NCBI RefSeq assembly: GCF_014524545.1
Contig: NZ_CP053557.1
Location: forward strand, 2,133,501 to 2,197,500
Direction: 5' to 3'
Source: Exiguobacterium sp. Helios
Lineage (GTDB): Bacteria > Bacillota > Bacilli > Exiguobacteriales > Exiguobacteriaceae
Length of the DNA: 64,000 bases
A program made the position numbers and the translations under genes. The notes below the pieces were generated by a model, which saw only the letters and a program-made list of their open reading frames with translations, did no database searches and had not been told where the DNA came from. How positions within the stretch are numbered: position 1 is the first letter of the stretch; each line of letters opens with the position of its first letter. Below are positions 1 through 64,000 of this stretch, one piece after another.

Positions 1-803
1 AAGATAATTCCCATCTGTTCAGCACGACGAACAGCTTCATCGTGGACTTCATTTAAATCGAGTAATCGTTCCGCTTCTTCTGCTGTCAAAATCGGACGTG
101 CCTCTTTGACACTCAGCTGACGTTTCTTTGTTTTTTTCGGCATGACTTGTCCGAGCATATCCTGCAGATTCGCAAGACCTTCCATACCTTGTTGTCCGGA
201 GAACAAATCCATTTGGCGTTCTTCAATGTCCACATCAATCATGCGGTCTTCTAGTTGACCTTGAAACAATTGTTGACGAATGACGGATCGATCGGCTGTA
301 TCGCTGGCAGTTTCCTGCTCGGGCGGTTTTTGAGTTCCACCGAACAGCATCTCAAACGGATTTCCTCCGCCAAGACCAGTCGAAGCTTTTTTACCGACAA
401 GGGCATCGACGATTCGTTCATTCGCAACCGCTTCAGCACGCTCTTTCAAAGCTTCCTTTTTCTCGTCTTTGACAAGCCGTAGTGAAGCTTCGACTAAATC
501 ACGGACCATTGATTCAACGTCACGTCCGACATAACCGACTTCCGTGAATTTCGTAGCTTCGATTTTAACGAACGGTGCACGGACCAGTTTAGCAAGTCGA
601 CGGGCAATTTCCGTTTTCCCGACTCCTGTCGGTCCGATCATCAAGATGTTTTTCGGTGTCACTTCATCACGCAGACTCGGATCGAGCAACTGACGGCGGT
701 AACGATTTCGGAGTGCAATCGCGACGGCTCGTTTCGCGTCCGCTTGACCAATAACATGTTCATTTAGTTTTTCCACGATTTGTCTCGGTGTAAATTCATG
801 CAT
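1..803 (-). CDS. hslU: HslU (ClpY), ATPase subunit of the HslUV protease, C-terminus cut by window edge
   Basis: Unfoldase that feeds substrates to the HslV peptidase in the cytoplasm. The 267 codons present begin [14 protein letters not shown] and carry Walker A ([13 protein letters not shown], about residues 57-69), then the family motif [14 protein letters not shown], then the glutamine- and charge-rich I-domain insertion. The family is usually about 465 residues, so roughly 200, including Walker B and the sensor region, lie beyond base 1. The ATG at 803 overlaps the hslV stop by 8 nt, which implies translational coupling. It is the third gene of the xerC-hslV-hslU operon; in B. subtilis codY follows, outside this window. 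Confidence 0.97.
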
Positions 804-1347
804 CTGCACTTCCCCCAATCGTTTCTAAAATGATTTGATCATTCGTGAATACACATAACTCCCCTGCTGTTTCAAGAGCAGCGCGGGCGATTTCCTCGGC
901 CGTCATGTGTGCAGCGTGCCGAGCCAGTGCCCGACCCGCGGCAAGCGCATAGTTTCCGCCTGAACCGATGGCCAAAATCCCGTCATCGGGTTCGATGACT
1001 TCTCCGTTACCTGAAACAAGAAGTAAATGTGTTCCATCCATGACAAGTAACAAAGCTTCCAGCTGGCGTAACATTTTATCGCCCCGCCATTCCTTTGCTA
1101 ATTCCACGGCAGCTCGTTGCAGGTTCCCGTTGTACATCTCAAGTTTTGCTTCAAACTTTTCGAATAATGTAAAAGCATCGGCTACACTTCCTGCAAACCC
1201 TGCAATCACTTTTCCACCATAGAGACGTCGGACTTTTTTTGCACTTTTCTTCATGATGACTTGATTACCAAAAGTCACTTGTCCATCCCCGCTCATTGCA
1301 GATTGACCGTTATGTTGAATCGCAAAAATCGTCGTTGCATGAAACAT
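796..1347 (-). CDS. hslV: HslV (ClpQ), peptidase subunit of HslUV
   Basis: Proteasome-like N-terminal nucleophile peptidase of 183 aa that forms the proteolytic core with HslU. The core HATTIFAI...[12 protein letters not shown] and the C-terminal [19 protein letters not shown] are typical. The start is the ATG at 1347, behind GGGAGG with a 6-nt spacer; upstream in-frame starts lie inside xerC and have no ribosome site. The N-terminus is M-F-H-A-T-T: the usual catalytic Thr aligns with residue 5, and the Met-Ser-Ser N-terminus of B. subtilis ClpQ, which uses an N-terminal Ser, is absent. It lies 13 nt after xerC and overlaps hslU by 8 nt. Confidence 0.97.
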
Positions 1348-1360
1348 GCTATTTCCTCCC

Positions 1361-2239
1361 TTAGGCACGCGGATGCGCTTGCTGATAAACATGTCGTAGC
1401 CGCTCCGTCGTGACGTGTGTATATTGCCCTGTCGTCGATAATGAAGCATGCCCAAGCAATTCTTGCACCGCTCGTAAATCTGCTCCACGTTCCAGTAAAT
1501 CGGTCGCGAAACTATGTCGTAAAGCATGTGGTGTCACATGTTTCGATAAAAAGGGATCTGCCTTTTTTAAGATTTTCCGAATCCCGTCCGTTGTCAAACG
1601 GCGACCTGAACGAGAAAGAAAAACGGCTTGTGCTTCATCCTCGGCCGGTTGTCGTTTCATCAAATACTCGGATAAGGCTTTTCTCGCAAATGATCCGATT
1701 GGTGTAATCCGTTCTTTTCGTCCTTTTCCGTATACATGCACATATTCCAAGTCCGGATCTAAATCTTTTACGTTCAATCCGGCTAATTCGCTGACACGCA
1801 TTCCTGACGCATACAGCAACTCAATCAATGCCACATTCCGTACCCCTAATGAATCCGACGTTCGGAAAACTTCTAAAAATCGTTCGTATTCTGATGGTAC
1901 TAAAAACGTCGGTAGCGTTTGGACACGTTTGGGTGCCTTCAATCCCTCAAAAGGATTGACGTCATTCGTATCCCGCGTCACAAAACGTCCGAACTGTTTC
2001 AAACAAGATACTTTTTGAGCGATCGTTGATTTAGATGCTTTTTGATCATAAAGAGCAAACAAATAACGCCGTGCAGTTGCCAATTCAATCGATCTCAGCT
2101 GATGATCGAGGCAAAAAGCGGCGTATTGTCGAAGTGTTTGATCATAAGAGCGGCCCGTATTTGGAGATAATTGACGCTCGATGTGTACATACCGTAAAAA
2201 CGATTTTCGCAGTACGTCAAACTCTGAGTCTACTCCCAT
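1361..2239 (-). CDS. xerC: Tyrosine recombinase XerC (CodV)
   Basis: Site-specific recombinase of 292 aa that resolves chromosome dimers at dif together with XerD. An N-terminal SAM-like DNA-binding domain (about 1-90) precedes the catalytic domain. The catalytic set is visible: Arg in ASGMRVSEL, Lys in GKGRKER, HxxR in HALRHSFA, His in LLGHASL and the nucleophile Tyr in TTGQYTHV. The start is ATG 2239 with GAAGGGGG upstream; earlier Met codons in frame have no ribosome site. First gene of an operon with hslVU, as in B. subtilis codV-clpQ-clpY-codY, and preceded by a good sigma-A type promoter. Confidence 0.96.
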
Positions 2240-2281
2240 TGATGAGCCCCCTTCTAACCATTTCATACTCGAATCGCCCTT

Positions 2282-2310
2282 AGCATAGCACACCGTAAGT
2301 AGTCTGACAA
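2282..2310 (-). promoter_or_regulatory. Promoter of xerC-hslVU
   Basis: On the minus strand TTGTCA (2305-2310), a 17-nt spacer, and TATGCT (2282-2287), about 43 nt before the xerC start. It makes the xerC-hslV-hslU operon transcriptionally separate from trmFO. Confidence 0.65.
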
Positions 2311-2368
2311 TAGACCAAAAACCGGAAAAATAACAAAATTATCACGCTTTTATGACAAATTAAGAAAT

Positions 2369-2401
2369 GGGAGAAAAGAACGCTGAATTGCGCCTTCTCC
2401 C
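2369..2401 (-). terminator. Probable terminator after trmFO
   Basis: GGGAGAA (2369-2375) pairs with TTCTCCC (2395-2401), followed on the minus strand by the T-rich run ATTTCTTAATTT. It lies just after the trmFO stop and before the xerC promoter. The loop is long and the T-run interrupted, so this is only a moderate call. Confidence 0.5.
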
Positions 2402-2410
2402 CCATCTTAC

Positions 2411-3715
2411 TTACATATCGGTAAAGTCTTTGATTGCTTCCAATGCCCGCTCGGCAAGAAGCGCATATTTTTCTGGTTTCTTCATTCGACCGGTTTGGTT
2501 GGCAAGTCCCGGTACAAGTCCGAAGTTTGCATTCATCGGCTGGAAGTTCTTTCCTTCCGTCGTCGTGATGTAATGCGCCATCGCACCCATCATCGTTTCC
2601 TTCGGGAAGGCGATCGGCTCCGCTTCATTAACTAAACGAGCCGCATTGATACCTGCCGTCAAACCGGAAGCAGCTGATTCGACGTATCCTTCGACACCTG
2701 TCATCTGACCGGCAAAGAATAGATCCGGACGTGTTCGTGTCTGATACGTCGGTTGCAACAAGTTCGGTGAATTGACAAACGTATTCCGGTGCATGACACC
2801 ATAACGAACGATTTCAGCATTTTCAAGACCTGGAATCAAACGGATGATCCGTTTTTGTTCGCCCCACTTCAGATGCGTTTGGAATCCGACGAGGTTAAAC
2901 AATGTCCCGGCTGAGTTATCCTGACGAAGTTGAACGACGGCATACGGACGTTCACCCGTTTTCGGATCTTCAAGACCAACCGGCTTCATCGGTCCGAATA
3001 AAAGTGTCTTCGGTCCGCGTGACGCTAATACTTCAAATGGCATGCATCCTTCGAAGTAGATTTCCTTCTCGAATTCTTTTAACGGAACGACTTCCGCTTG
3101 AATCAACTCATTGTGGAAATGCATAAACTCTTCTTCTGTCATCGGACAGTTCAAGTAAGCTGCTTCCCCTTTATCATAACGTGACTTTAAATATACTTTA
3201 TCGCGGTCAATCGTATCGCCGTCAAGAATCGGTGCGGCAGCATCAAAGAAGTACAGGTAATCTTCTCCGGTGAACTGCTTAAGGGATTCGGATAAGGAGG
3301 CACTTGTTAAAGGACCTGTCGCGACGATGGTCGGACCATCCGGAATCGCTTCAAGTTCCTCATGATGAACCGTGACGTTCGGATGATTTTTTAACGTTTC
3401 CGTCACGTATCCGGCAAAGTCATGTCGATCGACAGCAAGCGCACCACCTGCCGGCACACTCGCAAGATCGGCAGCCTTGAGGATAAGTGAGTCGAGTTGT
3501 CGCATTTCTTCTTTTAATACACCGACTGCATTTGTCAGTTGATTAGCTCGAAGTGAGTTCGAGCAGACGAGTTCTGCAAATTGATCGGTATGGTGAGCAG
3601 GTGTCTGCTTGACTGGTCGCATTTCATATAAATCTACTTGTACACCACGTTTCGCAAGTTGCCATGCTGCTTCAGAACCTGCGAGACCGGCGCCGATTAC
3701 GGTTACCCGTTTCAT
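2411..3715 (-). CDS. trmFO: TrmFO, folate/FAD-dependent tRNA (uracil-54-C5) methyltransferase
   Basis: Methylates U54 of the tRNA T-loop using methylene-tetrahydrofolate and FADH2. It has 434 aa, the normal family length. The N-terminal Rossmann FAD motif [16 protein letters not shown] is followed by the family signature [11 protein letters not shown], with [11 protein letters not shown] and a C-terminal [16 protein letters not shown]. The ATG lies 3 nt after the topA stop and its ribosome site (GAGGAGG) is inside the last topA codons, so the two are co-transcribed. The topA-trmFO-xerC-hslVU order is that of B. subtilis. Confidence 0.98.
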
Positions 3716-3718
3716 CGG

Positions 3719-5815
3719 TCATTCCTCCTCTTGCTCCTGATCGATGCGTGTTTCATGATGTCCGCAAGACGTACATTCTACTTTCACACCGTTCTTGATT
3801 TTCTTTTGTACCATCATACTGCTACAAACCGGACATGGTTCTTCGACCGGTTTATCCCATGAGACGAATTCACATTCCGGATAATTCGAACAGCCGTAGA
3901 ATAAGCGTCCTTTTTTACTCCGGCGTTCCACGATCTCACCTGTTCCACACGTCGGACATTTAACACCAATCTCAACTTGAATCGGCTTCGTGTTCCGACA
4001 TTCCGGGAAGTTTGAGCACGCCATGAATTTTCCATAACGGCCCATCTTGATGACCATCGCGTGTCCGCAGACTTCACAATCTTCTCCGGCCGGTTCGTCT
4101 TTAATTTCGATTTTTTCGATTTCGGCTTCTGCACGTGTCAGACGCTTTTCGAACGATTTATAAATCGGATCGACGACTTCCGTCCACTGCATGTCCCCTT
4201 TTTCGATTGCATCGAGCAACGCTTCCATATCCGCCGTAAATTGAACGGTGATGAATTCTTGGAAATAATCACTGATCATATCGATGACCAGTTCCCCGAG
4301 TTCGGTCGGCAGGAATTTTTTCTCTTCGAGCGTCACGTAACCACGTTTTTGGATCGTATCGAGTGTCGGCGCATACGTCGACGGACGACCAATCCCAAGT
4401 TCTTCCATCGCCCGGACGAGGCGTGCCTCGGTATACCGCGGTGGTGGTTGCGTAAAGTGTTGTTTCGGCTCAATCATTTCCTGCTCCAAGACTTCACCGT
4501 CTTCAAGCGGCGGCAACAAACCGTCCTTGACGTCCGTTACCGTCTCATCGTCTGTATCTTCAATATAGACTTTCATGAATCCGGCAAATTTGACCGTCGA
4601 ACCGTTTGCCCGGAACATGACATCATTTGAGACCAAGTCGACTTTGACTGTATCGAGAACAGCCGGAGCCATTTGACTCGCAACGAACCGTTCCCAAATC
4701 AATTTGTATAACCGGAACTGATCGCGGGATAAATACGATTTGACAAGTTGCGGGTCACGCATCGTCGATGTCGGACGAACAGCTTCGTGGGCATCTTGCG
4801 AATTCGCTGCTTTTTTCTCTTTCCGTTTTTCGACAGCGATGTATTCTTTCCCGTATGCATTTTCGATGAACCCCTGCGCTTCGATGTTGGCGGTTTCGGA
4901 TGTCCGGGTTGAATCGGTCCGCATGTACGTAATCAAACCGACCGTTCCTTCTTTGCCGAGCTCGATTCCTTCATATAATTGCTGGGCAATCATCATCGTC
5001 TTCTTCGCACGGAAGTTCAGCTTGCGGGCTGCTTCTTGTTGGAGCGAACTCGTCGTAAACGGCAAGGCTGGATTCCGGCGACGCTCTTTTTTCGTGACGG
5101 AGTCGACCGTGAAGGACTCTGAAAGTTTTGCCAATACTTCATTGACTTCCTCTTCTGAGTGCAATTCACGTTTCTTCCCGTCAATCCCGTAGAAGTTGGC
5201 TTCGAGCTTTTCACCATTGGCATCAAGCTCTAGTTTGATCGTCCAATATTCTTCTGGTAAAAAGGCATTGATTTCTTGCTCGCGGTCAATGATCATCTTC
5301 ACGGCAACCGATTGAACACGTCCTGCTGACAAGCCCTTTTTAATTTTCTTCCAGAGTAACGGACTCATGCTGTAACCGACGAGACGGTCCAAGATACGCC
5401 GTGCCTGTTGTGCATCGACAAGATCGTAGTTGATCTTGCGGGGTCTCTTGAACGAATCTTTGATGGCGTCTTTCGTGATTTCATTAAAGACGACCCGGCA
5501 TTCTGTCGATTCATCGACACCGAGGGCTTTCGCTAAATGCCAAGCGATTGCTTCCCCTTCGCGGTCCGGGTCGGCTGCGAGATAGATTTTTTGTGCTTTT
5601 TTAGCGGCCGTTTTTAATTCTTTTAAAACCGGACCTTTACCACGAATCGTAATATACTTTGGTTCATAATCATGTTCTACGTCAACACCCATTTGACTTT
5701 TCGGTAAGTCGATGACATGTCCCATCGAAGCTTTCACGGTATAGTTTGAACCGAGATAACGTTTGATGGTTTTTGCCTTTGCAGGTGATTCGACAATTAC
5801 TAAATATTTTGCCAT
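3719..5815 (-). CDS. topA: DNA topoisomerase I (type IA)
   Basis: Relaxes negative supercoils by a transient 5'-phosphotyrosine break. 698 aa: an N-terminal Toprim domain ([12 protein letters not shown]; acidic DPDREGEA, about 82-89), the catalytic Tyr in [12 protein letters not shown], then three C-terminal C4 zinc-ribbon repeats (CEVCG...CSNFPEC, CPTCG...CSNYPEC, CPVCSS...CTSCG). The tail is acidic. The start is ATG 5815 with AGGGAGCG upstream. A promoter of the form TTGACA-N18-TATGAT overlaps the end of dprA, so topA-trmFO probably form one transcript. Confidence 0.98.
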
Positions 5816-5861
5816 TACAATCGCTCCCTATTAGAGGCGTACTCGTATTTTAATCTCACTT

Positions 5862-5891
5862 ATCATAGTAGTCTCGATTCCTATTTGTCAA
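5862..5891 (-). promoter_or_regulatory. Promoter of topA-trmFO
   Basis: Minus-strand TTGACA (5886-5891) overlaps the last dprA codons and stop; an 18-nt spacer leads to TATGAT (5862-5867). The topA start is about 46 nt further on. Confidence 0.65.
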
Positions 5892-6690
5892 CGTTCATCA
5901 AGATACTTTTTGAAACTTCTTCCGGATTCAAGAGCGGAATCGCCCCTTCCGCAATCAGTTGATTTGTCCCTTGAAAGTGTTTTTCTGTTGGACAACCAGG
6001 GATACAATACACGTCTTTTCCCTGTTCCAGCGCGTGACCTGCCGTGTTCATCGTTCCGCTTTTCCGGGTTGCCTCAACGATAATCAATCCTGACGCCAGT
6101 CCCGAGATGATCCGGTTTCGTTCCAAAAACTGATATTTCTTGACTGGGGTTGAAGCGGGATACTCAGATAAAAGCAGTCCGGCTTGTTGAATGCGCTGGA
6201 ACAGTCGTGAATGCCGGACGGGGTACAAGTAATCAAACCCGCTCGCTAACACAGCAATCGTCGCTTGATGATGTTTAAGGGAAAGACGATGTACAAGAGA
6301 ATCAATGCCAAGGGCGCCACCTGACACCGTGACGAATGGAGACTCAAAAAAGGGACGTAAGAAAGATAAACGTTTTGAGTGAGAAGGAGAAGGTTGACGA
6401 CTTCCGATGATACTGATCATCGGCTGTTGTAATAGGGAAGGATCACCGCTGAAGAAAAGACCATAAACGGGCTGAGGAATCTGAAGTAACGACATCGGAA
6501 AACACGGGTCTCCGGGGACAAGAAGGTTCATTGGGACTTGATCCAATTGTAAGGCTTGCTGATAACGGTTTTTGATGGATCTTGACACGGGTAAATCCTC
6601 TACCGGTAAAAGACCGTACTGCTCGATCAAGACAACGATTGAATACGGAACCCGGCAAGTCGCAAAACGTGCATACAGTTCTCTGTCCAT
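5881..6690 (-). CDS. dprA: DprA (Smf), DNA-processing protein of transformation
   Basis: Loads RecA onto incoming single-stranded DNA in natural transformation. 269 aa, slightly shorter than the B. subtilis protein (about 297). The DprA Rossmann domain is visible in order: SIIGSR, VSGGALGIDSLVH, GFDYLYP, LLSEYP, FLERNRIISGLA, IIVEATRKSGTMNTA and IPGCP. No C-terminal winged-helix domain is evident. The start is ATG 6690 behind AAAGGAG. It lies between sucD and topA, as in B. subtilis. A terminator follows sucD, so it probably has its own promoter or depends on read-through. Confidence 0.95.
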   Translation of the reverse strand: MDRELYARFATCRVPYSIVVLIEQYGLLPVEDLPVSRSIKNRYQQALQLDQVPMNLLVPGDPCFPMSLLQIPQPVYGLFFSGDPSLLQQPMISIIGSRQPSPSHSKRLSFLRPFFESPFVTVSGGALGIDSLVHRLSLKHHQATIAVLASGFDYLYPVRHSRLFQRIQQAGLLLSEYPASTPVKKYQFLERNRIISGLASGLIIVEATRKSGTMNTAGHALEQGKDVYCIPGCPTEKHFQGTNQLIAEGAIPLLNPEEVSKSILMNVDK

Positions 6691-6721
6691 TCATTACGCT
6701 CCTTTTATATAGAAGAAAGCC

Positions 6722-6740
6722 GTCCTGATTAAATCAGGAC
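6722..6740 (-). terminator. Terminator after sucCD
   Basis: Perfect inverted repeat GTCCTGATT / AATCAGGAC with a minimal loop, followed on the minus strand by GGCTTTCTTCTATAT. It lies 15 nt after the sucD stop. Confidence 0.75.
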
Positions 6741-6754
6741 AGCTGACATCTTGT

Positions 6755-7669
6755 TTAGTTCACAGTTGAACCTGTGACACATTCATCGTAAATACCGGCT
6801 TCTTTGATGACACGAATCAACGTCTCACCGATGATAGCTGGCGTTTCTGCTACTTCGATACCATTGGCACGAAGTGTTTTGATTTTTTCTGCAGCAGTTC
6901 CTTTACCGCCTGAAATGATTGCACCGGCATGACCCATCCGTTTGCCTTCAGGTGCTGTTTGTCCACCGATGAATCCGATGACCGGCTTCGTCATGTTGGC
7001 TTTGACCCACTCAGCCGCTTCTTCTTCTGCCGTTCCACCGATTTCACCCAGCATGATGACGGCTTTTGTTTCCGGATCTTCATTAAACGCTTTAAGCGTA
7101 TCAATGAAATCTGTTCCGTTGACCGGATCGCCACCGATTCCTACTGCTGTTGATTGACCAATTCCTGCTGTCGTCAATTGATGAACTGCTTCGTACGTCA
7201 ATGTTCCAGAACGTGAAACGATTCCAACGTGACCTGGAGTATGAATGTATCCTGGCATGATCCCAAGTTTCGCAACGCCTGGCGTAATCACACCCGGACA
7301 GTTTGGTCCGATCAGACGGACTGGTTTTCCGTCTAGATAACGTTTTACTTTAACCATATCAAGAACCGGAATTCCTTCCGTGATACAAATGATCAAAGCG
7401 ATGTTTGCATCCGCTGCTTCCATGATGGCATCCGCTGCAAATGCAGGCGGTACATAGATGATTGAAGCATTGGCAGCTGTCTTTTCGACTGCCTGAGCTA
7501 CTGTATCGAAGACCGGTACTCCTAATACTTCCGTTCCACCTTTACCTGGTGTCACGCCACCGACGAGGTTCGTTCCGTAATCAATCATCTGTTCGCCGTG
7601 GAACATCCCTTGATTCCCTGTAATTCCTTGAATGATGACTTTTGTTGATTCATTTACCCAAATACTCAT
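6755..7669 (-). CDS. sucD: Succinyl-CoA synthetase, alpha subunit
   Basis: With SucC converts succinyl-CoA to succinate with substrate-level phosphorylation (TCA cycle). 304 aa. The N-terminal CoA-binding Rossmann fold carries [13 protein letters not shown] and the middle has IGPNCPGVI. The active phosphohistidine is in [14 protein letters not shown] near residue 245. The ATG is 13 nt after the sucC stop with GGGGGAG between them. Ends at a hairpin terminator. Confidence 0.98.
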
Positions 7670-7682
7670 CCTTAGCTCCCCC

Positions 7683-8843
7683 TTACTTCACGAGCGCAGC
7701 AATTTTTTCTGCGCCGTCTGCCATTGATGTAGCTGCTGTAATCGCTAGACCTGAATCTTTGAGAATTTGTTTCCCGGCATCGACATTTGTTCCTTCGAGA
7801 CGGACGACGAGTGGCAATTCTAAGCCCACTTCTTTTGTTGCGGCAACGATACCTTCTGCAATGACGTCACACTTCATAATTCCACCAAAGATGTTAACGA
7901 AAATCCCTTTGACGTTCTCATCCGATAAAATCAATTTAAAGGCTTCTGTTACTTTTTCTTTTGTCGCACCGCCACCGACATCAAGGAAGTTTGCTGGATC
8001 GCCGCTGAAATGCTTGATGATATCCATCGTCGCCATCGCGAGACCTGCACCGTTGACGAGACATCCGATGTTTCCGTCGAGTGCGATATAGTTTAAGTCA
8101 TTTTTAGAAGCTTCCACTTCACGTGGATCCTCTTCTGACTCGTCACGGAGTGCAACGACATCCGCATGACGGTATAACGCGTTTGAATCAAAGTTGAGTT
8201 TTGCATCAAGTGCCAAGACATCACCGTCTTTTGTTGTGACGAGTGGATTGATTTCAGCAATCGAGCAGTCTTTATCGACGAAGAATGTATACAATTTCGT
8301 GACCATACCGACGAATTTATTGACAAGTTTAACCGGAACACCCATTGCAAACGCCAATTTACGCGCTTGGAAGGCTTGTAAACCAACTGCCGGATCAACC
8401 ACTTCTTTGATGATTTTTTCCGGAGTTGCTTCTGCGACTTCCTCAATATCCATTCCGCCTTCACTTGAACCCATGATGACGACACGTCCCGTTACACGGT
8501 CAAGGACAATCCCGAGATAGTATTCCTTGTCAATCGCGCAACCTTCCTCAACAAGAAGACGTTGGATGACTTTACCTTCTGGACCTGTTTGATGCGTGAC
8601 GAGTGTTTTGCCGAGTAACTCTGTCGCGAATGCTTTCACTTCTTCTTGCGATTTTGCCAATTTAACACCACCGGCTTTACCGCGACCCCCTGCGTGAATC
8701 TGTGCTTTTACGACTTTGATCGGACCTGACAATTGTTCTGCTGCATCGACTGCTTCTTCAACTGTAAATGCTGCAATTCCGTTCGGAACAGGTACACCGT
8801 ACGAACGAAGTAACTCTTTTGCCTGATATTCATGTACATTCAT
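7683..8843 (-). CDS. sucC: Succinyl-CoA synthetase, beta subunit (ATP-grasp)
   Basis: 386 aa, matching the B. subtilis length. N-terminal ATP-grasp ([30 protein letters not shown]), metal-binding AEINPLV, then the CoA-ligase domain with [14 protein letters not shown] and NIFGGI. The start is ATG 8843 with AAGGGGG; the open frame extends upstream but without another ribosome site. First gene of sucCD. A promoter with a cre-like sequence lies upstream, so catabolite control is possible but unproven. Confidence 0.98.
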
Positions 8844-8882
8844 GAAAAAATCCCCCTTAACCCCTTTAGTTTCGGCTCTTTC

Positions 8883-8911
8883 ATTGTAGTTAAAATTGGA
8901 AGCGCTGTCTA
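8883..8911 (-). promoter_or_regulatory. Probable sucCD promoter with cre-like element
   Basis: Minus-strand TAGACA (8906-8911), 17-nt spacer, TACAAT (8883-8888). Plus-strand bases 8897-8910 (TGGAAGCGCTGTCT) match the cre consensus TGWAANCGNTNWCA except at positions 3 and 14, and lie in the spacer and -35. The promoter is moderate and the CcpA site is tentative. Confidence 0.5.
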
Positions 8912-8931
8912 TCGTTATCGACCGAAAGCAT

Positions 8932-9192
8932 TTATTTCTTCGAAATTCCTGTTTGATCGAGTTGATATAAAAAGGCGAATAACTCGGCAATGACCCCATA
9001 TAATTCATTTGGAATTTGCTCTGAGACTTGGACGGCGTCGAGCAATGTGACCAACGTCTCGTCTTGCCGTATCGGAATACCGTGTTGGAGAGCTTCTTCG
9101 AGAATTCGCTCCGCCACCCGTTCTGATCCTTTCGCGACGACCTTAGGAGCCTGCATCTGTTCTTCATATGATAAGGCGATGGCTTTTTTCAT
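8932..9192 (-). CDS. ylqH: FlhB C-terminal-domain-like small protein (YlqH family)
   Basis: 86 aa resembling only the cytoplasmic C-terminal domain of the flagellar export protein Flh[41 protein letters not shown]...[27 protein letters not shown]. The FlhB autocleavage motif NPTH is absent: APKVVAKG occupies the equivalent region. There are no membrane segments. The ATG overlaps the ylqG stop by 4 nt (ATGA). The position between rnhB/ylqG and sucC is as in B. subtilis. The function is unknown; a link to flagellar export is an inference from homology only. Confidence 0.85.
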
Positions 9193-10067
9193 ATCTGATA
9201 ATCCACCCTTCCGTTTCGATCCGTCGGTTGGAACGATATCCGTTCTTTTTCCGCTTCTATTTGTTCGAAGCGGATCAAATCATATCCCTGCTCGTACAAA
9301 CGTTGTTCGATGGTCGGCTGATAGTGGGACATAAAAGCGGCAATCCGGTCATCCGGATGAAAAACGGAAATCGCGATTTTTCGATCCGTGATTAATAAAT
9401 CCAATGCAATTTCGCCGACTTTCGGCAGTTTTAAGTAAAAAGCAATTCGTGCGTGATCCGGATTAAATTCTTTTTGATCAAAGGGTGCCTCCATCGTGAC
9501 GTCGACTTCTTCGAAAGGACCAAATTGCGGTAATTGAAACAAAAATATACCGCGTCCGGTTTCATTCGTTGCTTGAATGACCTGTTGGGCCAGCACCTGA
9601 TCACTCGTCTTCCGGTCGAGCTGCCCCTCTGTTGTACCATCCGCACTCCGAGCGAGTTGAACCAACTCGATGATGGCTTGTTTGAAGGCTGTTCCGGATC
9701 CCTCCATCACTTTTTGACCCAGCTGTTGCAACACCTCTCGTGTCGTTTGCGGGACGGATTCCGCTGAAAGTGGAGCAATCCGATCAAATGTCGGAAGCAC
9801 CGGTAATTTCGGAGAACTGGTTTCCTGTGAAACAATTTTTAAAACGGGCTGTCCATCTGTACTCGTGACCAGAAACCGGTAGGTCGCTCCTTCTTTTAGC
9901 TCGGCTGTCGTTCCCGCCGTCAAGACACGTTGTCCGACTTGCAGTTCCATCAGACCGTCCGGAAGCAGTTTCAATACTTTACCGATGACGTTTGCCCCTT
10001 CACGCAACGGTTGGTTAGCCGAATCAATAATTTTAAAGGGCAATAAGGCACGATGCTCAATCTGCAC
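9189..10067 (-). CDS. ylqG: YlqG-like protein of unknown function
   Basis: 292 aa, identified by position and coupling rather than by known function. The N-terminal part (1-75) looks like a small beta-barrel (GANVIGKVLKLLPDGLMELQVGQRVLTAG). The middle is helical and Gln-rich, and the C-terminal half has alternating beta-like strands with PFGPFEEVDVTM, IAFYLKLPKVGEIALDLLITDRKIAISVF. The overall plan (N-terminal linker, C-terminal FliK-like beta domain) resembles hook-length-control-like proteins, which would fit the FlhB-like partner encoded immediately downstream with a 4-nt overlap. No signal peptide or membrane segment is seen. It starts 13 nt after rnhB. Confidence 0.75.
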   Translation of the reverse strand: MQIEHRALLPFKIIDSANQPLREGANVIGKVLKLLPDGLMELQVGQRVLTAGTTAELKEGATYRFLVTSTDGQPVLKIVSQETSSPKLPVLPTFDRIAPLSAESVPQTTREVLQQLGQKVMEGSGTAFKQAIIELVQLARSADGTTEGQLDRKTSDQVLAQQVIQATNETGRGIFLFQLPQFGPFEEVDVTMEAPFDQKEFNPDHARIAFYLKLPKVGEIALDLLITDRKIAISVFHPDDRIAAFMSHYQPTIEQRLYEQGYDLIRFEQIEAEKERISFQPTDRNGRVDYQI

Positions 10068-10080
10068 GATAGCTCACCTC

Positions 10081-10833
10081 CTAAAGTCGGTCGAGGACCG
10101 GTTTAAATGTCTTCCGGTGAATCGGCGTCACACCTACACGGTCGAGTGCCTGTAAGTGTTGTGCCGTCCCGTATCCGGCATGTTGGTCAAAGCCATATTC
10201 CGGGTAGATCATGGCGTATTGTTCCATCATCGTATCCCGTGTTTCTTTCGCGACGACACTTGCTGCTGCAATCGAGATGCTCCGGGCATCCCCTTTGATC
10301 AAGGATTCCTGTGGGAGATCGACATCAAGCGTCATCGCGTCCACTAACAGGGCATCCGGCGTCAATTGAGCGACAGCCTGCTGCATAGCCTGTTTAGAGG
10401 CCTGGTAAATGTTGATCCGGTCAATTTCTTCCGGTTCGACGATACCGATTGCGACTTCTGCGACTTCCTGAATATGCTCATATGCAGCAAGTCGTTGTTT
10501 TTTCGACATCTGTTTTGAATCTGTCAGCCCGGGATGATAAAAATCCACTGGTAAAATAACAGCTGCTGCGACGACCGGACCCGCAAGCGGTCCCCGACCG
10601 ACCTCATCCACTCCAGCAATACGCTGGTGACCTTGCGCGCGGTACTGGTCTTCAAAACACGATCGTTCTTGAAACTGAAGTCGTTGTTGCTCTTCGTTTA
10701 ACAACCGGCGTTCTGCTTGTTTCAGGGCAGCGACGACTCCTTTTCGGGTATCTTGTGCGAATTCGATTTTTACTTGTTCAAATTCTCCCTGTGAGACGAT
10801 TGCTAATCGTGCTTTGATTTCAGTAATGTTCAT
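10081..10833 (-). CDS. rnhB: Ribonuclease HII
   Basis: Removes ribonucleotides from DNA and RNA from hybrids, with Mn2+. 250 aa. Catalytic acidic residues are visible in IAGVDEVGRGPLAGP (Asp, Glu), TDSKQ and LLVDAMTLD. The first 70 residues form the N-terminal helical domain typical of Gram-positive RNase HII. The start is ATG 10833 with AAAGGAG; the ORF extends upstream only into the terminator hairpin. It is separated from rbgA by that hairpin. Confidence 0.97.
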   Translation of the reverse strand: MNITEIKARLAIVSQGEFEQVKIEFAQDTRKGVVAALKQAERRLLNEEQQRLQFQERSCFEDQYRAQGHQRIAGVDEVGRGPLAGPVVAAAVILPVDFYHPGLTDSKQMSKKQRLAAYEHIQEVAEVAIGIVEPEEIDRINIYQASKQAMQQAVAQLTPDALLVDAMTLDVDLPQESLIKGDARSISIAAASVVAKETRDTMMEQYAMIYPEYGFDQHAGYGTAQHLQALDRVGVTPIHRKTFKPVLDRL

Positions 10834-10850
10834 GATTTGACTCCTTTTCG

Positions 10851-10886
10851 AAAAAAGCTTGGATTTCTCATCTCGAGAAGTCCAAG
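10851..10886 (-). terminator. Terminator or attenuator between rbgA and rnhB
   Basis: CTTGGA-T-TTCTC (10858-10869) pairs with GAGAA-G-TCCAAG (10875-10886) with one wobble, followed on the minus strand by six T (10851-10856). It lies after the rbgA stop and immediately before the rnhB ribosome site. Confidence 0.8.
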
Positions 10887-10892
10887 CCTGTC

Positions 10893-11759
10893 TTATTCTG
10901 TAACAGTCGCCCACTCTTCGACGGTCTCGAGCGTAACCCGACCAATTTTCTCCGTTCGGAGCTCGTGAAGTAACATTTCACTTGTCCGCTCAAAGTCGAC
11001 ATAGCCGCCGGTTACGAAACCACGGTTTTTTCCGATGGCTTCTAATACATCAACAGCTTCTCCCGTGATTTCCTTGAGACGATAACGCAGTTTTAATTGT
11101 TCCGGATAACGAGTCATCAACTCACGGATTGCAAACAAGGCAATATCATCAATATTCAGGATATCATCCTTAATGGCGCCCGTTGCCGCTAACCGGTAGC
11201 CGACAAGCTGGTCATCAAACTTCGGCCAGAGAATTCCCGGTGTATCAAGCAGTTCCATCTCACCCGTCTTCATTTTGATCCATTGTTGACGTTTCGTCAC
11301 ACCTGGACGGTCGCCTGTAATCGCGATGTTCCGTCCAGCCAACCGATTGATCAACGTTGATTTCCCGACGTTCGGAATTCCGATGATCAAAGCTCGAATC
11401 GCACTTGGATTCCGCCCTTTATCCCGCATCCGGTCATGTTTGTCTTTCATCAGGCGTAAGGCACCTTCATGAATCTGTCCTAACCCTTTGTTATGCTTCG
11501 CATCGACTGCGATGACGTCGACACCATCCTTCCGCAGTGCCTGCATCCACTTTTCGGTCAGACGGGCATCAGCCATGTCTGATTTATTCAGGACGATCAG
11601 TCGCGGTTTTCCTGCTGTGATTTGTTCGACCATCGGATTACGGCTCGACATCGGTAACCGCGCATCCACCAATTCGATGACGACATCAATCAACTTTAAT
11701 TTTTCCGTGACTTCACGGCGTGCTTTCGCCATGTGTCCCGGGAACCATTGTATTGTCAT
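10893..11759 (-). CDS. rbgA: RbgA (YlqF), circularly permuted GTPase for 50S assembly
   Basis: Assembly GTPase that acts late in large-subunit maturation. 288 aa. Motif order is permuted: G4 (VLNKSDMAD) and G5 come before G1 ([13 protein letters not shown]) and G3 (LDTPGILWP). The C-terminal domain is RbgA-specific. The start is ATG 11759 with GAGGTGG; an in-frame GTG three codons earlier falls within the Shine-Dalgarno and is rejected. Upstream is a 164-nt gene-free interval with a candidate promoter, then the lepB terminator. Confidence 0.97.
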
Positions 11760-11870
11760 TTCTTCCACCTCAAGTTTTCATAGTGCTTGGACTGCTAATA
11801 ATGAACGATTTATACATCGTGTCTCGTGTGACCGATCCACTGCCTGTTCGAGAGAAACGATCCATTCTCT

Positions 11871-11899
11871 AGTATACGCAACTTTTCGCCAGAAAAGAA
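11871..11899 (-). promoter_or_regulatory. Candidate rbgA promoter
   Basis: Minus-strand TTCTTT (11894-11899), 17-nt spacer, TATACT (11871-11876). The -35 is poor; the -10 is good and shares the 12-mer TGCGTATACTAG context with the lepB upstream region. Confidence 0.4.
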
Positions 11900-11916
11900 C
11901 CCTGTGCCGGTCCGAA

Positions 11917-11950
11917 CAAAAAAACGGAGTCCACATGCAGTGAACTCCGT
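11917..11950 (-). terminator. Terminator after lepB
   Basis: ACGGAGT (11924-11930) pairs with ACTCCGT (11944-11950); seven T follow on the minus strand (11917-11923). Confidence 0.85.
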
Positions 11951-11973
11951 TTCTTAATTACTTGCTGAAATCA

Positions 11974-12522
11974 TCAATTGACCGATCGAACATCATTAAA
12001 CGGATAAAAAACGAAGTTCGTCGTACCGACGATTTGGTCTTCGTCTACAAAACCGATGTCCCGGCTGTCTTTCGAGTTTTGACGATTATCTCCCATTACA
12101 AATACTTTTCCTTTGGGAACGGTCGTTTGTGCTGTTTTTTCTTCCAATGTAAAGTCTTCTGTTAACGGAACACCGTTCATCTGCGCCTTAAACTCGTTCA
12201 AATAAGGTTCCTCGACTTTTTTATCGTTGACGTATAACGTATCATCTTTGTAGTACATCGTATCACCTGGAACAGCAATCACACGTTTGATGTAATCCCG
12301 TGTTTCCGTTGCATGGAAGACGACGATGTCTCCCCGTTCCGGTTCATTGAAATAATAAGGAACCTTATTGACAATCATTCGGTCCGAATTGTGTAACGTC
12401 GGCATCATCGATTCGCCGTCTACAATGACCGGAACGAATAAAAACGTTCGGATGATGAACGCAATTACGAGCGCCACGACCAGCGCCTTGATCCAACTAA
12501 ATAACTCCTTCACGCGTTCCAC
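11974..12522 (-). CDS. lepB: Type I signal peptidase
   Basis: Membrane serine protease that removes signal peptides from exported proteins. 182 aa. An N-terminal transmembrane segment (about 11-31, WIKALVVALVIAFIIRTFLF) is followed by the catalytic Ser in DGESMMPTL and the catalytic Lys in RDYIKRVIAVPGD; box E is GKVFVMGDNRQNSKDSR. This is the short single-TM Gram-positive (SipS-type) form. It lies between rplS and rbgA, flanked by a terminator on each side, so it is likely monocistronic. Confidence 0.96.
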   Translation of the reverse strand: MERVKELFSWIKALVVALVIAFIIRTFLFVPVIVDGESMMPTLHNSDRMIVNKVPYYFNEPERGDIVVFHATETRDYIKRVIAVPGDTMYYKDDTLYVNDKKVEEPYLNEFKAQMNGVPLTEDFTLEEKTAQTTVPKGKVFVMGDNRQNSKDSRDIGFVDEDQIVGTTNFVFYPFNDVRSVN

Positions 12523-12570
12523 TCCTTCAACTCAATCTCTTGCCTAAACCTAGTATACGCATAAACGGTA

Positions 12571-12598
12571 AAAAAAAGAAGCTTGTCCGGAGACAAGC
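12571..12598 (-). terminator. Terminator after rplS
   Basis: Perfect stem GCTTGTC (12581-12587) / GACAAGC (12592-12598) with a 4-nt loop, then a T-rich run TTCTTTTTTT on the minus strand. Confidence 0.88.
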
Positions 12599-12613
12599 CA
12601 CTTTTTCACATGA

Positions 12614-12967
12614 TTAACGACGAATTTCTTTAATACGAGCCGCTTTACCGCGAAGGTTACGGAGGTAGTAAAGTTTCGCACGACGGACTTTACCGTAACG
12701 AACGACTTCGATTTGCGCAACACGTGGTGAGTGAAGCGGGAATGCACGCTCAACGCCAACTCCGTAAGAAATCTTACGAACTGTAAACGTTTCGCTGATG
12801 CCGCCACCGTGACGTTTGATGACTACGCCTTCGAAAAGCTGGATCCGCTCACGCGTACCCTCGACGACTTTAACGTGGACGCGGACTGTATCACCAGGAC
12901 GGAATGCAGGGACGTCTGACTTGATTTGTTCTTGTGTAATTTCACGGAACAATTGTTGTGTGTTCAT
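12614..12967 (-). CDS. rplS: 50S ribosomal protein bL19
   Basis: 117 aa protein at the 30S-50S interface. Typical sequence: [30 protein letters not shown]...[13 protein letters not shown] and a basic C-terminus. Preceded by a 112-nt structured leader rather than a close coupling to trmD, and followed by a strong terminator. Confidence 0.99.
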
Positions 12968-12984
12968 GAATGATTTCTCCTTTT

Positions 12985-13062
12985 TTCACCAATGTTCGTA
13001 TCTTCATTTGCCCTTGGCATCCAACAGCGGAACATCGTTAATAGGTGGCTTTTGCCACATGT
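12985..13062 (-). ncRNA. Candidate bL19 (rplS) mRNA leader
   Basis: Between trmD and rplS the minus strand can fold into two elements. The first is a perfect GTGGC-AAAA-GCCAC hairpin (13045-13058). The second is a stem ATGTTC/GAACAT (13030-13035 with 12992-12997) that encloses TGCC-AA-GGGCA. B. subtilis is known to carry an L19 leader motif in the rplS 5' UTR; assignment here rests on position and structure, since I cannot run a covariance model. Confidence 0.5.
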
Positions 13063-13079
13063 TTTAACTTATCACAGTT

Positions 13080-13808
13080 TCAGTCGTTTGACAATCCTGA
13101 AATTGATTGCAAGTAACGACGGTCAGCCTCGGACAAATCGGCCTGTTCAAGTAAATCCGGTCGCCGTTCAAGCGTACGTTTCAATGCCTGTTCACGTCGC
13201 CATGTTTCGATCCGGGCATGATTGCCGGACAATAAGACATCCGGAACCACTAAACCCCGAAAGTCAGCCGGACGCGTATAATGCGGATACTCGAGCAATC
13301 CGGTCGAAAACGAGTCGTCTTCATGACTGGCTGATTTCCCAAGGACATCCGGTAACAGGCGTACGGTGGCGTCAATCATCGTCATCGCGGCAAGTTCCCC
13401 GCCCGTCAAAACAAAGTCACCGAGCGACACTTCGTCCGTCACGAGCTCATCATGGATCCGTTGGTCAAAGCCTTCGTAATGACCGCACAAAAAGACGAGC
13501 TCCGTTTCGGTTGACCATTCTTCCGCAAGACGCTGATCAAATCGCCGCCCCGTCGGTGTCAGAGCAATGATTCGCCGGTTGGCTTCTGGCAATGCCGCAA
13601 TCGCGTCAAACACCGGTTGGGGAGTCAATAACATTCCGGCTCCTCCACCGTATGGAGAATCATCGACGCGCCCATGACGATTCGTCGAATAGTCCCGGAA
13701 ATTGACATAGTTGAGTTCAATCCGCTTCTCCTCTTGCGCACGGGCGACAATTGAGTGATTGAGCGCCGTGAACATTTCCGGAAATAGCGTCAGGACCGTG
13801 ATGTTCAT
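13080..13808 (-). CDS. trmD: tRNA (guanine37-N1)-methyltransferase
   Basis: SAM-dependent SPOUT-class enzyme that methylates G37 and prevents +1 frameshifting. 242 aa. The deep trefoil-knot motifs are visible: [25 protein letters not shown] and the conserved C-terminal [21 protein letters not shown]. Its ATG overlaps the rimM stop by 4 nt. Part of the rpsP-rimM-trmD-rplS cluster. Confidence 0.98.
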
Positions 13809-14314
13809 CCTTCGATCAAACCCGGTAACGGTGTGATTTGAATCCGTTTTGCTTCGACGTCGATTGAGGCGACGACTTGTTCGATATAGGGAATCAGAAC
13901 ATCTTTTTTACCAGGACGTTTGATTGTCCAAACGTCATTCGCTCCCGTTTCTAAAATATCAGAGACGACACCGATTTCGTTCTCACCGTCGAAGACCGTA
14001 CAGCCGATGATTTCATGATAATAAAATTCATGTTCTCCGAGCTCCTGTAAGGCTTCCGGCTGAACATACAACTTCGAGCCTTTATATTTCTCGACATCAT
14101 TGATGTGTTGCATTCCTTTGAACGTCACCATAATGAACTGTTTGTGTTTCCGGTAACTGCTGATCGTAAACGGTGTGTATGTTCCGTTTGATTCTAAAAA
14201 TACATCATTGCCGACTTTAAAGCGCTGTTCCGGAAAATCTGTGCTTGCCAGTAGTTTCAATTCGCCTTTCAAGCCGTGCGTGTTGGCGATTTTTGCGACT
14301 TCCAACCATTCCAT
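13805..14314 (-). CDS. rimM: 16S rRNA maturation factor RimM
   Basis: Assists assembly of the 30S head. 169 aa: an N-terminal RimM beta-barrel ([31 protein letters not shown]) and a C-terminal PRC-barrel ([32 protein letters not shown]). The start is ATG 14314 with AAGGA ten nt upstream; an in-frame GTG seven codons earlier overlaps the ribosome site and is less likely. The KH-domain gene khpA, which usually precedes rimM, is not present in the 89-nt gap to rpsP. Confidence 0.96.
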
Positions 14315-14367
14315 CTGTTCCACTTCCTTATTCACAAGTCTTGTTTCCCGTTATTATTTTGCCATAC

Positions 14368-14396
14368 AAAAAGGAGGTAAGCTTTCGCTCACCTCC
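14368..14396 (-). terminator. Terminator or attenuator between rpsP and rimM
   Basis: Minus-strand GGAGGTGAGC-GAAA-GCTTACCTCC, a 10-bp stem with one G-T pair and a GNRA-type loop (14373-14396), followed by TTTTT (14368-14372). It should separate rpsP from rimM-trmD partially or fully. Confidence 0.8.
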
Positions 14397-14403
14397 AATC
14401 GTC

Positions 14404-14679
14404 TTACTTCGCGAGTTTCGCGTTGTGGAATTTCTCCATGATACCAGCTTTTGAGAAGAGGTTACGAACTGTGTCTGAAGGTTTAGCACCTTCAGCGAGC
14501 CATTTAAGAGCAAGCTCTTCGTTAAGTTTTACTTCTGCTTCTGGTTTAGCAACCGGGTTGTAGTATCCGATTTGCTCGATGAAACGGCCATCACGTGGTG
14601 CACGTGAGTCTGCTACTACCACACGGTAGAAAGGTGATTTGTTTGCGCCCATGCGCTTAAGACGAATTTTAACTGCCAT
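14404..14679 (-). CDS. rpsP: 30S ribosomal protein bS16
   Basis: 91 aa primary-assembly protein of the 30S subunit. The N-terminus [20 protein letters not shown] and the core [21 protein letters not shown] are diagnostic. The start ATG 14679 is behind GAGGGAC. It follows ffh after 93 nt, with its own candidate promoter. Confidence 0.99.
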
Positions 14680-14738
14680 TCGTAAGTCCCTCCAGATAAT
14701 AAATAATTTTTTGGTTTAGTCAAATTGACAACTTCACT

Positions 14739-14767
14739 AGTATACAACGTTCCAGCAAAAGTGAAAA
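14739..14767 (-). promoter_or_regulatory. Candidate rpsP promoter
   Basis: Minus-strand TTTTCA (14762-14767), 17-nt spacer, TATACT (14739-14744). The -10 is good and the -35 weak. Confidence 0.42.
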
Positions 14768-14772
14768 GACTT

Positions 14773-16125
14773 TTAGAAGAATGGGAGGCCAAAGCCGCCT
14801 TTCTTTTTCCCTTTGCCCATTTGGCCGGAGAATTGTTTCATCATCTTCCGCATGTCTTCAAATTGCTTGATCAATCGGTTCACTTCTTGAATGCTACGAC
14901 CACTGCCGCGCGCAATCCGTTTCCGACGACTCGCATTGAGAATTTCCGGTTCAGTCCGCTCTCGTTTTGTCATCGATTGAATAATCGCTTCGACATAAAC
15001 AAGTTGCTTCTCATCGATTTGGGCATTTTTCAGACCCTTCATCTTTCCTTTACCGGCACCCGGAATCATTCCTAACAACTCATCCAAAGGACCCATCTGT
15101 TTCACTTGCTGTAACTGCTCGATGAAATCGTCAAACGTGAACGATGCATCGCGCATTTTGCCTTCGAGCTCTTTGGCGCGTGTCGCGTCCATTTGAGACT
15201 CCGCTTTTTCAATCAGCGTCAGCATATCTCCCATGCCGAGAATCCGTGACGCCATCCGCTCCGGATAGAATGGCTCGATTGCGTCCAGCTTCTCTCCAAG
15301 ACCGACGAACTTAATCGGTGCTCCGGTGACTGCCTTGATGGAGAGTGCTGCTCCGCCTCGAGTATCCCCGTCGAGCTTCGTCAAGATGACACCTGTCACA
15401 CCGAGCTTTTCATTAAAGCTTTCGGCGACATTGACGGCATCCTGACCCGTCATCGAATCGACGACAAGGAAGATTTCATTCGGTTTGGCGATTTCTTTCA
15501 CATCAACCAGTTCCTGCATGAGGTCCTCGTCGATATGTAAGCGTCCCGCCGTATCGATCAACACGATATCGTGGTGATGCTCTTTTGCATAGTCGAGGGC
15601 ATTAGTGACAATCTCTTGTGGACTGACCTGATCTCCCATTGAGAAAACAGGCAGTTCGAGTTGTTTTCCTAATGTCTCGAGCTGTTTGATCGCAGCCGGT
15701 CGGTAAATATCCGCTGCAACGAGCAGTGGACTGCGATTTTGTTTCTTCCGTAAATGATTCGCAAGTTTTCCAACTGTCGTCGTCTTACCTGCCCCTTGCA
15801 AACCGGTCATCATGATGACGGTTGGCGGACGGTTCGATAACGTCAATGGAGAAACTTCTGACCCCATCAGTTTCGTCAATTCGTCATGGACGATTTTGAC
15901 GACTTGCTGACCTGGCGTGAGAGACGTCATGACATCTTGCCCGACTGCACGTTCTTTCACATCATTTACGAATTGTTTGACGACTTTGAAGTTGACGTCA
16001 GCTTCTAATAACGCAAGGCGAACCTCACGCATCATTTCTTTTACGTCCGCTTCAGAAATCTTACCTTTACCCCGCATTTTAGCGAGACTGGCTTGAAGCC
16101 GTTCCGATAATCCTTCGAATGCCAT
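14773..16125 (-). CDS. ffh: Signal recognition particle GTPase Ffh
   Basis: Binds signal sequences with 4.5S/scRNA and docks with FtsY. 450 aa. N domain (1-95), G domain with Walker A GLQGAGKTTT (about 108-117), DTAGRLHID and TKLDGDTRGG, then a methionine-rich M domain (about 300-450) with the SRP-RNA motif RRKRIARGSGRS. Tail GKKKGGFGLPFF. It lies 11 nt after ylxM, so the two are co-transcribed. Confidence 0.99.
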   Translation of the reverse strand: MAFEGLSERLQASLAKMRGKGKISEADVKEMMREVRLALLEADVNFKVVKQFVNDVKERAVGQDVMTSLTPGQQVVKIVHDELTKLMGSEVSPLTLSNRPPTVIMMTGLQGAGKTTTVGKLANHLRKKQNRSPLLVAADIYRPAAIKQLETLGKQLELPVFSMGDQVSPQEIVTNALDYAKEHHHDIVLIDTAGRLHIDEDLMQELVDVKEIAKPNEIFLVVDSMTGQDAVNVAESFNEKLGVTGVILTKLDGDTRGGAALSIKAVTGAPIKFVGLGEKLDAIEPFYPERMASRILGMGDMLTLIEKAESQMDATRAKELEGKMRDASFTFDDFIEQLQQVKQMGPLDELLGMIPGAGKGKMKGLKNAQIDEKQLVYVEAIIQSMTKRERTEPEILNASRRKRIARGSGRSIQEVNRLIKQFEDMRKMMKQFSGQMGKGKKKGGFGLPFF

Positions 16126-16136
16126 GAAATTGCCCC

Positions 16137-16457
16137 CTACTCTAATTGCTCGAGTGCCATAATGGTCACGTGAGCTTCGCTCGGAAGGTCTAGTTGCTTC
16201 AACTGATCAAGAAGTATCTTTCGCTGTTCATACTTTGCGAACAAACTCAGTCGTTCTTCATATTGTTCAAGCATCGCTTCCGTACGTTTTATGTTGTCGT
16301 AGACTGCTTGTCGGCTGACTTCAAACTCATCGGCGATTTCACCTAACGAAAAGTCATCTAAGTAATAGAGTGACATATAATTCCGTTGTTTCGGCGTCAA
16401 AAGCTCCTGATAAAAGTCAATCAGATAATTCATCCGGTTCGTCTTATCAAGTGTCAT
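16137..16457 (-). CDS. ylxM: YlxM, helix-turn-helix SRP-associated protein
   Basis: 106 aa. Sigma-70 region 4-like HTH ([29 protein letters not shown], about 38-66) and a charged C-terminal helix. YlxM is widely encoded next to ffh and has been linked to SRP GTPase control; the molecular role here is inferred from synteny. The start ATG 16457 is behind GGAGGT. It is the first gene of a transcript with a strong promoter. Confidence 0.96.
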
Positions 16458-16502
16458 TCGAACACCTCCGCGGTTGTTAAGTGAAATTCCTTTACAGATA
16501 GT

Positions 16503-16531
16503 ATAGTACAGCCCTCACAGTGTGTTGTCAA
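16503..16531 (-). promoter_or_regulatory. Promoter of ylxM-ffh
   Basis: Minus-strand consensus TTGACA (16526-16531), 17-nt spacer, TACTAT (16503-16508), preceded by the A-rich tract AAAGAAAAAAAC that looks like an UP element. The same 17-base UP/-35 stretch occurs at the yloU promoter. Confidence 0.7.
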
Positions 16532-16558
16532 GTTTTTTTCTTTACAAGGAAATCGTGG

Positions 16559-17563
16559 TCAGTCCTCTTCTCGGACTTCTTCGACCGTTTCTTTTTCTTC
16601 AAAGACATCTCCAAATAATCCATATACGAATTGTTCAGCATCGAACGGTTGTAAGTCATCAATTTTTTCACCGAGACCAACGAATTTCACCGGCAAATCC
16701 AACTCGTTCTTAATCGCAAGGACGATTCCGCCTTTCGCTGTTCCGTCGAGCTTCGTCAAAACGATCCCGCTGACATCCGTCGCTTGTTTAAAGGCTTTTG
16801 CTTGAACCATCGCATTTTGACCGGTCGTCGCGTCAAGCGCAAGCAATACTTCATGCGGCGCCCCCGGAATTTCCCGTTCGATGACACGTTTTACTTTTTC
16901 GAGTTCATTCATTAAATTGACTTTGTTTTGCAGTCGACCGGCAGTATCGCAAATCAGGACGTCGACTTTTCGTGCTTTAGCGGCTTGAACCGCATCATAG
17001 ATGACTGCCGCCGGGTCCGACCCTTCACCTTGACGAATGACAGGCACACCGGAACGTTCACCCCAGACTTGTAGTTGATCGATGGCACCGGCCCGGAACG
17101 TATCTCCGGCTGCGAGCATGACCGTTTTGCCTTCGTTTTTCAGACGGTTCGCCAGTTTACCGATCGTCGTTGTTTTCCCGACGCCGTTGACACCGACAAA
17201 TAAGATGACATTGAGTTCGTGACTGAGATCCAGTTCCGACTCTTCCTCTTCCACCAACATGCTCGCGACGACTTCGACCAGTACGTCACGCACTTCTTTT
17301 GTATCCTTGACGTTTTTACGTTTGACTTCAACTTTTAACTTTTCAACAAGATCCATCGTTGTCGTGACACCGACATCGGCCTGAATCAATACTTCTTCCA
17401 ACTCTTCGAAAAAATCTTCGTCGACTTCACGGAAACGGTAGACGAGATCGTTGACGGCATTCGCCAACCCGTCCCGTGTTTTCGTCAAGCCTTCTGTAAA
17501 CTTCGACGTCACTTCTTGCGTGGATGTCGTCAGACGATCTTTTAATTTTTTAAAGAAACTCAT
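16559..17563 (-). CDS. ftsY: SRP receptor FtsY
   Basis: Membrane-associated GTPase that receives Ffh-ribosome complexes. 334 aa. A short basic N-terminus without the long acidic A domain, NG domains with FVGVNGVGKTTTIGKLA (about 122-138), DTAGRLQNK and TKLDGTAKGG. The acidic tail is EEKETVEEVREED. The ATG overlaps the smc stop by 4 nt, which couples the two; the order smc-ftsY is conserved in Bacilli. Confidence 0.99.
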   Translation of the reverse strand: MSFFKKLKDRLTTSTQEVTSKFTEGLTKTRDGLANAVNDLVYRFREVDEDFFEELEEVLIQADVGVTTTMDLVEKLKVEVKRKNVKDTKEVRDVLVEVVASMLVEEEESELDLSHELNVILFVGVNGVGKTTTIGKLANRLKNEGKTVMLAAGDTFRAGAIDQLQVWGERSGVPVIRQGEGSDPAAVIYDAVQAAKARKVDVLICDTAGRLQNKVNLMNELEKVKRVIEREIPGAPHEVLLALDATTGQNAMVQAKAFKQATDVSGIVLTKLDGTAKGGIVLAIKNELDLPVKFVGLGEKIDDLQPFDAEQFVYGLFGDVFEEKETVEEVREED

Positions 17564-20500
17564 TTTTTTATCCCCTTTGGTTCTACTTCTTCACTGAGTG
17601 TCCGTCTCGCTTCTTCCAGTTTAACGGATAATACTTCAGAAATACCGTTTTGTTGCATCGTAACGCCATACAGGACATCGGCAGACTCCATCGTTCCCTT
17701 TCGGTGGGTAATGATGATGAACTGTGTCTCGCGTGCCAGTTGATGGACGAACTCTCCAAATCGGGCGACGTTCGCCTCATCGAGGGCCGCTTCGACCTCA
17801 TCGAGAACACAGAATGGGACCGGTCGTGTTTTTAAGATGGCGAATAGCAGTGCAATCGCAGTCAAGGCACGTTCCCCACCGGACAATAGGGACAGATTTT
17901 GTAACTTTTTGCCGGGTGGTTTGGCTACGATATCGATACCGCTTGTCAAGAGGTCGGTTGGATCCACTAAAATCAAGTCGGCTTCCCCGCCGCCAAACAG
18001 TTCACGGAAGGTTTCCCGGAAATGTTCCCGAACGGCGGTGTATGTCTGTTTGAACAATCGGACGACTTCCCGGTCCATTTCTTCAATGACAGCATACAAA
18101 TCAGTTTTCGCATTGACTAAATCGTCACGCTGCGTCGCCAAGAACGTAAAGCGTTGATCGACTTCAGCAAATTCATCGATGGCACCGAGATTGACAATCC
18201 CGATTTCCTCGAGTTGCCGTTTCAAGAGATGTAATTCTTCCTTGGCTTCCTCGAATGAAGTGGTCAATGGTTGGATCAAGTCCGCGACCAGCCCCATATC
18301 TTCCAGTATTTCATGACGTGTCTCAAGACGTGTGCTGAGTCGTCCCTGGGCGAGTCGGGCTTGATCGAGACGTTGCGTCGTCCCCTGACGTGCTTCCGTC
18401 AATTTCGCTTCCTGAATCCGTAACAGACGCAAATCTTCTGCTGCCTGCCGGATTTTTTTTGTCACAAGCGTCAATTCATGTTCGACTGAAGTTTGTTCTT
18501 GTTGCATCTGCATTTTTTCAACGTGCAGCGCATCAATCTTCGCTTCATCGAATCCTTCCAGAATATGCTTCAAATCACGCCTTTTATGGCTTCTTTCTAA
18601 TTTCGCATGACTCAGTGTCTCCCGGAGACGCATGACTTCACGGTCGATTTGATCGCGTGTCATACTGACCGTCCGTTCCTCAAGCAATGCTTCAGCTTGT
18701 TGTTGTTTCAATTCCTCGACTGCAACAGCCCCGCGTGACTGCGCTTCTTTCAGTTGATCGAGAGCCTGGCGCAGTTTCACTTGGCGTTTCGTCAACTGTT
18801 CCATGTCCTGCTCTGATGTTGCAATGATTGCTTTTGCTTCGGTCGCTTCTTCAGCAAGACGATTCAGCTGACCATCGTGAACCGATAATTCCGAGGCGGT
18901 GACGGCAAGACTGCGCTTCGCCTCTGTAAAGGCTTCACGGACACTTTCCAATTGCGCCTGGACCAGTTGAATGTTGCGGACATTTTCTTCAAGTGAACCG
19001 GCAAGTTGTGCGTTAGCCGTTCTCATTTCATCACGGCGTCGCTCTTGTTCCCGAATAACATCCTGACCTTGTTTTAATCCTGTCTGCAACTCTTCCAGTT
19101 CACGCGACTGGCTGAAGAGAGGTGTTCCTTTTTTCCGGCTGCCTCCCGTCATCGATCCCCCGACGTTGACGACATCGCCTTCGAGCGTCACGATCCGGTA
19201 ACGGTGTCCTGTCGAACGGGCAATCGTATTCGCTTGTTCAAGCGATTCAACGACCAAAGTCGTCCCCAGCAGATTCTCTTTCAGTTTTGTGAAGTCTTCT
19301 CGTGTCGTGACCAGATTGCTCGCAACGCCGAGGTAGCCGGACATGCCGGATAGACTTTCTTGCACGGAAGCACTCAGTTCACGACGCTGAATGGACGCGA
19401 GCGGCATGAATGTCGCCCGACCGGCATTCAATCGACGTAGTTCTTGAATCAGTTTCCGGCCTGTGACATCTGTATCGACGACGACATTTTGCATCGCTCC
19501 GCCCAAAGCAGTTTCGATTGCCGCCTCAAAACGGGCAGGAACGGTAATCAGTTCCGCAACAGCGCCATGGATCCCTGCAATCCGGTCACGTTGTTTCAAA
19601 ACGGTTTTGACGGCTCCGAAATAGCCACTGTAGTCCGCTTTGACCGATTCCAAAAACTCGATCCGGTCTTCCGTCTTATCGCGACGCCGGTGGAGATCGA
19701 TGATGGATTGCTCCATTTGCCGCAACGTCTCTTGTTGCTGACGGTGCTGGTCTTGTTGTGCGTGTTCTTCTTGACGCAACGTTTCTAAACGGTTCCGCAA
19801 CTCTTCCGCCTGTTGCCCCAGACGGATCGTTTCGGCTTCATACGTCGAGCGGTCCGTTTGTTTTGACCCGACATTTTCAGAAAAGCTGATTTGCTGTTCT
19901 TCTGCATGAAGAAGATCTTGTTTGGCACGGTGGTAAGCATTCGTTGCCGCCGCCAGACGGCTGGCCACTTCAAAGGCTTCCGAACGTAATTGTTCGGCTT
20001 CTTTTTCAAAATCCCGATCGGAGTAAGACAAGGCAGCATCGGCTTGTTCCCGTTGCGCAACAGTATCGAGGTACAATTGCTGTGTCTGTTGCTGTTGTTT
20101 CAGCACCGCCTGTTCCTCTTGCTCGATTTGCGCTACGCGTTGTTCGGCAACTGCTACTTCCCGTTCCAGACGCGCCTTCATTTCCGCCCCGTGTTTTTCC
20201 CGCTCTTTCGCCAGGTTCAAAGCCCCTTCGATTTCAACGAGTTTATTCGAGACAAGCCGTAAACGATCCTGCATCTCCGTCTCAAGTCGCCGTGTCTCTT
20301 CTAGCGACGTTTCTTGCGTTTCCCGTGTTGCAATCGTATCTTGCAACCGGTCTTGTTCCATCAATAACTGAGCTTGGCACGATTCGATTTCCGTCGACAC
20401 GTCAGCAAGCTGTGTCTTATATTGTTGAATTTCGGTTACAATGATGCCCCGTTCCAAGAAGTCGTACCGTTCCCGTGCAACTAAAAATTCTTTTGCCAGT

Positions 20501-21129
20501 GATGCTTGTTCCCGTAATGGCTCAATTCGTCCACCCAGTTCAAATAAGATGTCGTCGACCCGTGACAAATTTGTTTCTGTATCCGTTAACTTTCGTTCGG
20601 CTTGTTTTTTACGGTTCCGGTATTTTAAGACGCCTGCTGCCTCTTCGATGACCGCGCGTCGTTCTTCCGGCTTTCCGGAAATCACTTGTTCGACCCGTCC
20701 TTGACCGATGATGGCGAACGCGTCACGCGACAATCCGGTATCCATGAATAAATCCAGAACATCTTTTAATCGGCATGGTTTTTTATTTAAAAAATAATCA
20801 CTGTCGCCGTTCCGGCTGACACGCCGCGTTACATTGATTTCTTGATACGGCAAGGCAACAGTCCCCGACTCATTGTCGAGCACGAGCGTGACTTCCGCAA
20901 ATTGTTTCCGGTGTTCCGTGATACTTCCGGCAAAGATGACATCTTCCATTTTCCCACCGCGTAATGATTTAGCTGATTGCTCACCGAGCACCCAGCGCAC
21001 AGCATCCGATATATTGGACTTCCCACTGCCGTTTGGTCCGACGACGGCTGTGACTCCCGGAAGGAAGTCGAGCTCCGTCCGACTGGCAAATGACTTGAAG
21101 CCATTGATTTCAATTCGTTTTAAGTACAT
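17560..21129 (-). CDS. smc: Chromosome condensation ATPase SMC
   Basis: With ScpA and ScpB forms condensin. 1189 aa. Head Walker A GPNGSGKSN (31-39), two long Gln/Glu-rich coiled coils, a hinge around residues 505-660, and a C-terminal head with the signature LSGGERALTAIALLFAI and Walker B PFCVLDEVEAALDEANV. The start is ATG 21129 (MYLKRIEINGFKSFA) with GGGTGG upstream; an in-frame GTG three codons earlier lies inside that ribosome site. Between smc and rnc there is an oppositely oriented small gene. Confidence 0.99.
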   Translation of the reverse strand: MYLKRIEINGFKSFASRTELDFLPGVTAVVGPNGSGKSNISDAVRWVLGEQSAKSLRGGKMEDVIFAGSITEHRKQFAEVTLVLDNESGTVALPYQEINVTRRVSRNGDSDYFLNKKPCRLKDVLDLFMDTGLSRDAFAIIGQGRVEQVISGKPEERRAVIEEAAGVLKYRNRKKQAERKLTDTETNLSRVDDILFELGGRIEPLREQASLAKEFLVARERYDFLERGIIVTEIQQYKTQLADVSTEIESCQAQLLMEQDRLQDTIATRETQETSLEETRRLETEMQDRLRLVSNKLVEIEGALNLAKEREKHGAEMKARLEREVAVAEQRVAQIEQEEQAVLKQQQQTQQLYLDTVAQREQADAALSYSDRDFEKEAEQLRSEAFEVASRLAAATNAYHRAKQDLLHAEEQQISFSENVGSKQTDRSTYEAETIRLGQQAEELRNRLETLRQEEHAQQDQHRQQQETLRQMEQSIIDLHRRRDKTEDRIEFLESVKADYSGYFGAVKTVLKQRDRIAGIHGAVAELITVPARFEAAIETALGGAMQNVVVDTDVTGRKLIQELRRLNAGRATFMPLASIQRRELSASVQESLSGMSGYLGVASNLVTTREDFTKLKENLLGTTLVVESLEQANTIARSTGHRYRIVTLEGDVVNVGGSMTGGSRKKGTPLFSQSRELEELQTGLKQGQDVIREQERRRDEMRTANAQLAGSLEENVRNIQLVQAQLESVREAFTEAKRSLAVTASELSVHDGQLNRLAEEATEAKAIIATSEQDMEQLTKRQVKLRQALDQLKEAQSRGAVAVEELKQQQAEALLEERTVSMTRDQIDREVMRLRETLSHAKLERSHKRRDLKHILEGFDEAKIDALHVEKMQMQQEQTSVEHELTLVTKKIRQAAEDLRLLRIQEAKLTEARQGTTQRLDQARLAQGRLSTRLETRHEILEDMGLVADLIQPLTTSFEEAKEELHLLKRQLEEIGIVNLGAIDEFAEVDQRFTFLATQRDDLVNAKTDLYAVIEEMDREVVRLFKQTYTAVREHFRETFRELFGGGEADLILVDPTDLLTSGIDIVAKPPGKKLQNLSLLSGGERALTAIALLFAILKTRPVPFCVLDEVEAALDEANVARFGEFVHQLARETQFIIITHRKGTMESADVLYGVTMQQNGISEVLSVKLEEARRTLSEEVEPKGIKK

Positions 21130-21255
21130 CTTGACCACCCATATGTTTAAATTTCTTTTTGATTTTCTTTTAGTTTACCATAGCCGAAAGGTCTACAAAA
21201 TGGTAGCTTTTATGGTAATGTTAGGCTTAAAGAAATGAAGAGGAGATTTTAAGAC

Positions 21256-21456
21256 ATGACAATTGAACAAATGATTGTAGACATTTTGGATAAATTAAAC
21301 ATTATCAACAAAGGCGTCATCAAGGCGGAACAATTCGACGGAACAAAAAATGATGATTTAAAAGAGATTTATGACTTCGTCATGATGCGTGAGTCCTTGA
21401 CGTTAGCAGAAGTCGATGCTATCGTCGACGAACTGAAATCACTCAAAACCGTTTAA
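21256..21456 (+). CDS. UPF0435 (DUF1128) small protein
   Basis: 66 aa, no cysteine, acidic, probably all helical. The core KLNIINKGVIKAEQFDGTKNDDLKEIYDFVMMRESLTLAEVDAIVDELKSL, written here as segments, matches the pattern of the UPF0435/DUF1128 family (YfkK in B. subtilis), whose function is unknown. The ribosome site GAGGAG is 10 nt before the ATG. It is on the plus strand between minus-strand smc and rnc, an odd place: in B. subtilis rnc and smc are adjacent and yfkK is elsewhere. It shares a bidirectional terminator with rnc. Confidence 0.85.
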   Translation: MTIEQMIVDILDKLNIINKGVIKAEQFDGTKNDDLKEIYDFVMMRESLTLAEVDAIVDELKSLKTV

Positions 21457-21464
21457 GATTCCTC

Positions 21465-21500
21465 AAAAAAAGGCACTCCATTTTAAAATGGGTGCCTTTT
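21465..21500. terminator. Bidirectional terminator, UPF0435 gene / rnc
   Basis: GGCAC-T-CCATTTT / AAAATGG-GTGCC (21472-21496), a near-perfect stem with A7 on the left and T4 on the right, so it can end transcripts arriving from both sides. Confidence 0.88.
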
Positions 21501-21505
21501 CCATG

Positions 21506-22276
21506 TCAGAAGCTGTTTTTAAGTTCCAGCAATGCTTGTTTAGCTGCTTGCTGTTCGGCTTCTTTTTTCGAACGACCGGTCCCGATGCCTTCCAGCTTAT
21601 CCGCGATGTGTACGCGCGAGATGAACTCACGGCTGTGCGCCGGACCACGTTCCTCAATGATTTCATACTCGATTTGTCCAAGTCCGACCCGTTGGATGGC
21701 TTCTTGGAGCTGGCTTTTAAAATCAGTTTGTTCTTCAAAAAATCCAGACGCCACTTTCGGAAAAACCGCTTCGGCGAGGAATCGTTCTGCAGCTTCAATC
21801 CCTTGGTCCAAATACAAGGCTCCGATGAAGGCTTCAAACACATCCGCAAGTAACGCCGGACGATTTCTTCCCCCTGTCAGTTCCTCCCCTTTGCCAAGTA
21901 GAATCATTTCAGAAAACTCATAATGATTCGCGAACTGGACCAGTGACGGCTCACACACGATGGCCGCACGCAGCTTTGTTAATTCCCCCTCGGAACGTTC
22001 CGGATAGTGCTGAAATAAATACCTGGAGACCGTCAATTCTAATACGGCATCGCCTAAAAACTCCAGACGTTCGTTATCTCCATCTGATTCACGTTGTTCA
22101 TTTACGAAAGAAGAATGCGTAAATGCTTGCTTCAATAGTTCTACATTCGCAAAATGAATATCCAGCCGTTCTTGCAACTGGCTGAACTTCTGTTCAATTT
22201 GCGCCAAAGCCCGTGAGTCTTTCCGTCGCTTTACATACGGTCCTTTTCGGACACGACGTCCCTTTTGATTCGTCAT
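21506..22276 (-). CDS. rnc: Ribonuclease III
   Basis: Cleaves double-stranded RNA in rRNA and mRNA processing. 256 aa. The catalytic signature [13 protein letters not shown] is near residue 70, the second acidic site is [16 protein letters not shown], and the C-terminal dsRNA-binding domain is [12 protein letters not shown]...[20 protein letters not shown]. The start is ATG 22276 with AGGAGG. A basic N-terminal extension ([14 protein letters not shown]) precedes the RNase domain. A stable hairpin with no T-run precedes its ribosome site. Confidence 0.98.
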
Positions 22277-22290
22277 AATGCCTCCTAAAC

Positions 22291-22325
22291 AGCTAAATCC
22301 CACCGCAAAAACACGGTGGGTCCAG
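22291..22325 (-). other. Stable hairpin between acpP and rnc
   Basis: Minus-strand CCCACCG / CGGTGGG (22314-22320 with 22299-22305) with an 8-nt loop, flanked by AGCT on both sides that can extend the stem. No T-run follows (ATTTAGCTG), so it does not look like an intrinsic terminator. It could be an mRNA processing or stability element just ahead of rnc. Confidence 0.6.
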
Positions 22326-22334
22326 CTTCATGTA

Positions 22335-22574
22335 TTAGACTTGTGTTTCGATGTAGCTGACGACATCGCCAACTGTTTTTAAGTTTTCTGCTTGGTCATC
22401 TTCGATTGTGATTTCGAATTTGTCTTCGAGATCCATAACGAGTTCCATGACTTCAAGTGAATCTGCTCCGAGATCGTCCTTGAACGATTTGTCGAGTGTG
22501 ATTTCACTCTGTTCTTTGCCTAATTTCTCTGCGATTGCTTCTTGCACGTCTACTAAAATTTGTTCTTTTGTCAT
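22335..22574 (-). CDS. acpP: Acyl carrier protein
   Basis: 79 aa, acidic carrier of fatty-acyl chains on a phosphopantetheine arm. The attachment Ser is in GADSLEVMELVMDLEDKF. The start is ATG 22574 with GGAGGG; the ORF extends upstream but without a ribosome site. Lies 69 nt after fabG and belongs to the fapR-plsX-fabD-fabG-acpP operon. Confidence 0.99.
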   Translation of the reverse strand: MTKEQILVDVQEAIAEKLGKEQSEITLDKSFKDDLGADSLEVMELVMDLEDKFEITIEDDQAENLKTVGDVVSYIETQV

Positions 22575-22643
22575 TTGAAAATCCCTCCATGAGTTGAGTA
22601 TATAAGATGATTGCCAATTTGGCAAAGTAGTACCACAGTTCAC

Positions 22644-23375
22644 TTACATTGTCATGCCGCCATCGACTGCCAAAGTTTGACCAGTGATGTAACGGGCATT
22701 GTCTGACGCGATAAAACTGACAAGCGACGCGATATCTTCCGTCTGACCAAATCGTTTTAACGGAATTTGGTCGAGTGTCTGATTGCGTTGTGTTTCTGTC
22801 AATTCATCCGTCATATCGGTTTCAATGAAACCGGGACAAATCGCATTTGCCGTAACGCCTTTGCTCGCCAGTTCACGTGCGACCGACTTCGTAAATCCGA
22901 TCAGACCGGCTTTTGCCGCCACATAGTTGGCTTGACCCGGGTTACCGGTGATTCCGACGACGGAAGCGATATTGATGATGCGGCCGCTCGATTTCAACAA
23001 GGGGCGCGTCGCTGCTTGCGTCACAAGAAACGCACCTTTTAAGTTCGTATTCAGAACGGCGTCAAAATCGGCTTCTTTCATTCGCATCAACAGACCATCC
23101 CGCGTGATACCGGCATTGTTGACGACGCAATCCAACTGGCCGTACGTATCCATTGTCGTCTTCAGCAATGCTTTCACCTGTTCAGCGTCTGCAACGTCTG
23201 CTTGGACGGCGATGGCTTCACCACCGGCATCAACGATAGATGATACGACTTCTTCTGCTTTTGCTGTATTACCGGCGTAGTTCACGACGATCCGGAATCC
23301 GTCTGTCGCCAAACGTTTGGCGATAGCGGCTCCGATTCCGCGTGATGCACCGGTTACGAGTGCTACTTTATTCAA
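22644..23375 (-). CDS. fabG: 3-oxoacyl-ACP reductase FabG
   Basis: NADPH-dependent short-chain dehydrogenase of fatty-acid elongation. 243 aa. [12 protein letters not shown] cofactor motif, NNAGITRD, catalytic Ser (IINIASVVG) and YVAAKAG (Tyr-x3-Lys). The start codon is TTG at 23375, with GGAGG seven nt upstream; it overlaps the fabD stop (TTGA). No ATG is available nearby, so the TTG start is firm. Confidence 0.98.
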
Positions 23376-24292
23376 CGAATCGCCTCCGCTTCCAATTGTT
23401 CAAGTGTCGTGATGCTGACGATCTTGACATCTTTTTTAATCCGCTTGACGAGCCCACTAAGTGGTGACGACGGACCGAATTCGATAAATGTATCCGCACC
23501 CTCTTCAATCAATTTTTCCACACAAGATTCAAAACGAACCGGTGAATACAATTGTTGAACCAGTAAACGAATCAATTCATCCGGCTGATCGTGAAAATCA
23601 CTATCGACGTTCGAGATGAATTTTGTTTTCGCCGCCTGGAAAGGTGAAGAAACCAAGATATCTTCAAATCGTGAGGCGAATGGAGTCATTAACGACGAGT
23701 GGAACGCTCCCGATACATCAAGCGGTAGGACACGTTTCGCACCCAACTCTTTTAATTTCGCAGTCGCCACCTCGACAGCTGCAACTTGTCCTGAAATCAC
23801 GAATTGTCCCGGACAGTTGTAGTTTGCAATTTGGACGATCTCTCCTGTTGCCGCGATGGACTCGACCGCATGATGTGCGGCTTCGACATCGTTCAACCCG
23901 ATGACAGCTGCCATCGTACCGCCTGTCACTTGATTCATCAGATTACCTCGTTCGCGAACGAGGTAAACCGCTTCACTTGCTGTTAACACAGACGCTGCAA
24001 CGAGTGCACTGTACTCTCCGACACTATGTCCGAGTACAAAGTCCGGTCGATGACCAAGTGCCGCATAACGATTCGCAAGCAACGTGCTGTGTGCAACGAT
24101 GGCAGGTTGTGCTATTTCTGTCGGCTTCAAATCTTCTTTTGTCCCCGTCGTCAATAAATCCGTTAAATCGAGACCAATCCGTGTCCCAAGGTCCATCAAT
24201 GCTTGACGTGACTCTTCATGATGTAGAAGCGTTTGTCCCATTCCTGGCATTTGTGAACCTTGACCTGGAAACATCCAAACTGTTTTACCCAT
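23372..24292 (-). CDS. fabD: Malonyl-CoA:ACP transacylase FabD
   Basis: Loads malonyl groups onto ACP. 306 aa. [14 protein letters not shown] at the N-terminus, nucleophile Ser in [13 protein letters not shown], catalytic His in SGAFHSSLM. The start is ATG 24292 with AAAGGGG; an in-frame GTG three codons upstream lies within the Shine-Dalgarno. Overlaps fabG by 4 nt; 13 nt after plsX. Confidence 0.98.
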
Positions 24293-24305
24293 CCGTCTCA
24301 CCCCT

Positions 24306-25301
24306 TTAGATTTCTTTCGTTGTCTTTGCCTCGATGATTTTTGTGACTACCTGCTGTTCAACCATTTGTTCTGCTTGTGCCAATGCCCGGCTGAATGCAT
24401 AGGCATTACTTGAGCCGTGTGCTTTGATGACCGGAGCGGCAATCCCGAACAATCCGGCTCCGCCGTATTCTTCATAGGCAAGCAGTTGTTTCATTTTTTT
24501 CAGTTTCGGCTTTAGAATCAAGGCCGCAATTTTTGAACTGAACGAACTCATGAATTGTTCTTTCATGACGCCCATGATCATGCTGGCGGCACCCTCTGTA
24601 CTCTTTAAGAGCGTATTTCCGGCAAATCCTTCCGTTACGATGACATCCACTTCACCGCTCATCGCTTCTCGCGCCTCAACGTTCCCGACAAAATGGATTG
24701 GAGCGGCCTCAAGCAGGGGATATGTCTCTTTCGTCAGTGCGTTCCCTTTACCGGCTTCTGATCCGATATTCAGCAACGCCACTTTTGGCTGTTTGATTCC
24801 TCTGACTTGTTCTGCGTAGACCGACCCCATGATCGCATAATCCAAAAGATGTTCTGCTTTTGCATCTGGATTGGCACCGACATCTAAGATGACGACCCCT
24901 TTTCCATTTCGTGTCGGGAAAGTCGGCGCTAATGCCGGACGGTCAATTCCTTCGATTCGACCGATCACGAACAATCCGGCTGTCATGAGTGCACCCGTGT
25001 TGCCTGCTGAAATCAAAGCATCTGCCTCTTTTGATTTCACCAGGTTTGCAGCCACCACGAGTGAGCTATCTTTCTTGCGACGGATTGCGCGGACCGGCTC
25101 GTCTTCCCCGGTAATGACGGATGCAGCGTGGACGATTTTCACACGTGGATCCTTGATGTCATACGAACGTAACTTTAATTCATCGCCGACCAACCGAATT
25201 TCAACCTGTTCCGTTGGACGTTCCGCTAAAAATTGGACGACTCCTTCTACGATGGCGCGTGGAGCATGATCTCCTCCCATTGCGTCTACTGCTAAAATCA
25301 T
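24306..25301 (-). CDS. plsX: Phosphate acyltransferase PlsX
   Basis: Makes acyl-phosphate from acyl-ACP for phospholipid synthesis. 331 aa. N-terminal [18 protein letters not shown], central [14 protein letters not shown], and [14 protein letters not shown] are family-typical. Peripheral membrane protein. The ATG overlaps the fapR stop by 4 nt with AGGAGG inside the fapR end. Confidence 0.98.
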
Positions 25302-25867
25302 CTTGACTCCTCCTTACTACTTCGATACACCGTAAATTCACCGATGAACACACACTCATCGCCGACAAAACTCTCGACGTTAATGTCCGATCGTCCATCT
25401 TGTCGATGCGAGCTGACGAATGCTTTCGCCACGACACGTTCACCAACGTGGACGGATCGCGTAAACTGGACATTGGCTTTTGTCGTCAAGGCCAGTTCAT
25501 CATCAATCAGGGCGATTGCCAATGAGTTCGCTTGGGCAAACAAAATATGTCCGCGGGCGATCGCATTTCGGCTGAACGCGTGTTCCGGTAGGATTTCTAA
25601 AATCGAAATCGCCGATGTATCCAGTTTCAGGTCAATCATATCACCAATGACTTCATTTTCAGTCAATGTACGCACATCATCTAACCGTTCCGTCGCGACG
25701 TGTTTAATACGTTCACGTAGTTCCGGAATCTTCATTTCCATTCGGTCCAGACGAATCGTCTGGATACTGACGTTGAAATGAGTCGCTAATGCTTCATCCG
25801 TAATGAACGGATTTTGTTCAATTGTATGCTGTAATTCAGTTTGTCGCTCTTTTTTAGGTACCCGCAT
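25298..25867 (-). CDS. fapR: Fatty acid and phospholipid synthesis repressor FapR
   Basis: Malonyl-CoA-responsive repressor of the fap regulon. 189 aa: an N-terminal DeoR-like HTH ([24 protein letters not shown]) followed by a hot-dog fold effector domain ([32 protein letters not shown], given here as a landmark region about 100-135). The start is ATG 25867 with GGGAGG. The first gene of the lipid operon, preceded by a promoter carrying a FapR-like operator: likely autoregulated. Confidence 0.98.
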
Positions 25868-25899
25868 GTACGTTCCTCCCACAAGAAGGATGTTTACCA

Positions 25900-25949
25900 T
25901 TATCACCTGGTACTAATAGTAGTATATATCCCTTGTTGTTCACTTTCAA
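25900..25949 (-). promoter_or_regulatory. fapR promoter with FapR operator
   Basis: Minus-strand TTGAAA (25944-25949), 17-nt spacer, TATACT (25921-25926). Immediately downstream, over the expected +1, is TTAGTACC-A-GGTGATAA (25900-25916), a 17-bp imperfect dyad resembling the known FapR site (half-site TTAGTACC). Binding there would block initiation until malonyl-CoA rises. Confidence 0.82.
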
Positions 25950-25952
25950 GTA

Positions 25953-27983
25953 TTATTCGATTCTTTCTCCGTCCAGCAGTCCCTGCTGTTCGATGTATTG
26001 CCGTAAAACTGCGTACTCCGGTTGTTGCCAAAAGGCATCGGAACGTAACAGACGAACTGCGTCGTTTCGTGCAGTCTCCATCACTTGGATGTCGAGTGCC
26101 GGATCCGTCAGCACGAATCGGGGCAATCCGCTTTGCTCGGTTCCAAAGAAGTTTCCGGCTCCGCGTAATTCCAAATCTTTTTCAGCCAACTTAAATCCGT
26201 CGTTTGTCTCTGTCATCGTTTTAATCCGTTCTTTTCCTGTGTCGGAAGACGGATCGGCAATCAGGATACAAAACGATTGGGCTGCTCCCCGCCCGACCCG
26301 ACCACGTAACTGGTGCAATTGGGCCAAACCAAATCGTTCCGCGTCATAAATGACGATGATCGAGGCATTCGGGACGTTGACACCGACTTCGACGACGGTT
26401 GTCGAAACCAGGACTTGCACTTGATTTTCCTTAAAGGCTTGCATGACGTCGTCTTTTTCTGACGAACTGAGACGACCGTGCATCAATCCGACACGTTGCG
26501 TGGAAAACCGTTCTGTCAAAAGCAAATGCAGTTCGATTGCATTTTGAACATCAAGTGATTCAGATTCCTCAATCAGTGGCGTGATGACATACGCTTGATG
26601 ACCGAGCAGTAACTCTTTTTCGACAAATCCAAAGACACGTTCCATTTGTTCCGGTTTTGCCCAATAAGTTTCAATTTCTTTTCTTCCTGCCGGCATCTCG
26701 TCAATGATTGAGACATCCATATCACCAAACACGGAAATCGCAAGTGTCCGTGGAATCGGTGTTGCCGTCATATAAAGAACATCCGCCTTCTCCGCTTTCG
26801 CCCGGAGACGTTTTCGTTGTTCGACACCAAACCGGTGCTGTTCATCCGTGATGACAAGATGAAGATCCTTAAAAATGACCGTATCTTGAATCAAGGCATG
26901 TGTCCCGACCAACACATCAATTTCCCCTTGCCTTAATGCTTCCAGTAGGAGCACCCGGTTTTTTCCTTTGACGGAGCTCGTCAGTAATCCTACTTTGATT
27001 CCCAGCGGCTCGAGCAATGGAGCCAGTGATGAAGCATGCTGTTCCGCTAAAATCTCTGTCGGCACCATCAATGCCCCTTGTTTATTGGCACGGACTGCAG
27101 TGAAGAGGGCGATAGCTGCCACTACCGTCTTCCCGCTTCCGACGTCCCCTTGGAGAAGCCGGTTCATCCGTTCCGGTCGATGCATGTCGGCTAAGATTTC
27201 TTCCGTCACACGTTGCTGTGCTCCCGTGAGCGGAAAAGGTAACGCTGCGATGAATTGGTCGATTTCTTGCTGGAACAACGGCAAAGCAAGACCTTGTCCC
27301 TTTCGTTTTCCGAGACGTAACGTCTGTAACTTCAGTTGGAAGTACAGGCATTCCTCATACACATAACTTCTCCGGGCGGTCGTCAAATCTTGCCGGGTCG
27401 TCGGGAAATGCAACCGACGCAACATCGTCATGCGATCAAGTAACCGGTACGTTTTGCGAATGTTATCCGGAACGCGTTCTTCGAGTGTTTCGCTTTCGGC
27501 AAAAGCCAGTTCGACAACCCGCCGGAATGTCTTCATCCGCATATCTCCTTTTAGCGAATAGACCGGCGTCAATTCCCCCTCAATCGCTCCGAATTGTAAT
27601 TCCGTCGCCGAAATCGTCATTCGGTGTAAATCCCATTTGCCACTGACCGTCACTTCTTCGCCGAGTTTTAACTGATCTTTATAAAAAGCACGGTTGAACA
27701 TCGTCACGGTGACGCTGTAACGGTCTTCGACAAGCAGACGGAATGTGAGCCGGTTTTTTCCTTTTCCATAATAACGGACAAGCGCTTCCGATTGAACCTG
27801 CCCCGTGAATTTCACTTTGTCTTCATGGATCGCTTCTGTCAGACTGCCGGTCACAAAATCGTCATAACGAAACGGGACGTGCTCAAGCACGTCCGCAATC
27901 GTCAGCATATCCATTTCTTCGAGTTTACGGGCTAAATCACGCCCTACTCCTTTTAGTGCAGTCACTTTACTTAATGGATTCAT
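25953..27983 (-). CDS. recG: ATP-dependent DNA helicase RecG
   Basis: Remodels stalled forks and branched DNA. 676 aa. N-terminal wedge/OB region (1-240), Walker A LLQGDVGSGKTVVA, Walker B VITDEQHRFG, motif VI QLRGRVGRG, and C-terminal ELRGAGNFFGTEQSG. The start is ATG 27983 (MNPLSKVTALKG), inside the end of sdaAA (17-nt overlap), so it is coupled to the serine dehydratase genes. The fapR promoter begins just after its stop. Confidence 0.98.
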   Translation of the reverse strand: MNPLSKVTALKGVGRDLARKLEEMDMLTIADVLEHVPFRYDDFVTGSLTEAIHEDKVKFTGQVQSEALVRYYGKGKNRLTFRLLVEDRYSVTVTMFNRAFYKDQLKLGEEVTVSGKWDLHRMTISATELQFGAIEGELTPVYSLKGDMRMKTFRRVVELAFAESETLEERVPDNIRKTYRLLDRMTMLRRLHFPTTRQDLTTARRSYVYEECLYFQLKLQTLRLGKRKGQGLALPLFQQEIDQFIAALPFPLTGAQQRVTEEILADMHRPERMNRLLQGDVGSGKTVVAAIALFTAVRANKQGALMVPTEILAEQHASSLAPLLEPLGIKVGLLTSSVKGKNRVLLLEALRQGEIDVLVGTHALIQDTVIFKDLHLVITDEQHRFGVEQRKRLRAKAEKADVLYMTATPIPRTLAISVFGDMDVSIIDEMPAGRKEIETYWAKPEQMERVFGFVEKELLLGHQAYVITPLIEESESLDVQNAIELHLLLTERFSTQRVGLMHGRLSSSEKDDVMQAFKENQVQVLVSTTVVEVGVNVPNASIIVIYDAERFGLAQLHQLRGRVGRGAAQSFCILIADPSSDTGKERIKTMTETNDGFKLAEKDLELRGAGNFFGTEQSGLPRFVLTDPALDIQVMETARNDAVRLLRSDAFWQQPEYAVLRQYIEQQGLLDGERIE

Positions 27984-28863
27984 TCGAGAGTTCCCCAAAG
28001 ATTTTTGATTCGAGCCAGCGTCCGGTCGGTGTGTTGGCAAGTCCGCCTTTGGCCGTCTCCCGTAAAGCGGATGGCATCATTTGACCGATTTCATACATCG
28101 CTCCGATGACTTCATCACACGGAATCCGTGACGTAATACCGGCTAACGCCATATCAGCTGCAACAAGCGCATTCGCTCCGCCCATGGCATTTCGTTTTAC
28201 ACACGGTACTTCGACAAGTCCGGCAACCGGATCACAGACGAGTCCGAGCATATTCTTAAGGGCGATTGCAAACGCATGGGCCGATTGATCGGGTGTTCCG
28301 CCCGCCATTTCAACGATTGCCGCCGCCGCCATTGCCGTTGCCGAACCGACTTCCGCCTGACATCCGCCCGCTGCGCCGGAAATGGACGCATTGTTCGCGA
28401 CAACGAAGCCGAATGCTCCGGATGTAAACAAGAAACGTAGCATCTGTTCGCGACTCGGATTCAAGCGTTCCCGAACTGCGAATAATGTTCCCGGGACGAC
28501 GCCCGCACTACCAGCCGTCGGTGTTGCACAAATTTTGCCCATCGCGGCATTGACTTCATTCGTTCCAATCGCCTTGCTGACGGCATCTAACAACAGATCA
28601 CCGGATAAGCCTTGACCGCTCGCCCGGTATCGTTGCAGCAAGACCGCATCGCCGCCGGTCAGACCGGTGACGGACTCGACGCCGTCCCCTGTCAACGAAC
28701 GTTCGACCGCCGCTTCCATTACTTCGAGATTCCGTTCCATCATCCCGAGGACTTCATCCCGCTCGAGGTGCCTAACGGTCATTTCCTGTTCAATCATGAT
28801 TTCTGAAATCGGTACATTTTTTTCAGTCGCCAGTGCGACGAGTTCTTTTACGGATTTAAACAT
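27967..28863 (-). CDS. sdaAA: L-serine dehydratase, iron-sulfur alpha subunit
   Basis: Deaminates L-serine to pyruvate and ammonia with a 4Fe-4S cluster. 298 aa. Cluster cysteines are visible in KICATPTAGSAG, GAAGGCQAEVGSA and CDPVAGLVEVPCVKRN. 4 nt after sdaAB and overlapping recG by 17 nt. The two-subunit form is typical of Gram-positives. Confidence 0.97.
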   Translation of the reverse strand: MFKSVKELVALATEKNVPISEIMIEQEMTVRHLERDEVLGMMERNLEVMEAAVERSLTGDGVESVTGLTGGDAVLLQRYRASGQGLSGDLLLDAVSKAIGTNEVNAAMGKICATPTAGSAGVVPGTLFAVRERLNPSREQMLRFLFTSGAFGFVVANNASISGAAGGCQAEVGSATAMAAAAIVEMAGGTPDQSAHAFAIALKNMLGLVCDPVAGLVEVPCVKRNAMGGANALVAADMALAGITSRIPCDEVIGAMYEIGQMMPSALRETAKGGLANTPTGRWLESKIFGELSNESIK

Positions 28864-28867
28864 CTCT

Positions 28868-29530
28868 TCACTCTCCCATCATGACAGAACGCTCGACTTG
28901 TGGTAACCGGTTGATTTCTTCAAGTACAGCAATCGGCATCCGGTCATCGATTTCTATGGCCATTAATGCCTGTTTACCTTTTTCATGACGCGATACTTCC
29001 ATGTGTCCGATATTGATTTCATAATCGGCCAAAATACTTGTGACGGCTGCGATCGCACCAAAGCGGTCATGATGCAGGACGATCAAGGCCGGTCCACCGC
29101 CTGACAACTTTAACGGCACACCGTTCAACTCGGTAATCTCAATCGTTCCCCCGCCGATTGAAATACCCACGAGTTCAAACTCCGCCTGTCCATCCGTCAA
29201 ATGAACGCGAGCCGTATTCGGATGGTCCGTCAACGCCTCACTTGTTTCAAAATGAATCCGGATCCCTTTTTGTTCCGCAATCTTAATCGATTCCGGAATC
29301 CGGTCGTCAAACGTGTCATAGCCAAGGACACCGCCGATAATGGCGACGTCCGTTCCGTGTCCCCGGTACGTATCCGCAAATGATCCATAAAACGTAATCG
29401 TAATATCCGTCGGTTGTTCGCCAAACAGTTTCCCTGCCATTAATCCAATTCGCGCTGCCCCCGCTGTATGCGAACTGGATGGTCCGACCATAATCGGTCC
29501 GATGATATCAAATACACTTCGGTACTTCAT
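28868..29530 (-). CDS. sdaAB: L-serine dehydratase, beta subunit
   Basis: 220 aa. N-terminal domain with the family motif DIIGPIMVGPSSSHTAGAARIG, C-terminal ACT-like regulatory domain (LIVLHHDRFGAIAAVTSILADYEINIGHMEVSR, approx. 146-178). Partner of SdaAA downstream. Lies just after the yloV terminator, in the order yloV-sdaAB-sdaAA-recG of B. subtilis. Confidence 0.97.
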   Translation of the reverse strand: MKYRSVFDIIGPIMVGPSSSHTAGAARIGLMAGKLFGEQPTDITITFYGSFADTYRGHGTDVAIIGGVLGYDTFDDRIPESIKIAEQKGIRIHFETSEALTDHPNTARVHLTDGQAEFELVGISIGGGTIEITELNGVPLKLSGGGPALIVLHHDRFGAIAAVTSILADYEINIGHMEVSRHEKGKQALMAIEIDDRMPIAVLEEINRLPQVERSVMMGE

Positions 29531-29557
29531 CTTCTTTTTCCCCTCTCTTCCAACTAA

Positions 29558-29593
29558 ACAAAAATCCCACCTCTATTATCGCAGATGGTGGGA
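29558..29593 (-). terminator. Terminator after fakA/yloV
   Basis: TCCCACC (29565-29571) pairs with GGTGGGA (29587-29593); TTTTTGT follows on the minus strand. Confidence 0.83.
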
Positions 29594-29622
29594 TGTGTGA
29601 AAAGGTACGTTCACGTTTTATA

Positions 29623-31296
29623 TTATTCGACGCTCAGGATATACGAGTAGAGTGGCTGTTTGCCGTCATGCACTTCTACTTCCGCTTCCGGATTGATGGA
29701 TTCGATGTAAGCAACAAGTTCGTCAACCTCTGCTTGCGCCACGCCTTCACCAAACAGGACTGTGATGATTTCATCTTCGTCCGTCACGAGTGTGTCAACG
29801 AGTTTCTTGACCGCACCGAGACTCGAACGATCCGTTGCGATGATTTGCTTTTCAGCAATCGCCATATGATCATCTTTTTTAATTTCGACACCATCGATAC
29901 TCGTATCGCGGACGGCATATGTGACTTGACCAGATTTGACTGCTGCGATCGCATCCATCATATGACGTTCGTTTTCAGCGACTGTCGCTTCCGGATTGTA
30001 GACGATTGTCGCGGCAAGTCCTTGAGGAACTGTTTTCGATTTCACGACTGTCACACCACAAGAGGCCACTGATGCCGCTTGTTCGGCCGCCATGATGATG
30101 TTTGAGTTGTTCGGATAGACATAGACATGTTCCGCATGGGCATCTTCGATCGCTTTAACGATGTCTTCCGTTGACGGGTTCATCGTTTGTCCGCCTTCGA
30201 TGACGACACTGACACCCAGTGATTTAAAGAGTTCGCTGATTCCTTCACCCATCGCTACCGTCACAAGTGCCGACTGCGCTTTTGCTTTCGTCGCGACTGG
30301 AGCTGCCACTTGATTGACGCCCTCTTCTTCAAGGATCGTCGAGTGCTGTTGACGCATGTTTTCGATCTTGACGGCAACGAGTTCACCAAAACGTTGACCT
30401 TTCGTGATGACTTCACCCGGTGTTTCGACGTGAACATGGACCTTCAGTAACTCTTCGTCTGCGACGACGAGTAATGAATCCCCGAATTCCGCGAGCTCAT
30501 TCCGGAAGGTTTCTTCGCTAAATGGTGTTTTCGCCAGTTTATCGTCCTGGAAACGAACCATGATTTCCGTGCAGTAGCCGTAATGAATTTCTTCCGTCGA
30601 CATGAAGCTTTGAGCCGATTTGTGATGCTCTGCTTCGACGAGTGCTTCCATGACCGGTGCATGCGGTTTTTCAAGTTCTTTCCCTTCAAGTGTCGCAAGG
30701 AATCCTTCATAAATACAAACAAGACCTTGACCACCGGAATCGACGACGCCGACTTCTTTAAGTACAGGTAACAAGTCTGGTGTGCCTTCAAGTGATACTT
30801 TTGACGCTTCAACGATACCGCGCATCAACTCAAGCAGATCGGTCGTTGATTCTGACTGGGCAATGGCTGCAACAGCTGTCTCGCGTGCTACTGTCAAAAT
30901 CGTTCCCTCGACAGGTTTCATGACTGCTTTATACGCTGTGTCGACCCCTTTTTGCAGGGCATCTGCGAATTCCTTTGTATCAATCGCATCTTTTCCTTCG
31001 ATTGATTTCGAGAAACCACGGAACAATTGGCTTAAGATAACGCCTGAGTTCCCGCGTGCTCCCATTAAAAGACCACGTGCAAAAACCGTGGCAACTTCTG
31101 AGACCGAGTCTGTCGTTGTTTTTGCGGCTTCTTTCGAACCCGATGTCATCGTCAAATTCATGTTTGTTCCCGTGTCACCGTCTGGGACCGGGAAAACGTT
31201 CAGCGAATCGACAAAATCCGCATTTTGATAGAGATTCGCTGCGCCATTCTGGATCATCTTGACCAGTTGCGCTCCTGTTAAACGATCTACGCTCAC
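29623..31296 (-). CDS. fakA: DAK2-domain protein YloV, FakA-like fatty acid kinase subunit
   Basis: 557 aa. N-terminal DhaL/DAK2 nucleotide-binding domain with the Mg-binding motif NVFPVPDGDTGTNM (about 33-46), a central linker domain and a C-terminal DegV-like region. Homologues phosphorylate exogenous fatty acids bound to FakB. The start is most likely GTG 31296, 8 nt after GGAGG; the in-frame ATG at 31329 overlaps the yloU stop and has no ribosome site. Paired with yloU as in B. subtilis. Confidence 0.94.
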   Translation of the reverse strand: MSVDRLTGAQLVKMIQNGAANLYQNADFVDSLNVFPVPDGDTGTNMNLTMTSGSKEAAKTTTDSVSEVATVFARGLLMGARGNSGVILSQLFRGFSKSIEGKDAIDTKEFADALQKGVDTAYKAVMKPVEGTILTVARETAVAAIAQSESTTDLLELMRGIVEASKVSLEGTPDLLPVLKEVGVVDSGGQGLVCIYEGFLATLEGKELEKPHAPVMEALVEAEHHKSAQSFMSTEEIHYGYCTEIMVRFQDDKLAKTPFSEETFRNELAEFGDSLLVVADEELLKVHVHVETPGEVITKGQRFGELVAVKIENMRQQHSTILEEEGVNQVAAPVATKAKAQSALVTVAMGEGISELFKSLGVSVVIEGGQTMNPSTEDIVKAIEDAHAEHVYVYPNNSNIIMAAEQAASVASCGVTVVKSKTVPQGLAATIVYNPEATVAENERHMMDAIAAVKSGQVTYAVRDTSIDGVEIKKDDHMAIAEKQIIATDRSSLGAVKKLVDTLVTDEDEIITVLFGEGVAQAEVDELVAYIESINPEAEVEVHDGKQPLYSYILSVE

Positions 31297-31321
31297 TAAA
31301 GTTTCCTCCTCTATTCCCGCC

Positions 31322-31684
31322 TTAGACATTCGTCAAGCGGACTCCTTGGACAAAAATATTCACAGATGTCACTTCTAAACCAAGTGCCTGGCTGAGTGAA
31401 TATTTCACACGGCTCTGGACGTTGTTTGCGACTTCTGAGATTTTCGTACCGTAACTCACGATGATATGCATATCGATGTGAACTTGTTCTGATACCTGCC
31501 GCACGATGACACCACGGGCAAAGTTTTCGCGTTTCAGCAGTTCAGCCAGTCCGTCTTTGATTTGCGACTGGGATGCCATACCAACGACACCAAAACATTC
31601 CATCGCTGCTCCGCCTGCAAGTTGCGCAACGACATCATTGTCTACGTCAATTTTTCCATAAGTCGTTTTCATCTCGATCGCCAC
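31322..31684 (-). CDS. yloU: Asp23/Gls24 family protein YloU
   Basis: 120 aa, same length as B. subtilis YloU. Asp23 core: GKIDVDNDVVAQLAGGAAMECFGVVGMAS (segment), HIDMHIIVSYGTKISEVANNVQSRVKY and VNIFVQGVR. The start is GTG 31684 with AAGGGGG eight nt upstream. Asp23 proteins are envelope-stress related or membrane-tethered; the role of this member is unknown. Divergent from rpmB across 283 nt. Confidence 0.95.
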   Translation of the reverse strand: MAIEMKTTYGKIDVDNDVVAQLAGGAAMECFGVVGMASQSQIKDGLAELLKRENFARGVIVRQVSEQVHIDMHIIVSYGTKISEVANNVQSRVKYSLSQALGLEVTSVNIFVQGVRLTNV

Positions 31685-31825
31685 TTGAGTAGCCCCCTTT
31701 GTTAATTGTGTTCTTCTCATAATTCTACTATAAGGACCTACTATTGAAAAGTCGCCGTACTGACTATACAATGAATATGTGAAAAATAGTAGCGGTCAAA
31801 TGAACTTTTACCATCATCCTCATTC

Positions 31826-31855
31826 ATTATTTTAAATTTTGAGGTTGTCTGTCAA
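31826..31855 (-). promoter_or_regulatory. Promoter of yloU-fakA
   Basis: Minus-strand TTGACA (31850-31855), 18-nt spacer, AATAAT (31826-31831), preceded by AAGAAAAAAAC. The UP-like tract plus -35 is identical over 17 bases to the ylxM promoter. The resulting 5' UTR would be about 135 nt. A second weaker candidate (TTTCAA-N16-TAGAAT) lies nearer the gene. Confidence 0.5.
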
Positions 31856-31885
31856 GTTTTTTTCTTGTCAGCTACTTTTTTTATG

Positions 31886-31914
31886 TTGCAACCGTCTTAA
31901 CAGCATGCTAAGAT
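31886..31914 (+). promoter_or_regulatory. Promoter of rpmB
   Basis: Plus-strand TTGCAA (31886-31891), 17-nt spacer, TAAGAT (31909-31914), 53 nt before the rpmB start. Confidence 0.6.
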
Positions 31915-31967
31915 AGCAAAGTGTCTATTAGGACGAACGCAAAACAACATAAAAGGAGGCGGAACAC

Positions 31968-32156
31968 ATGGCACGTAAATGCTACGTTACTGGGAAATCG
32001 CCGAAGTCGGGAAACAACCGTTCACACGCATTGAACAAAACGAAACGCACTTGGGGAATCAACGTACAAAAAGTACGTATCCTCGTTGACGGTAAACCTA
32101 AAAAGGTTTGGGTTTCAGCTCGAGCGCTCAAATCAGGTAAAGTCGAACGCGTATAA
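31968..32156 (+). CDS. rpmB: 50S ribosomal protein bL28
   Basis: 62 aa. [21 protein letters not shown]...[14 protein letters not shown] is diagnostic. Only one cysteine, so it is the zinc-free C- type. The start is ATG 31968 with AAAAGGAGG. Plus strand, divergent from yloU as in B. subtilis, and followed by a terminator. Confidence 0.99.
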
Positions 32157-32164
32157 GGCGCAGT

Positions 32165-32200
32165 AACCGGATGGGAATCTTCCCTTCCGGTTCTTTTTTT
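32165..32200 (+). terminator. Terminator after rpmB
   Basis: AACCGGA (32165-32171) / TCCGGTT (32186-32192) with an inner GGGAA/TTCCC pairing, then CTTTTTTT. Confidence 0.9.
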
Positions 32201-32229
32201 GTTCTTTTTTTATTTTTCTTATAAACTAA

Positions 32230-32258
32230 TTGTCTGAATAATTGAAAACGCTTACAAT
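32230..32258 (+). promoter_or_regulatory. Permease promoter with consensus cre (CcpA) site
   Basis: TTGTCT (32230-32235), 17-nt spacer, TACAAT (32253-32258). Bases 32243-32256, TGAAAACGCTTACA, match the cre consensus TGWAANCGNTNWCA at every fixed position and run into the -10. CcpA bound here would repress the permease when preferred sugar is present. Confidence 0.82.
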
Positions 32259-32296
32259 AAGTGAGCAGTTATTTTTTTCAAGGGGGAAGGGTCAAC

Positions 32297-33700
32297 ATGC
32301 AGTTAAAAAGAGAAATGACAAGCCGACATCTCTTCATGATTTCACTCGGAGGGATTATCGGTACGGGACTGTTCCTCGGTTCTGGATTGACGATTTCGCA
32401 AGCGGGACCGCTCGGGGCGGTTCTCAGTTACATCGTGGGTGGGACCATCATGTATCTGACGATGTTATGTTTAGGGGAGATGGCTGTCCATATGCCGGTC
32501 TCAGGATCTTTCCAAACGTATACGACACGGTTCATCGGACCGGGTATCGGATTTGCCGTCGGTTGGATTTACTGGCTCGGTTGGGCTGTCACGGTGGCGC
32601 TCGAAATCACGGCAGCCGGCAGTCTGATGGATCGATGGTTTCCGGATACACCAATCGTCATCTGGTGTGCGATTTTCACCGTCCTTTTATTCGGTCTCAA
32701 TGCGGTCTCCGCAAAAGCCTTCGGGGAGGCTGAGTTTTGGTTCTCGAGCCTGAAAGTCCTTGCCATTCTATTTTTCATCGTGCTCGGGGGAGCGGCTTGG
32801 TTTGGCTGGATTGATATGGCGGCAGCACGTCCGGAAAGTTTGTTCGCCAATTTTACTTCAAACGGATTATTCCCGAACGGCGCCCTGGGGGTATTGACGA
32901 CGATGATTGCCGTCAACTTTGCGTTCCAAGGAACCGAATTGATTGGGGTTGCTGCCGGAGAATCAAACGATCCAGAAAAATCGATTCCAAAAGCAATCCG
33001 TAATACCGTCTGGCGGACGTTCATCTTCTTCGTCCTCTCGATTACGATTGTCGGCGCCTTGATTCCTTACGAAACAGCCGGCGGCATCAGCAGTCCGTTC
33101 ATCATGGTATTTGATGCCATCGGAATTCCTTATGCAGCTGATTTAATGAACATCGTCGTGTTGACAGCCTTACTGTCGGTCGGGAACTCGGGGTTGTACG
33201 CTGCTACTCGGATGTTATGGTCGATGTCACAAGAAGGCATGATTTCGAAAAAACTTGCCATCGTCAACTCACGCGGAGTACCTATGCGCGCTTTGTGCTT
33301 TACGATGCTGTTTGCGATGTTATCACTATTGACTGCCTTTTTCGCGGAAGATACCGTCTTCATCTGGTTGTTGTCACTCGCCGGACTCGGTGCGCAAGTC
33401 GGTTGGATTTCGATTTCTGCTTCACAGATCGCCTTCCGTCGTCAATTCATCAAAGAGGGACATGCTGTCAGTGAATTGAAATTCAAGACTCCGTTCTTCC
33501 CGGTCTTGCCGATTATCTCGTTCTCTTTAAACATGCTTGTACTGATCAGCTTGGCATTCCAAGCGGATCAACGGATTGCGCTGTATATAGGTGTTCCATT
33601 CTTCCTCTTGACGTGGGCCTCTTACCACCTGTTCGTCAAAGGAAAACATATTGCGGCTCAAACTGAACGTCAGGCAGCCAGCTCGACATTGGAATCTTAA
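32297..33700 (+). CDS. Amino-acid permease, AAT family, RocE-like
   Basis: 467 aa, about 12 transmembrane segments, APC superfamily. The N-terminal signature SRHLFMISLGGIIGTGLFLG, AGPLGAVLSYIVGG and LCLGEMAVHMPVSGSFQTY closely recall arginine/ornithine permease RocE and its relatives; the substrate cannot be fixed from sequence alone. The start is ATG 32297 with AAGGGGG; an upstream in-frame ATG has no ribosome site. It sits between rpmB and thiN, an insertion relative to B. subtilis, with its own cre-controlled promoter and terminator. Confidence 0.9.
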   Translation: MQLKREMTSRHLFMISLGGIIGTGLFLGSGLTISQAGPLGAVLSYIVGGTIMYLTMLCLGEMAVHMPVSGSFQTYTTRFIGPGIGFAVGWIYWLGWAVTVALEITAAGSLMDRWFPDTPIVIWCAIFTVLLFGLNAVSAKAFGEAEFWFSSLKVLAILFFIVLGGAAWFGWIDMAAARPESLFANFTSNGLFPNGALGVLTTMIAVNFAFQGTELIGVAAGESNDPEKSIPKAIRNTVWRTFIFFVLSITIVGALIPYETAGGISSPFIMVFDAIGIPYAADLMNIVVLTALLSVGNSGLYAATRMLWSMSQEGMISKKLAIVNSRGVPMRALCFTMLFAMLSLLTAFFAEDTVFIWLLSLAGLGAQVGWISISASQIAFRRQFIKEGHAVSELKFKTPFFPVLPIISFSLNMLVLISLAFQADQRIALYIGVPFFLLTWASYHLFVKGKHIAAQTERQAASSTLES

Positions 33701-33708
33701 AAAACTAC

Positions 33709-33757
33709 AAAAAACGTGATCGACTTTTAGGATATCCTAAAGCCGATCACGTTTTTT
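33709..33757. terminator. Bidirectional terminator, permease / thiN
   Basis: ACGTGATCG-A-CTTT.. / ..AAAG-C-CGATCACGT (33714-33752) closing on TAGGATATCCTA, with A6 on the left and T6 on the right. It overlaps the last bases before the thiN stop. Confidence 0.88.
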
Positions 33758-34364
33758 AGTGGTCTGACAAACTTCTTAAAGCAATCACTTCACCGGTATG
33801 CACCGTCACGTTCGCCACTCCGTGATGTGTCCATTCATTGCTGACGGTCAATGATCCGCCGACCGGCACGTCATGATTCGTCAACGGGTACTTGACCCCG
33901 CGGAGGGTCAAACATGTCGGAACGAGCGGGATGAAAGAGAGATAGTGAAATCCATCTGCCTCGATCTCATACGTCCCCGGCTGTAAGAAACGAACCTCTT
34001 CCCGCTTCGTCATCAAGCGGACTGCCGGAAATTGTTTTAGCAGATAGACGTTTTGAAGCGTCATATCAAGTCGTCCTCCGGTCGCACCGAATATTAACAC
34101 TTCCGTTGCTTCATACTGTTGACTGACATGTCGTAAAGCCAGTTCCAAGTCGGTCTCATCCTTTTCAGCCGGATGGATGATCGCTCCTTCCGGTTTGTAT
34201 CCGAGAGAATCAAAGTCCCCAATCGCCAAGTCAAAAGCGAAACCTTGCTGTGCCAAAACGGTGACACCTCCGTCAACAGCGATGACAACCGTCTTCTCAT
34301 CCATAAACGGTTTCAGGGACGGGATGTCTTCCGCCGGACCGGCCGCTACAATCACAACCCGCAT
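33756..34364 (-). CDS. thiN: Thiamine pyrophosphokinase
   Basis: Converts thiamine to TPP with ATP. 202 aa. Motifs VVIVAAGPAEDI, VIAVDGGVTVL, LAIGDFDSLG and EKDETDLELAL are the ThiN/TPK active-site set. The start ATG overlaps the thiT stop (TGATG). With thiT it forms a riboswitch-controlled salvage pair: uptake, then pyrophosphorylation. Confidence 0.96.
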   Translation of the reverse strand: MRVVIVAAGPAEDIPSLKPFMDEKTVVIAVDGGVTVLAQQGFAFDLAIGDFDSLGYKPEGAIIHPAEKDETDLELALRHVSQQYEATEVLIFGATGGRLDMTLQNVYLLKQFPAVRLMTKREEVRFLQPGTYEIEADGFHYLSFIPLVPTCLTLRGVKYPLTNHDVPVGGSLTVSNEWTHHGVANVTVHTGEVIALRSLSDH

Positions 34365-34924
34365 CAGACACCCCGTGCTGAATAACGAAGAAGTCGTGGT
34401 GCTGTCGTAAACAGGAGTCCTGCGACAATACCACATAACAGATACGATGGAACCATATACGTCGCGTTATAGATCAACGAATACGGGACGACCGGACCTT
34501 CCGCATACTCAGCGAAGAACACGATTCCACTAATGACGTGACAGACATAACGGAAACCTGCACCAAGCAATGTCGCACCTAGTACAATCGCCATTAGACG
34601 GCCATTTTTCCCGGCTGCTGCTGCTTTTTTGACTTTCCGTGCGAACAGTCCGCTCAGTCCGACGACTCCAAACGCGATCGTATAATCGAGTAACGGCTGG
34701 ACGACCGTCAGGATTTGTGGAGCGAACATCAGTTGAATCGTTCCGACGAGCGCTCCCGTCACGACCCCACCGACAACGCCGTGACGAAACGCCATGACGA
34801 AAATCGGTAACATCGCTAAACTAATTGAACCACCTTGCGGCATTTTAAATGGGATCAATAAATCGAACACCACACCAAGACTTGCAAAGATTGCAATTTC
34901 CATTAACATTTGTAGCCGTTTCAT
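34364..34924 (-). CDS. thiT: Thiamine ECF transporter S component ThiT
   Basis: 186 aa, six hydrophobic segments. IPFKMPQGGSISLAMLPIF, with the substrate-binding region, and HVISGIVFFAEYA are characteristic of ThiT. It would need the shared EcfAA'T energising module encoded elsewhere. The start is ATG 34924 with AGGAGG, directly after the riboswitch terminator. Confidence 0.97.
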   Translation of the reverse strand: MKRLQMLMEIAIFASLGVVFDLLIPFKMPQGGSISLAMLPIFVMAFRHGVVGGVVTGALVGTIQLMFAPQILTVVQPLLDYTIAFGVVGLSGLFARKVKKAAAAGKNGRLMAIVLGATLLGAGFRYVCHVISGIVFFAEYAEGPVVPYSLIYNATYMVPSYLLCGIVAGLLFTTAPRLLRYSARGV

Positions 34925-34961
34925 CCTTTTTTCCTCCTAAAAAATAAAATCGCAGGACGGC

Positions 34962-34992
34962 AAAAAGGCAGTACGACGAACGCCGTACTGCC
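34962..34992 (-). terminator. Riboswitch expression-platform terminator
   Basis: GGCAGTACG (34967-34975) / CGTACTGCC (34984-34992) followed on the minus strand by TTTTT. It lies between the TPP aptamer and the thiT ribosome site. Confidence 0.88.
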
Positions 34993-34995
34993 TGC

Positions 34996-35093
34996 GTGCG
35001 CCACATCCCTACGTCCGTCTGAACGGAACAGGTTCGAAGGGTTAAAGTCCAATCACTTCTCTCAGCCGCTTGACGCGACACCCCTTGCGGTCA
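34996..35093 (-). ncRNA. TPP riboswitch (THI element)
   Basis: Minus-strand landmarks in order: GGGGTG near the 5' end, GCTGAGA, AACCCTTCGAACCTG, and CGTAGGGATGTG. These are the conserved P2, J-P2/P4 and P4-P5 parts of the TPP aptamer. Followed by a hairpin with a T-run, so TPP binding should terminate transcription ahead of thiT-thiN. Confidence 0.95.
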
Positions 35094-35118
35094 TCATTTA
35101 ATTTTGATTCTGCCCCTA

Positions 35119-35775
35119 TTATACGTGAGCAGCATTCCGAATACTAGTGATTGCTTCTGAATAATCCGGTGCATTGTAGATAGCGGAACCTGCAACAAGT
35201 ACGTTTGCCCCATTCTCGATACATAATTTTGCTGTTTCCGCATTAACTCCACCATCGATTTCAATCTCGAAGGATAGATTTTGTTCTGCTTTCATTGCAG
35301 CCAGTTGATTTAATTTCTTCATCACACCTGGAATGAACGCTTGTCCGCCGAATCCCGGATTGACCGTCATCAATAAGACCATGTCCACATCTTCAAGCAC
35401 GTGTTCGATCGTCGACAGCGGCGTATGCGGGTTGAGTACTACTCCTGCTTTCGCTCCAGCTGCTTTGATTTGTTGCAACACACGATGGACATGATTCGTC
35501 GCCTCCACGTGGAAGGTTACGATATCAGCACCTGCTGCAACGAAGGATTCGACAAAGTTTTCCGGACGATCAATCATGAGATGGACGTCGAGAACCATAT
35601 CTGTTTTTTGACGTAAACTGCTTAATACAGGGAGTCCAAAGGAAATGTTCGGAACAAATTGACCATCCATGACATCAAAATGGATATAATCGGCTCCCGC
35701 CGCTTCAACTGCTTTGACATCCCGCTCTAAATTTGCAAAATCTGCTGATAAGATTGATGGTGCGATTTTAATCAT
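35119..35775 (-). CDS. rpe: Ribulose-phosphate 3-epimerase
   Basis: Interconverts ribulose-5-P and xylulose-5-P. 218 aa TIM barrel: IAPSILSADFANLE, DVMDGQFVPNISFG (metal His/Asp), HLMIDRPE, MTVNPGFGGQAFI, EIDGGVN. The ATG is 1 nt after the rsgA stop, with CGGAGG just before. Confidence 0.98.
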   Translation of the reverse strand: MIKIAPSILSADFANLERDVKAVEAAGADYIHFDVMDGQFVPNISFGLPVLSSLRQKTDMVLDVHLMIDRPENFVESFVAAGADIVTFHVEATNHVHRVLQQIKAAGAKAGVVLNPHTPLSTIEHVLEDVDMVLLMTVNPGFGGQAFIPGVMKKLNQLAAMKAEQNLSFEIEIDGGVNAETAKLCIENGANVLVAGSAIYNAPDYSEAITSIRNAAHV

Positions 35776-35776
35776 C

Positions 35777-36682
35777 TTAATACCTCCGCGTCCGATTCTT
35801 GATTTCCTCTACAAACATACCATAATTCGTATACCGGGAAGCCATGATTTCATGGGCCTCGACGGCTTTTTTAACGGCACAACCGGGCTCATTCAAGTGC
35901 AGACAGCCACGGTACTTGCATTCGTCCTGTAAAGCAACAAATTCAGGGAAACACCATCGTAACTCCTCGAGTTCCATTTCGTGCGGAAAATCGAGATTCG
36001 AAAATCCCGGGGTATCTGCAATTAAGCCTTCGCCAAGCGGAATCAATGTCACATGACGGGTAGTATGGCGTCCACGACCAAGTGCCTTCGAAATATGACT
36101 CGTTTCCAGTGCCAACGAAGGTTCCAAGGCATTCAACAACGAACTTTTCCCTACACCGGATTGTCCGGCCAGGACACTCGTTTTATCTTTTAACAACGGA
36201 CGGACAGATTCGACTCCGGCCAATGTCTCACTTGAAGTTTCGATGACGTGATATCCGATGGTCCGGTAAGCGGCAATGGCTTCCAATACCCCTTGTTCGG
36301 CTTCACCTTGTAACAAGTCCATCTTCGTCAAGATGATGATCGGTTGAATTTCCTTTGCTTCAATCAACACTAAAAACCGGTCCAACAGATGGGCAGAAAA
36401 ATCAGGTTCTGCTGCCGATACGACCAACAAAGCTTGATCGATATTGGCAACTGGTGGGCGGACCAAGAAATTTTGACGGTCTTTTACTTCCAGGATATAT
36501 CCGGTCTCACTTTCGATGTGTAACACGACTTCATCGCCGACGACAGGGCTGATGCCCCGTTTTCTGAAATTACCGCGTGCCCGTGAACGGATTTCACCTT
36601 GAGGCGTCATGACATCATAAAAGCCACCCTGTAAACGGATAATCGTTCCATCCCGATTATCTTCAATTCGATTTTCTGCCAT
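35777..36682 (-). CDS. rsgA: Ribosome small-subunit GTPase RsgA
   Basis: Late 30S assembly GTPase. 301 aa: N-terminal OB fold (about 1-75), circularly permuted G domain with LTKMDLL before GQSGVGKSSLLN and DTPGFSNLD, and a C-terminal zinc site ECKYRGCLHLNEPGC. The start is ATG 36682 with AAAGGAGGG; the ORF extends 45 codons upstream, which overlap prkC and are rejected. In other Gram-positives it is functionally linked to the PrkC kinase encoded upstream. Confidence 0.98.
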   Translation of the reverse strand: MAENRIEDNRDGTIIRLQGGFYDVMTPQGEIRSRARGNFRKRGISPVVGDEVVLHIESETGYILEVKDRQNFLVRPPVANIDQALLVVSAAEPDFSAHLLDRFLVLIEAKEIQPIIILTKMDLLQGEAEQGVLEAIAAYRTIGYHVIETSSETLAGVESVRPLLKDKTSVLAGQSGVGKSSLLNALEPSLALETSHISKALGRGRHTTRHVTLIPLGEGLIADTPGFSNLDFPHEMELEELRWCFPEFVALQDECKYRGCLHLNEPGCAVKKAVEAHEIMASRYTNYGMFVEEIKNRTRRY

Positions 36683-36719
36683 CCTATGCCCTCCTTTGTC
36701 AGGATTAACGTCCTGCTCG

Positions 36720-38645
36720 TTATTCTTGTGATTTTGCCTGATTGTACGTAATCGTCTTCGCCCGGTAAACTTCGTCATCTTTATAAATCGTAATCTTGCC
36801 TTCTTCTCCCGGATCAATCGTCAATGGAACATCAAACGTTTCATCCTGATCAATCGATTCTTCGATGACGGTTCGTTTTCCTTTGGCATCTTCCGTCTCA
36901 ATCCGGACGAGTTGACGTGGCGCAGGCTCCTCGTCTTCACTGACGCCATCATAGACTACTTTCTCGGGGAACGTCGCCGTGATGGTCTTTTCTTCCTCTC
37001 CGCGAGAAATAAAGACCGTTACCGAATCGTTCGGTTCGACTTGCGCACCGGCTTGCGGATATTGACGAATGACCTGATCGAGCGCGACCTCACTTGAGAA
37101 CTCCTGTTCAAACGTCCCGTCCAGTCCCATCTCATCCAAATAAGCTTTTGCTTCAGCACTCGATAAGTCAGTCAAATCTTTCAGAACGAATACGGGTGAT
37201 CCATTTGAGACCGTGATGGTAATCATCTGTTCTTTCGCGATGACTTCCGTTCCAGCTGAAATGGATTGCCGGATGACATTCCCACGTTTGATGTCTTCAG
37301 AGTCTTCCCGTTCGACATCCACTTTTTCAAAACCGCTGTCCTTTAAGATGGCGATCGCTTTTTTCTCTGTCTCATCTGAGACGTCCGGCACCTCGACCGG
37401 ATCGCTTCCTGTCGAAACGATCAAATCCACCGTCGATCCTTTTTTAACCGTCGCCTGTTCACGCGGTGACTGACTGATGACGAACCCTTCTTCCACCGTA
37501 TCACTTGAGCGTTCGGTCGATTCCACGATGAATCCCATTTTTTCAAGCTTCGTTTCCGCGTCGTCGGCATCTTTCCCCGTTACATCCGGAACGACGACCG
37601 TCGGGTCAGGCCACATGGCAAAAGTCGTTGCGGCTCCAGCCATTATGAATAACAATAATAAGATGATCCACCACGCACGTTTCTTTTTCTTTTCTGGTTT
37701 TGACATGACGGTAGCGACCTTCGGAACCGGTGCTGTGTGTTCGATGTCTGCTGTTGGCAGGGACACTGGACTGAGCACCATCGTTTTTTCCATCAAATCG
37801 TCACCGCGAATGCCTTCACTTGCCCGTTCAGCTGACATCGCGGTCACCATGTCTTCTTTGAAGGCAGCGACCGTTTGTTGCCGATCATGCGGCGCTTTCG
37901 AGAGAGCTTGCATGATGCAATTTTCTAAAGCTTGCGGCACAGCCGGATTTAACGAGGTCGGACGACGGGCAGTATCTTGCAGATGTTTCAGTGCGACAGC
38001 AACCGGTGAATCGCCTTCAAACGGAACTTGCCCCGTCACGAGTTCGTACAAAACGGCTCCCAGCGAATAAATATCTGATTTTTCATCCGCAAATTTTCCT
38101 TTTGCCTGTTCCGGCGAAAAGTAATGCACGGATCCGAGGACTGACATCGTGTGGGTCAGGGTCGCATTCGACATGGCGACCGCAATGCCGAAATCGGTCA
38201 CCTTGACAGTCCCATCCTCACGGACCAGCATATTTTGCGGTTTGATATCGCGATGAATAATCCGGTGTGCATGGGCATGATCAATTGCATCACAAATTTG
38301 GCTGATGATGTCAATCGCTTTTGCGACCGGCAATGCTCGCCCTTCACAATACGTTTTCAGTGTCATGCCATCAATATATTCCATTACGATATAATAAATC
38401 GCTTCTTCTTCTCCTACGTCATAAACCGCGACGATGTTGGGATGATTTAAACTCGTCGCAGCATGTGCCTCTCGTTCAAATCGACGGATGAATTGTTCAT
38501 CATGCGAAAACTCTGTACGTAAAATTTTGATTGCGACAGTTCGATTCAAGATTTCATCATATGCCTGATAAACGTTTGCCATCCCGCCATTTCCAACTAA
38601 CCGTTCTATGCGGTAGCGGTCGTTCAATCGATCTCCGTAACGCAT
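36720..38645 (-). CDS. prkC: Ser/Thr protein kinase PrkC with PASTA repeats
   Basis: 641 aa. Kinase domain with VGNGGMANVYQAYD, Lys40, HRDIKPQN (131-138) and DFGIA (151-155); juxtamembrane KKKKR; one transmembrane segment (about 324-344); three extracellular PASTA repeats (about 350-415, 418-480, 487-550) and an 85-residue acidic C-terminal domain. Such kinases sense muropeptides or lipid II. 2 nt after prpC, its cognate phosphatase. Confidence 0.98.
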   Translation of the reverse strand: MRYGDRLNDRYRIERLVGNGGMANVYQAYDEILNRTVAIKILRTEFSHDEQFIRRFEREAHAATSLNHPNIVAVYDVGEEEAIYYIVMEYIDGMTLKTYCEGRALPVAKAIDIISQICDAIDHAHAHRIIHRDIKPQNMLVREDGTVKVTDFGIAVAMSNATLTHTMSVLGSVHYFSPEQAKGKFADEKSDIYSLGAVLYELVTGQVPFEGDSPVAVALKHLQDTARRPTSLNPAVPQALENCIMQALSKAPHDRQQTVAAFKEDMVTAMSAERASEGIRGDDLMEKTMVLSPVSLPTADIEHTAPVPKVATVMSKPEKKKKRAWWIILLLLFIMAGAATTFAMWPDPTVVVPDVTGKDADDAETKLEKMGFIVESTERSSDTVEEGFVISQSPREQATVKKGSTVDLIVSTGSDPVEVPDVSDETEKKAIAILKDSGFEKVDVEREDSEDIKRGNVIRQSISAGTEVIAKEQMITITVSNGSPVFVLKDLTDLSSAEAKAYLDEMGLDGTFEQEFSSEVALDQVIRQYPQAGAQVEPNDSVTVFISRGEEEKTITATFPEKVVYDGVSEDEEPAPRQLVRIETEDAKGKRTVIEESIDQDETFDVPLTIDPGEEGKITIYKDDEVYRAKTITYNQAKSQE

Positions 38646-38647
38646 AT

Positions 38648-39382
38648 TCAGATCCTCTCTCTTTCTTTAAAACGGATTGCAGCAATCGTAATGTTGTCTG
38701 CGCCTCCCCGGTCATTCGCCTCGGACACGAGACGTTCGACAATCGTATCGAGCGGTGCATCTTCTTGAAGCAACCGCTCGATGACTTCATGAGGCACCTC
38801 ATCCGACAAGCCGTCGCTGCACACTAACACGATATCATAGTCCGGTGCATCCCGGACTTGAATGTCGACATCCACGGACTCGTTCGAACCGACGGATCGT
38901 GTAATGACATTACGACGGGGATGATTTTCAAGCTCTGCTTCCGATAATTCCCCTAATTGTTTGAGCATGTTGACATAGGAATGGTCATCCGTCAGCTGTT
39001 TTAATTGTCCTTCTTCCAGGGCATAGACGCGGCTGTCCCCTACGTGTCCAATGACAAGTAAATCATCCGACCAGCAGACACAGGCCATCGTCGTGCCGAC
39101 AATCGACAAATTTTCGACTTGAGAAAAACGTTGAATCTGCGCATTGGCTTCTTTCACTAATCGTTCAATCCAGGAAGATAACTCCATCGGGCGGTTTGGC
39201 ATATCTGCGTATGCTTCGGCAAAAATCTGCTTGACGATGGCACTCGCCGTTTCACCGGCTGCATGTCCCCCCATGCCGTCAGCGACGACAGCTAATCCTT
39301 GTGTCGCATCGCCTACCAATAAGACCGTGTCCTCATTTTTTGAACGGACCTTTCCAGTCGTCGTCAAATAAGCTAACTCCAT
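38648..39382 (-). CDS. prpC: PP2C protein phosphatase PrpC
   Basis: Dephosphorylates PrkC and its targets. 244 aa. Metal-binding acids in VRSKNEDTV, VVADGMGGHAAGE, GDSRVYAL, LVCSDGLSDEV and RGGADNITIAAI. The start is ATG 39382 with GAGGAGG; the ATG five codons upstream is part of that ribosome site. Coupled tightly to prkC. Confidence 0.98.
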   Translation of the reverse strand: MELAYLTTTGKVRSKNEDTVLLVGDATQGLAVVADGMGGHAAGETASAIVKQIFAEAYADMPNRPMELSSWIERLVKEANAQIQRFSQVENLSIVGTTMACVCWSDDLLVIGHVGDSRVYALEEGQLKQLTDDHSYVNMLKQLGELSEAELENHPRRNVITRSVGSNESVDVDIQVRDAPDYDIVLVCSDGLSDEVPHEVIERLLQEDAPLDTIVERLVSEANDRGGADNITIAAIRFKERERI

Positions 39383-39406
39383 ACCCGTCCTCCTCATCGT
39401 TTTTTA

Positions 39407-40747
39407 TTATCCTGTTGGTTCATTCACTTTTTTGAATGCAGCGATATAAAAACCATCTGTACCAAGTGATGTCGGGAGTAATTTTAATTCAGCCCGTTCA
39501 CCAATCAGCGATTGAACGGCTTCCGGCATCCGTGTTTTGAATGTCTCGTCAAAAACAAATCCTTGGCTGAGAATATAGTCCGTTTGCTGCTCATTTTCGA
39601 GCGGATCCATCGTACAGGTTGAATAAACGAATGTTCCATCCAGTTTGACCAGCGGAAGAACCGCTTCCAGAATCTGCCGCTGAATGACCGGCAACTGCGT
39701 TAAGTCTTCCGGACGTTTCGTCCACTTGATATCGGGTTTCCGGCGAATGACACCGAGTCCCGAACACGGTGCGTCGACCAACACCCGGTCAAACGACGCC
39801 TCCTCAAAACGTGTTCCCGCTTGACGGGCATCCAGTGCTTCCGCCTGAACATTTTCAAGTCCAAGACGAACTGCCTGTTTTTCTAGTAATTTCACTTTGT
39901 GTGGATGAAGATCCAGTGCCAACAACGAGCCGCTCGCCAAACCTTCCGCGATATGCATCGCTTTCCCGCCTGGGGCCGCACAGCTGTCCAAGACACGGTC
40001 TGTTGGTTGTGCGCCTAACGCTGCAGCAACCAGCATCGAACTTTCGTCCTGGAGCGACAGGTAACCACGTTCCAATAAATCCGTCTGTTGCACACTGCCA
40101 CTGATGATTTCTAGACCGTCTGGTGCCGCATGGGCTGGTTTCGCACTGACGCCCTGGGCTTCCAGTAATTCAATCGCTTCTTGTCTGTCTGTCCGGGTCC
40201 GGTTGACACGTACGGTAACGGGGGCCGGTTCATTGTTCAGTCGGCACATCTGCCACGTTTCTTCTTCTCCGAATAATTCAATCCACCGTTCGACGAGCCA
40301 TGCCGGATGGCTTGTTTCGATACTGATTCGGTCGACCACTGAAGGAATCGCTGAGAAATCAGGTTTTCCTTGTCGAAGGACGTTCCGCAACACACCGTTA
40401 ACAACTTTCGCGATATGCGGTTTACCTCGTGTCTTGGCAATCTCGACTGCCTCGTTGATGACGGCGTGATCCGGAATCCGGTCGAGATAAAACAGTTGAT
40501 AGACACTCATCCGTAATAACGGACGCATGAATGGGTCCAGCTTCTTTTGTTTCGTTAAGAACGGTTCTAAAATATAGTCGAGTGTCAATTCACGGCTGAG
40601 CGTTCCGTACACCAGTTCCGTATATAAGCCGACATCCGCTTTTGAGATAGCACGTTTTTCAAGCATCTGGTGGACGGAAATCGTGGAGAAAGCCCCACCT
40701 TGACCAATTTTTAATAAAGTTGTTACTGCTGCATCTCTGACATTCAT
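39407..40747 (-). CDS. rsmB: 16S rRNA (cytosine967-C5)-methyltransferase RsmB
   Basis: 446 aa. N-terminal NusB-like RNA-binding domain (1-135), SAM-binding CAAPGGKAMHIAE, and the two catalytic cysteines in VDAPCSGLGVIRRKPD and VYSTCTMDPLENE. The ATG overlaps the def-fmt stop by 4 nt. Confidence 0.98.
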   Translation of the reverse strand: MNVRDAAVTTLLKIGQGGAFSTISVHQMLEKRAISKADVGLYTELVYGTLSRELTLDYILEPFLTKQKKLDPFMRPLLRMSVYQLFYLDRIPDHAVINEAVEIAKTRGKPHIAKVVNGVLRNVLRQGKPDFSAIPSVVDRISIETSHPAWLVERWIELFGEEETWQMCRLNNEPAPVTVRVNRTRTDRQEAIELLEAQGVSAKPAHAAPDGLEIISGSVQQTDLLERGYLSLQDESSMLVAAALGAQPTDRVLDSCAAPGGKAMHIAEGLASGSLLALDLHPHKVKLLEKQAVRLGLENVQAEALDARQAGTRFEEASFDRVLVDAPCSGLGVIRRKPDIKWTKRPEDLTQLPVIQRQILEAVLPLVKLDGTFVYSTCTMDPLENEQQTDYILSQGFVFDETFKTRMPEAVQSLIGERAELKLLPTSLGTDGFYIAAFKKVNEPTG

Positions 40748-42129
40748 GCTTGTTCGCCTACTTTCTGTCCAATCGTCAATGTCTGTCCGACACCACGCAT
40801 AAATGTGGCACCGTCCATCCGTTTTTTTCCGGCCGGTTGTACATCTACTAATTTCAATGCGACATCAGATCCGGTTGCGATGACCGGTCCGTCGGCTTCG
40901 AGGGCAATGATTTCGCCCGCCGGTCCGTGACCCGGGACTTTTTCAGCAAAGTAGACTTTCAGACGGTCTGAACCAAGCATCGTATACGCACTCGGGAAGG
41001 GATTCATTCCGCGAATTTGATTGTATAACGCTTCTCCGGGACGTGAAAAATCAAGTCGTTCCCGTTCCCGGCTGATATTCGGAGAAAACGTGACGTCTTC
41101 CTCCCGTTGCGCTTCCGGTGTCAACGTACCTGCAATCAACTGCGGTAATGTTTCGATTAATAATCGGGCACCGGCAGCACTGAGCTTGTCAAACATCGTT
41201 CCGACCGTGTCACGCTCTTCAATCGGTACGATGATTTTTGATAACATATCTCCAGCATCCAGCTTGTCGACCATATACATGATCGTGACCCCTGTTTCTG
41301 TTTCCCCGTCGATAATCGCCTGATGAATCGGGGCTCCGCCGCGATACTTCGGTAATAAGGACGCGTGGACATTAATCGCGCCGTATTGTGGGGCTTCGAG
41401 CACTGCCGTCGGAACGATTTGTCCGTAAGCAGCCGTAATGATTAAGTCCGGTTTTAAATCAAGCAGCTCTTGATAGTCTTCACGGATTTTAATTGGTTGT
41501 AACACCGGGATTTCGTGAGACAATGCTACTTCTTTCACCGGTGTCGGCTTGATTTCACGTTTGCGTCCGACGGGTTTATCCGGCTGGGAGACGACACCGA
41601 CGACATCATAGCCGGCATCAATCACTTCCCGGAGCGTTTTTGCGGCAAAGTCCGGCGTCCCCATGAAGACGACGCGAGGAGATGCTTCTGTTTCGACTAA
41701 TTTATCCGTAAACAATACACCGTCCAGATGATCCATTTCGTGCTGAATCGCCCGTGCAAAAAAACCATTCGCCTTAATTTTGACACTCCGTCCTAGACGG
41801 TCTTGTGATTTGACAACGATTTGCTCAAACCGTTCGACCGGTCCGAAAATTCCCGGCATGCTCAAACATCCTTCGTCATCGATTTCTGAACCGGATGCTT
41901 CGATAATTTCCGGGTTAATCAGCTCGATTGGTCCCGTTTCATCATCCGTATGGACGACGGCGACACGAATCGGCTGATTGATTTGCGGCGCAGCGAGTCC
42001 GACGCCGTCATATTCGTACATCGTATCGAACATACGATCAATCATTTTCCCTAATTTCTTATCAAACTTCGTTACTCGTTGGCATTTTTGACGCAATACT
42101 TCATTTGGTACTTCTACAACTTTATACAT
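40744..42129 (-). CDS. Fused peptide deformylase - methionyl-tRNA formyltransferase
   Basis: One 461-aa ORF with no internal stop. Residues 1-148 are peptide deformylase with all three motifs: GVGLAAPQ (42-49), EGCLS (86-90, metal Cys88) and HEMDH (130-134, metal His130 and His134, Glu131). Residues 152-461 are methionyl-tRNA formyltransferase: RVVFMGTPDFA, INVHASLLPKYRGGAPI (catalytic Asn/His) and KLDAGDML, with the C-terminal OB-like domain. The usual Def C-terminal tail is missing and only about 4-8 residues join the domains. The only internal ATG near the junction would remove the first Fmt beta strand. The start is ATG 42129 with GAGGTGG. In B. subtilis the same locus holds separate defA and fmt. 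It overlaps rsmB by 4 nt and starts 11 nt after priA. Confidence 0.96.
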   Translation of the reverse strand: MYKVVEVPNEVLRQKCQRVTKFDKKLGKMIDRMFDTMYEYDGVGLAAPQINQPIRVAVVHTDDETGPIELINPEIIEASGSEIDDEGCLSMPGIFGPVERFEQIVVKSQDRLGRSVKIKANGFFARAIQHEMDHLDGVLFTDKLVETEASPRVVFMGTPDFAAKTLREVIDAGYDVVGVVSQPDKPVGRKREIKPTPVKEVALSHEIPVLQPIKIREDYQELLDLKPDLIITAAYGQIVPTAVLEAPQYGAINVHASLLPKYRGGAPIHQAIIDGETETGVTIMYMVDKLDAGDMLSKIIVPIEERDTVGTMFDKLSAAGARLLIETLPQLIAGTLTPEAQREEDVTFSPNISRERERLDFSRPGEALYNQIRGMNPFPSAYTMLGSDRLKVYFAEKVPGHGPAGEIIALEADGPVIATGSDVALKLVDVQPAGKKRMDGATFMRGVGQTLTIGQKVGEQA

Positions 42130-42140
42130 AGTTTGCCACC

Positions 42141-44465
42141 TCACATGAATACAAATGGATTTAAATCCACTGTTACTTGGACTTTTTGTTTGATGCGTAA
42201 TGCAAGCATCGCACGGAGTGCCTCCCGTACTTCTTCTTGACCTTTATGTTTTAAAATCACCTGTTGGCGATACATGTTTTTCAACCGTGCGAGCGGGGCT
42301 TCGAGCGGACCGTTGACAATTAAATCGTCTGATTCCAAATGCCGGAGTTGTCCGGCAATCGCTTCTGCTTCTGCTTGGGCTTCAAGCGGATGGGCCGCTG
42401 AAATCGTGATCAATCCTAAAAACCAGAAGGGCGGGTGCCCCCCTAATTTGCGCAACTGCATTTCCCGCTTATAAAACGCTTCATAGTCATGCCGTTTTGC
42501 CGTCTGGATGACGTAATGATCCGGGTTATACGTCTGGATGATCGATTGACCGGCAAGTGCTCCCCGACCGGCCCGCCCTGAAACCTGTGTGATCAACTGA
42601 AACGTTCGTTCACTCGCCCGAAAATCGGGAATTCCGAGTGTGGCATCCGCAGCAATGACACCGACCAGTGTCACATTCGGAAAATCAAGTCCTTTTGCAA
42701 TCATTTGTGTCCCGAGCAAAATATTTCCTTCGCCGCGCTCAAACGCATTTAGTAATTTTTCATGCGCCCCTTTACGTGACGTCGTGTCTTGATCCATCCG
42801 AATGATTTTGGCTTCCGGAATTAAATGTGCCAGTTCTTCTTCGATTTTTTGCGTTCCGGTACCGAACTGCCGAATTTTTTTCGATTCACACGACGGACAC
42901 GTTTTCGGCATCGCTGCTTCAAATCCACAATAATGACACTTCAGACAATCTTGGTGTTGATGATAAGTCAGATTGACAGCGCAATGAGGACATTGAAGCG
43001 TTTCTCCACAATCCCGGCACAGCACGAATGTCGTGTATCCCCGTCGATTGAGGAGCAAGACCGTCTGTTCGCCCCGCTCGATGCGCTGTTTGATTCCTTC
43101 GACAAGCGCGAGGCTGAACGGCGTTCGATTGCCGCGTTCTAGTTCTTTTCGCATATCGATGATCTCGACCGGTGGAAGTTCGCCTCCGAATCGTTCTGTC
43201 AGAGGGAGGTAACGATAGACCCCTTTCTGAGAGCGTGCATACGTCTCTAGAATCGGCGTCGCACTTCCAAGGACGACGGGACATTTATGGTATGCCGCTC
43301 GCCATGTTGCCACGTCCCGGGTATGATACCGCGGATTTTCTTCTTGTTTATAGGTCGTTTCATGTTCTTCGTCTAAAATGATCACACCGATGTTCGTTAA
43401 CGGTGCAAAAATCGCAGATCGTGCTCCGACGACGACGTCCACTTCTCCATGCGAAATCTTGCGCCATTCATCGTATTTTTCACCTAACGACAACCCGCTG
43501 TGCAGCACGGCGACACGGTCTCCGAACCGTCGTTTAAAACGTTTGACCATCATCGGTGTCAAACTGATTTCCGGTACGAGCAGAATGGCTTGGCGTCCCC
43601 GTTCAAGCATGGTATGAATCGATTCGAGATACACTTCCGTTTTCCCGCTCCCGGTCACCCCATGGAGTAAAAACGTATTCGTTTCATCCGGTGCCGTAAT
43701 CGCATCGACGGCATCCTGCTGGTGCGTCGTCAACGTAGAAGGAACAAAGATATCCTGGACAAGATGTTCATACGGATTCCGGTTCACATCAATCGTCTCA
43801 ACCGTAATGACGCCTTTTTTCTCCAGACTATTGAGAATGCTGACGGTCAAATCGAGTTCATGCATCACTTCACTCCATAACACCTCCGGACGTTCCATCA
43901 GATAATCACGAAACAGGATCTGCTTGGTAGCTTGTTTTGATAATTCAATCGTCTCATCAAGCAGGCGGATCCGTTTGTCCGTTTTAGAGGTTTTCTTTTC
44001 TTTGACAACCGGTTGGAGGTGCACCTCTCCCTTTTGAGCAGCTACTAAAATCTGTTGCTGGACCTCACTCGGAAACTGGCTGATTTTCTTCTGATTCCAG
44101 TGAACCAGTCGCGGGTCTTCCGCCAAAATCAGTTTATCATAACTGACTTTCAAAGCAGCAGGTAACATCGCGAGGAGCGCTGTCGCCTGATAGCAAAGTG
44201 TCGTCTCTGATAAATAACCCGACAGTCGAAGTAATTCTTCCGTATACGTCGGAGTCTCATCGAGAACACGTACGATCGGTTTGATTCGTGCGAGATTGGT
44301 CTCATCCTTCACGGCTACGACGATTCCGAGTAAGGAGCGCGGACCAAACGGAACTTCGACACGCATACCGGGAACGACGAGATCACGCCATAAATCCGGT
44401 ACTTCATAGTCAAATGGCCGATCCACCGTCGCAGCGGCGACATCGACGATGACTTCAGCAATCAT
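42141..44465 (-). CDS. priA: Primosomal replication-restart helicase PriA
   Basis: 774 aa. N-terminal 3'-DNA-binding domain (IAEVIVDVAAATVDRPFDYEVP), Walker A HGVTGSGKTEVYL, Walker B ILDEEHETTYK, a zinc-binding cysteine cluster (CRDCGETLQCPHC...CLKCHYCG...CPSC) and QVSGRAGRG. The start ATG overlaps the coaBC stop by 4 nt. Confidence 0.98.
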   Translation of the reverse strand: MIAEVIVDVAAATVDRPFDYEVPDLWRDLVVPGMRVEVPFGPRSLLGIVVAVKDETNLARIKPIVRVLDETPTYTEELLRLSGYLSETTLCYQATALLAMLPAALKVSYDKLILAEDPRLVHWNQKKISQFPSEVQQQILVAAQKGEVHLQPVVKEKKTSKTDKRIRLLDETIELSKQATKQILFRDYLMERPEVLWSEVMHELDLTVSILNSLEKKGVITVETIDVNRNPYEHLVQDIFVPSTLTTHQQDAVDAITAPDETNTFLLHGVTGSGKTEVYLESIHTMLERGRQAILLVPEISLTPMMVKRFKRRFGDRVAVLHSGLSLGEKYDEWRKISHGEVDVVVGARSAIFAPLTNIGVIILDEEHETTYKQEENPRYHTRDVATWRAAYHKCPVVLGSATPILETYARSQKGVYRYLPLTERFGGELPPVEIIDMRKELERGNRTPFSLALVEGIKQRIERGEQTVLLLNRRGYTTFVLCRDCGETLQCPHCAVNLTYHQHQDCLKCHYCGFEAAMPKTCPSCESKKIRQFGTGTQKIEEELAHLIPEAKIIRMDQDTTSRKGAHEKLLNAFERGEGNILLGTQMIAKGLDFPNVTLVGVIAADATLGIPDFRASERTFQLITQVSGRAGRGALAGQSIIQTYNPDHYVIQTAKRHDYEAFYKREMQLRKLGGHPPFWFLGLITISAAHPLEAQAEAEAIAGQLRHLESDDLIVNGPLEAPLARLKNMYRQQVILKHKGQEEVREALRAMLALRIKQKVQVTVDLNPFVFM

Positions 44466-45652
44466 CGTAAGGCCTCCGCGAACTGTTCGATTAATGCGGT
44501 TGCTAATCGGGTCTTCGATTGTTGATCGTAATGGACGGCTCCATTACTTTTACCGTAGACCGTGACTTGATTTTCATCACTTGAAAAACCGATATCCGCA
44601 CGTGAGACATCATTCGCCACGATGAAATCCGCCTGTTTTCGAATTAATTTTTGTTTCGCATGTGTTTCCAGGTTTTCCGTCTCTGCTGCAAAACCAACTA
44701 AAATCTGTTTGGTCTTCCGCTCACCAAGTGTTCGTAAGATATCAGTTGTCTCTTCCAGTTCAATCCGTAACGGTCCGTCGATTTTCTTTTGTTTGCGATC
44801 ATACTGGACAGTCGGGCGATAATCTGCGACCGCCGCTGCCATGATGACCAAGTCTTGTTTGTCATAGACGGCTAACATCGCTTCCAGCATCTCCTCACCG
44901 GATTCGACAGCAATCGTCGTCATACCGGTCGGCACTGTCCCACGGACCGGACCGTGAACAAGTGTGACGGTCGCTCCGGCATCCCGAGCCGCTTCCGCAA
45001 GCGCGATGCCCATCTTTCCAGATGAATCGTTCGTCAAATAACGAACCGGATCAATTCGTTCCACCGTCGGACCGGCACTGATCAAGACATGACGATTTCC
45101 CAGTTTTTTGGTTTCGAAAAGACCGGATAATGTCTCGACCAATTCTTCCGGTTCAGGCAACCGCCCTTTTCCGACCCAACCGCATGCCAAATTCCCGACG
45201 CCGGGTGCAATCAAATGGACTCCGTCTGCCATCAGCCGGTCCATATTTCGTACCGTCGCCGGATGTTCGAGCATATTGACGTTCATCGCCGGAGCGACAA
45301 CGACGGGACAAGTCGCAGCCAAGATGGTCGTCGTGATAAAATCGTCGGCAATCCCGTGGACAAGTTTCGCAATCAGATTCGCTGTTGCAGGAGCAACGAC
45401 AATCAAATCGGCTTCATCTGCTAAATCGATGTGGGCAATCTTGGATGCATCATGCTCAATGAAGACATCATCATAGACCGGTTTCCGCGTCAGTGCGGCA
45501 AACGTCGTTTTCCCGACGAATTGTTGGGCATTCTTCGTCATCGCGACTTGAACGTTCGCTCCGGCCTGAACGAGCTTCGATGCCAAAGCCGCTGCTTTAT
45601 ATGAAGCGATTCCGCCTCCGACACATAATAGGATGTTACGATTCGTTAGCAT
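44462..45652 (-). CDS. coaBC: Bifunctional phosphopantothenoylcysteine decarboxylase / synthetase CoaBC
   Basis: Two steps of coenzyme A synthesis in one protein. 396 aa. The CoaC flavoprotein domain (1-190) has GGGIASYKAA, active His in KIAHIDLADEAD, PAMNVNMLEHP and Cys in GNLACGWVGKGRL. The CoaB domain has SAGPTVERIDPVRYLTN and AAVADYRP. The start is ATG 45652 with AAGGAGG, immediately after a hairpin terminator that follows rpoZ. Confidence 0.97.
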   Translation of the reverse strand: MLTNRNILLCVGGGIASYKAAALASKLVQAGANVQVAMTKNAQQFVGKTTFAALTRKPVYDDVFIEHDASKIAHIDLADEADLIVVAPATANLIAKLVHGIADDFITTTILAATCPVVVAPAMNVNMLEHPATVRNMDRLMADGVHLIAPGVGNLACGWVGKGRLPEPEELVETLSGLFETKKLGNRHVLISAGPTVERIDPVRYLTNDSSGKMGIALAEAARDAGATVTLVHGPVRGTVPTGMTTIAVESGEEMLEAMLAVYDKQDLVIMAAAVADYRPTVQYDRKQKKIDGPLRIELEETTDILRTLGERKTKQILVGFAAETENLETHAKQKLIRKQADFIVANDVSRADIGFSSDENQVTVYGKSNGAVHYDQQSKTRLATALIEQFAEALR

Positions 45653-45671
45653 GATGAATTCCTCCTTATTG

Positions 45672-45700
45672 AAAAAAACAGCCACAATGAGGAGTGGCTG
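45672..45700 (-). terminator. Terminator or attenuator between rpoZ and coaBC
   Basis: CAGCCAC (45679-45685) / GTGGCTG (45694-45700), perfect, then seven T on the minus strand (45672-45678). It precedes the coaBC ribosome site by only a few bases. Confidence 0.88.
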
Positions 45701-45708
45701 CTTCAAAA

Positions 45709-45912
45709 TTAGTCTTGCGGTTGGTTCGTAACCACGACTTCACCAGAAAAGAGTTCTTCGAGCGCTTTTCCGACTGGTTTGTATGATTTCGGGTTCGCTA
45801 CTTTCACGCGTTTCCCGTCTTGGATTTGACGCGCACGTTTTGCTGCGACCGTCACGATTGTGTATTTCGAAGGCACCGTCTTTTGAAGCTTGTCTACTGA
45901 TGGATATAACAT
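45709..45912 (-). CDS. rpoZ: RNA polymerase omega subunit
   Basis: 67 aa. MLYPSVDKLQKTVPSKYTIVTVAAKRARQI is the omega signature region. The start is ATG 45912 with GGAGGT, 1 nt after gmk; the longer ORF upstream is an out-of-frame overlap with gmk. Followed by a strong hairpin. Confidence 0.97.
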   Translation of the reverse strand: MLYPSVDKLQKTVPSKYTIVTVAAKRARQIQDGKRVKVANPKSYKPVGKALEELFSGEVVVTNQPQD

Positions 45913-45913
45913 G

Positions 45914-46570
<657 letters not shown>

Positions 46571-46572
46571 TC

Positions 46573-46602
46573 ATATTAGCAGTAGAGACAGGAAGTTCGC
46601 AA
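46573..46602 (-). promoter_or_regulatory. Candidate gmk-rpoZ promoter
   Basis: Minus-strand TTGCGA (46597-46602), 18-nt spacer, TAATAT (46573-46578), 39 nt before the GTG of gmk. Confidence 0.5.
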
Positions 46603-46609
46603 GTGGTCT

Positions 46610-46638
46610 TTTTCAGCTCGACTGCTTAATCATACCAT
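46610..46638 (+). promoter_or_regulatory. Candidate rqcH promoter
   Basis: Plus-strand TTTTCA (46610-46615), 17-nt spacer, TACCAT (46633-46638). A modest match, back to back with the gmk promoter. Confidence 0.4.
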
Positions 46639-46699
46639 AAACGTGCACTTTCTGTTACCTTTAGAAAGTGGAAACGAAATCAAGAAAGAAGGTAATATC

Positions 46700-48394
46700 A
46701 TGGCTTTTGATGGACTAATGACGACACGTGTCGTCCGGGAACTCCAACCGCTCGTTGGAGCACGGATTAATAAAATACATCAACCGTATGCACTCGATTT
46801 GATTTTCAGTGTCCGGGCAGAACGAAAAAACGTGATGTTGCTCGCATCGGCCAATGCCATGTACGCACGGCTTCATCTGACATCGGAGTCGACCAGCAAT
46901 CCAAGCGAACCCCCGATGTTTTGTATGATGCTCCGGAAGCATCTTGAAGGTGGATTCATCGAATCGATCGAACAACTCGGACGTGACCGGGTCATTTTAA
47001 TGCGCGTCCGTTCACGAAACGAACTCGGAGACGAAGAAGCCAAGAAACTGTACATCGAACTGATGGGCCGCCACTCCAACATCCTGCTAACAGATGGACA
47101 GGATAGAATTTTAGATGCCATCAAACATCTTCCGCTCAGCCAAAATACATTCCGGACTATCATGCCGGGTTTACAGTATCAATTGCCACCGGAACAGGAT
47201 AAAGTCGATCCGTTGACCGGTGACATCGAACAGACGTTACACCGGATTGATTGGAATGCCGGGAAAATCGATCGTCAATTATTAGGATTGTTCAGTGGTT
47301 TTTCACCACAAATCACTGCCGAGATCGTATCACGGGCCGGACATTCAAACCGGACGTCACTGGCGCAGGCAATTCATTCCATACTGGGCGAACTGAAAGG
47401 ACCTTATTATTTCCAGCGTCTCGCAAACGGAAAAGAACGGTTCTCGCCTGTCGCGCTCCATCATGGAGAGATTGTTGAAGAAAAGACGTTCGCAACTAGC
47501 GGAGACGTCCTCGATGCGTTTTTCCACCAGAAATCGAATCGGGATCGCGTCAAACAGCAGGCTGCCGACCTGGAACGGTTCATCAAAAGTGAATACGATA
47601 AAAATATTCTCAAACGAACGAAACTAGAGCGTGATCTCGCCGCCACTGAAAAGATGGACGAGTTGAAACATAAAGGGGAATTATTGACGACCTACCTGTA
47701 CCAGCTCGAACGCGGGATGAAAGAAGCAACGGTCGTCGATTATTATGAGGAAGACGGCAAGGAAATTACGATTGCCCTTGATCCCCGCTTTTCACCGAAT
47801 GAAAATGCCCAGCGCTATTACAAACGGTACAACAAACTGAAGACCGCTAAAATCGAAGTGGCGAAGCAACTTGAGAAAAATCAGCTCGAAATCAATTATT
47901 TTGAGTCATTGCTGGCGCAACTCGAGGTCGCTTCCCCGGAAGATATTCGGGAGATGCGGGAAGAGCTCGTCGAAGAAGGTTATGTTCGGGAGCGTAGTAA
48001 AAAGAAAAAGAAACCGCTCGTCCCGAAACTCGAGTCGTATCAATCTTCGACCGGTATTCCATTTTTCGTCGGGAAAAACAATAAACAAAATGATTATGCG
48101 ACCTTTAAATTTGGACGTCGGTCCGAGACGTGGTTGCATACAAAAGATATTCCCGGTTCACACGTCATCATTCGCAGTGAACAGCCGGATGAGACTACCC
48201 TGAAAGAAGCAGCAATTGTCGCCGCCTACTATTCAAAAGCACGTGAATCGAGTCAGGTCCCGGTCGATTTCACAGAACTCCGTCATGTCAAAAAGCCGAG
48301 TGGTGCAAAACCGGGATTCGTCATCTATACGGATCAAACGACACTTTACGTCACACCGGACGCCGATCTCGTCCAGTCATTGCGGACACCTTAA
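46700..48394 (+). CDS. rqcH: RqcH (NFACT protein), ribosome-associated quality control
   Basis: Binds obstructed 50S subunits and recruits tRNA-Ala to add C-terminal alanine tails. 564 aa. N-terminal NFACT-N domain (MAFDGLMTTRVVRELQPLVGARI with INKIHQP), a central coiled coil (about 275-430), and the NFACT-R domain with FKFGRRSETWLHTKDIPGSHVII (segment about 475-497). The start is ATG 46700 with GAAGG; an ATG 19 codons upstream has no ribosome site. Formerly annotated as fibronectin-binding protein. Confidence 0.95.
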   Translation: MAFDGLMTTRVVRELQPLVGARINKIHQPYALDLIFSVRAERKNVMLLASANAMYARLHLTSESTSNPSEPPMFCMMLRKHLEGGFIESIEQLGRDRVILMRVRSRNELGDEEAKKLYIELMGRHSNILLTDGQDRILDAIKHLPLSQNTFRTIMPGLQYQLPPEQDKVDPLTGDIEQTLHRIDWNAGKIDRQLLGLFSGFSPQITAEIVSRAGHSNRTSLAQAIHSILGELKGPYYFQRLANGKERFSPVALHHGEIVEEKTFATSGDVLDAFFHQKSNRDRVKQQAADLERFIKSEYDKNILKRTKLERDLAATEKMDELKHKGELLTTYLYQLERGMKEATVVDYYEEDGKEITIALDPRFSPNENAQRYYKRYNKLKTAKIEVAKQLEKNQLEINYFESLLAQLEVASPEDIREMREELVEEGYVRERSKKKKKPLVPKLESYQSSTGIPFFVGKNNKQNDYATFKFGRRSETWLHTKDIPGSHVIIRSEQPDETTLKEAAIVAAYYSKARESSQVPVDFTELRHVKKPSGAKPGFVIYTDQTTLYVTPDADLVQSLRTP

Positions 48395-48399
48395 ACCAA

Positions 48400-48455
48400 A
48401 ACGTCGCCCTCACTCTTTTTCGATTGAAAAAGGGTCTCGAGGACGACGTTTTTTA
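48400..48455. terminator. Bidirectional terminator, rqcH / FUSC gene
   Basis: AACGTCG (48400-48406) / CGACGTT (48444-48450) enclosing CCTC/GAGG and CTTTTTC/GAAAAAG, followed by T6 on the plus strand. The A-run preceding it is short, so it serves rqcH best. Confidence 0.83.
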
Positions 48456-49364
48456 TTTCATTTTTTCGAGTTGTTCCCGGTAATCTAGCAAGTGTCCGTT
48501 GATGATGTCTTTGACCTCACTGACTTCCTGGTCAAAGCTGAACATCGGCTGATCGCGTTCATGTGAAAAGATCACATCATAATGATGGCTGAGCAGAAAA
48601 TCGATTTCTTGTCCAAGTATCTTCTCCTGCTCGTCTGACATCGGCAAGTCACGATGACTGGCGATACTCTCGAGAAGCAACAGAAATTTATCTTCCAGAT
48701 CAACAAGCTGTTTCAATTGAATGAACGCTTTACTCTGACCACTGGCAACCAGTGGATATTTCTGATCTTCTTGCAACATGATGATCATTTCCTCATGTTT
48801 TAAGACCTGTTTACGGACCGTCAGTAATTTCGCATCGTCTTTGACCAGACTCCGCCAGTCCTCCATCAATTGTTTGGTCGTCTTTTTGACGAACAACAAC
48901 AAGCGGTCTTCGTAGTGCGGCGGGAAGACGATATAGTTGACGGCGACAGCGGATAAGACGCCGACGACCGTCAATAAAGACCGAGTCAACGCGTAATGGA
49001 CATAGTCAGCTGTCGGACTCTCAAACATCAGGACGATCGCAAAAGCGGCAAACGTCGACATGTCGGTCCGTCCAATCATCGAGTTGAAGACAAGCGAAAC
49101 GATGACCGCGAGACCAATCGTCAACGGATTTGCTCCAAGCGTAGCGACGACCGCCAGTCCACAAACTAATCCAAGAATCGTTCCTAAAATCCGATTGAAG
49201 ACGATTTTAAACGACCGGTGAATCGTCGGTTGCATCGCAACGATGGCAGCGACGGCGCCCATACCTGAATAGATCCCGAAGACATACCAGGAAAAGCTGA
49301 GGGCAATCGCTACAGCGATTCCGGTCTTGATCGTCCGGAGACCAATACGAAACTGGAATTTCAC
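48453..49364 (-). CDS. FUSC-family (aromatic acid exporter, DUF939-like) membrane protein
   Basis: 303 aa. Residues 1-150 contain about five or six hydrophobic segments with conserved-looking VAMQPTIHRSFKIVFNRILGTILGLVCG (split landmark, 42-69) and SMIGRTDMSTFAAFAIVLMFE. The rest is a soluble, charged helical domain. This is the half-size ArAE_1 architecture of YqjA/YgaE-like proteins; the substrate is unknown. Its start overlaps the upstream DUF4097 gene by 4 nt, which suggests a joint role in the envelope. Confidence 0.85.
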   Translation of the reverse strand: MKFQFRIGLRTIKTGIAVAIALSFSWYVFGIYSGMGAVAAIVAMQPTIHRSFKIVFNRILGTILGLVCGLAVVATLGANPLTIGLAVIVSLVFNSMIGRTDMSTFAAFAIVLMFESPTADYVHYALTRSLLTVVGVLSAVAVNYIVFPPHYEDRLLLFVKKTTKQLMEDWRSLVKDDAKLLTVRKQVLKHEEMIIMLQEDQKYPLVASGQSKAFIQLKQLVDLEDKFLLLLESIASHRDLPMSDEQEKILGQEIDFLLSHHYDVIFSHERDQPMFSFDQEVSEVKDIINGHLLDYREQLEKMK

Positions 49365-50260
49365 TCGAGCGTCACCTGCCCGACTTCACTCTCGACAGTC
49401 ACTTCCGGTTTTTCTTGTTTGGATAACTCGAATAAAGCCACATCGTCGTCTTTTTGTTTCGTATACCGGTCGGAGGCTTTAATGTCTCCCTCTGTCGTTA
49501 CAGCAATCGTTCCCGCTGCTTTCGTTGGTTTCAATCGAATCGGACCATCAATCGTTGAGACGGTCAAATCGAGTTTTGCACCGTATTCCGATAAACTGAC
49601 CGATTCTGCCGTCACTTCAGCATGGACGGCATTCATATTCGATGCTTTGACATTGCCTTTACCTGTCAGAACAATATCGTCGGCGTCCATTTTATTTAAG
49701 TCCATCGTCTCGGCTGACAGATTAATTGATTTGGCATAAACACCCATCCCTTTGATCGACTCGGCGTCGACATCAATACGATTCATATAGTTCGGTAATC
49801 CGACTTGAATCGAAAAATCACCCGGCTTCTCACTCGGACGGTTCCCGAGTCGTGCTGCAAATCCGTCTCGCCCTGTCACCGTCAATGTATTTCCTGACGT
49901 CCCGATCTTTAATCGTTTTTGACTTGACGCACTATCGACCAATTTCAATTGAACGTTTCCGTCCGTACTCCGGACAAAGTTGATCGTGCCGTTCGGGGCA
50001 TCGATTTGCAACGTTTTATACCGCTTCGTCGTTTTAAATGCTTCGCCCCGCGATAAGGAATCCGTCGTCAAAAACAACGTCACCGTATATAAAACCAGCA
50101 AACTTAAAAGAACCGATCCATACACAATCAGTGGACGCCGGATCGGTTTGCGGGTACCAATCCGATCAAATGATGCCGTCATTTTCCGTCGTTTGTCCTT
50201 TAGCCGCGTAAACGAGGATTGTTTGCGTTTTCGTTCTGTTCTGCTTGTGTTCTCTTCCAT
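49361..50260 (-). CDS. DUF4097-type beta-helix protein with one membrane anchor
   Basis: 299 aa. A very basic N-terminal cytoplasmic stretch (1-45), one transmembrane segment (about 47-65, IVYGSVLLSLLVLYTVTLF), then an extracytoplasmic region with repeating short beta segments (LQIDAPNGTINF, IDVDAESIKGMGVYAKSINLS, TEGDIKASD) as in DUF4097/DUF2807 putative adhesin folds. No sorting signal. The start is ATG 50260 with GGAGGT. Not functionally assigned; coupled to a FUSC transporter gene and driven by its own promoter. Confidence 0.8.
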   Translation of the reverse strand: MEENTSRTERKRKQSSFTRLKDKRRKMTASFDRIGTRKPIRRPLIVYGSVLLSLLVLYTVTLFLTTDSLSRGEAFKTTKRYKTLQIDAPNGTINFVRSTDGNVQLKLVDSASSQKRLKIGTSGNTLTVTGRDGFAARLGNRPSEKPGDFSIQVGLPNYMNRIDVDAESIKGMGVYAKSINLSAETMDLNKMDADDIVLTGKGNVKASNMNAVHAEVTAESVSLSEYGAKLDLTVSTIDGPIRLKPTKAAGTIAVTTEGDIKASDRYTKQKDDDVALFELSKQEKPEVTVESEVGQVTLE

Positions 50261-50286
50261 TGGTCTACCTCCATCCAATTCTCTCC

Positions 50287-50316
50287 CATTATTCCGAATT
50301 TATGATTCGTCTGTCA
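50287..50316 (-). promoter_or_regulatory. Promoter of DUF4097-FUSC operon
   Basis: Minus-strand consensus TTGACA (50311-50316), 18-nt spacer, AATAAT (50287-50292), 26 nt before the ATG. Confidence 0.6.
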
Positions 50317-50380
50317 ACATTCCTTCTTTATCATACGAAATTGTTCACATATTGCCATCGGGCGGAGGTTGGAGCACAAC

Positions 50381-50423
50381 AAAAAACGAACACCTCTTCC
50401 TGCTTTATCAGAAAAAGTGTCCG
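50381..50423 (-). terminator. Terminator after UPF0173 hydrolase gene
   Basis: CGAACACCTCTTCCT (50387-50401) pairs with AGAAAAAGTGTCCG (50410-50423) allowing G-T pairs; six T follow on the minus strand. A smaller hairpin, CCCTTC/GAAGGG, lies between it and the stop codon. Confidence 0.85.
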
Positions 50424-50467
50424 TTTCGATTATCGAAGACCCTTCGCATGGAAGGGCTCACTGTATT

Positions 50468-51157
50468 TTAGAGTTCGATGGATGCATCAATTTTTAACGC
50501 ATGACCCGTCTGCCCTTGTGCTTCGAGATTCGCACAAAATGCCTCGGCGTCCTGTTTGATTAAATCGAACGTATCGTAATGAACCGGAACGACCGCTTTC
50601 GCTTGCAGCATGTCTGCTGCAACTAACGCATCATCAGGTCCCATCGTATAGTTATCCCCGATTGGCAAGAAGGCGAGGTCGATATCATAATGCGCACCGT
50701 AGAGCGCCATATCACCAAACAGTGCTGTATCTCCCGCATGATATATGACTTTTTCTTCAATCGTCAATAAGAAACCGGCTGGCATCCCCATATACGTGAT
50801 CGTCTGTTTTTCTTCGTCAATGATGCTTGAAGAGTGGAATGCCTGCGTCATTTTGACTTTACCAAACGGAAACTCGAACTGTCCGCCCAGGTTCATCGGA
50901 TGCACGTTCAATCCTTTGAAGCTGAGGTAAGTCGCCAGTTCATGTGTTGCGACAATCGTTGCGCCGGTCGCTTTTGCGATGGCTTCTGCATCCAGCATAT
51001 GATCAGCGTGTGCATGCGTCAGCAAGATAAAATCTGCTTTGACGTCTTCCGGTTTTGTCATCGCGTGATCGTTACCGCTGAAAAACGGATCAATCACGAT
51101 ATGGTGCCCGTTCGTTTCGATGGTGACAGTAGACTGTCCATGATAAGTCAACTTCAT
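50468..51157 (-). CDS. UPF0173 metal-dependent hydrolase (YtkL-like)
   Basis: 229 aa metallo-beta-lactamase fold protein. Zinc motif [31 protein letters not shown] and the late His of [12 protein letters not shown] are present. The family is conserved but its substrate is unknown. The start is ATG 51157 with GGAGG in TCAGGAGGTCATTTTAG. Monocistronic by its terminator; 40 nt after the HxlR gene stop. Confidence 0.93.
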
Positions 51158-51197
51158 CTAAAATGACCTCCTGAGATTAATGGTATCAACAGAAGAT

Positions 51198-51497
51198 TTA
51201 GTTCCCTTCTCCCCAGGCACATAAACCTTTTACCGCAGGTTGCAACGTATAAGCGGCGTCTGTCAAGCGGTACTCGACATGCAGGACGGCTTCATCAAAT
51301 TCAATCCGTTCGACCATCCCGAGCCGTTCGAGTTCCTTTAACTGATCGGTCAAGACTTTCCGGGAAATACCGGGAATCGCGCGTTGTAACTCTAAAAAAC
51401 GTTTCGGACCGTCCTCTAGCGTGCAATATAACTGTGGACGCCATTTCCCGCCGATGATGGCGAGCGCCCGATTGACTGGAAATTGTTCTGTCGTCAT
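51198..51497 (-). CDS. HxlR-family transcriptional regulator
   Basis: 99 aa winged helix: FPVNRALAIIGGKWRPQLY, FLELQRAIPGISRKVLTDQLKELERLGMVER, VEYRLTDAAYTLQP. The Cys near residue 6 that senses electrophiles in YodB is Phe here; other cysteines are at about 25 and 93. Divergent from the glyoxalase-oxidoreductase pair across 106 nt that contain a clear dyad, so it probably controls that pair and itself. Confidence 0.93.
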   Translation of the reverse strand: MTTEQFPVNRALAIIGGKWRPQLYCTLEDGPKRFLELQRAIPGISRKVLTDQLKELERLGMVERIEFDEAVLHVEYRLTDAAYTLQPAVKGLCAWGEGN

Positions 51498-51517
51498 TAC
51501 TTCCGTCTCTCCTTCAG

Positions 51518-51539
51518 GTAGTTACTTCAAAGTGCGTAC
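51518..51539. promoter_or_regulatory. Probable HxlR operator
   Basis: GTA-N3-ACTT-CA-AAGT-N3-TAC, a perfect 22-bp dyad in both half sites, in the gap between the HxlR gene and the glyoxalase gene. Known YodB/HxlR-type sites have the same TACTT...AAGTA style. Confidence 0.7.
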
Positions 51540-51603
51540 TATGCAGTCGAGTGTATCGTAAGTTATCGTTGTCGTAAATCAAAATGCAAAGGAGTTGGAT
51601 GTT

Positions 51604-52095
51604 ATGACATATCCACGTAATTTTTCGCACATCGGACTGTCTGTCCCAAATTTAGAACAAGCCATTTCGTTTTACTCGGAGGTCATGGGCTGGTATATCA
51701 TCATGGAACCGTCCGATGTCGTAGAAGACGATTCACCAATCGGTGTCATGTGTACGGATGTCTTCGGAGCCGGCTGGGAAAAATTCCGCATTGCGCATAT
51801 GGCGACGGGTGACCGGGTCGGGATCGAGTTATTTGAGTTCCCGAACAACGAAAAACCGGAAAACAACTTTGAATTCTGGAAAACAGGCATTTTCCACTAT
51901 GCGATTCAAGATCCGGACATCGAAGGCATGGTCGAAAAAATCGTCGCGCACGGCGGCAAACAACGGATGCCGATCCGTGAATATTATCCGGGCGAAAAAC
52001 CGTACCGGATGGTGTACTGTGAAGATCCGTTCGGCAACCTCGTTGAACTGTACTCCCATTCGTATGAACTGACCTACTCGGAAGGAGCGTATTAA
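51604..52095 (+). CDS. Glyoxalase / vicinal-oxygen-chelate family protein
   Basis: 163 aa. N-terminal HIGLSVPNLEQAISFYSEVMGW and C-terminal EDPFGNLVELYSHSYE are the paired beta-alpha-beta-beta-beta modules of the VOC superfamily, with candidate metal ligands His12 and the Glu of NLVELYS. The substrate is unknown. The start is ATG 51604, 9 nt after AAAGGAG. 1 nt before the MDR oxidoreductase gene. Confidence 0.9.
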   Translation: MTYPRNFSHIGLSVPNLEQAISFYSEVMGWYIIMEPSDVVEDDSPIGVMCTDVFGAGWEKFRIAHMATGDRVGIELFEFPNNEKPENNFEFWKTGIFHYAIQDPDIEGMVEKIVAHGGKQRMPIREYYPGEKPYRMVYCEDPFGNLVELYSHSYELTYSEGAY

Positions 52096-52096
52096 A

Positions 52097-53068
52097 ATGA
52101 AAGCATGGCTAAATCACGCAGGCGACACTATCGATCAATGGACATTTGAAGAAGTCGAAACACCCACACCGGGTGAAGGGCAGGCCATGATTCGCGTCCA
52201 AGCCGCCGCCTTGAATCCTGTTGATTATAAAGCGACGAAAAATCCGGCTTGGACGTACCCGCATATTCCGGGTGTTGATTTAACCGGTATCGTTGAACAA
52301 GTGGAGAAAAACGTAACGGGTGTCGAGCCCGGTGACCGGGTGGCAATCCATACGAACCTCCAAAAAAACGGAGCCTTTGCGGAATATGCAGTCGTCGATG
52401 CCCGTGCCCTGGCCAAAATTCCGGATGCTGTCAGCTTCACCGAGGCAGCGGCGATTTTGTGTGCCGGGATGACCTCCTATGAAGCAATCGTTCAAAAGAT
52501 GAACACGACCGGTAAAGAAACGATCCTCATCCATGCCGGTGCAGGTGGTGTCGGCGGAATCGGTATTCAACTTGCCAAACGTCTCGGGTTATCCGTTGCG
52601 ACGACGGCCTCAAAGGAAAATCACGATTGGGTCAAGAAACTCGGTGCGGATCTTGCCATCGACTATAAAAAAGAAAACGTGACAGAAGCCATCCGAAACT
52701 GGACGAACGGTCGCGGTGCTGATTTGATTTTCAACACGGTAGGTCGTGATGAAGCAACAGCGGATTTCGGACGCCTCGCTTTTTCCGGTCAACTTGCCTT
52801 CATCGCCGGTGGACCCGATCAATCGGTCGTCAAACCGTTTACGCTCTCTCCGTCCGTTCATGAAGTCGCACTCGCTGCTGCTTATGCGAGCGAAGATGAC
52901 CGTGCCATCCGGAATCTCGGTCATATGGCAAGTGAGCTTCTAAAACTCGTTGCAGCAAAAGAACTGAATCCGCTCGTCACGGAAGAAATTCCGGCGGCAG
53001 ACATCGTCAAAGGCTTACAACGTTTGTCAGAGCGCCACGTCCGCGGAAAAATCATCGCGACGTTTTAA
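52097..53068 (+). CDS. Zinc-independent MDR-family oxidoreductase (quinone reductase-like)
   Basis: 323 aa. GroES-like N-terminal domain (HIPGVDLTGIVEQVE, GDRVAIH) and a Rossmann domain with HAGAGGVGGIGIQLAKRLG (about 148-166) for NAD(P)H. The structural and catalytic zinc cysteines of alcohol dehydrogenases are absent, as in QOR-type reductases. The start is ATG 52097 with AAGGAG. With glyoxalase and HxlR it suggests reactive-aldehyde or quinone detoxification (inference). Confidence 0.92.
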   Translation: MKAWLNHAGDTIDQWTFEEVETPTPGEGQAMIRVQAAALNPVDYKATKNPAWTYPHIPGVDLTGIVEQVEKNVTGVEPGDRVAIHTNLQKNGAFAEYAVVDARALAKIPDAVSFTEAAAILCAGMTSYEAIVQKMNTTGKETILIHAGAGGVGGIGIQLAKRLGLSVATTASKENHDWVKKLGADLAIDYKKENVTEAIRNWTNGRGADLIFNTVGRDEATADFGRLAFSGQLAFIAGGPDQSVVKPFTLSPSVHEVALAAAYASEDDRAIRNLGHMASELLKLVAAKELNPLVTEEIPAADIVKGLQRLSERHVRGKIIATF

Positions 53069-53087
53069 CATATCTTATTTCTACAAC

Positions 53088-53136
53088 AAAAGCAGCAGTA
53101 CTTCCTCATGATTCAGGAAAGCACTGCTGCTTTTTC
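53088..53136. terminator. Bidirectional terminator, MDR gene / GNAT gene
   Basis: AGCAGCAGT (53091-53099) / ACTGCTGCT (53123-53131) with inner TTCCT/AGGAA, A-run on the left and T5 on the right. Confidence 0.88.
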
Positions 53137-53150
53137 ATGCTGTCATCCGG

Positions 53151-53960
53151 TCATTGGTATTTCGGACGTTTCGTAATTTGTACCGAACGTCCGACGAGTT
53201 TAAAGCCGACTGCTTGATAAATCTTGTTCGACGTCGGATTCGACCAGTCCGTGTACAATGACACCATCGGATACTGCTGTAATAAATGCTCGGACAAACA
53301 TGCCACTAAGTAAGAAGCAATCCCTTGTTTCCGCCATTTTAGCGGGGTGAAGACATACGAAATCGTCACACCCGAAGCAGTTGGTCGACTGGAAGACGCC
53401 ATCGCGAGTAACTGCTCCCCGTCGAACAGACCAAACAAGGTATCTGCTTGAATATGTTTTAGGATCGTTTGTTTATTTTTCAAACGACTGCGTTCTGTCG
53501 CGGGTAAGGCGCCGGTCTCTTGGATGAATGACCAGCCGAACGCAACAGCCTGATCAGCAAACCGTTCCTCGATTAGACGGAACTCATAGTCGAGCGTTAC
53601 CGGAGGAATCACCGTCGTCAATGCGTAAATCCCTTGATCCATCTTGATTTGAAACGGACTGTGCGAAGCCAGCAACGGTTTAATGATTGCCTGCTCGCCG
53701 ACATATCCGGGGCAGTTCAAAATCCGTGATAACTTTCGAATTCCTTCGTATGTAAACACATCCCCTGCCAGGATTGCCTGTTCTTCAATTGTTTGCAGGA
53801 CGACAATCGTCCGGTCTCCCTCTTCTGCAATCGCCATCAAAATCGGGACATCCCCCCGTTCGAGTATCCCGAGCGGCAACTGATGGACATCAGGTCGTCG
53901 TTCAAGCAACGGGACCGCAACCTGTTTGAAGCTCTCATAATCACGATAATGGGTCAACAT
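53151..53960 (-). CDS. GNAT-family N-acetyltransferase
   Basis: 269 aa. The C-terminal half is a GNAT fold: TISYVFTPLKWRKQGIASYLVA (acetyl-CoA loop R-K-Q-G-I-A) and YTDWSNPTSNKIYQAVGFK. The N-terminal half is an unrecognised domain with a GNAT-like beta layout, so a tandem GNAT is possible. The substrate is unknown. It lies between the pyr terminator and the HxlR cassette. Confidence 0.88.
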   Translation of the reverse strand: MLTHYRDYESFKQVAVPLLERRPDVHQLPLGILERGDVPILMAIAEEGDRTIVVLQTIEEQAILAGDVFTYEGIRKLSRILNCPGYVGEQAIIKPLLASHSPFQIKMDQGIYALTTVIPPVTLDYEFRLIEERFADQAVAFGWSFIQETGALPATERSRLKNKQTILKHIQADTLFGLFDGEQLLAMASSSRPTASGVTISYVFTPLKWRKQGIASYLVACLSEHLLQQYPMVSLYTDWSNPTSNKIYQAVGFKLVGRSVQITKRPKYQ

Positions 53961-53999
53961 CTGAAAACAGCTCCTTTTCTTTGTTTTCAGTGTATCAAA

Positions 54000-54042
54000 A
54001 AAAAGAACGCATGACGGATGATTCTCATCATTTCCGTCATGC
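54000..54042 (-). terminator. Terminator of the pyr operon
   Basis: GCATGACGGA-TGAT / ATCA-TTTCCGTCATGC (54009-54042) with a 4-nt loop, then TTCTTTTTTTT on the minus strand. Confidence 0.9.
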
Positions 54043-54083
54043 TCGGCTCACTTCACTCATGCTCGGCTCACTTCACTCATGCT
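54038..54083. repeat. 20-bp tandem duplication between pyrE and its terminator
   Basis: Two exact head-to-tail copies of CATGCTCGGCTCACTTCACT (54038-54057 and 54058-54077), followed by a partial third start (CATGCT). It sits in the 3' UTR between the pyrE stop and the terminator stem and reuses the stem's last bases. Confidence 0.92.
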
Positions 54084-54090
54084 GTCGTAA

Positions 54091-54728
54091 TTAATTCTGT
54101 TTTGCGACCGCCAGGAACGCTTTACTCCACTTCACCGGATCCACCGACCAGGTCCGCAAAGCGTCCTGTTCTTCTTTGGAAATGTAGGCCGTCTCGACAG
54201 CTGTCTCCAGCAATTCTGTAAAAGTCAGTAACGCATCCGCTTCCACTTCGGCCGCCGTTAAGTTTTCCTTCAGTCGTGTCATGCCGTAAGAGAAGATGGC
54301 TTGAATCCGGACAACGGTTGCCCCGGCTGCTTCAACTGCTTGGGTGGCTTCAATCGAGGACGTCCCCGTCGACAATAAGTCTTCGACGACGATGACACGT
54401 TGTCCAGCTTGCAAACGTCCTTCAATCTGATTCCCTTTTCCGTGTCCTTTGGCACTCCCTCGGATATAAATCATTGGAAGACCGAGTCGTTCCGCGACGA
54501 GCGCCGCATGCGGAATACCGGCTGTTGCCGTCCCGGCGATGACATCGACGTTTAAGAGCCGGATGCGTTCCGCTAATTTGTCGGCAATCAGCGTCCGAAC
54601 GGCCGGACTGGATAAAGTCAGCCGGTTGTCACAATAAATGGGCGACCGTAACCCGCTCGCCCACGTATACGGTGTCGTCGGTGCTAACGTGACCGCTTCG
54701 ATTTCGAGTAAAGCCTTTGCCAGTTGAT

Positions 54729-54732
<4 letters not shown>
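54091..54732 (-). CDS. pyrE: Orotate phosphoribosyltransferase
   Basis: Makes OMP from orotate and PRPP. 213 aa. PRPP motif RVIVVEDLLSTGTSS, TWASGLRSPIYCDNR and KGHGKGNQIEG are typical. The start is ATG 54732 with AAGGGG, overlapping the pyrF stop by 4 nt; the ATG six codons earlier overlaps the ribosome site. Last gene of the operon. Confidence 0.98.
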
Positions 54733-57055
<2,323 letters not shown>

Positions 57056-57059
<4 letters not shown>

Positions 57060-60000
57060 CGAGTCACCACCTTTTTCATATAGTCGAATGGCTGAATGGC
57101 ACTGGCTTCAAAGGACAGGCTTTCAATGACCCGTAATAAGGCTTCCGCGGTATCAAGAGAAGTCAGACAGACGACATTGTTTTCTGCTGCTGCCCGGCGA
57201 ATGATGAAGCCGTCTTTCGTGACTTGCGAATCCCGACTCATCGTATTGATGACATATTCAACTTCCGCTTTTTCAATCCATTCGAGCATTGACCCTTGTT
57301 CCGAACCGAGCTTACCGACGACTTGGACACGCAGACCGTGCTCCGCCAAGACACCGGCTGTTCCGGCCGTGGCAAGAAGTGTAAAGCCGAGTGCCGTAAA
57401 GCGTTTGGCGAGATCGAGCATTTCCTGTTTATCCTGATCAGCGACCGTCAACAAGACACGGCCGTGTTCCGGAATCGCCATACCGGAGGCAAGCAACCCT
57501 TTATAAAGCGCTTTTTCGAGTGTCCGGTCCGTTCCAATGACTTCTCCGGTCGATTTCATCTCCGGTCCGAGCGACGGATCGACTTCCTTCAGCTTCGCAA
57601 ACGAGAAGACCGGTACTTTTACAGAGACCAGTTCTTCTTCCGGTAAGACGCCACTCGTCAATCCGTAAGATGCGAGCGTATCTCCCAAGATGACATTCGT
57701 CGCCAGGCGTGCAACCGGTAAGCCGGTGACTTTTGAGATGAACGGGACGGTCCGACTTGCCCGCGGATTGACTTCGAGCACATACAGTTCTCCGTCTGCA
57801 AAGACGAATTGGATATTAAGCAATCCTTTGATCCGGAAGGCTTTGGCAATCCGCGTCGTATAATCGACAATCAAATCCTTGATCGCTTGCGGTACCCGTT
57901 GCGGCGGATAAACGCCGATGGAATCCCCGGAGTGGACGCCGGCCCGTTCGATATGTTCCATGATGCCCGGAATGACAACATCTTCTCCGTCACAAATCGC
58001 ATCCACCTCAAGTTCCATTCCGGTCAAATAACGGTCGACGAGAACCGGACGTTCCGGCGAGGCAATGACGGCGTGTTTCATATAATGTTCCAGCTCCTGC
58101 TGTCCGTAGACAATCTCCATCGCACGTCCGCCCAGGACATAAGACGGGCGGACGAGAACCGGATACCCGAGCTCGCTTGCCGCTTCTGTCGCTTCAGCTA
58201 CTGTGACAGCTGTTTTCCCCGGAGGTTGCGGAATTTCAAGCTGTGTCAGGGCCGCTTCAAACTGTTTCCGATCTTCTGCCCGGTCGAGATCCTCAAGAGC
58301 CGTTCCAAGAATCTTCACCCCTTCCGCTTCCAGCGATTCAGCTAAATTGATTGCCGTCTGTCCGCCGAATTGCACGATGACCCCGATCGGCTGTTCGTTT
58401 CGGATGACTTCGAGTACATCTTCCGTCGTCAAGGGTTCAAAATAGAGCCGGTCAGAAATCGAGAAGTCAGTTGAGACCGTCTCCGGGTTATTGTTGACGA
58501 TGATGGCTTCATATCCCGCTTCACGAATCGCTTGAATGGAATGGACCGTTGCATAATCAAACTCCACCCCTTGCCCGATCCGGATCGGTCCGGAACCGAG
58601 GACAAGAATCGACGCCCGTGTTGTTGGTGTCGCCTCGTTTTCAACTTCGTACGTGCCGTAGTAATACGGTGTGTCGGATGCAAATTCCGCTGCACACGTA
58701 TCGACCATCTTATAAACTGGATGCAGTCCCGCTTCGTTACGGATGGACCGGACAGCTGTCTCGGTTTGTTCCGTAATCCGGGCAAGCATTTGGTCACTGA
58801 AGCCATAGCGTTTGGCATGACGCAGGCGTTCCTGTGTCAATCCATTCTTGACGATGTCCTGTTCAATTCGGTGGATGTGATGCAGTTTTTCTAAGAATAA
58901 CCGGTCGATGCTTGTCCATTCGTGCAACTGTTCGACGGTATAACCGCGTTCGATGCCGGCATAGAGGGCAAACAATCGTTCATCCGTCGCTTTGACGATT
59001 TGACGGTGCAGATTGGCTTCATTCATTTCAGCAAAACGTGTCATGTGTAAATCGGATTGACCGATTTCAAGCGAACGGACTGCTTTCAGCAAGGCTTCCT
59101 CCATCGTCCGTCCCATGGCCATCACTTCACCCGTCGCTTTCATCTGCGTCCCGAGTGTCCGGTCCGCCGACTCAAACTTATCAAACGGCCAACGGGGAAT
59201 CTTGGCGACGACATAGTCAAGTGCCGGTTCGAACGAAGCAAAACTTGTTTCCGTAATCGGATTCTTCAACTCGGATAAGGCATACCCGACGGCGATTTTC
59301 GCGGCCAGTTTAGCAATCGGATATCCTGTCGCTTTCGAAGCCAGTGCCGAAGAACGCGATACACGCGGATTCACTTCGATGACATAATACGTGAAACTCA
59401 CCGGATCGAGTGCGAATTGGATATTGCACCCACCTTCGATCCCGAGTGCACGAATGATATCGAGCGATACATTACGCATCATCTGATAATCGCGGTCGGA
59501 TAACGTTTGTGTCGGAGCAAAGACGATCGAGTCACCCGTATGGACACCAACCGGATCAAAGTTTTCCATCGCACAGACGATGATTGCCTGGTTCGTCGCG
59601 TCACGCATGACTTCAAATTCGACTTCTTTCATCCCGGCGATTGATTTCTCAAGTAAAACCTGTGTCGCCGGACTGACTTTGAGTCCACCTTCGACAATCC
59701 GGATGAACTCATCCATCGTTTCAGCGATGCCGCCACCGGTTCCACCAAGCGTATATGCCGGTCGAATAATGATTGGAAGACCGATTTTCGCACAAAAGTG
59801 TTCGGCTTCTTCGACTGTATGCACGATCTCACTTTCCGGAACACCGTGCCCGAGTCTAAACATCAATTTTCTGAACAAATCACGATCTTCCGCTTCCTCG
59901 ATTGCCGTCAGCTTCGTCCCGAGCAGCTCGACGCCATATTCGGCAAGAACACCCAGTCGATCCAGTTCAACAGCAAGATTCAGACCCGTTTGTCCGCCGA

Positions 60001-60268
60001 GAGTCGCGAGTAACGCATCGGGACGTTCTTTCCGGATGATCCGGGAAACAAACTCTGCTTGTAACGGTTCGATGTACACGCGGTCCGCTACTGTCGGATC
60101 CGTCATGATGGTCGCCGGATTGGAGTTAACGAGAACGACTTCGTACCCTTCCTCTTTTAAGGCTTGGCAGGCTTGTGTTCCGGCATAATCAAATTCCGCC
60201 GCTTGTCCGATGACGATTGGACCGGATCCGATAACGAGAATCTTTTGAATATCTTGACGTTTAGGCAT
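57056..60268 (-). CDS. carB: Carbamoyl-phosphate synthase large subunit, pyrimidine type
   Basis: 1070 aa, two homologous ATP-grasp halves. [21 protein letters not shown] and [20 protein letters not shown] mark each half; [12 protein letters not shown] and [11 protein letters not shown] are the grasp loops. The C-terminal MGS-like allosteric domain is the probable PRPP/UMP site. It is also called pyrAB. Overlaps carA by 8 nt. Confidence 0.98.
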
Positions 60269-61349
60269 GAGAGACCTCCTGTTGGTTCGTGATTTCTGTT
60301 AAAAATTGATCAAATAAATCATTGGCATCCATCGGTCCGGGAGAAGCTTCAGGGTGATACTGAACGGAAAAGACGGGGTGGATCGTATGCCGGATTCCTT
60401 CAACGGTCCCATCATTGATCGCCCGGTGCGTCAGCATGAGATTCAACCCGACCAGCGACTCTTCCTCGACAGCGTAACCATGATTTTGTGACGTGATACT
60501 GACTTGTCCCGTTTGAAGATCTTTGACCGGGTGGTTTGCTCCCCGGTGACCAAACGGTAATTTAAACGTATCTGCTCCATGCGCCAAGGCGATCAATTGA
60601 TGACCAAGACAGATGCCAAAGATGACGACTTGACCGGTCAGTTCCTGAATTAAGGGAATCGCGGTCGGAACATCTTTTGGATTCCCGGGACCGTTCGATA
60701 ACATGACACCGTCCGGTACGTAACGCAAGACATCCTTCGCCGTCACGTCGTGCGGGACGACGACGACTTCGCATCCGCGTCGGACAAGCTCACGGATAAT
60801 CCCGAGTTTGGCACCGAAATCGACCAAGACGATCCGTGGACCGGCACCCGGGATGACATAGGCGCGTTCCGTCGAAGCCCGTTTGACCTGATCGGTTGCA
60901 AGCGTCATCTGTTGAATCCGGTCCAGTTGCTCGGACAACTCGTACGCGCCATCGACGAGGAGTCCCCGCATGACTCCTTTTGAACGCAGGTGTCGGGTTA
61001 ACTGACGGGTATCGATTCCCGTTAAACCGGGAATGTTGAATTCCTCTAGAGCCGCTGCAAGTGACGTCTGGGAGCGGAAGTTTGATGGTGTATGACAGAC
61101 TTCCCGGACAATCAGTGCTTTCGCAAGCGGACGGGTCGTTTCATAGTCATCACGGTTCATGCCGTAGTTGCCGATCAACGGATTGGTTAAGACGATCATT
61201 TGATCACAGTAGGAAGGATCGGATAACATCTCTTGATACCCGGTCATGCCTGTTTGGAAGACCACTTCCCCCATCGTCACCTCGCTTGCACCAAATGCTT
61301 CTCCTTCAAACACCATTCCATCTTCTAAAATCAACGTCCGTTTAGACAT
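60261..61349 (-). CDS. carA: Carbamoyl-phosphate synthase small subunit, pyrimidine type
   Basis: Glutaminase that supplies ammonia to CarB. 362 aa. N-terminal [20 protein letters not shown] and class I glutamine amidotransferase domain with nucleophile Cys in [15 protein letters not shown] and the His of [11 protein letters not shown]. It is also called pyrAA. The ATG overlaps the pyrC stop by 8 nt. Confidence 0.98.
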
Positions 61350-62613
61350 GTGTCATTTCCCCCTTGAATACAATTTCTCCACCGACGAGCGTCAAGACCG
61401 GATAGCCCGTTAGTCGTTCTCCACTAAATGGTGTGTTTTTCCCTTTCGAGAAAAACTGATCCGGTTGAACCGTCCGAACTGTCTTTAGATCGAGTAGGAC
61501 AAGATCGGCAGGTGCTCCGACTTCGATTCGTCCAAATGGCAAGTCAAACAAATCAGCCGGTTTACGTGACAACCAATCGAGCAACTGGGCAAGCGTGACG
61601 ATGCCCGGTTCGACCAGCTTCGTATATAACAACGGAAATGCTGTCTCAAATCCTGTAATTCCGAACGGAGCCCGCTCGATGCCGAGTGCTTTTTCCTCTG
61701 TTGCATGCGGTGCATGATCCGTTGCGATACAATCAATCGTCCCGTCCAGCAAACCTTCCAGCAATGCTTGGCGATCCGCTTCGCTCCGAAGTGGTGGATT
61801 CATCTTGAAGTTTGGATCGCGTCCGACGATATCGTCTTCCGTTAACACCAGATGATGGGGCGTGACTTCCGCCGTCACCCGAATCCCTGCCCGTTTTGCA
61901 TCCCGGATCACCCGGACGGATTCCTTTGTCGAGACATGGCAAACGTGATAATGACAGCCGGTCGCTTCCGCAATCAAGACATCCCGCGCGATATGAACGC
62001 TTTCGGCCAGTGACGGGATTCCCTGTAATCCTTCGCGTGCACTATACGCTCCTTCATGGACACAACCTGCCTTCAGCGAATCATCTTCACAATGGGCGAT
62101 GATACTTTTATTGACGGCGGCGGCGCGTATCATCGCTTCCCGCATGACAGCGGCAGTTTGGACACCGACTCCGTCATCCGTGAAAGCAAAGGCATCGGTC
62201 AGTTGTTCAAATGCGACGAGTTCCTGCCCTAGCTGATTTTTTGAAATCGCCGCATAAGGGAAAACACGGACAGATGCCGTTTCTTCAATCTTTTTAAAGA
62301 GCGCATCCAGCGTCTCCCGGTCATCCGGAACCGGTCGCGTGTTCGGCATCGGACAAATCGTCGTAAACCCGCCTGCCGCCGCTGCTGCCGTTCCCGTCGC
62401 GATCGTCTCCTTATGTTCGCCGCCCGGTTCGCGTAAATGAACATGAATATCGACAAATCCTGGTGCGACCGTATAACCTGTCGCATCAATCACCTGATCC
62501 GTCTCGCGTGGTGTCGCATCGAGCTCCGTCAAGACACCCTCTTCGATGCGAATGCTCGACTCGTGCCGTTCCCCATTTTTATACCATGTCGCATGATCAA
62601 TTCGGATTGCCAT
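61342..62613 (-). CDS. pyrC: Dihydroorotase
   Basis: 423 aa amidohydrolase. Zinc ligands in [30 protein letters not shown] and the catalytic Asp in [10 protein letters not shown]; class I length. The start is ATG 62613, 1 nt after the pyrB stop, with AAAGGAG inside the pyrB end. Confidence 0.98.
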
Positions 62614-62614
62614 C

Positions 62615-63532
62615 TTATATCGTCTCCTTTGTCGTTGCTGTCTCAAACGCCCGTTCTAAAATCGCCATTCGCGCAAATACACCATTCGTCATCTGATCAA
62701 AGATACGCGATTGCGGATGTTCAACCAGTTCTTCGGCAATTTCAACGCCGCGGTTGACCGGTGCGGGATGTAATACAATCGCATCCGGTCGAATCCGGTT
62801 CATCCGGTCCTCCGTTAACCCGTATCGTTCGTGATACTCATCTGTTGCAAACGAATGCTTATCCGCATGCCGTTCATGCTGAACGCGGAGCAGCATGATG
62901 ATATCACTCGTGGCTACTGCCTCATCCATCTCCCGGTAAGTGATTCCCATCGTTTCATCGAACCAGTCCCTCGGTCCGGAACCGATGACGGTCGCTCCCA
63001 ACCGCTGTAAGACGTGTGCATTGGAGCGGGCAACCCGGCTATGCCGGAGATCCCCACAGATGACGATCGTTTTCCCGCTGACATGACCGTATGTCTCGTA
63101 CATGGTCATCAAATCCAGTAAGGATTGTGAGGGATGCTGTCCGCTGCCGTCTCCGGCATTAATGATTGGAATCGACAGATGGTGTTGCAGCGGTTCGTAA
63201 TAACCGGTCTCTCCGTGACGGATGACGAGCGCATCGACGCCGAGCGCCTGTAACGTCTTACATGTATCCAGTAACGTTTCACCTTTTTGAACGGATGAGG
63301 TCGCCGTTTCGAATGGCAGGACGTGCAATCCGAGATGATATTCCGCCATGTCAAATGAACATTTGGTCCGGGTCGAATGTTCGAAAAATAAGTTAGCGAC
63401 GGTTTTCTTCGGCAACGGCCGGGCGGGTGCGCCTTGTTTCAGTTGCAGTCCCCGCTTTATCAATCGTTCGATTTCAGTTGTCGACAGCTCGTCAAGACTT
63501 GTAAAATGGGCAATCCGTTGTCGTGTCTGCAT
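62615..63532 (-). CDS. pyrB: Aspartate carbamoyltransferase
   Basis: 305 aa catalytic chain. Carbamoyl-phosphate motif [16 protein letters not shown] (Ser-Thr-Arg-Thr), [19 protein letters not shown] and [11 protein letters not shown]. No pyrI regulatory subunit follows, as normal in Bacilli. The start is ATG 63532 with AAAGGAG, just after the attenuator. Confidence 0.98.
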
Positions 63533-63550
63533 GTTCTTCTCTCCTTTGGG

Positions 63551-63655
63551 CCGCAAAAAAGCGCACCTTCTGATGTGAAGGTGCGCTGAAGAAGACAGAT
63601 GTCGCCATCTGTTTCTGAAGGGCCTCCACTTTATCGTTCTCTCTGGAACGTCTTA
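63551..63655 (-). promoter_or_regulatory. PyrR-type attenuator between pyrP and pyrB
   Basis: Minus-strand order: ACGTTCCAGAGAGAACG region (63634-63650), which matches the PyrR-binding loop pattern (TCCAGAGAG), then ACAGAT/ATCTGT (63595-63612), then the terminator GCGCACCTTC / GAAGGTGCGC (63561-63586) with six T (63555-63560). PyrR-UMP binding should favour termination before pyrB. B. subtilis has an attenuator at the same place. Confidence 0.88.
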
Positions 63656-64000
63656 AAAGTCGTTAGCTGCTCGTTTCGGTTGTGATGATTCTTGTTCTTG
63701 TTCTGCCACTTCGGTACTCGTTTTCGGCAAGATCAGATTCAAAAGGACTCCTAGAATCGTCGCCAGTGCCATTCCTTCTAACGAGAAATTACCGATTTTC
63801 AAAGCAGCCCCGCCGATTCCGATGACCAGGATGACAGCAGTGATCGTCAGATTGCGTTTATCCGCAAGATCGACTTTACTTTCAACCAGAGTCCGCAGAC
63901 CGTTTGAAGCGATGACGCCGAACAGCAGGATACTGATGCCGCCCATGACAGGTGTCGGAATCGTTTTGATGAATCCTTCGACATAGCCGAGGAATCCGAA
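63653..64000 (-). CDS. pyrP: Uracil permease (PyrP/UraA), C-terminal part
   Basis: 115 codons of the C-terminal end; the gene continues past base 64000. FGFLGYVEGFIKTIPTPVMGGISILLFG and GMALATILGVLLNLILP (last membrane segments) match the NCS2 uracil permease. A polar Gln/Glu tail ends in KRAANDF. Located first in the visible pyr operon, as in B. subtilis pyrR-pyrP-pyrB. Confidence 0.95.
   Translation of the reverse strand, partial: FGFLGYVEGFIKTIPTPVMGGISILLFGVIASNGLRTLVESKVDLADKRNLTITAVILVIGIGGAALKIGNFSLEGMALATILGVLLNLILPKTSTEVAEQEQESSQPKRAANDF

Follow-up and report, generated by a model that had tools for sequence, protein, structure and literature searches.

Peptide deformylase and methionyl-tRNA formyltransferase in a single chain in Exiguobacterium and in another class of Bacillota

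The fusion gene, its neighbours and its conservation

The gene is located on the minus strand of the window (the whole 64,000-nucleotide stretch of DNA that was analysed) at 40744..42129, and comprises 461 codons followed by a stop. It encodes peptide deformylase (Def) and methionyl-tRNA formyltransferase (Fmt) in that order. The first-pass annotation had given these coordinates correctly, but had left the strand unsaid; read on the plus strand, the interval contains many stops. Starting upstream, priA, assigned by Pfam and encoding the primosomal helicase (42141..44465, minus strand), directly precedes the fusion. A Shine–Dalgarno-like sequence GAGGTGG (42136..42142, minus strand) lies ahead of the ATG at 42129, and synonymous diversity reaches its minimum for the gene just downstream. 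A mechanical list of open reading frames begins the frame at GTG 42144, inside priA, giving 466 aa. At the other end the stop codon overlaps by 4 bases with rsmB (39407..40747, minus strand; ORF list and Pfam), which encodes a 16S rRNA methyltransferase. Both priA and rsmB are neighbours of def and fmt in Bacilli.

The deformylase domain comprises residues 1–143 (41701..42129, minus strand) and has all three metal/catalytic motifs of Def (GxGxAAxQ, EGCxS and HExDH) intact, as GVGLAAPQ (42–49), EGCLS (86–90) and HEMDH (130–134). The Pfam Pep_deformylase match covers residues 1–148 (E 7.4e-50; PF01327, 169 bits with a cut-off of 22.8), and the NCBIfam equivalog TIGR00079 scores 163.5 bits against a cut-off of 103.95, assigning the domain as Def. 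There follows a linker of residues 144–151 (LVETEASP; 41677..41700, minus strand), and then the formyltransferase domain, residues 152–461 (40747..41676, minus strand; PF00551 and PF02911), which includes the N253-x-H255 stretch. Here Formyl_trans_N matches residues 152–328 (E 2.1e-40) and Formyl_trans_C residues 351–446 (E 1.9e-21), while TIGR00460 scores 321.7 bits against a cut-off of 201.5, assigning it as Fmt. The uninterrupted frame holding a complete Def and a complete Fmt, the Def motifs spanning residues 42–134 and the beginning of Fmt at residue 152, all proposed from the sequence at the outset, are thus found as described.

In a protein search the full-length frame is free of stops in 19/19 genomes of the genus and in 38/38 genomes of the order. 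The relatives belong to Exiguobacterium and include Exiguobacterium sp. RIT594 (98% identity) and E. sibiricum (96%). All three Def motifs and the NxHxSxLPxxRG stretch of Fmt are present in each of the 38. In seven pairwise comparisons (NG86) dN is 0.006–0.121 and dS 0.63–2.29 for the Def domain, with 0.032–0.143 and 0.41–1.78 respectively for the Fmt domain (one dS being saturated); judged from these rates, both domains are under purifying selection. Sixty percent of the columns in Def and 55% in Fmt are invariant across the 38 genomes, and none in the linker stretch 147–151. The linker is hypervariable in both sequence and length, with 18 distinct strings among the 38 genomes. The distance from the HE of the third Def motif to the VFMG of Fmt is 21, 23, 24, 26 or 28 residues, with the frame always kept, as expected of one translated chain. 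Two genomes of the order contain a further formyltransferase-like match (G027:C1:630746-631252 and G031:C1:1203708-1204403), within frames 286 and 290 aa long, at 30% identity to the Fmt domain.

The def–fmt fusion of Exiguobacterium is itself already published and is not new; the statement of the first-pass annotation that no description was known is superseded. The available part of PMC12690207 (Mol Biol Evol 2025, doi 10.1093/molbev/msaf311) describes def fused to fmt in four Exiguobacterium reference genomes, and reports that a codon-optimised E. alkaliphilum fusion gives growth like that of wild type in E. coli Δdef-fmt. It also reports that losing fmt is a way to escape deformylase inhibitors. 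The E. alkaliphilum protein is 69% identical to that of the window, and by analogy with this relative the fusion studied here would formylate Met-tRNA. The present work concerns the same fusion in the same genus; compared with the four reference genomes in the part of that paper available, it extends to 38/38 genomes of the order, to tests of selection and of the junction, and to recurrence in another class.

Since def and fmt are often adjacent, a single stop missed in sequencing or assembly would join them, and an artefact of this kind was considered. It is scarcely credible, given that 38/38 genomes of the order agree on the fused frame while differing in their linkers, and that a synthetic copy of the relative's fusion complements (PMC12690207, available part). 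The artefact reading was rejected on the first of these grounds. At the level of sequence the fusion is confirmed as genuine and as a single chain.

The same two enzymes occur in the same order as adjacent genes in the def–fmt operon of E. coli and in defA–fmt of B. subtilis. There a stop separates them into two chains, whereas in Exiguobacterium the stop is absent, the Def tail is shortened and the linker is short. The substrate of ArnA is a sugar nucleotide. In fusions of the ArnA type (PDB 1z7e and others) a Formyl_trans domain likewise shares its chain with another enzyme. The partner differs, being a deformylase here, and the present fusion passes the fmt equivalog cut-off while scoring far under the one set for the ArnA model.

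Predicted structure, the Def tail and the junction

An AlphaFold2 model was calculated from a 60-row alignment that combined this protein with 23 fused proteins of Exiguobacterium and with 36 rows taken from 18 unfused loci. The model has two confident domains (mean pLDDT 93.9), with a pTM of 0.68 that does not fix their relative placement. The block mean pLDDT falls to 74 for residues 141–150, in the linker region. No helix is present in the model between the last helical turn of Def (140–143) and the first strand of Fmt, beginning at 152. Among solved structures, the best stretch covers one domain only in each of the best 60 of 99 matches.

In E. coli the C-terminal helix of Def contacts uL22 and 23S rRNA by way of specified residues, most of them basic (PMC12690207, available part), and binding of uL22 by this helix is also described in the available part of PMC8712518. 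The tether could on this basis serve localisation, with Fmt brought close to the tunnel exit by Def, or Def to initiation complexes by Fmt. We regard this as unlikely. In the fusion the Def domain is predicted to end without such a helix, and no basic, E. coli-like helix was seen by eye in the unfused Def tails of Bacillota among the 70 unfused loci where HExDH is clear (two of the 72 loci lack it). The stretch from HE to the stop in these 70 loci is 18–93 residues long, with 64 falling in the range 18–40 and 54 having 31 or fewer, and many of the tails are acidic by eye. Two unfused loci from Myxococcota have a longer, basic Def tail that may resemble the E. coli helix by eye. The earlier proposal that a ribosome-docking tail had been replaced by Fmt is therefore weak: unfused Bacillota tails are mostly short and none is E. 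coli-like by eye, so that loss of a docking function cannot be claimed, and replacement of the E. coli helix was rejected as an explanation. In Neobacillus pocheonensis (L102) the def gene next to fmt seems to be truncated or to carry a frameshift, and its best Def frame lacks HExDH.

A single chain need not be the only product of the gene, and in practice there might be two proteins, with most Fmt either initiated internally on its own or released by cleavage at the linker. This is highly improbable. The linker is indeed hypervariable and is modelled with less confidence, and an in-frame ATG, GTG or TTG lies between HE+10 and VFMG in 11/38 genomes; in the other 27, including that of the window, there is none. 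The ATG of VFMG is the only start codon of the junction common to 38/38 genomes, the others coming and going, but it is located inside the first strand of Fmt (residues 152–157 in the AlphaFold2 model), which a start at this codon would remove. The gene of the window also has a TTG at HE+9; it is not conserved, and no Shine–Dalgarno-like stretch is seen by eye before it.

Synonymous variation points the same way. Scaled synonymous diversity is 0.39 over codons 1–12 at the true start (8 usable codons), compared with 0.76 over codons 128–146 at the junction (16 codons) and 0.70 for the gene as a whole (276 codons). Among the sliding windows that start at codons 125–150 the minimum is 0.62, at the 15th percentile. 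Synonymous suppression is thus absent from the Def/Fmt junction, unlike at the real start. From codon conservation and synonymous diversity an internal Fmt start was rejected as unlikely, in keeping with the original expectation that a whole Fmt would not easily be made from a start of its own, and by these sequence comparisons Fmt is most likely not made alone from the junction. An internal promoter was likewise rejected as unlikely, three promoter-like sites being found where 1.9 are expected from shuffled sequences. The gene very probably encodes a bifunctional enzyme, made as one chain from the Def start and consisting of an N-terminal Def, a linker of about 8 residues and a complete Fmt.

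Recurrence in another class of Bacillota and probable independent origins

The Bacilli sample contained 398 genomes, 360 of them outside this order. Among the matches listed, which extend to about E 6e-106 so that a diverged fusion could escape, 57 rows span both domains in other Bacilli, and 57/57 contain at least one stop. In the sample of the phylum (398 genomes) rows running through both domains without a stop were found in at least seven genomes besides that of the window (G522, G623, G771, G405, G451, G489 and G575), all in one other class. In the orders to which these seven belong Def and Fmt occupy one frame in 7/7 and 17/17 genomes, counting G794, where the locus is cut by a contig end, and G789, where two match pieces lie in one frame.

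Across the class the fusion is found in 72 of 154 genomes searched. Sixty of these have a stop-free row through both domains, and 12 were found to be fused on reading of the locus (G789, G814, G860, G646, G917, G916, G803, G918, G815, G912, G914 and G915). Fifty-five of the 72 are supported by the ORF and domain test at the locus and 17 by the stop-free match row alone; the rows of G807, G842, G851 and G794 are partial. Nine genomes of the class are unfused at the level of the locus (G908, G820, G872, G904, G906, G901, G905, G821 and G833); together with the 72 fused genomes they make up all but 73 of the 154. A search of the open-access PMC literature, including the available part of PMC4014445, found no description of a Def–Fmt fusion outside Exiguobacterium, and as far as these searches show the recurrence in another class goes beyond the content of PMC12690207 in its available part.

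A tree was calculated with a quick IQ-TREE run from 105 concatenated Def and Fmt domains with the linkers removed. This order contributed six of its 38 genomes and the other class 49 of its 55 fused genomes checked at the locus, and 50 unfused loci completed the set. The six Exiguobacterium rows form one group within an 18-row group of Bacilli (value 100 for each on this quick tree), separate from all 49 fused rows of the other class. An AU test was run on 47 rows out of the 105, picked after the tree was seen; it rejects a single clade of the 25 fused rows among them (log-likelihood lower by 152, p 1.57e-7), which argues for at least two origins. Within the class the fused rows need at least three changes on the quick tree; a single origin followed by splits and repeated origins are both possible.

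It had been suggested that the fusion arose when neighbouring def and fmt genes lost the stop codon between them, and this route is likely, given that the two genes lie in the same frame in 43/72 unfused loci. These include the 27 loci that represent other Bacillota in the tree set, and the five Fictibacillus loci; in most Bacillaceae loci def and fmt are in different frames. Neighbours in the same frame would be fused once the stop codon disappeared, whether the tail went with it or was kept. In the ancestor of this order the stop and tail of def would have been lost, joining the neighbouring genes. At a set of unfused Bacillota loci (L056–L060 and L160–L179) the end of def lies a short way ahead of fmt and in frame with it, where loss of the stop would fuse the two.

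Deformylase content and possible consequences of the fusion

The genome of the window encodes a second Def of 185 aa, with the motifs GIGLAAPQ, EGCLS and HEYDH, which we take to be of the type-2 kind. A second Def match occurs in 38/38 genomes of the order by row count, and the fused Def therefore need not be the main deformylase there. A second PDF is likewise reported for all four Exiguobacterium reference genomes in the available part of PMC12690207. In Exiguobacterium a second, separate Def can thus share the load of deformylation.

The other class presents a different picture. When whole genomes were searched with PF01327, the fused gene was the only Def found in 59/72 fused class genomes (23/24 and 36/48, counting G807 as one gene in two pieces), a number that may be too high since many genomes of the class are incomplete (70–100%). 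Those with the fused gene as the only Def include the single-contig genomes G405, G451 and G790. A second Def occurs in 13 fused class genomes, comprising 12 of the 48 and G789. The same search returned two Def in each of three genomes of the window's order. As a control, 8/9 unfused genomes of the class have one Def, and a single Def is thus usual in the class whether fused or not.

Taken at the level of sequence, these results make it likely that the fusion arose at least twice in Bacillota and that it is common in a second class, where the fused protein is usually the sole Def; a Def that lacks an E. coli-type docking helix and carries Fmt would then be enough for all N-terminal deformylation. 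The single chain is expected to carry two independent active sites. Channelling between the Fmt and Def sites is unlikely, because initiation and elongation lie between fMet-tRNA, the product of Fmt, and the substrate on which Def acts. The tethering of Def and Fmt at 1:1 follows from the sequence, as was proposed initially, and the likely benefit would be a fixed dosage, in which every Fmt comes with a Def preceding it in the chain. The essentiality of Def stems from the activity of Fmt. The order Def–Fmt would suit the dosage idea, yet separate def and fmt genes already stand in this order.

Nearly all bacteria run a cycle of formylation and deformylation, in which Def is an antibiotic target, and the fusion locks the two enzymes together. 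Lineages with a fused Def as their only one provide a natural test of whether Def must dock by a C-terminal helix, and of whether it must exceed Fmt. With two independent origins, what might be a curiosity of one genus becomes a repeated and comparable evolutionary outcome, and the recurrence together with the sole-deformylase status is the part most worth following.

The class fusions (L133–L146, L148–L159, L180–L187, L191–L212, L219 and L221–L229) have 29–89 residues between HE and VFMG where measured, and many of the linkers are acidic by eye. EACLS replaces EGCLS in 3/49 fused class rows of the tree (L197, L224 and L226), the cysteine being kept, and one fused class row lacks the D-x-G-D pattern in Fmt. 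The fused match G841:C72:10974-12338 lies within an open frame of 1707 codons, which may be either a product of high G+C content or a larger fusion. In family f67 the G+C content around four loci is 75–78%, and the genomes are 2.6–3.0 Mb in size.
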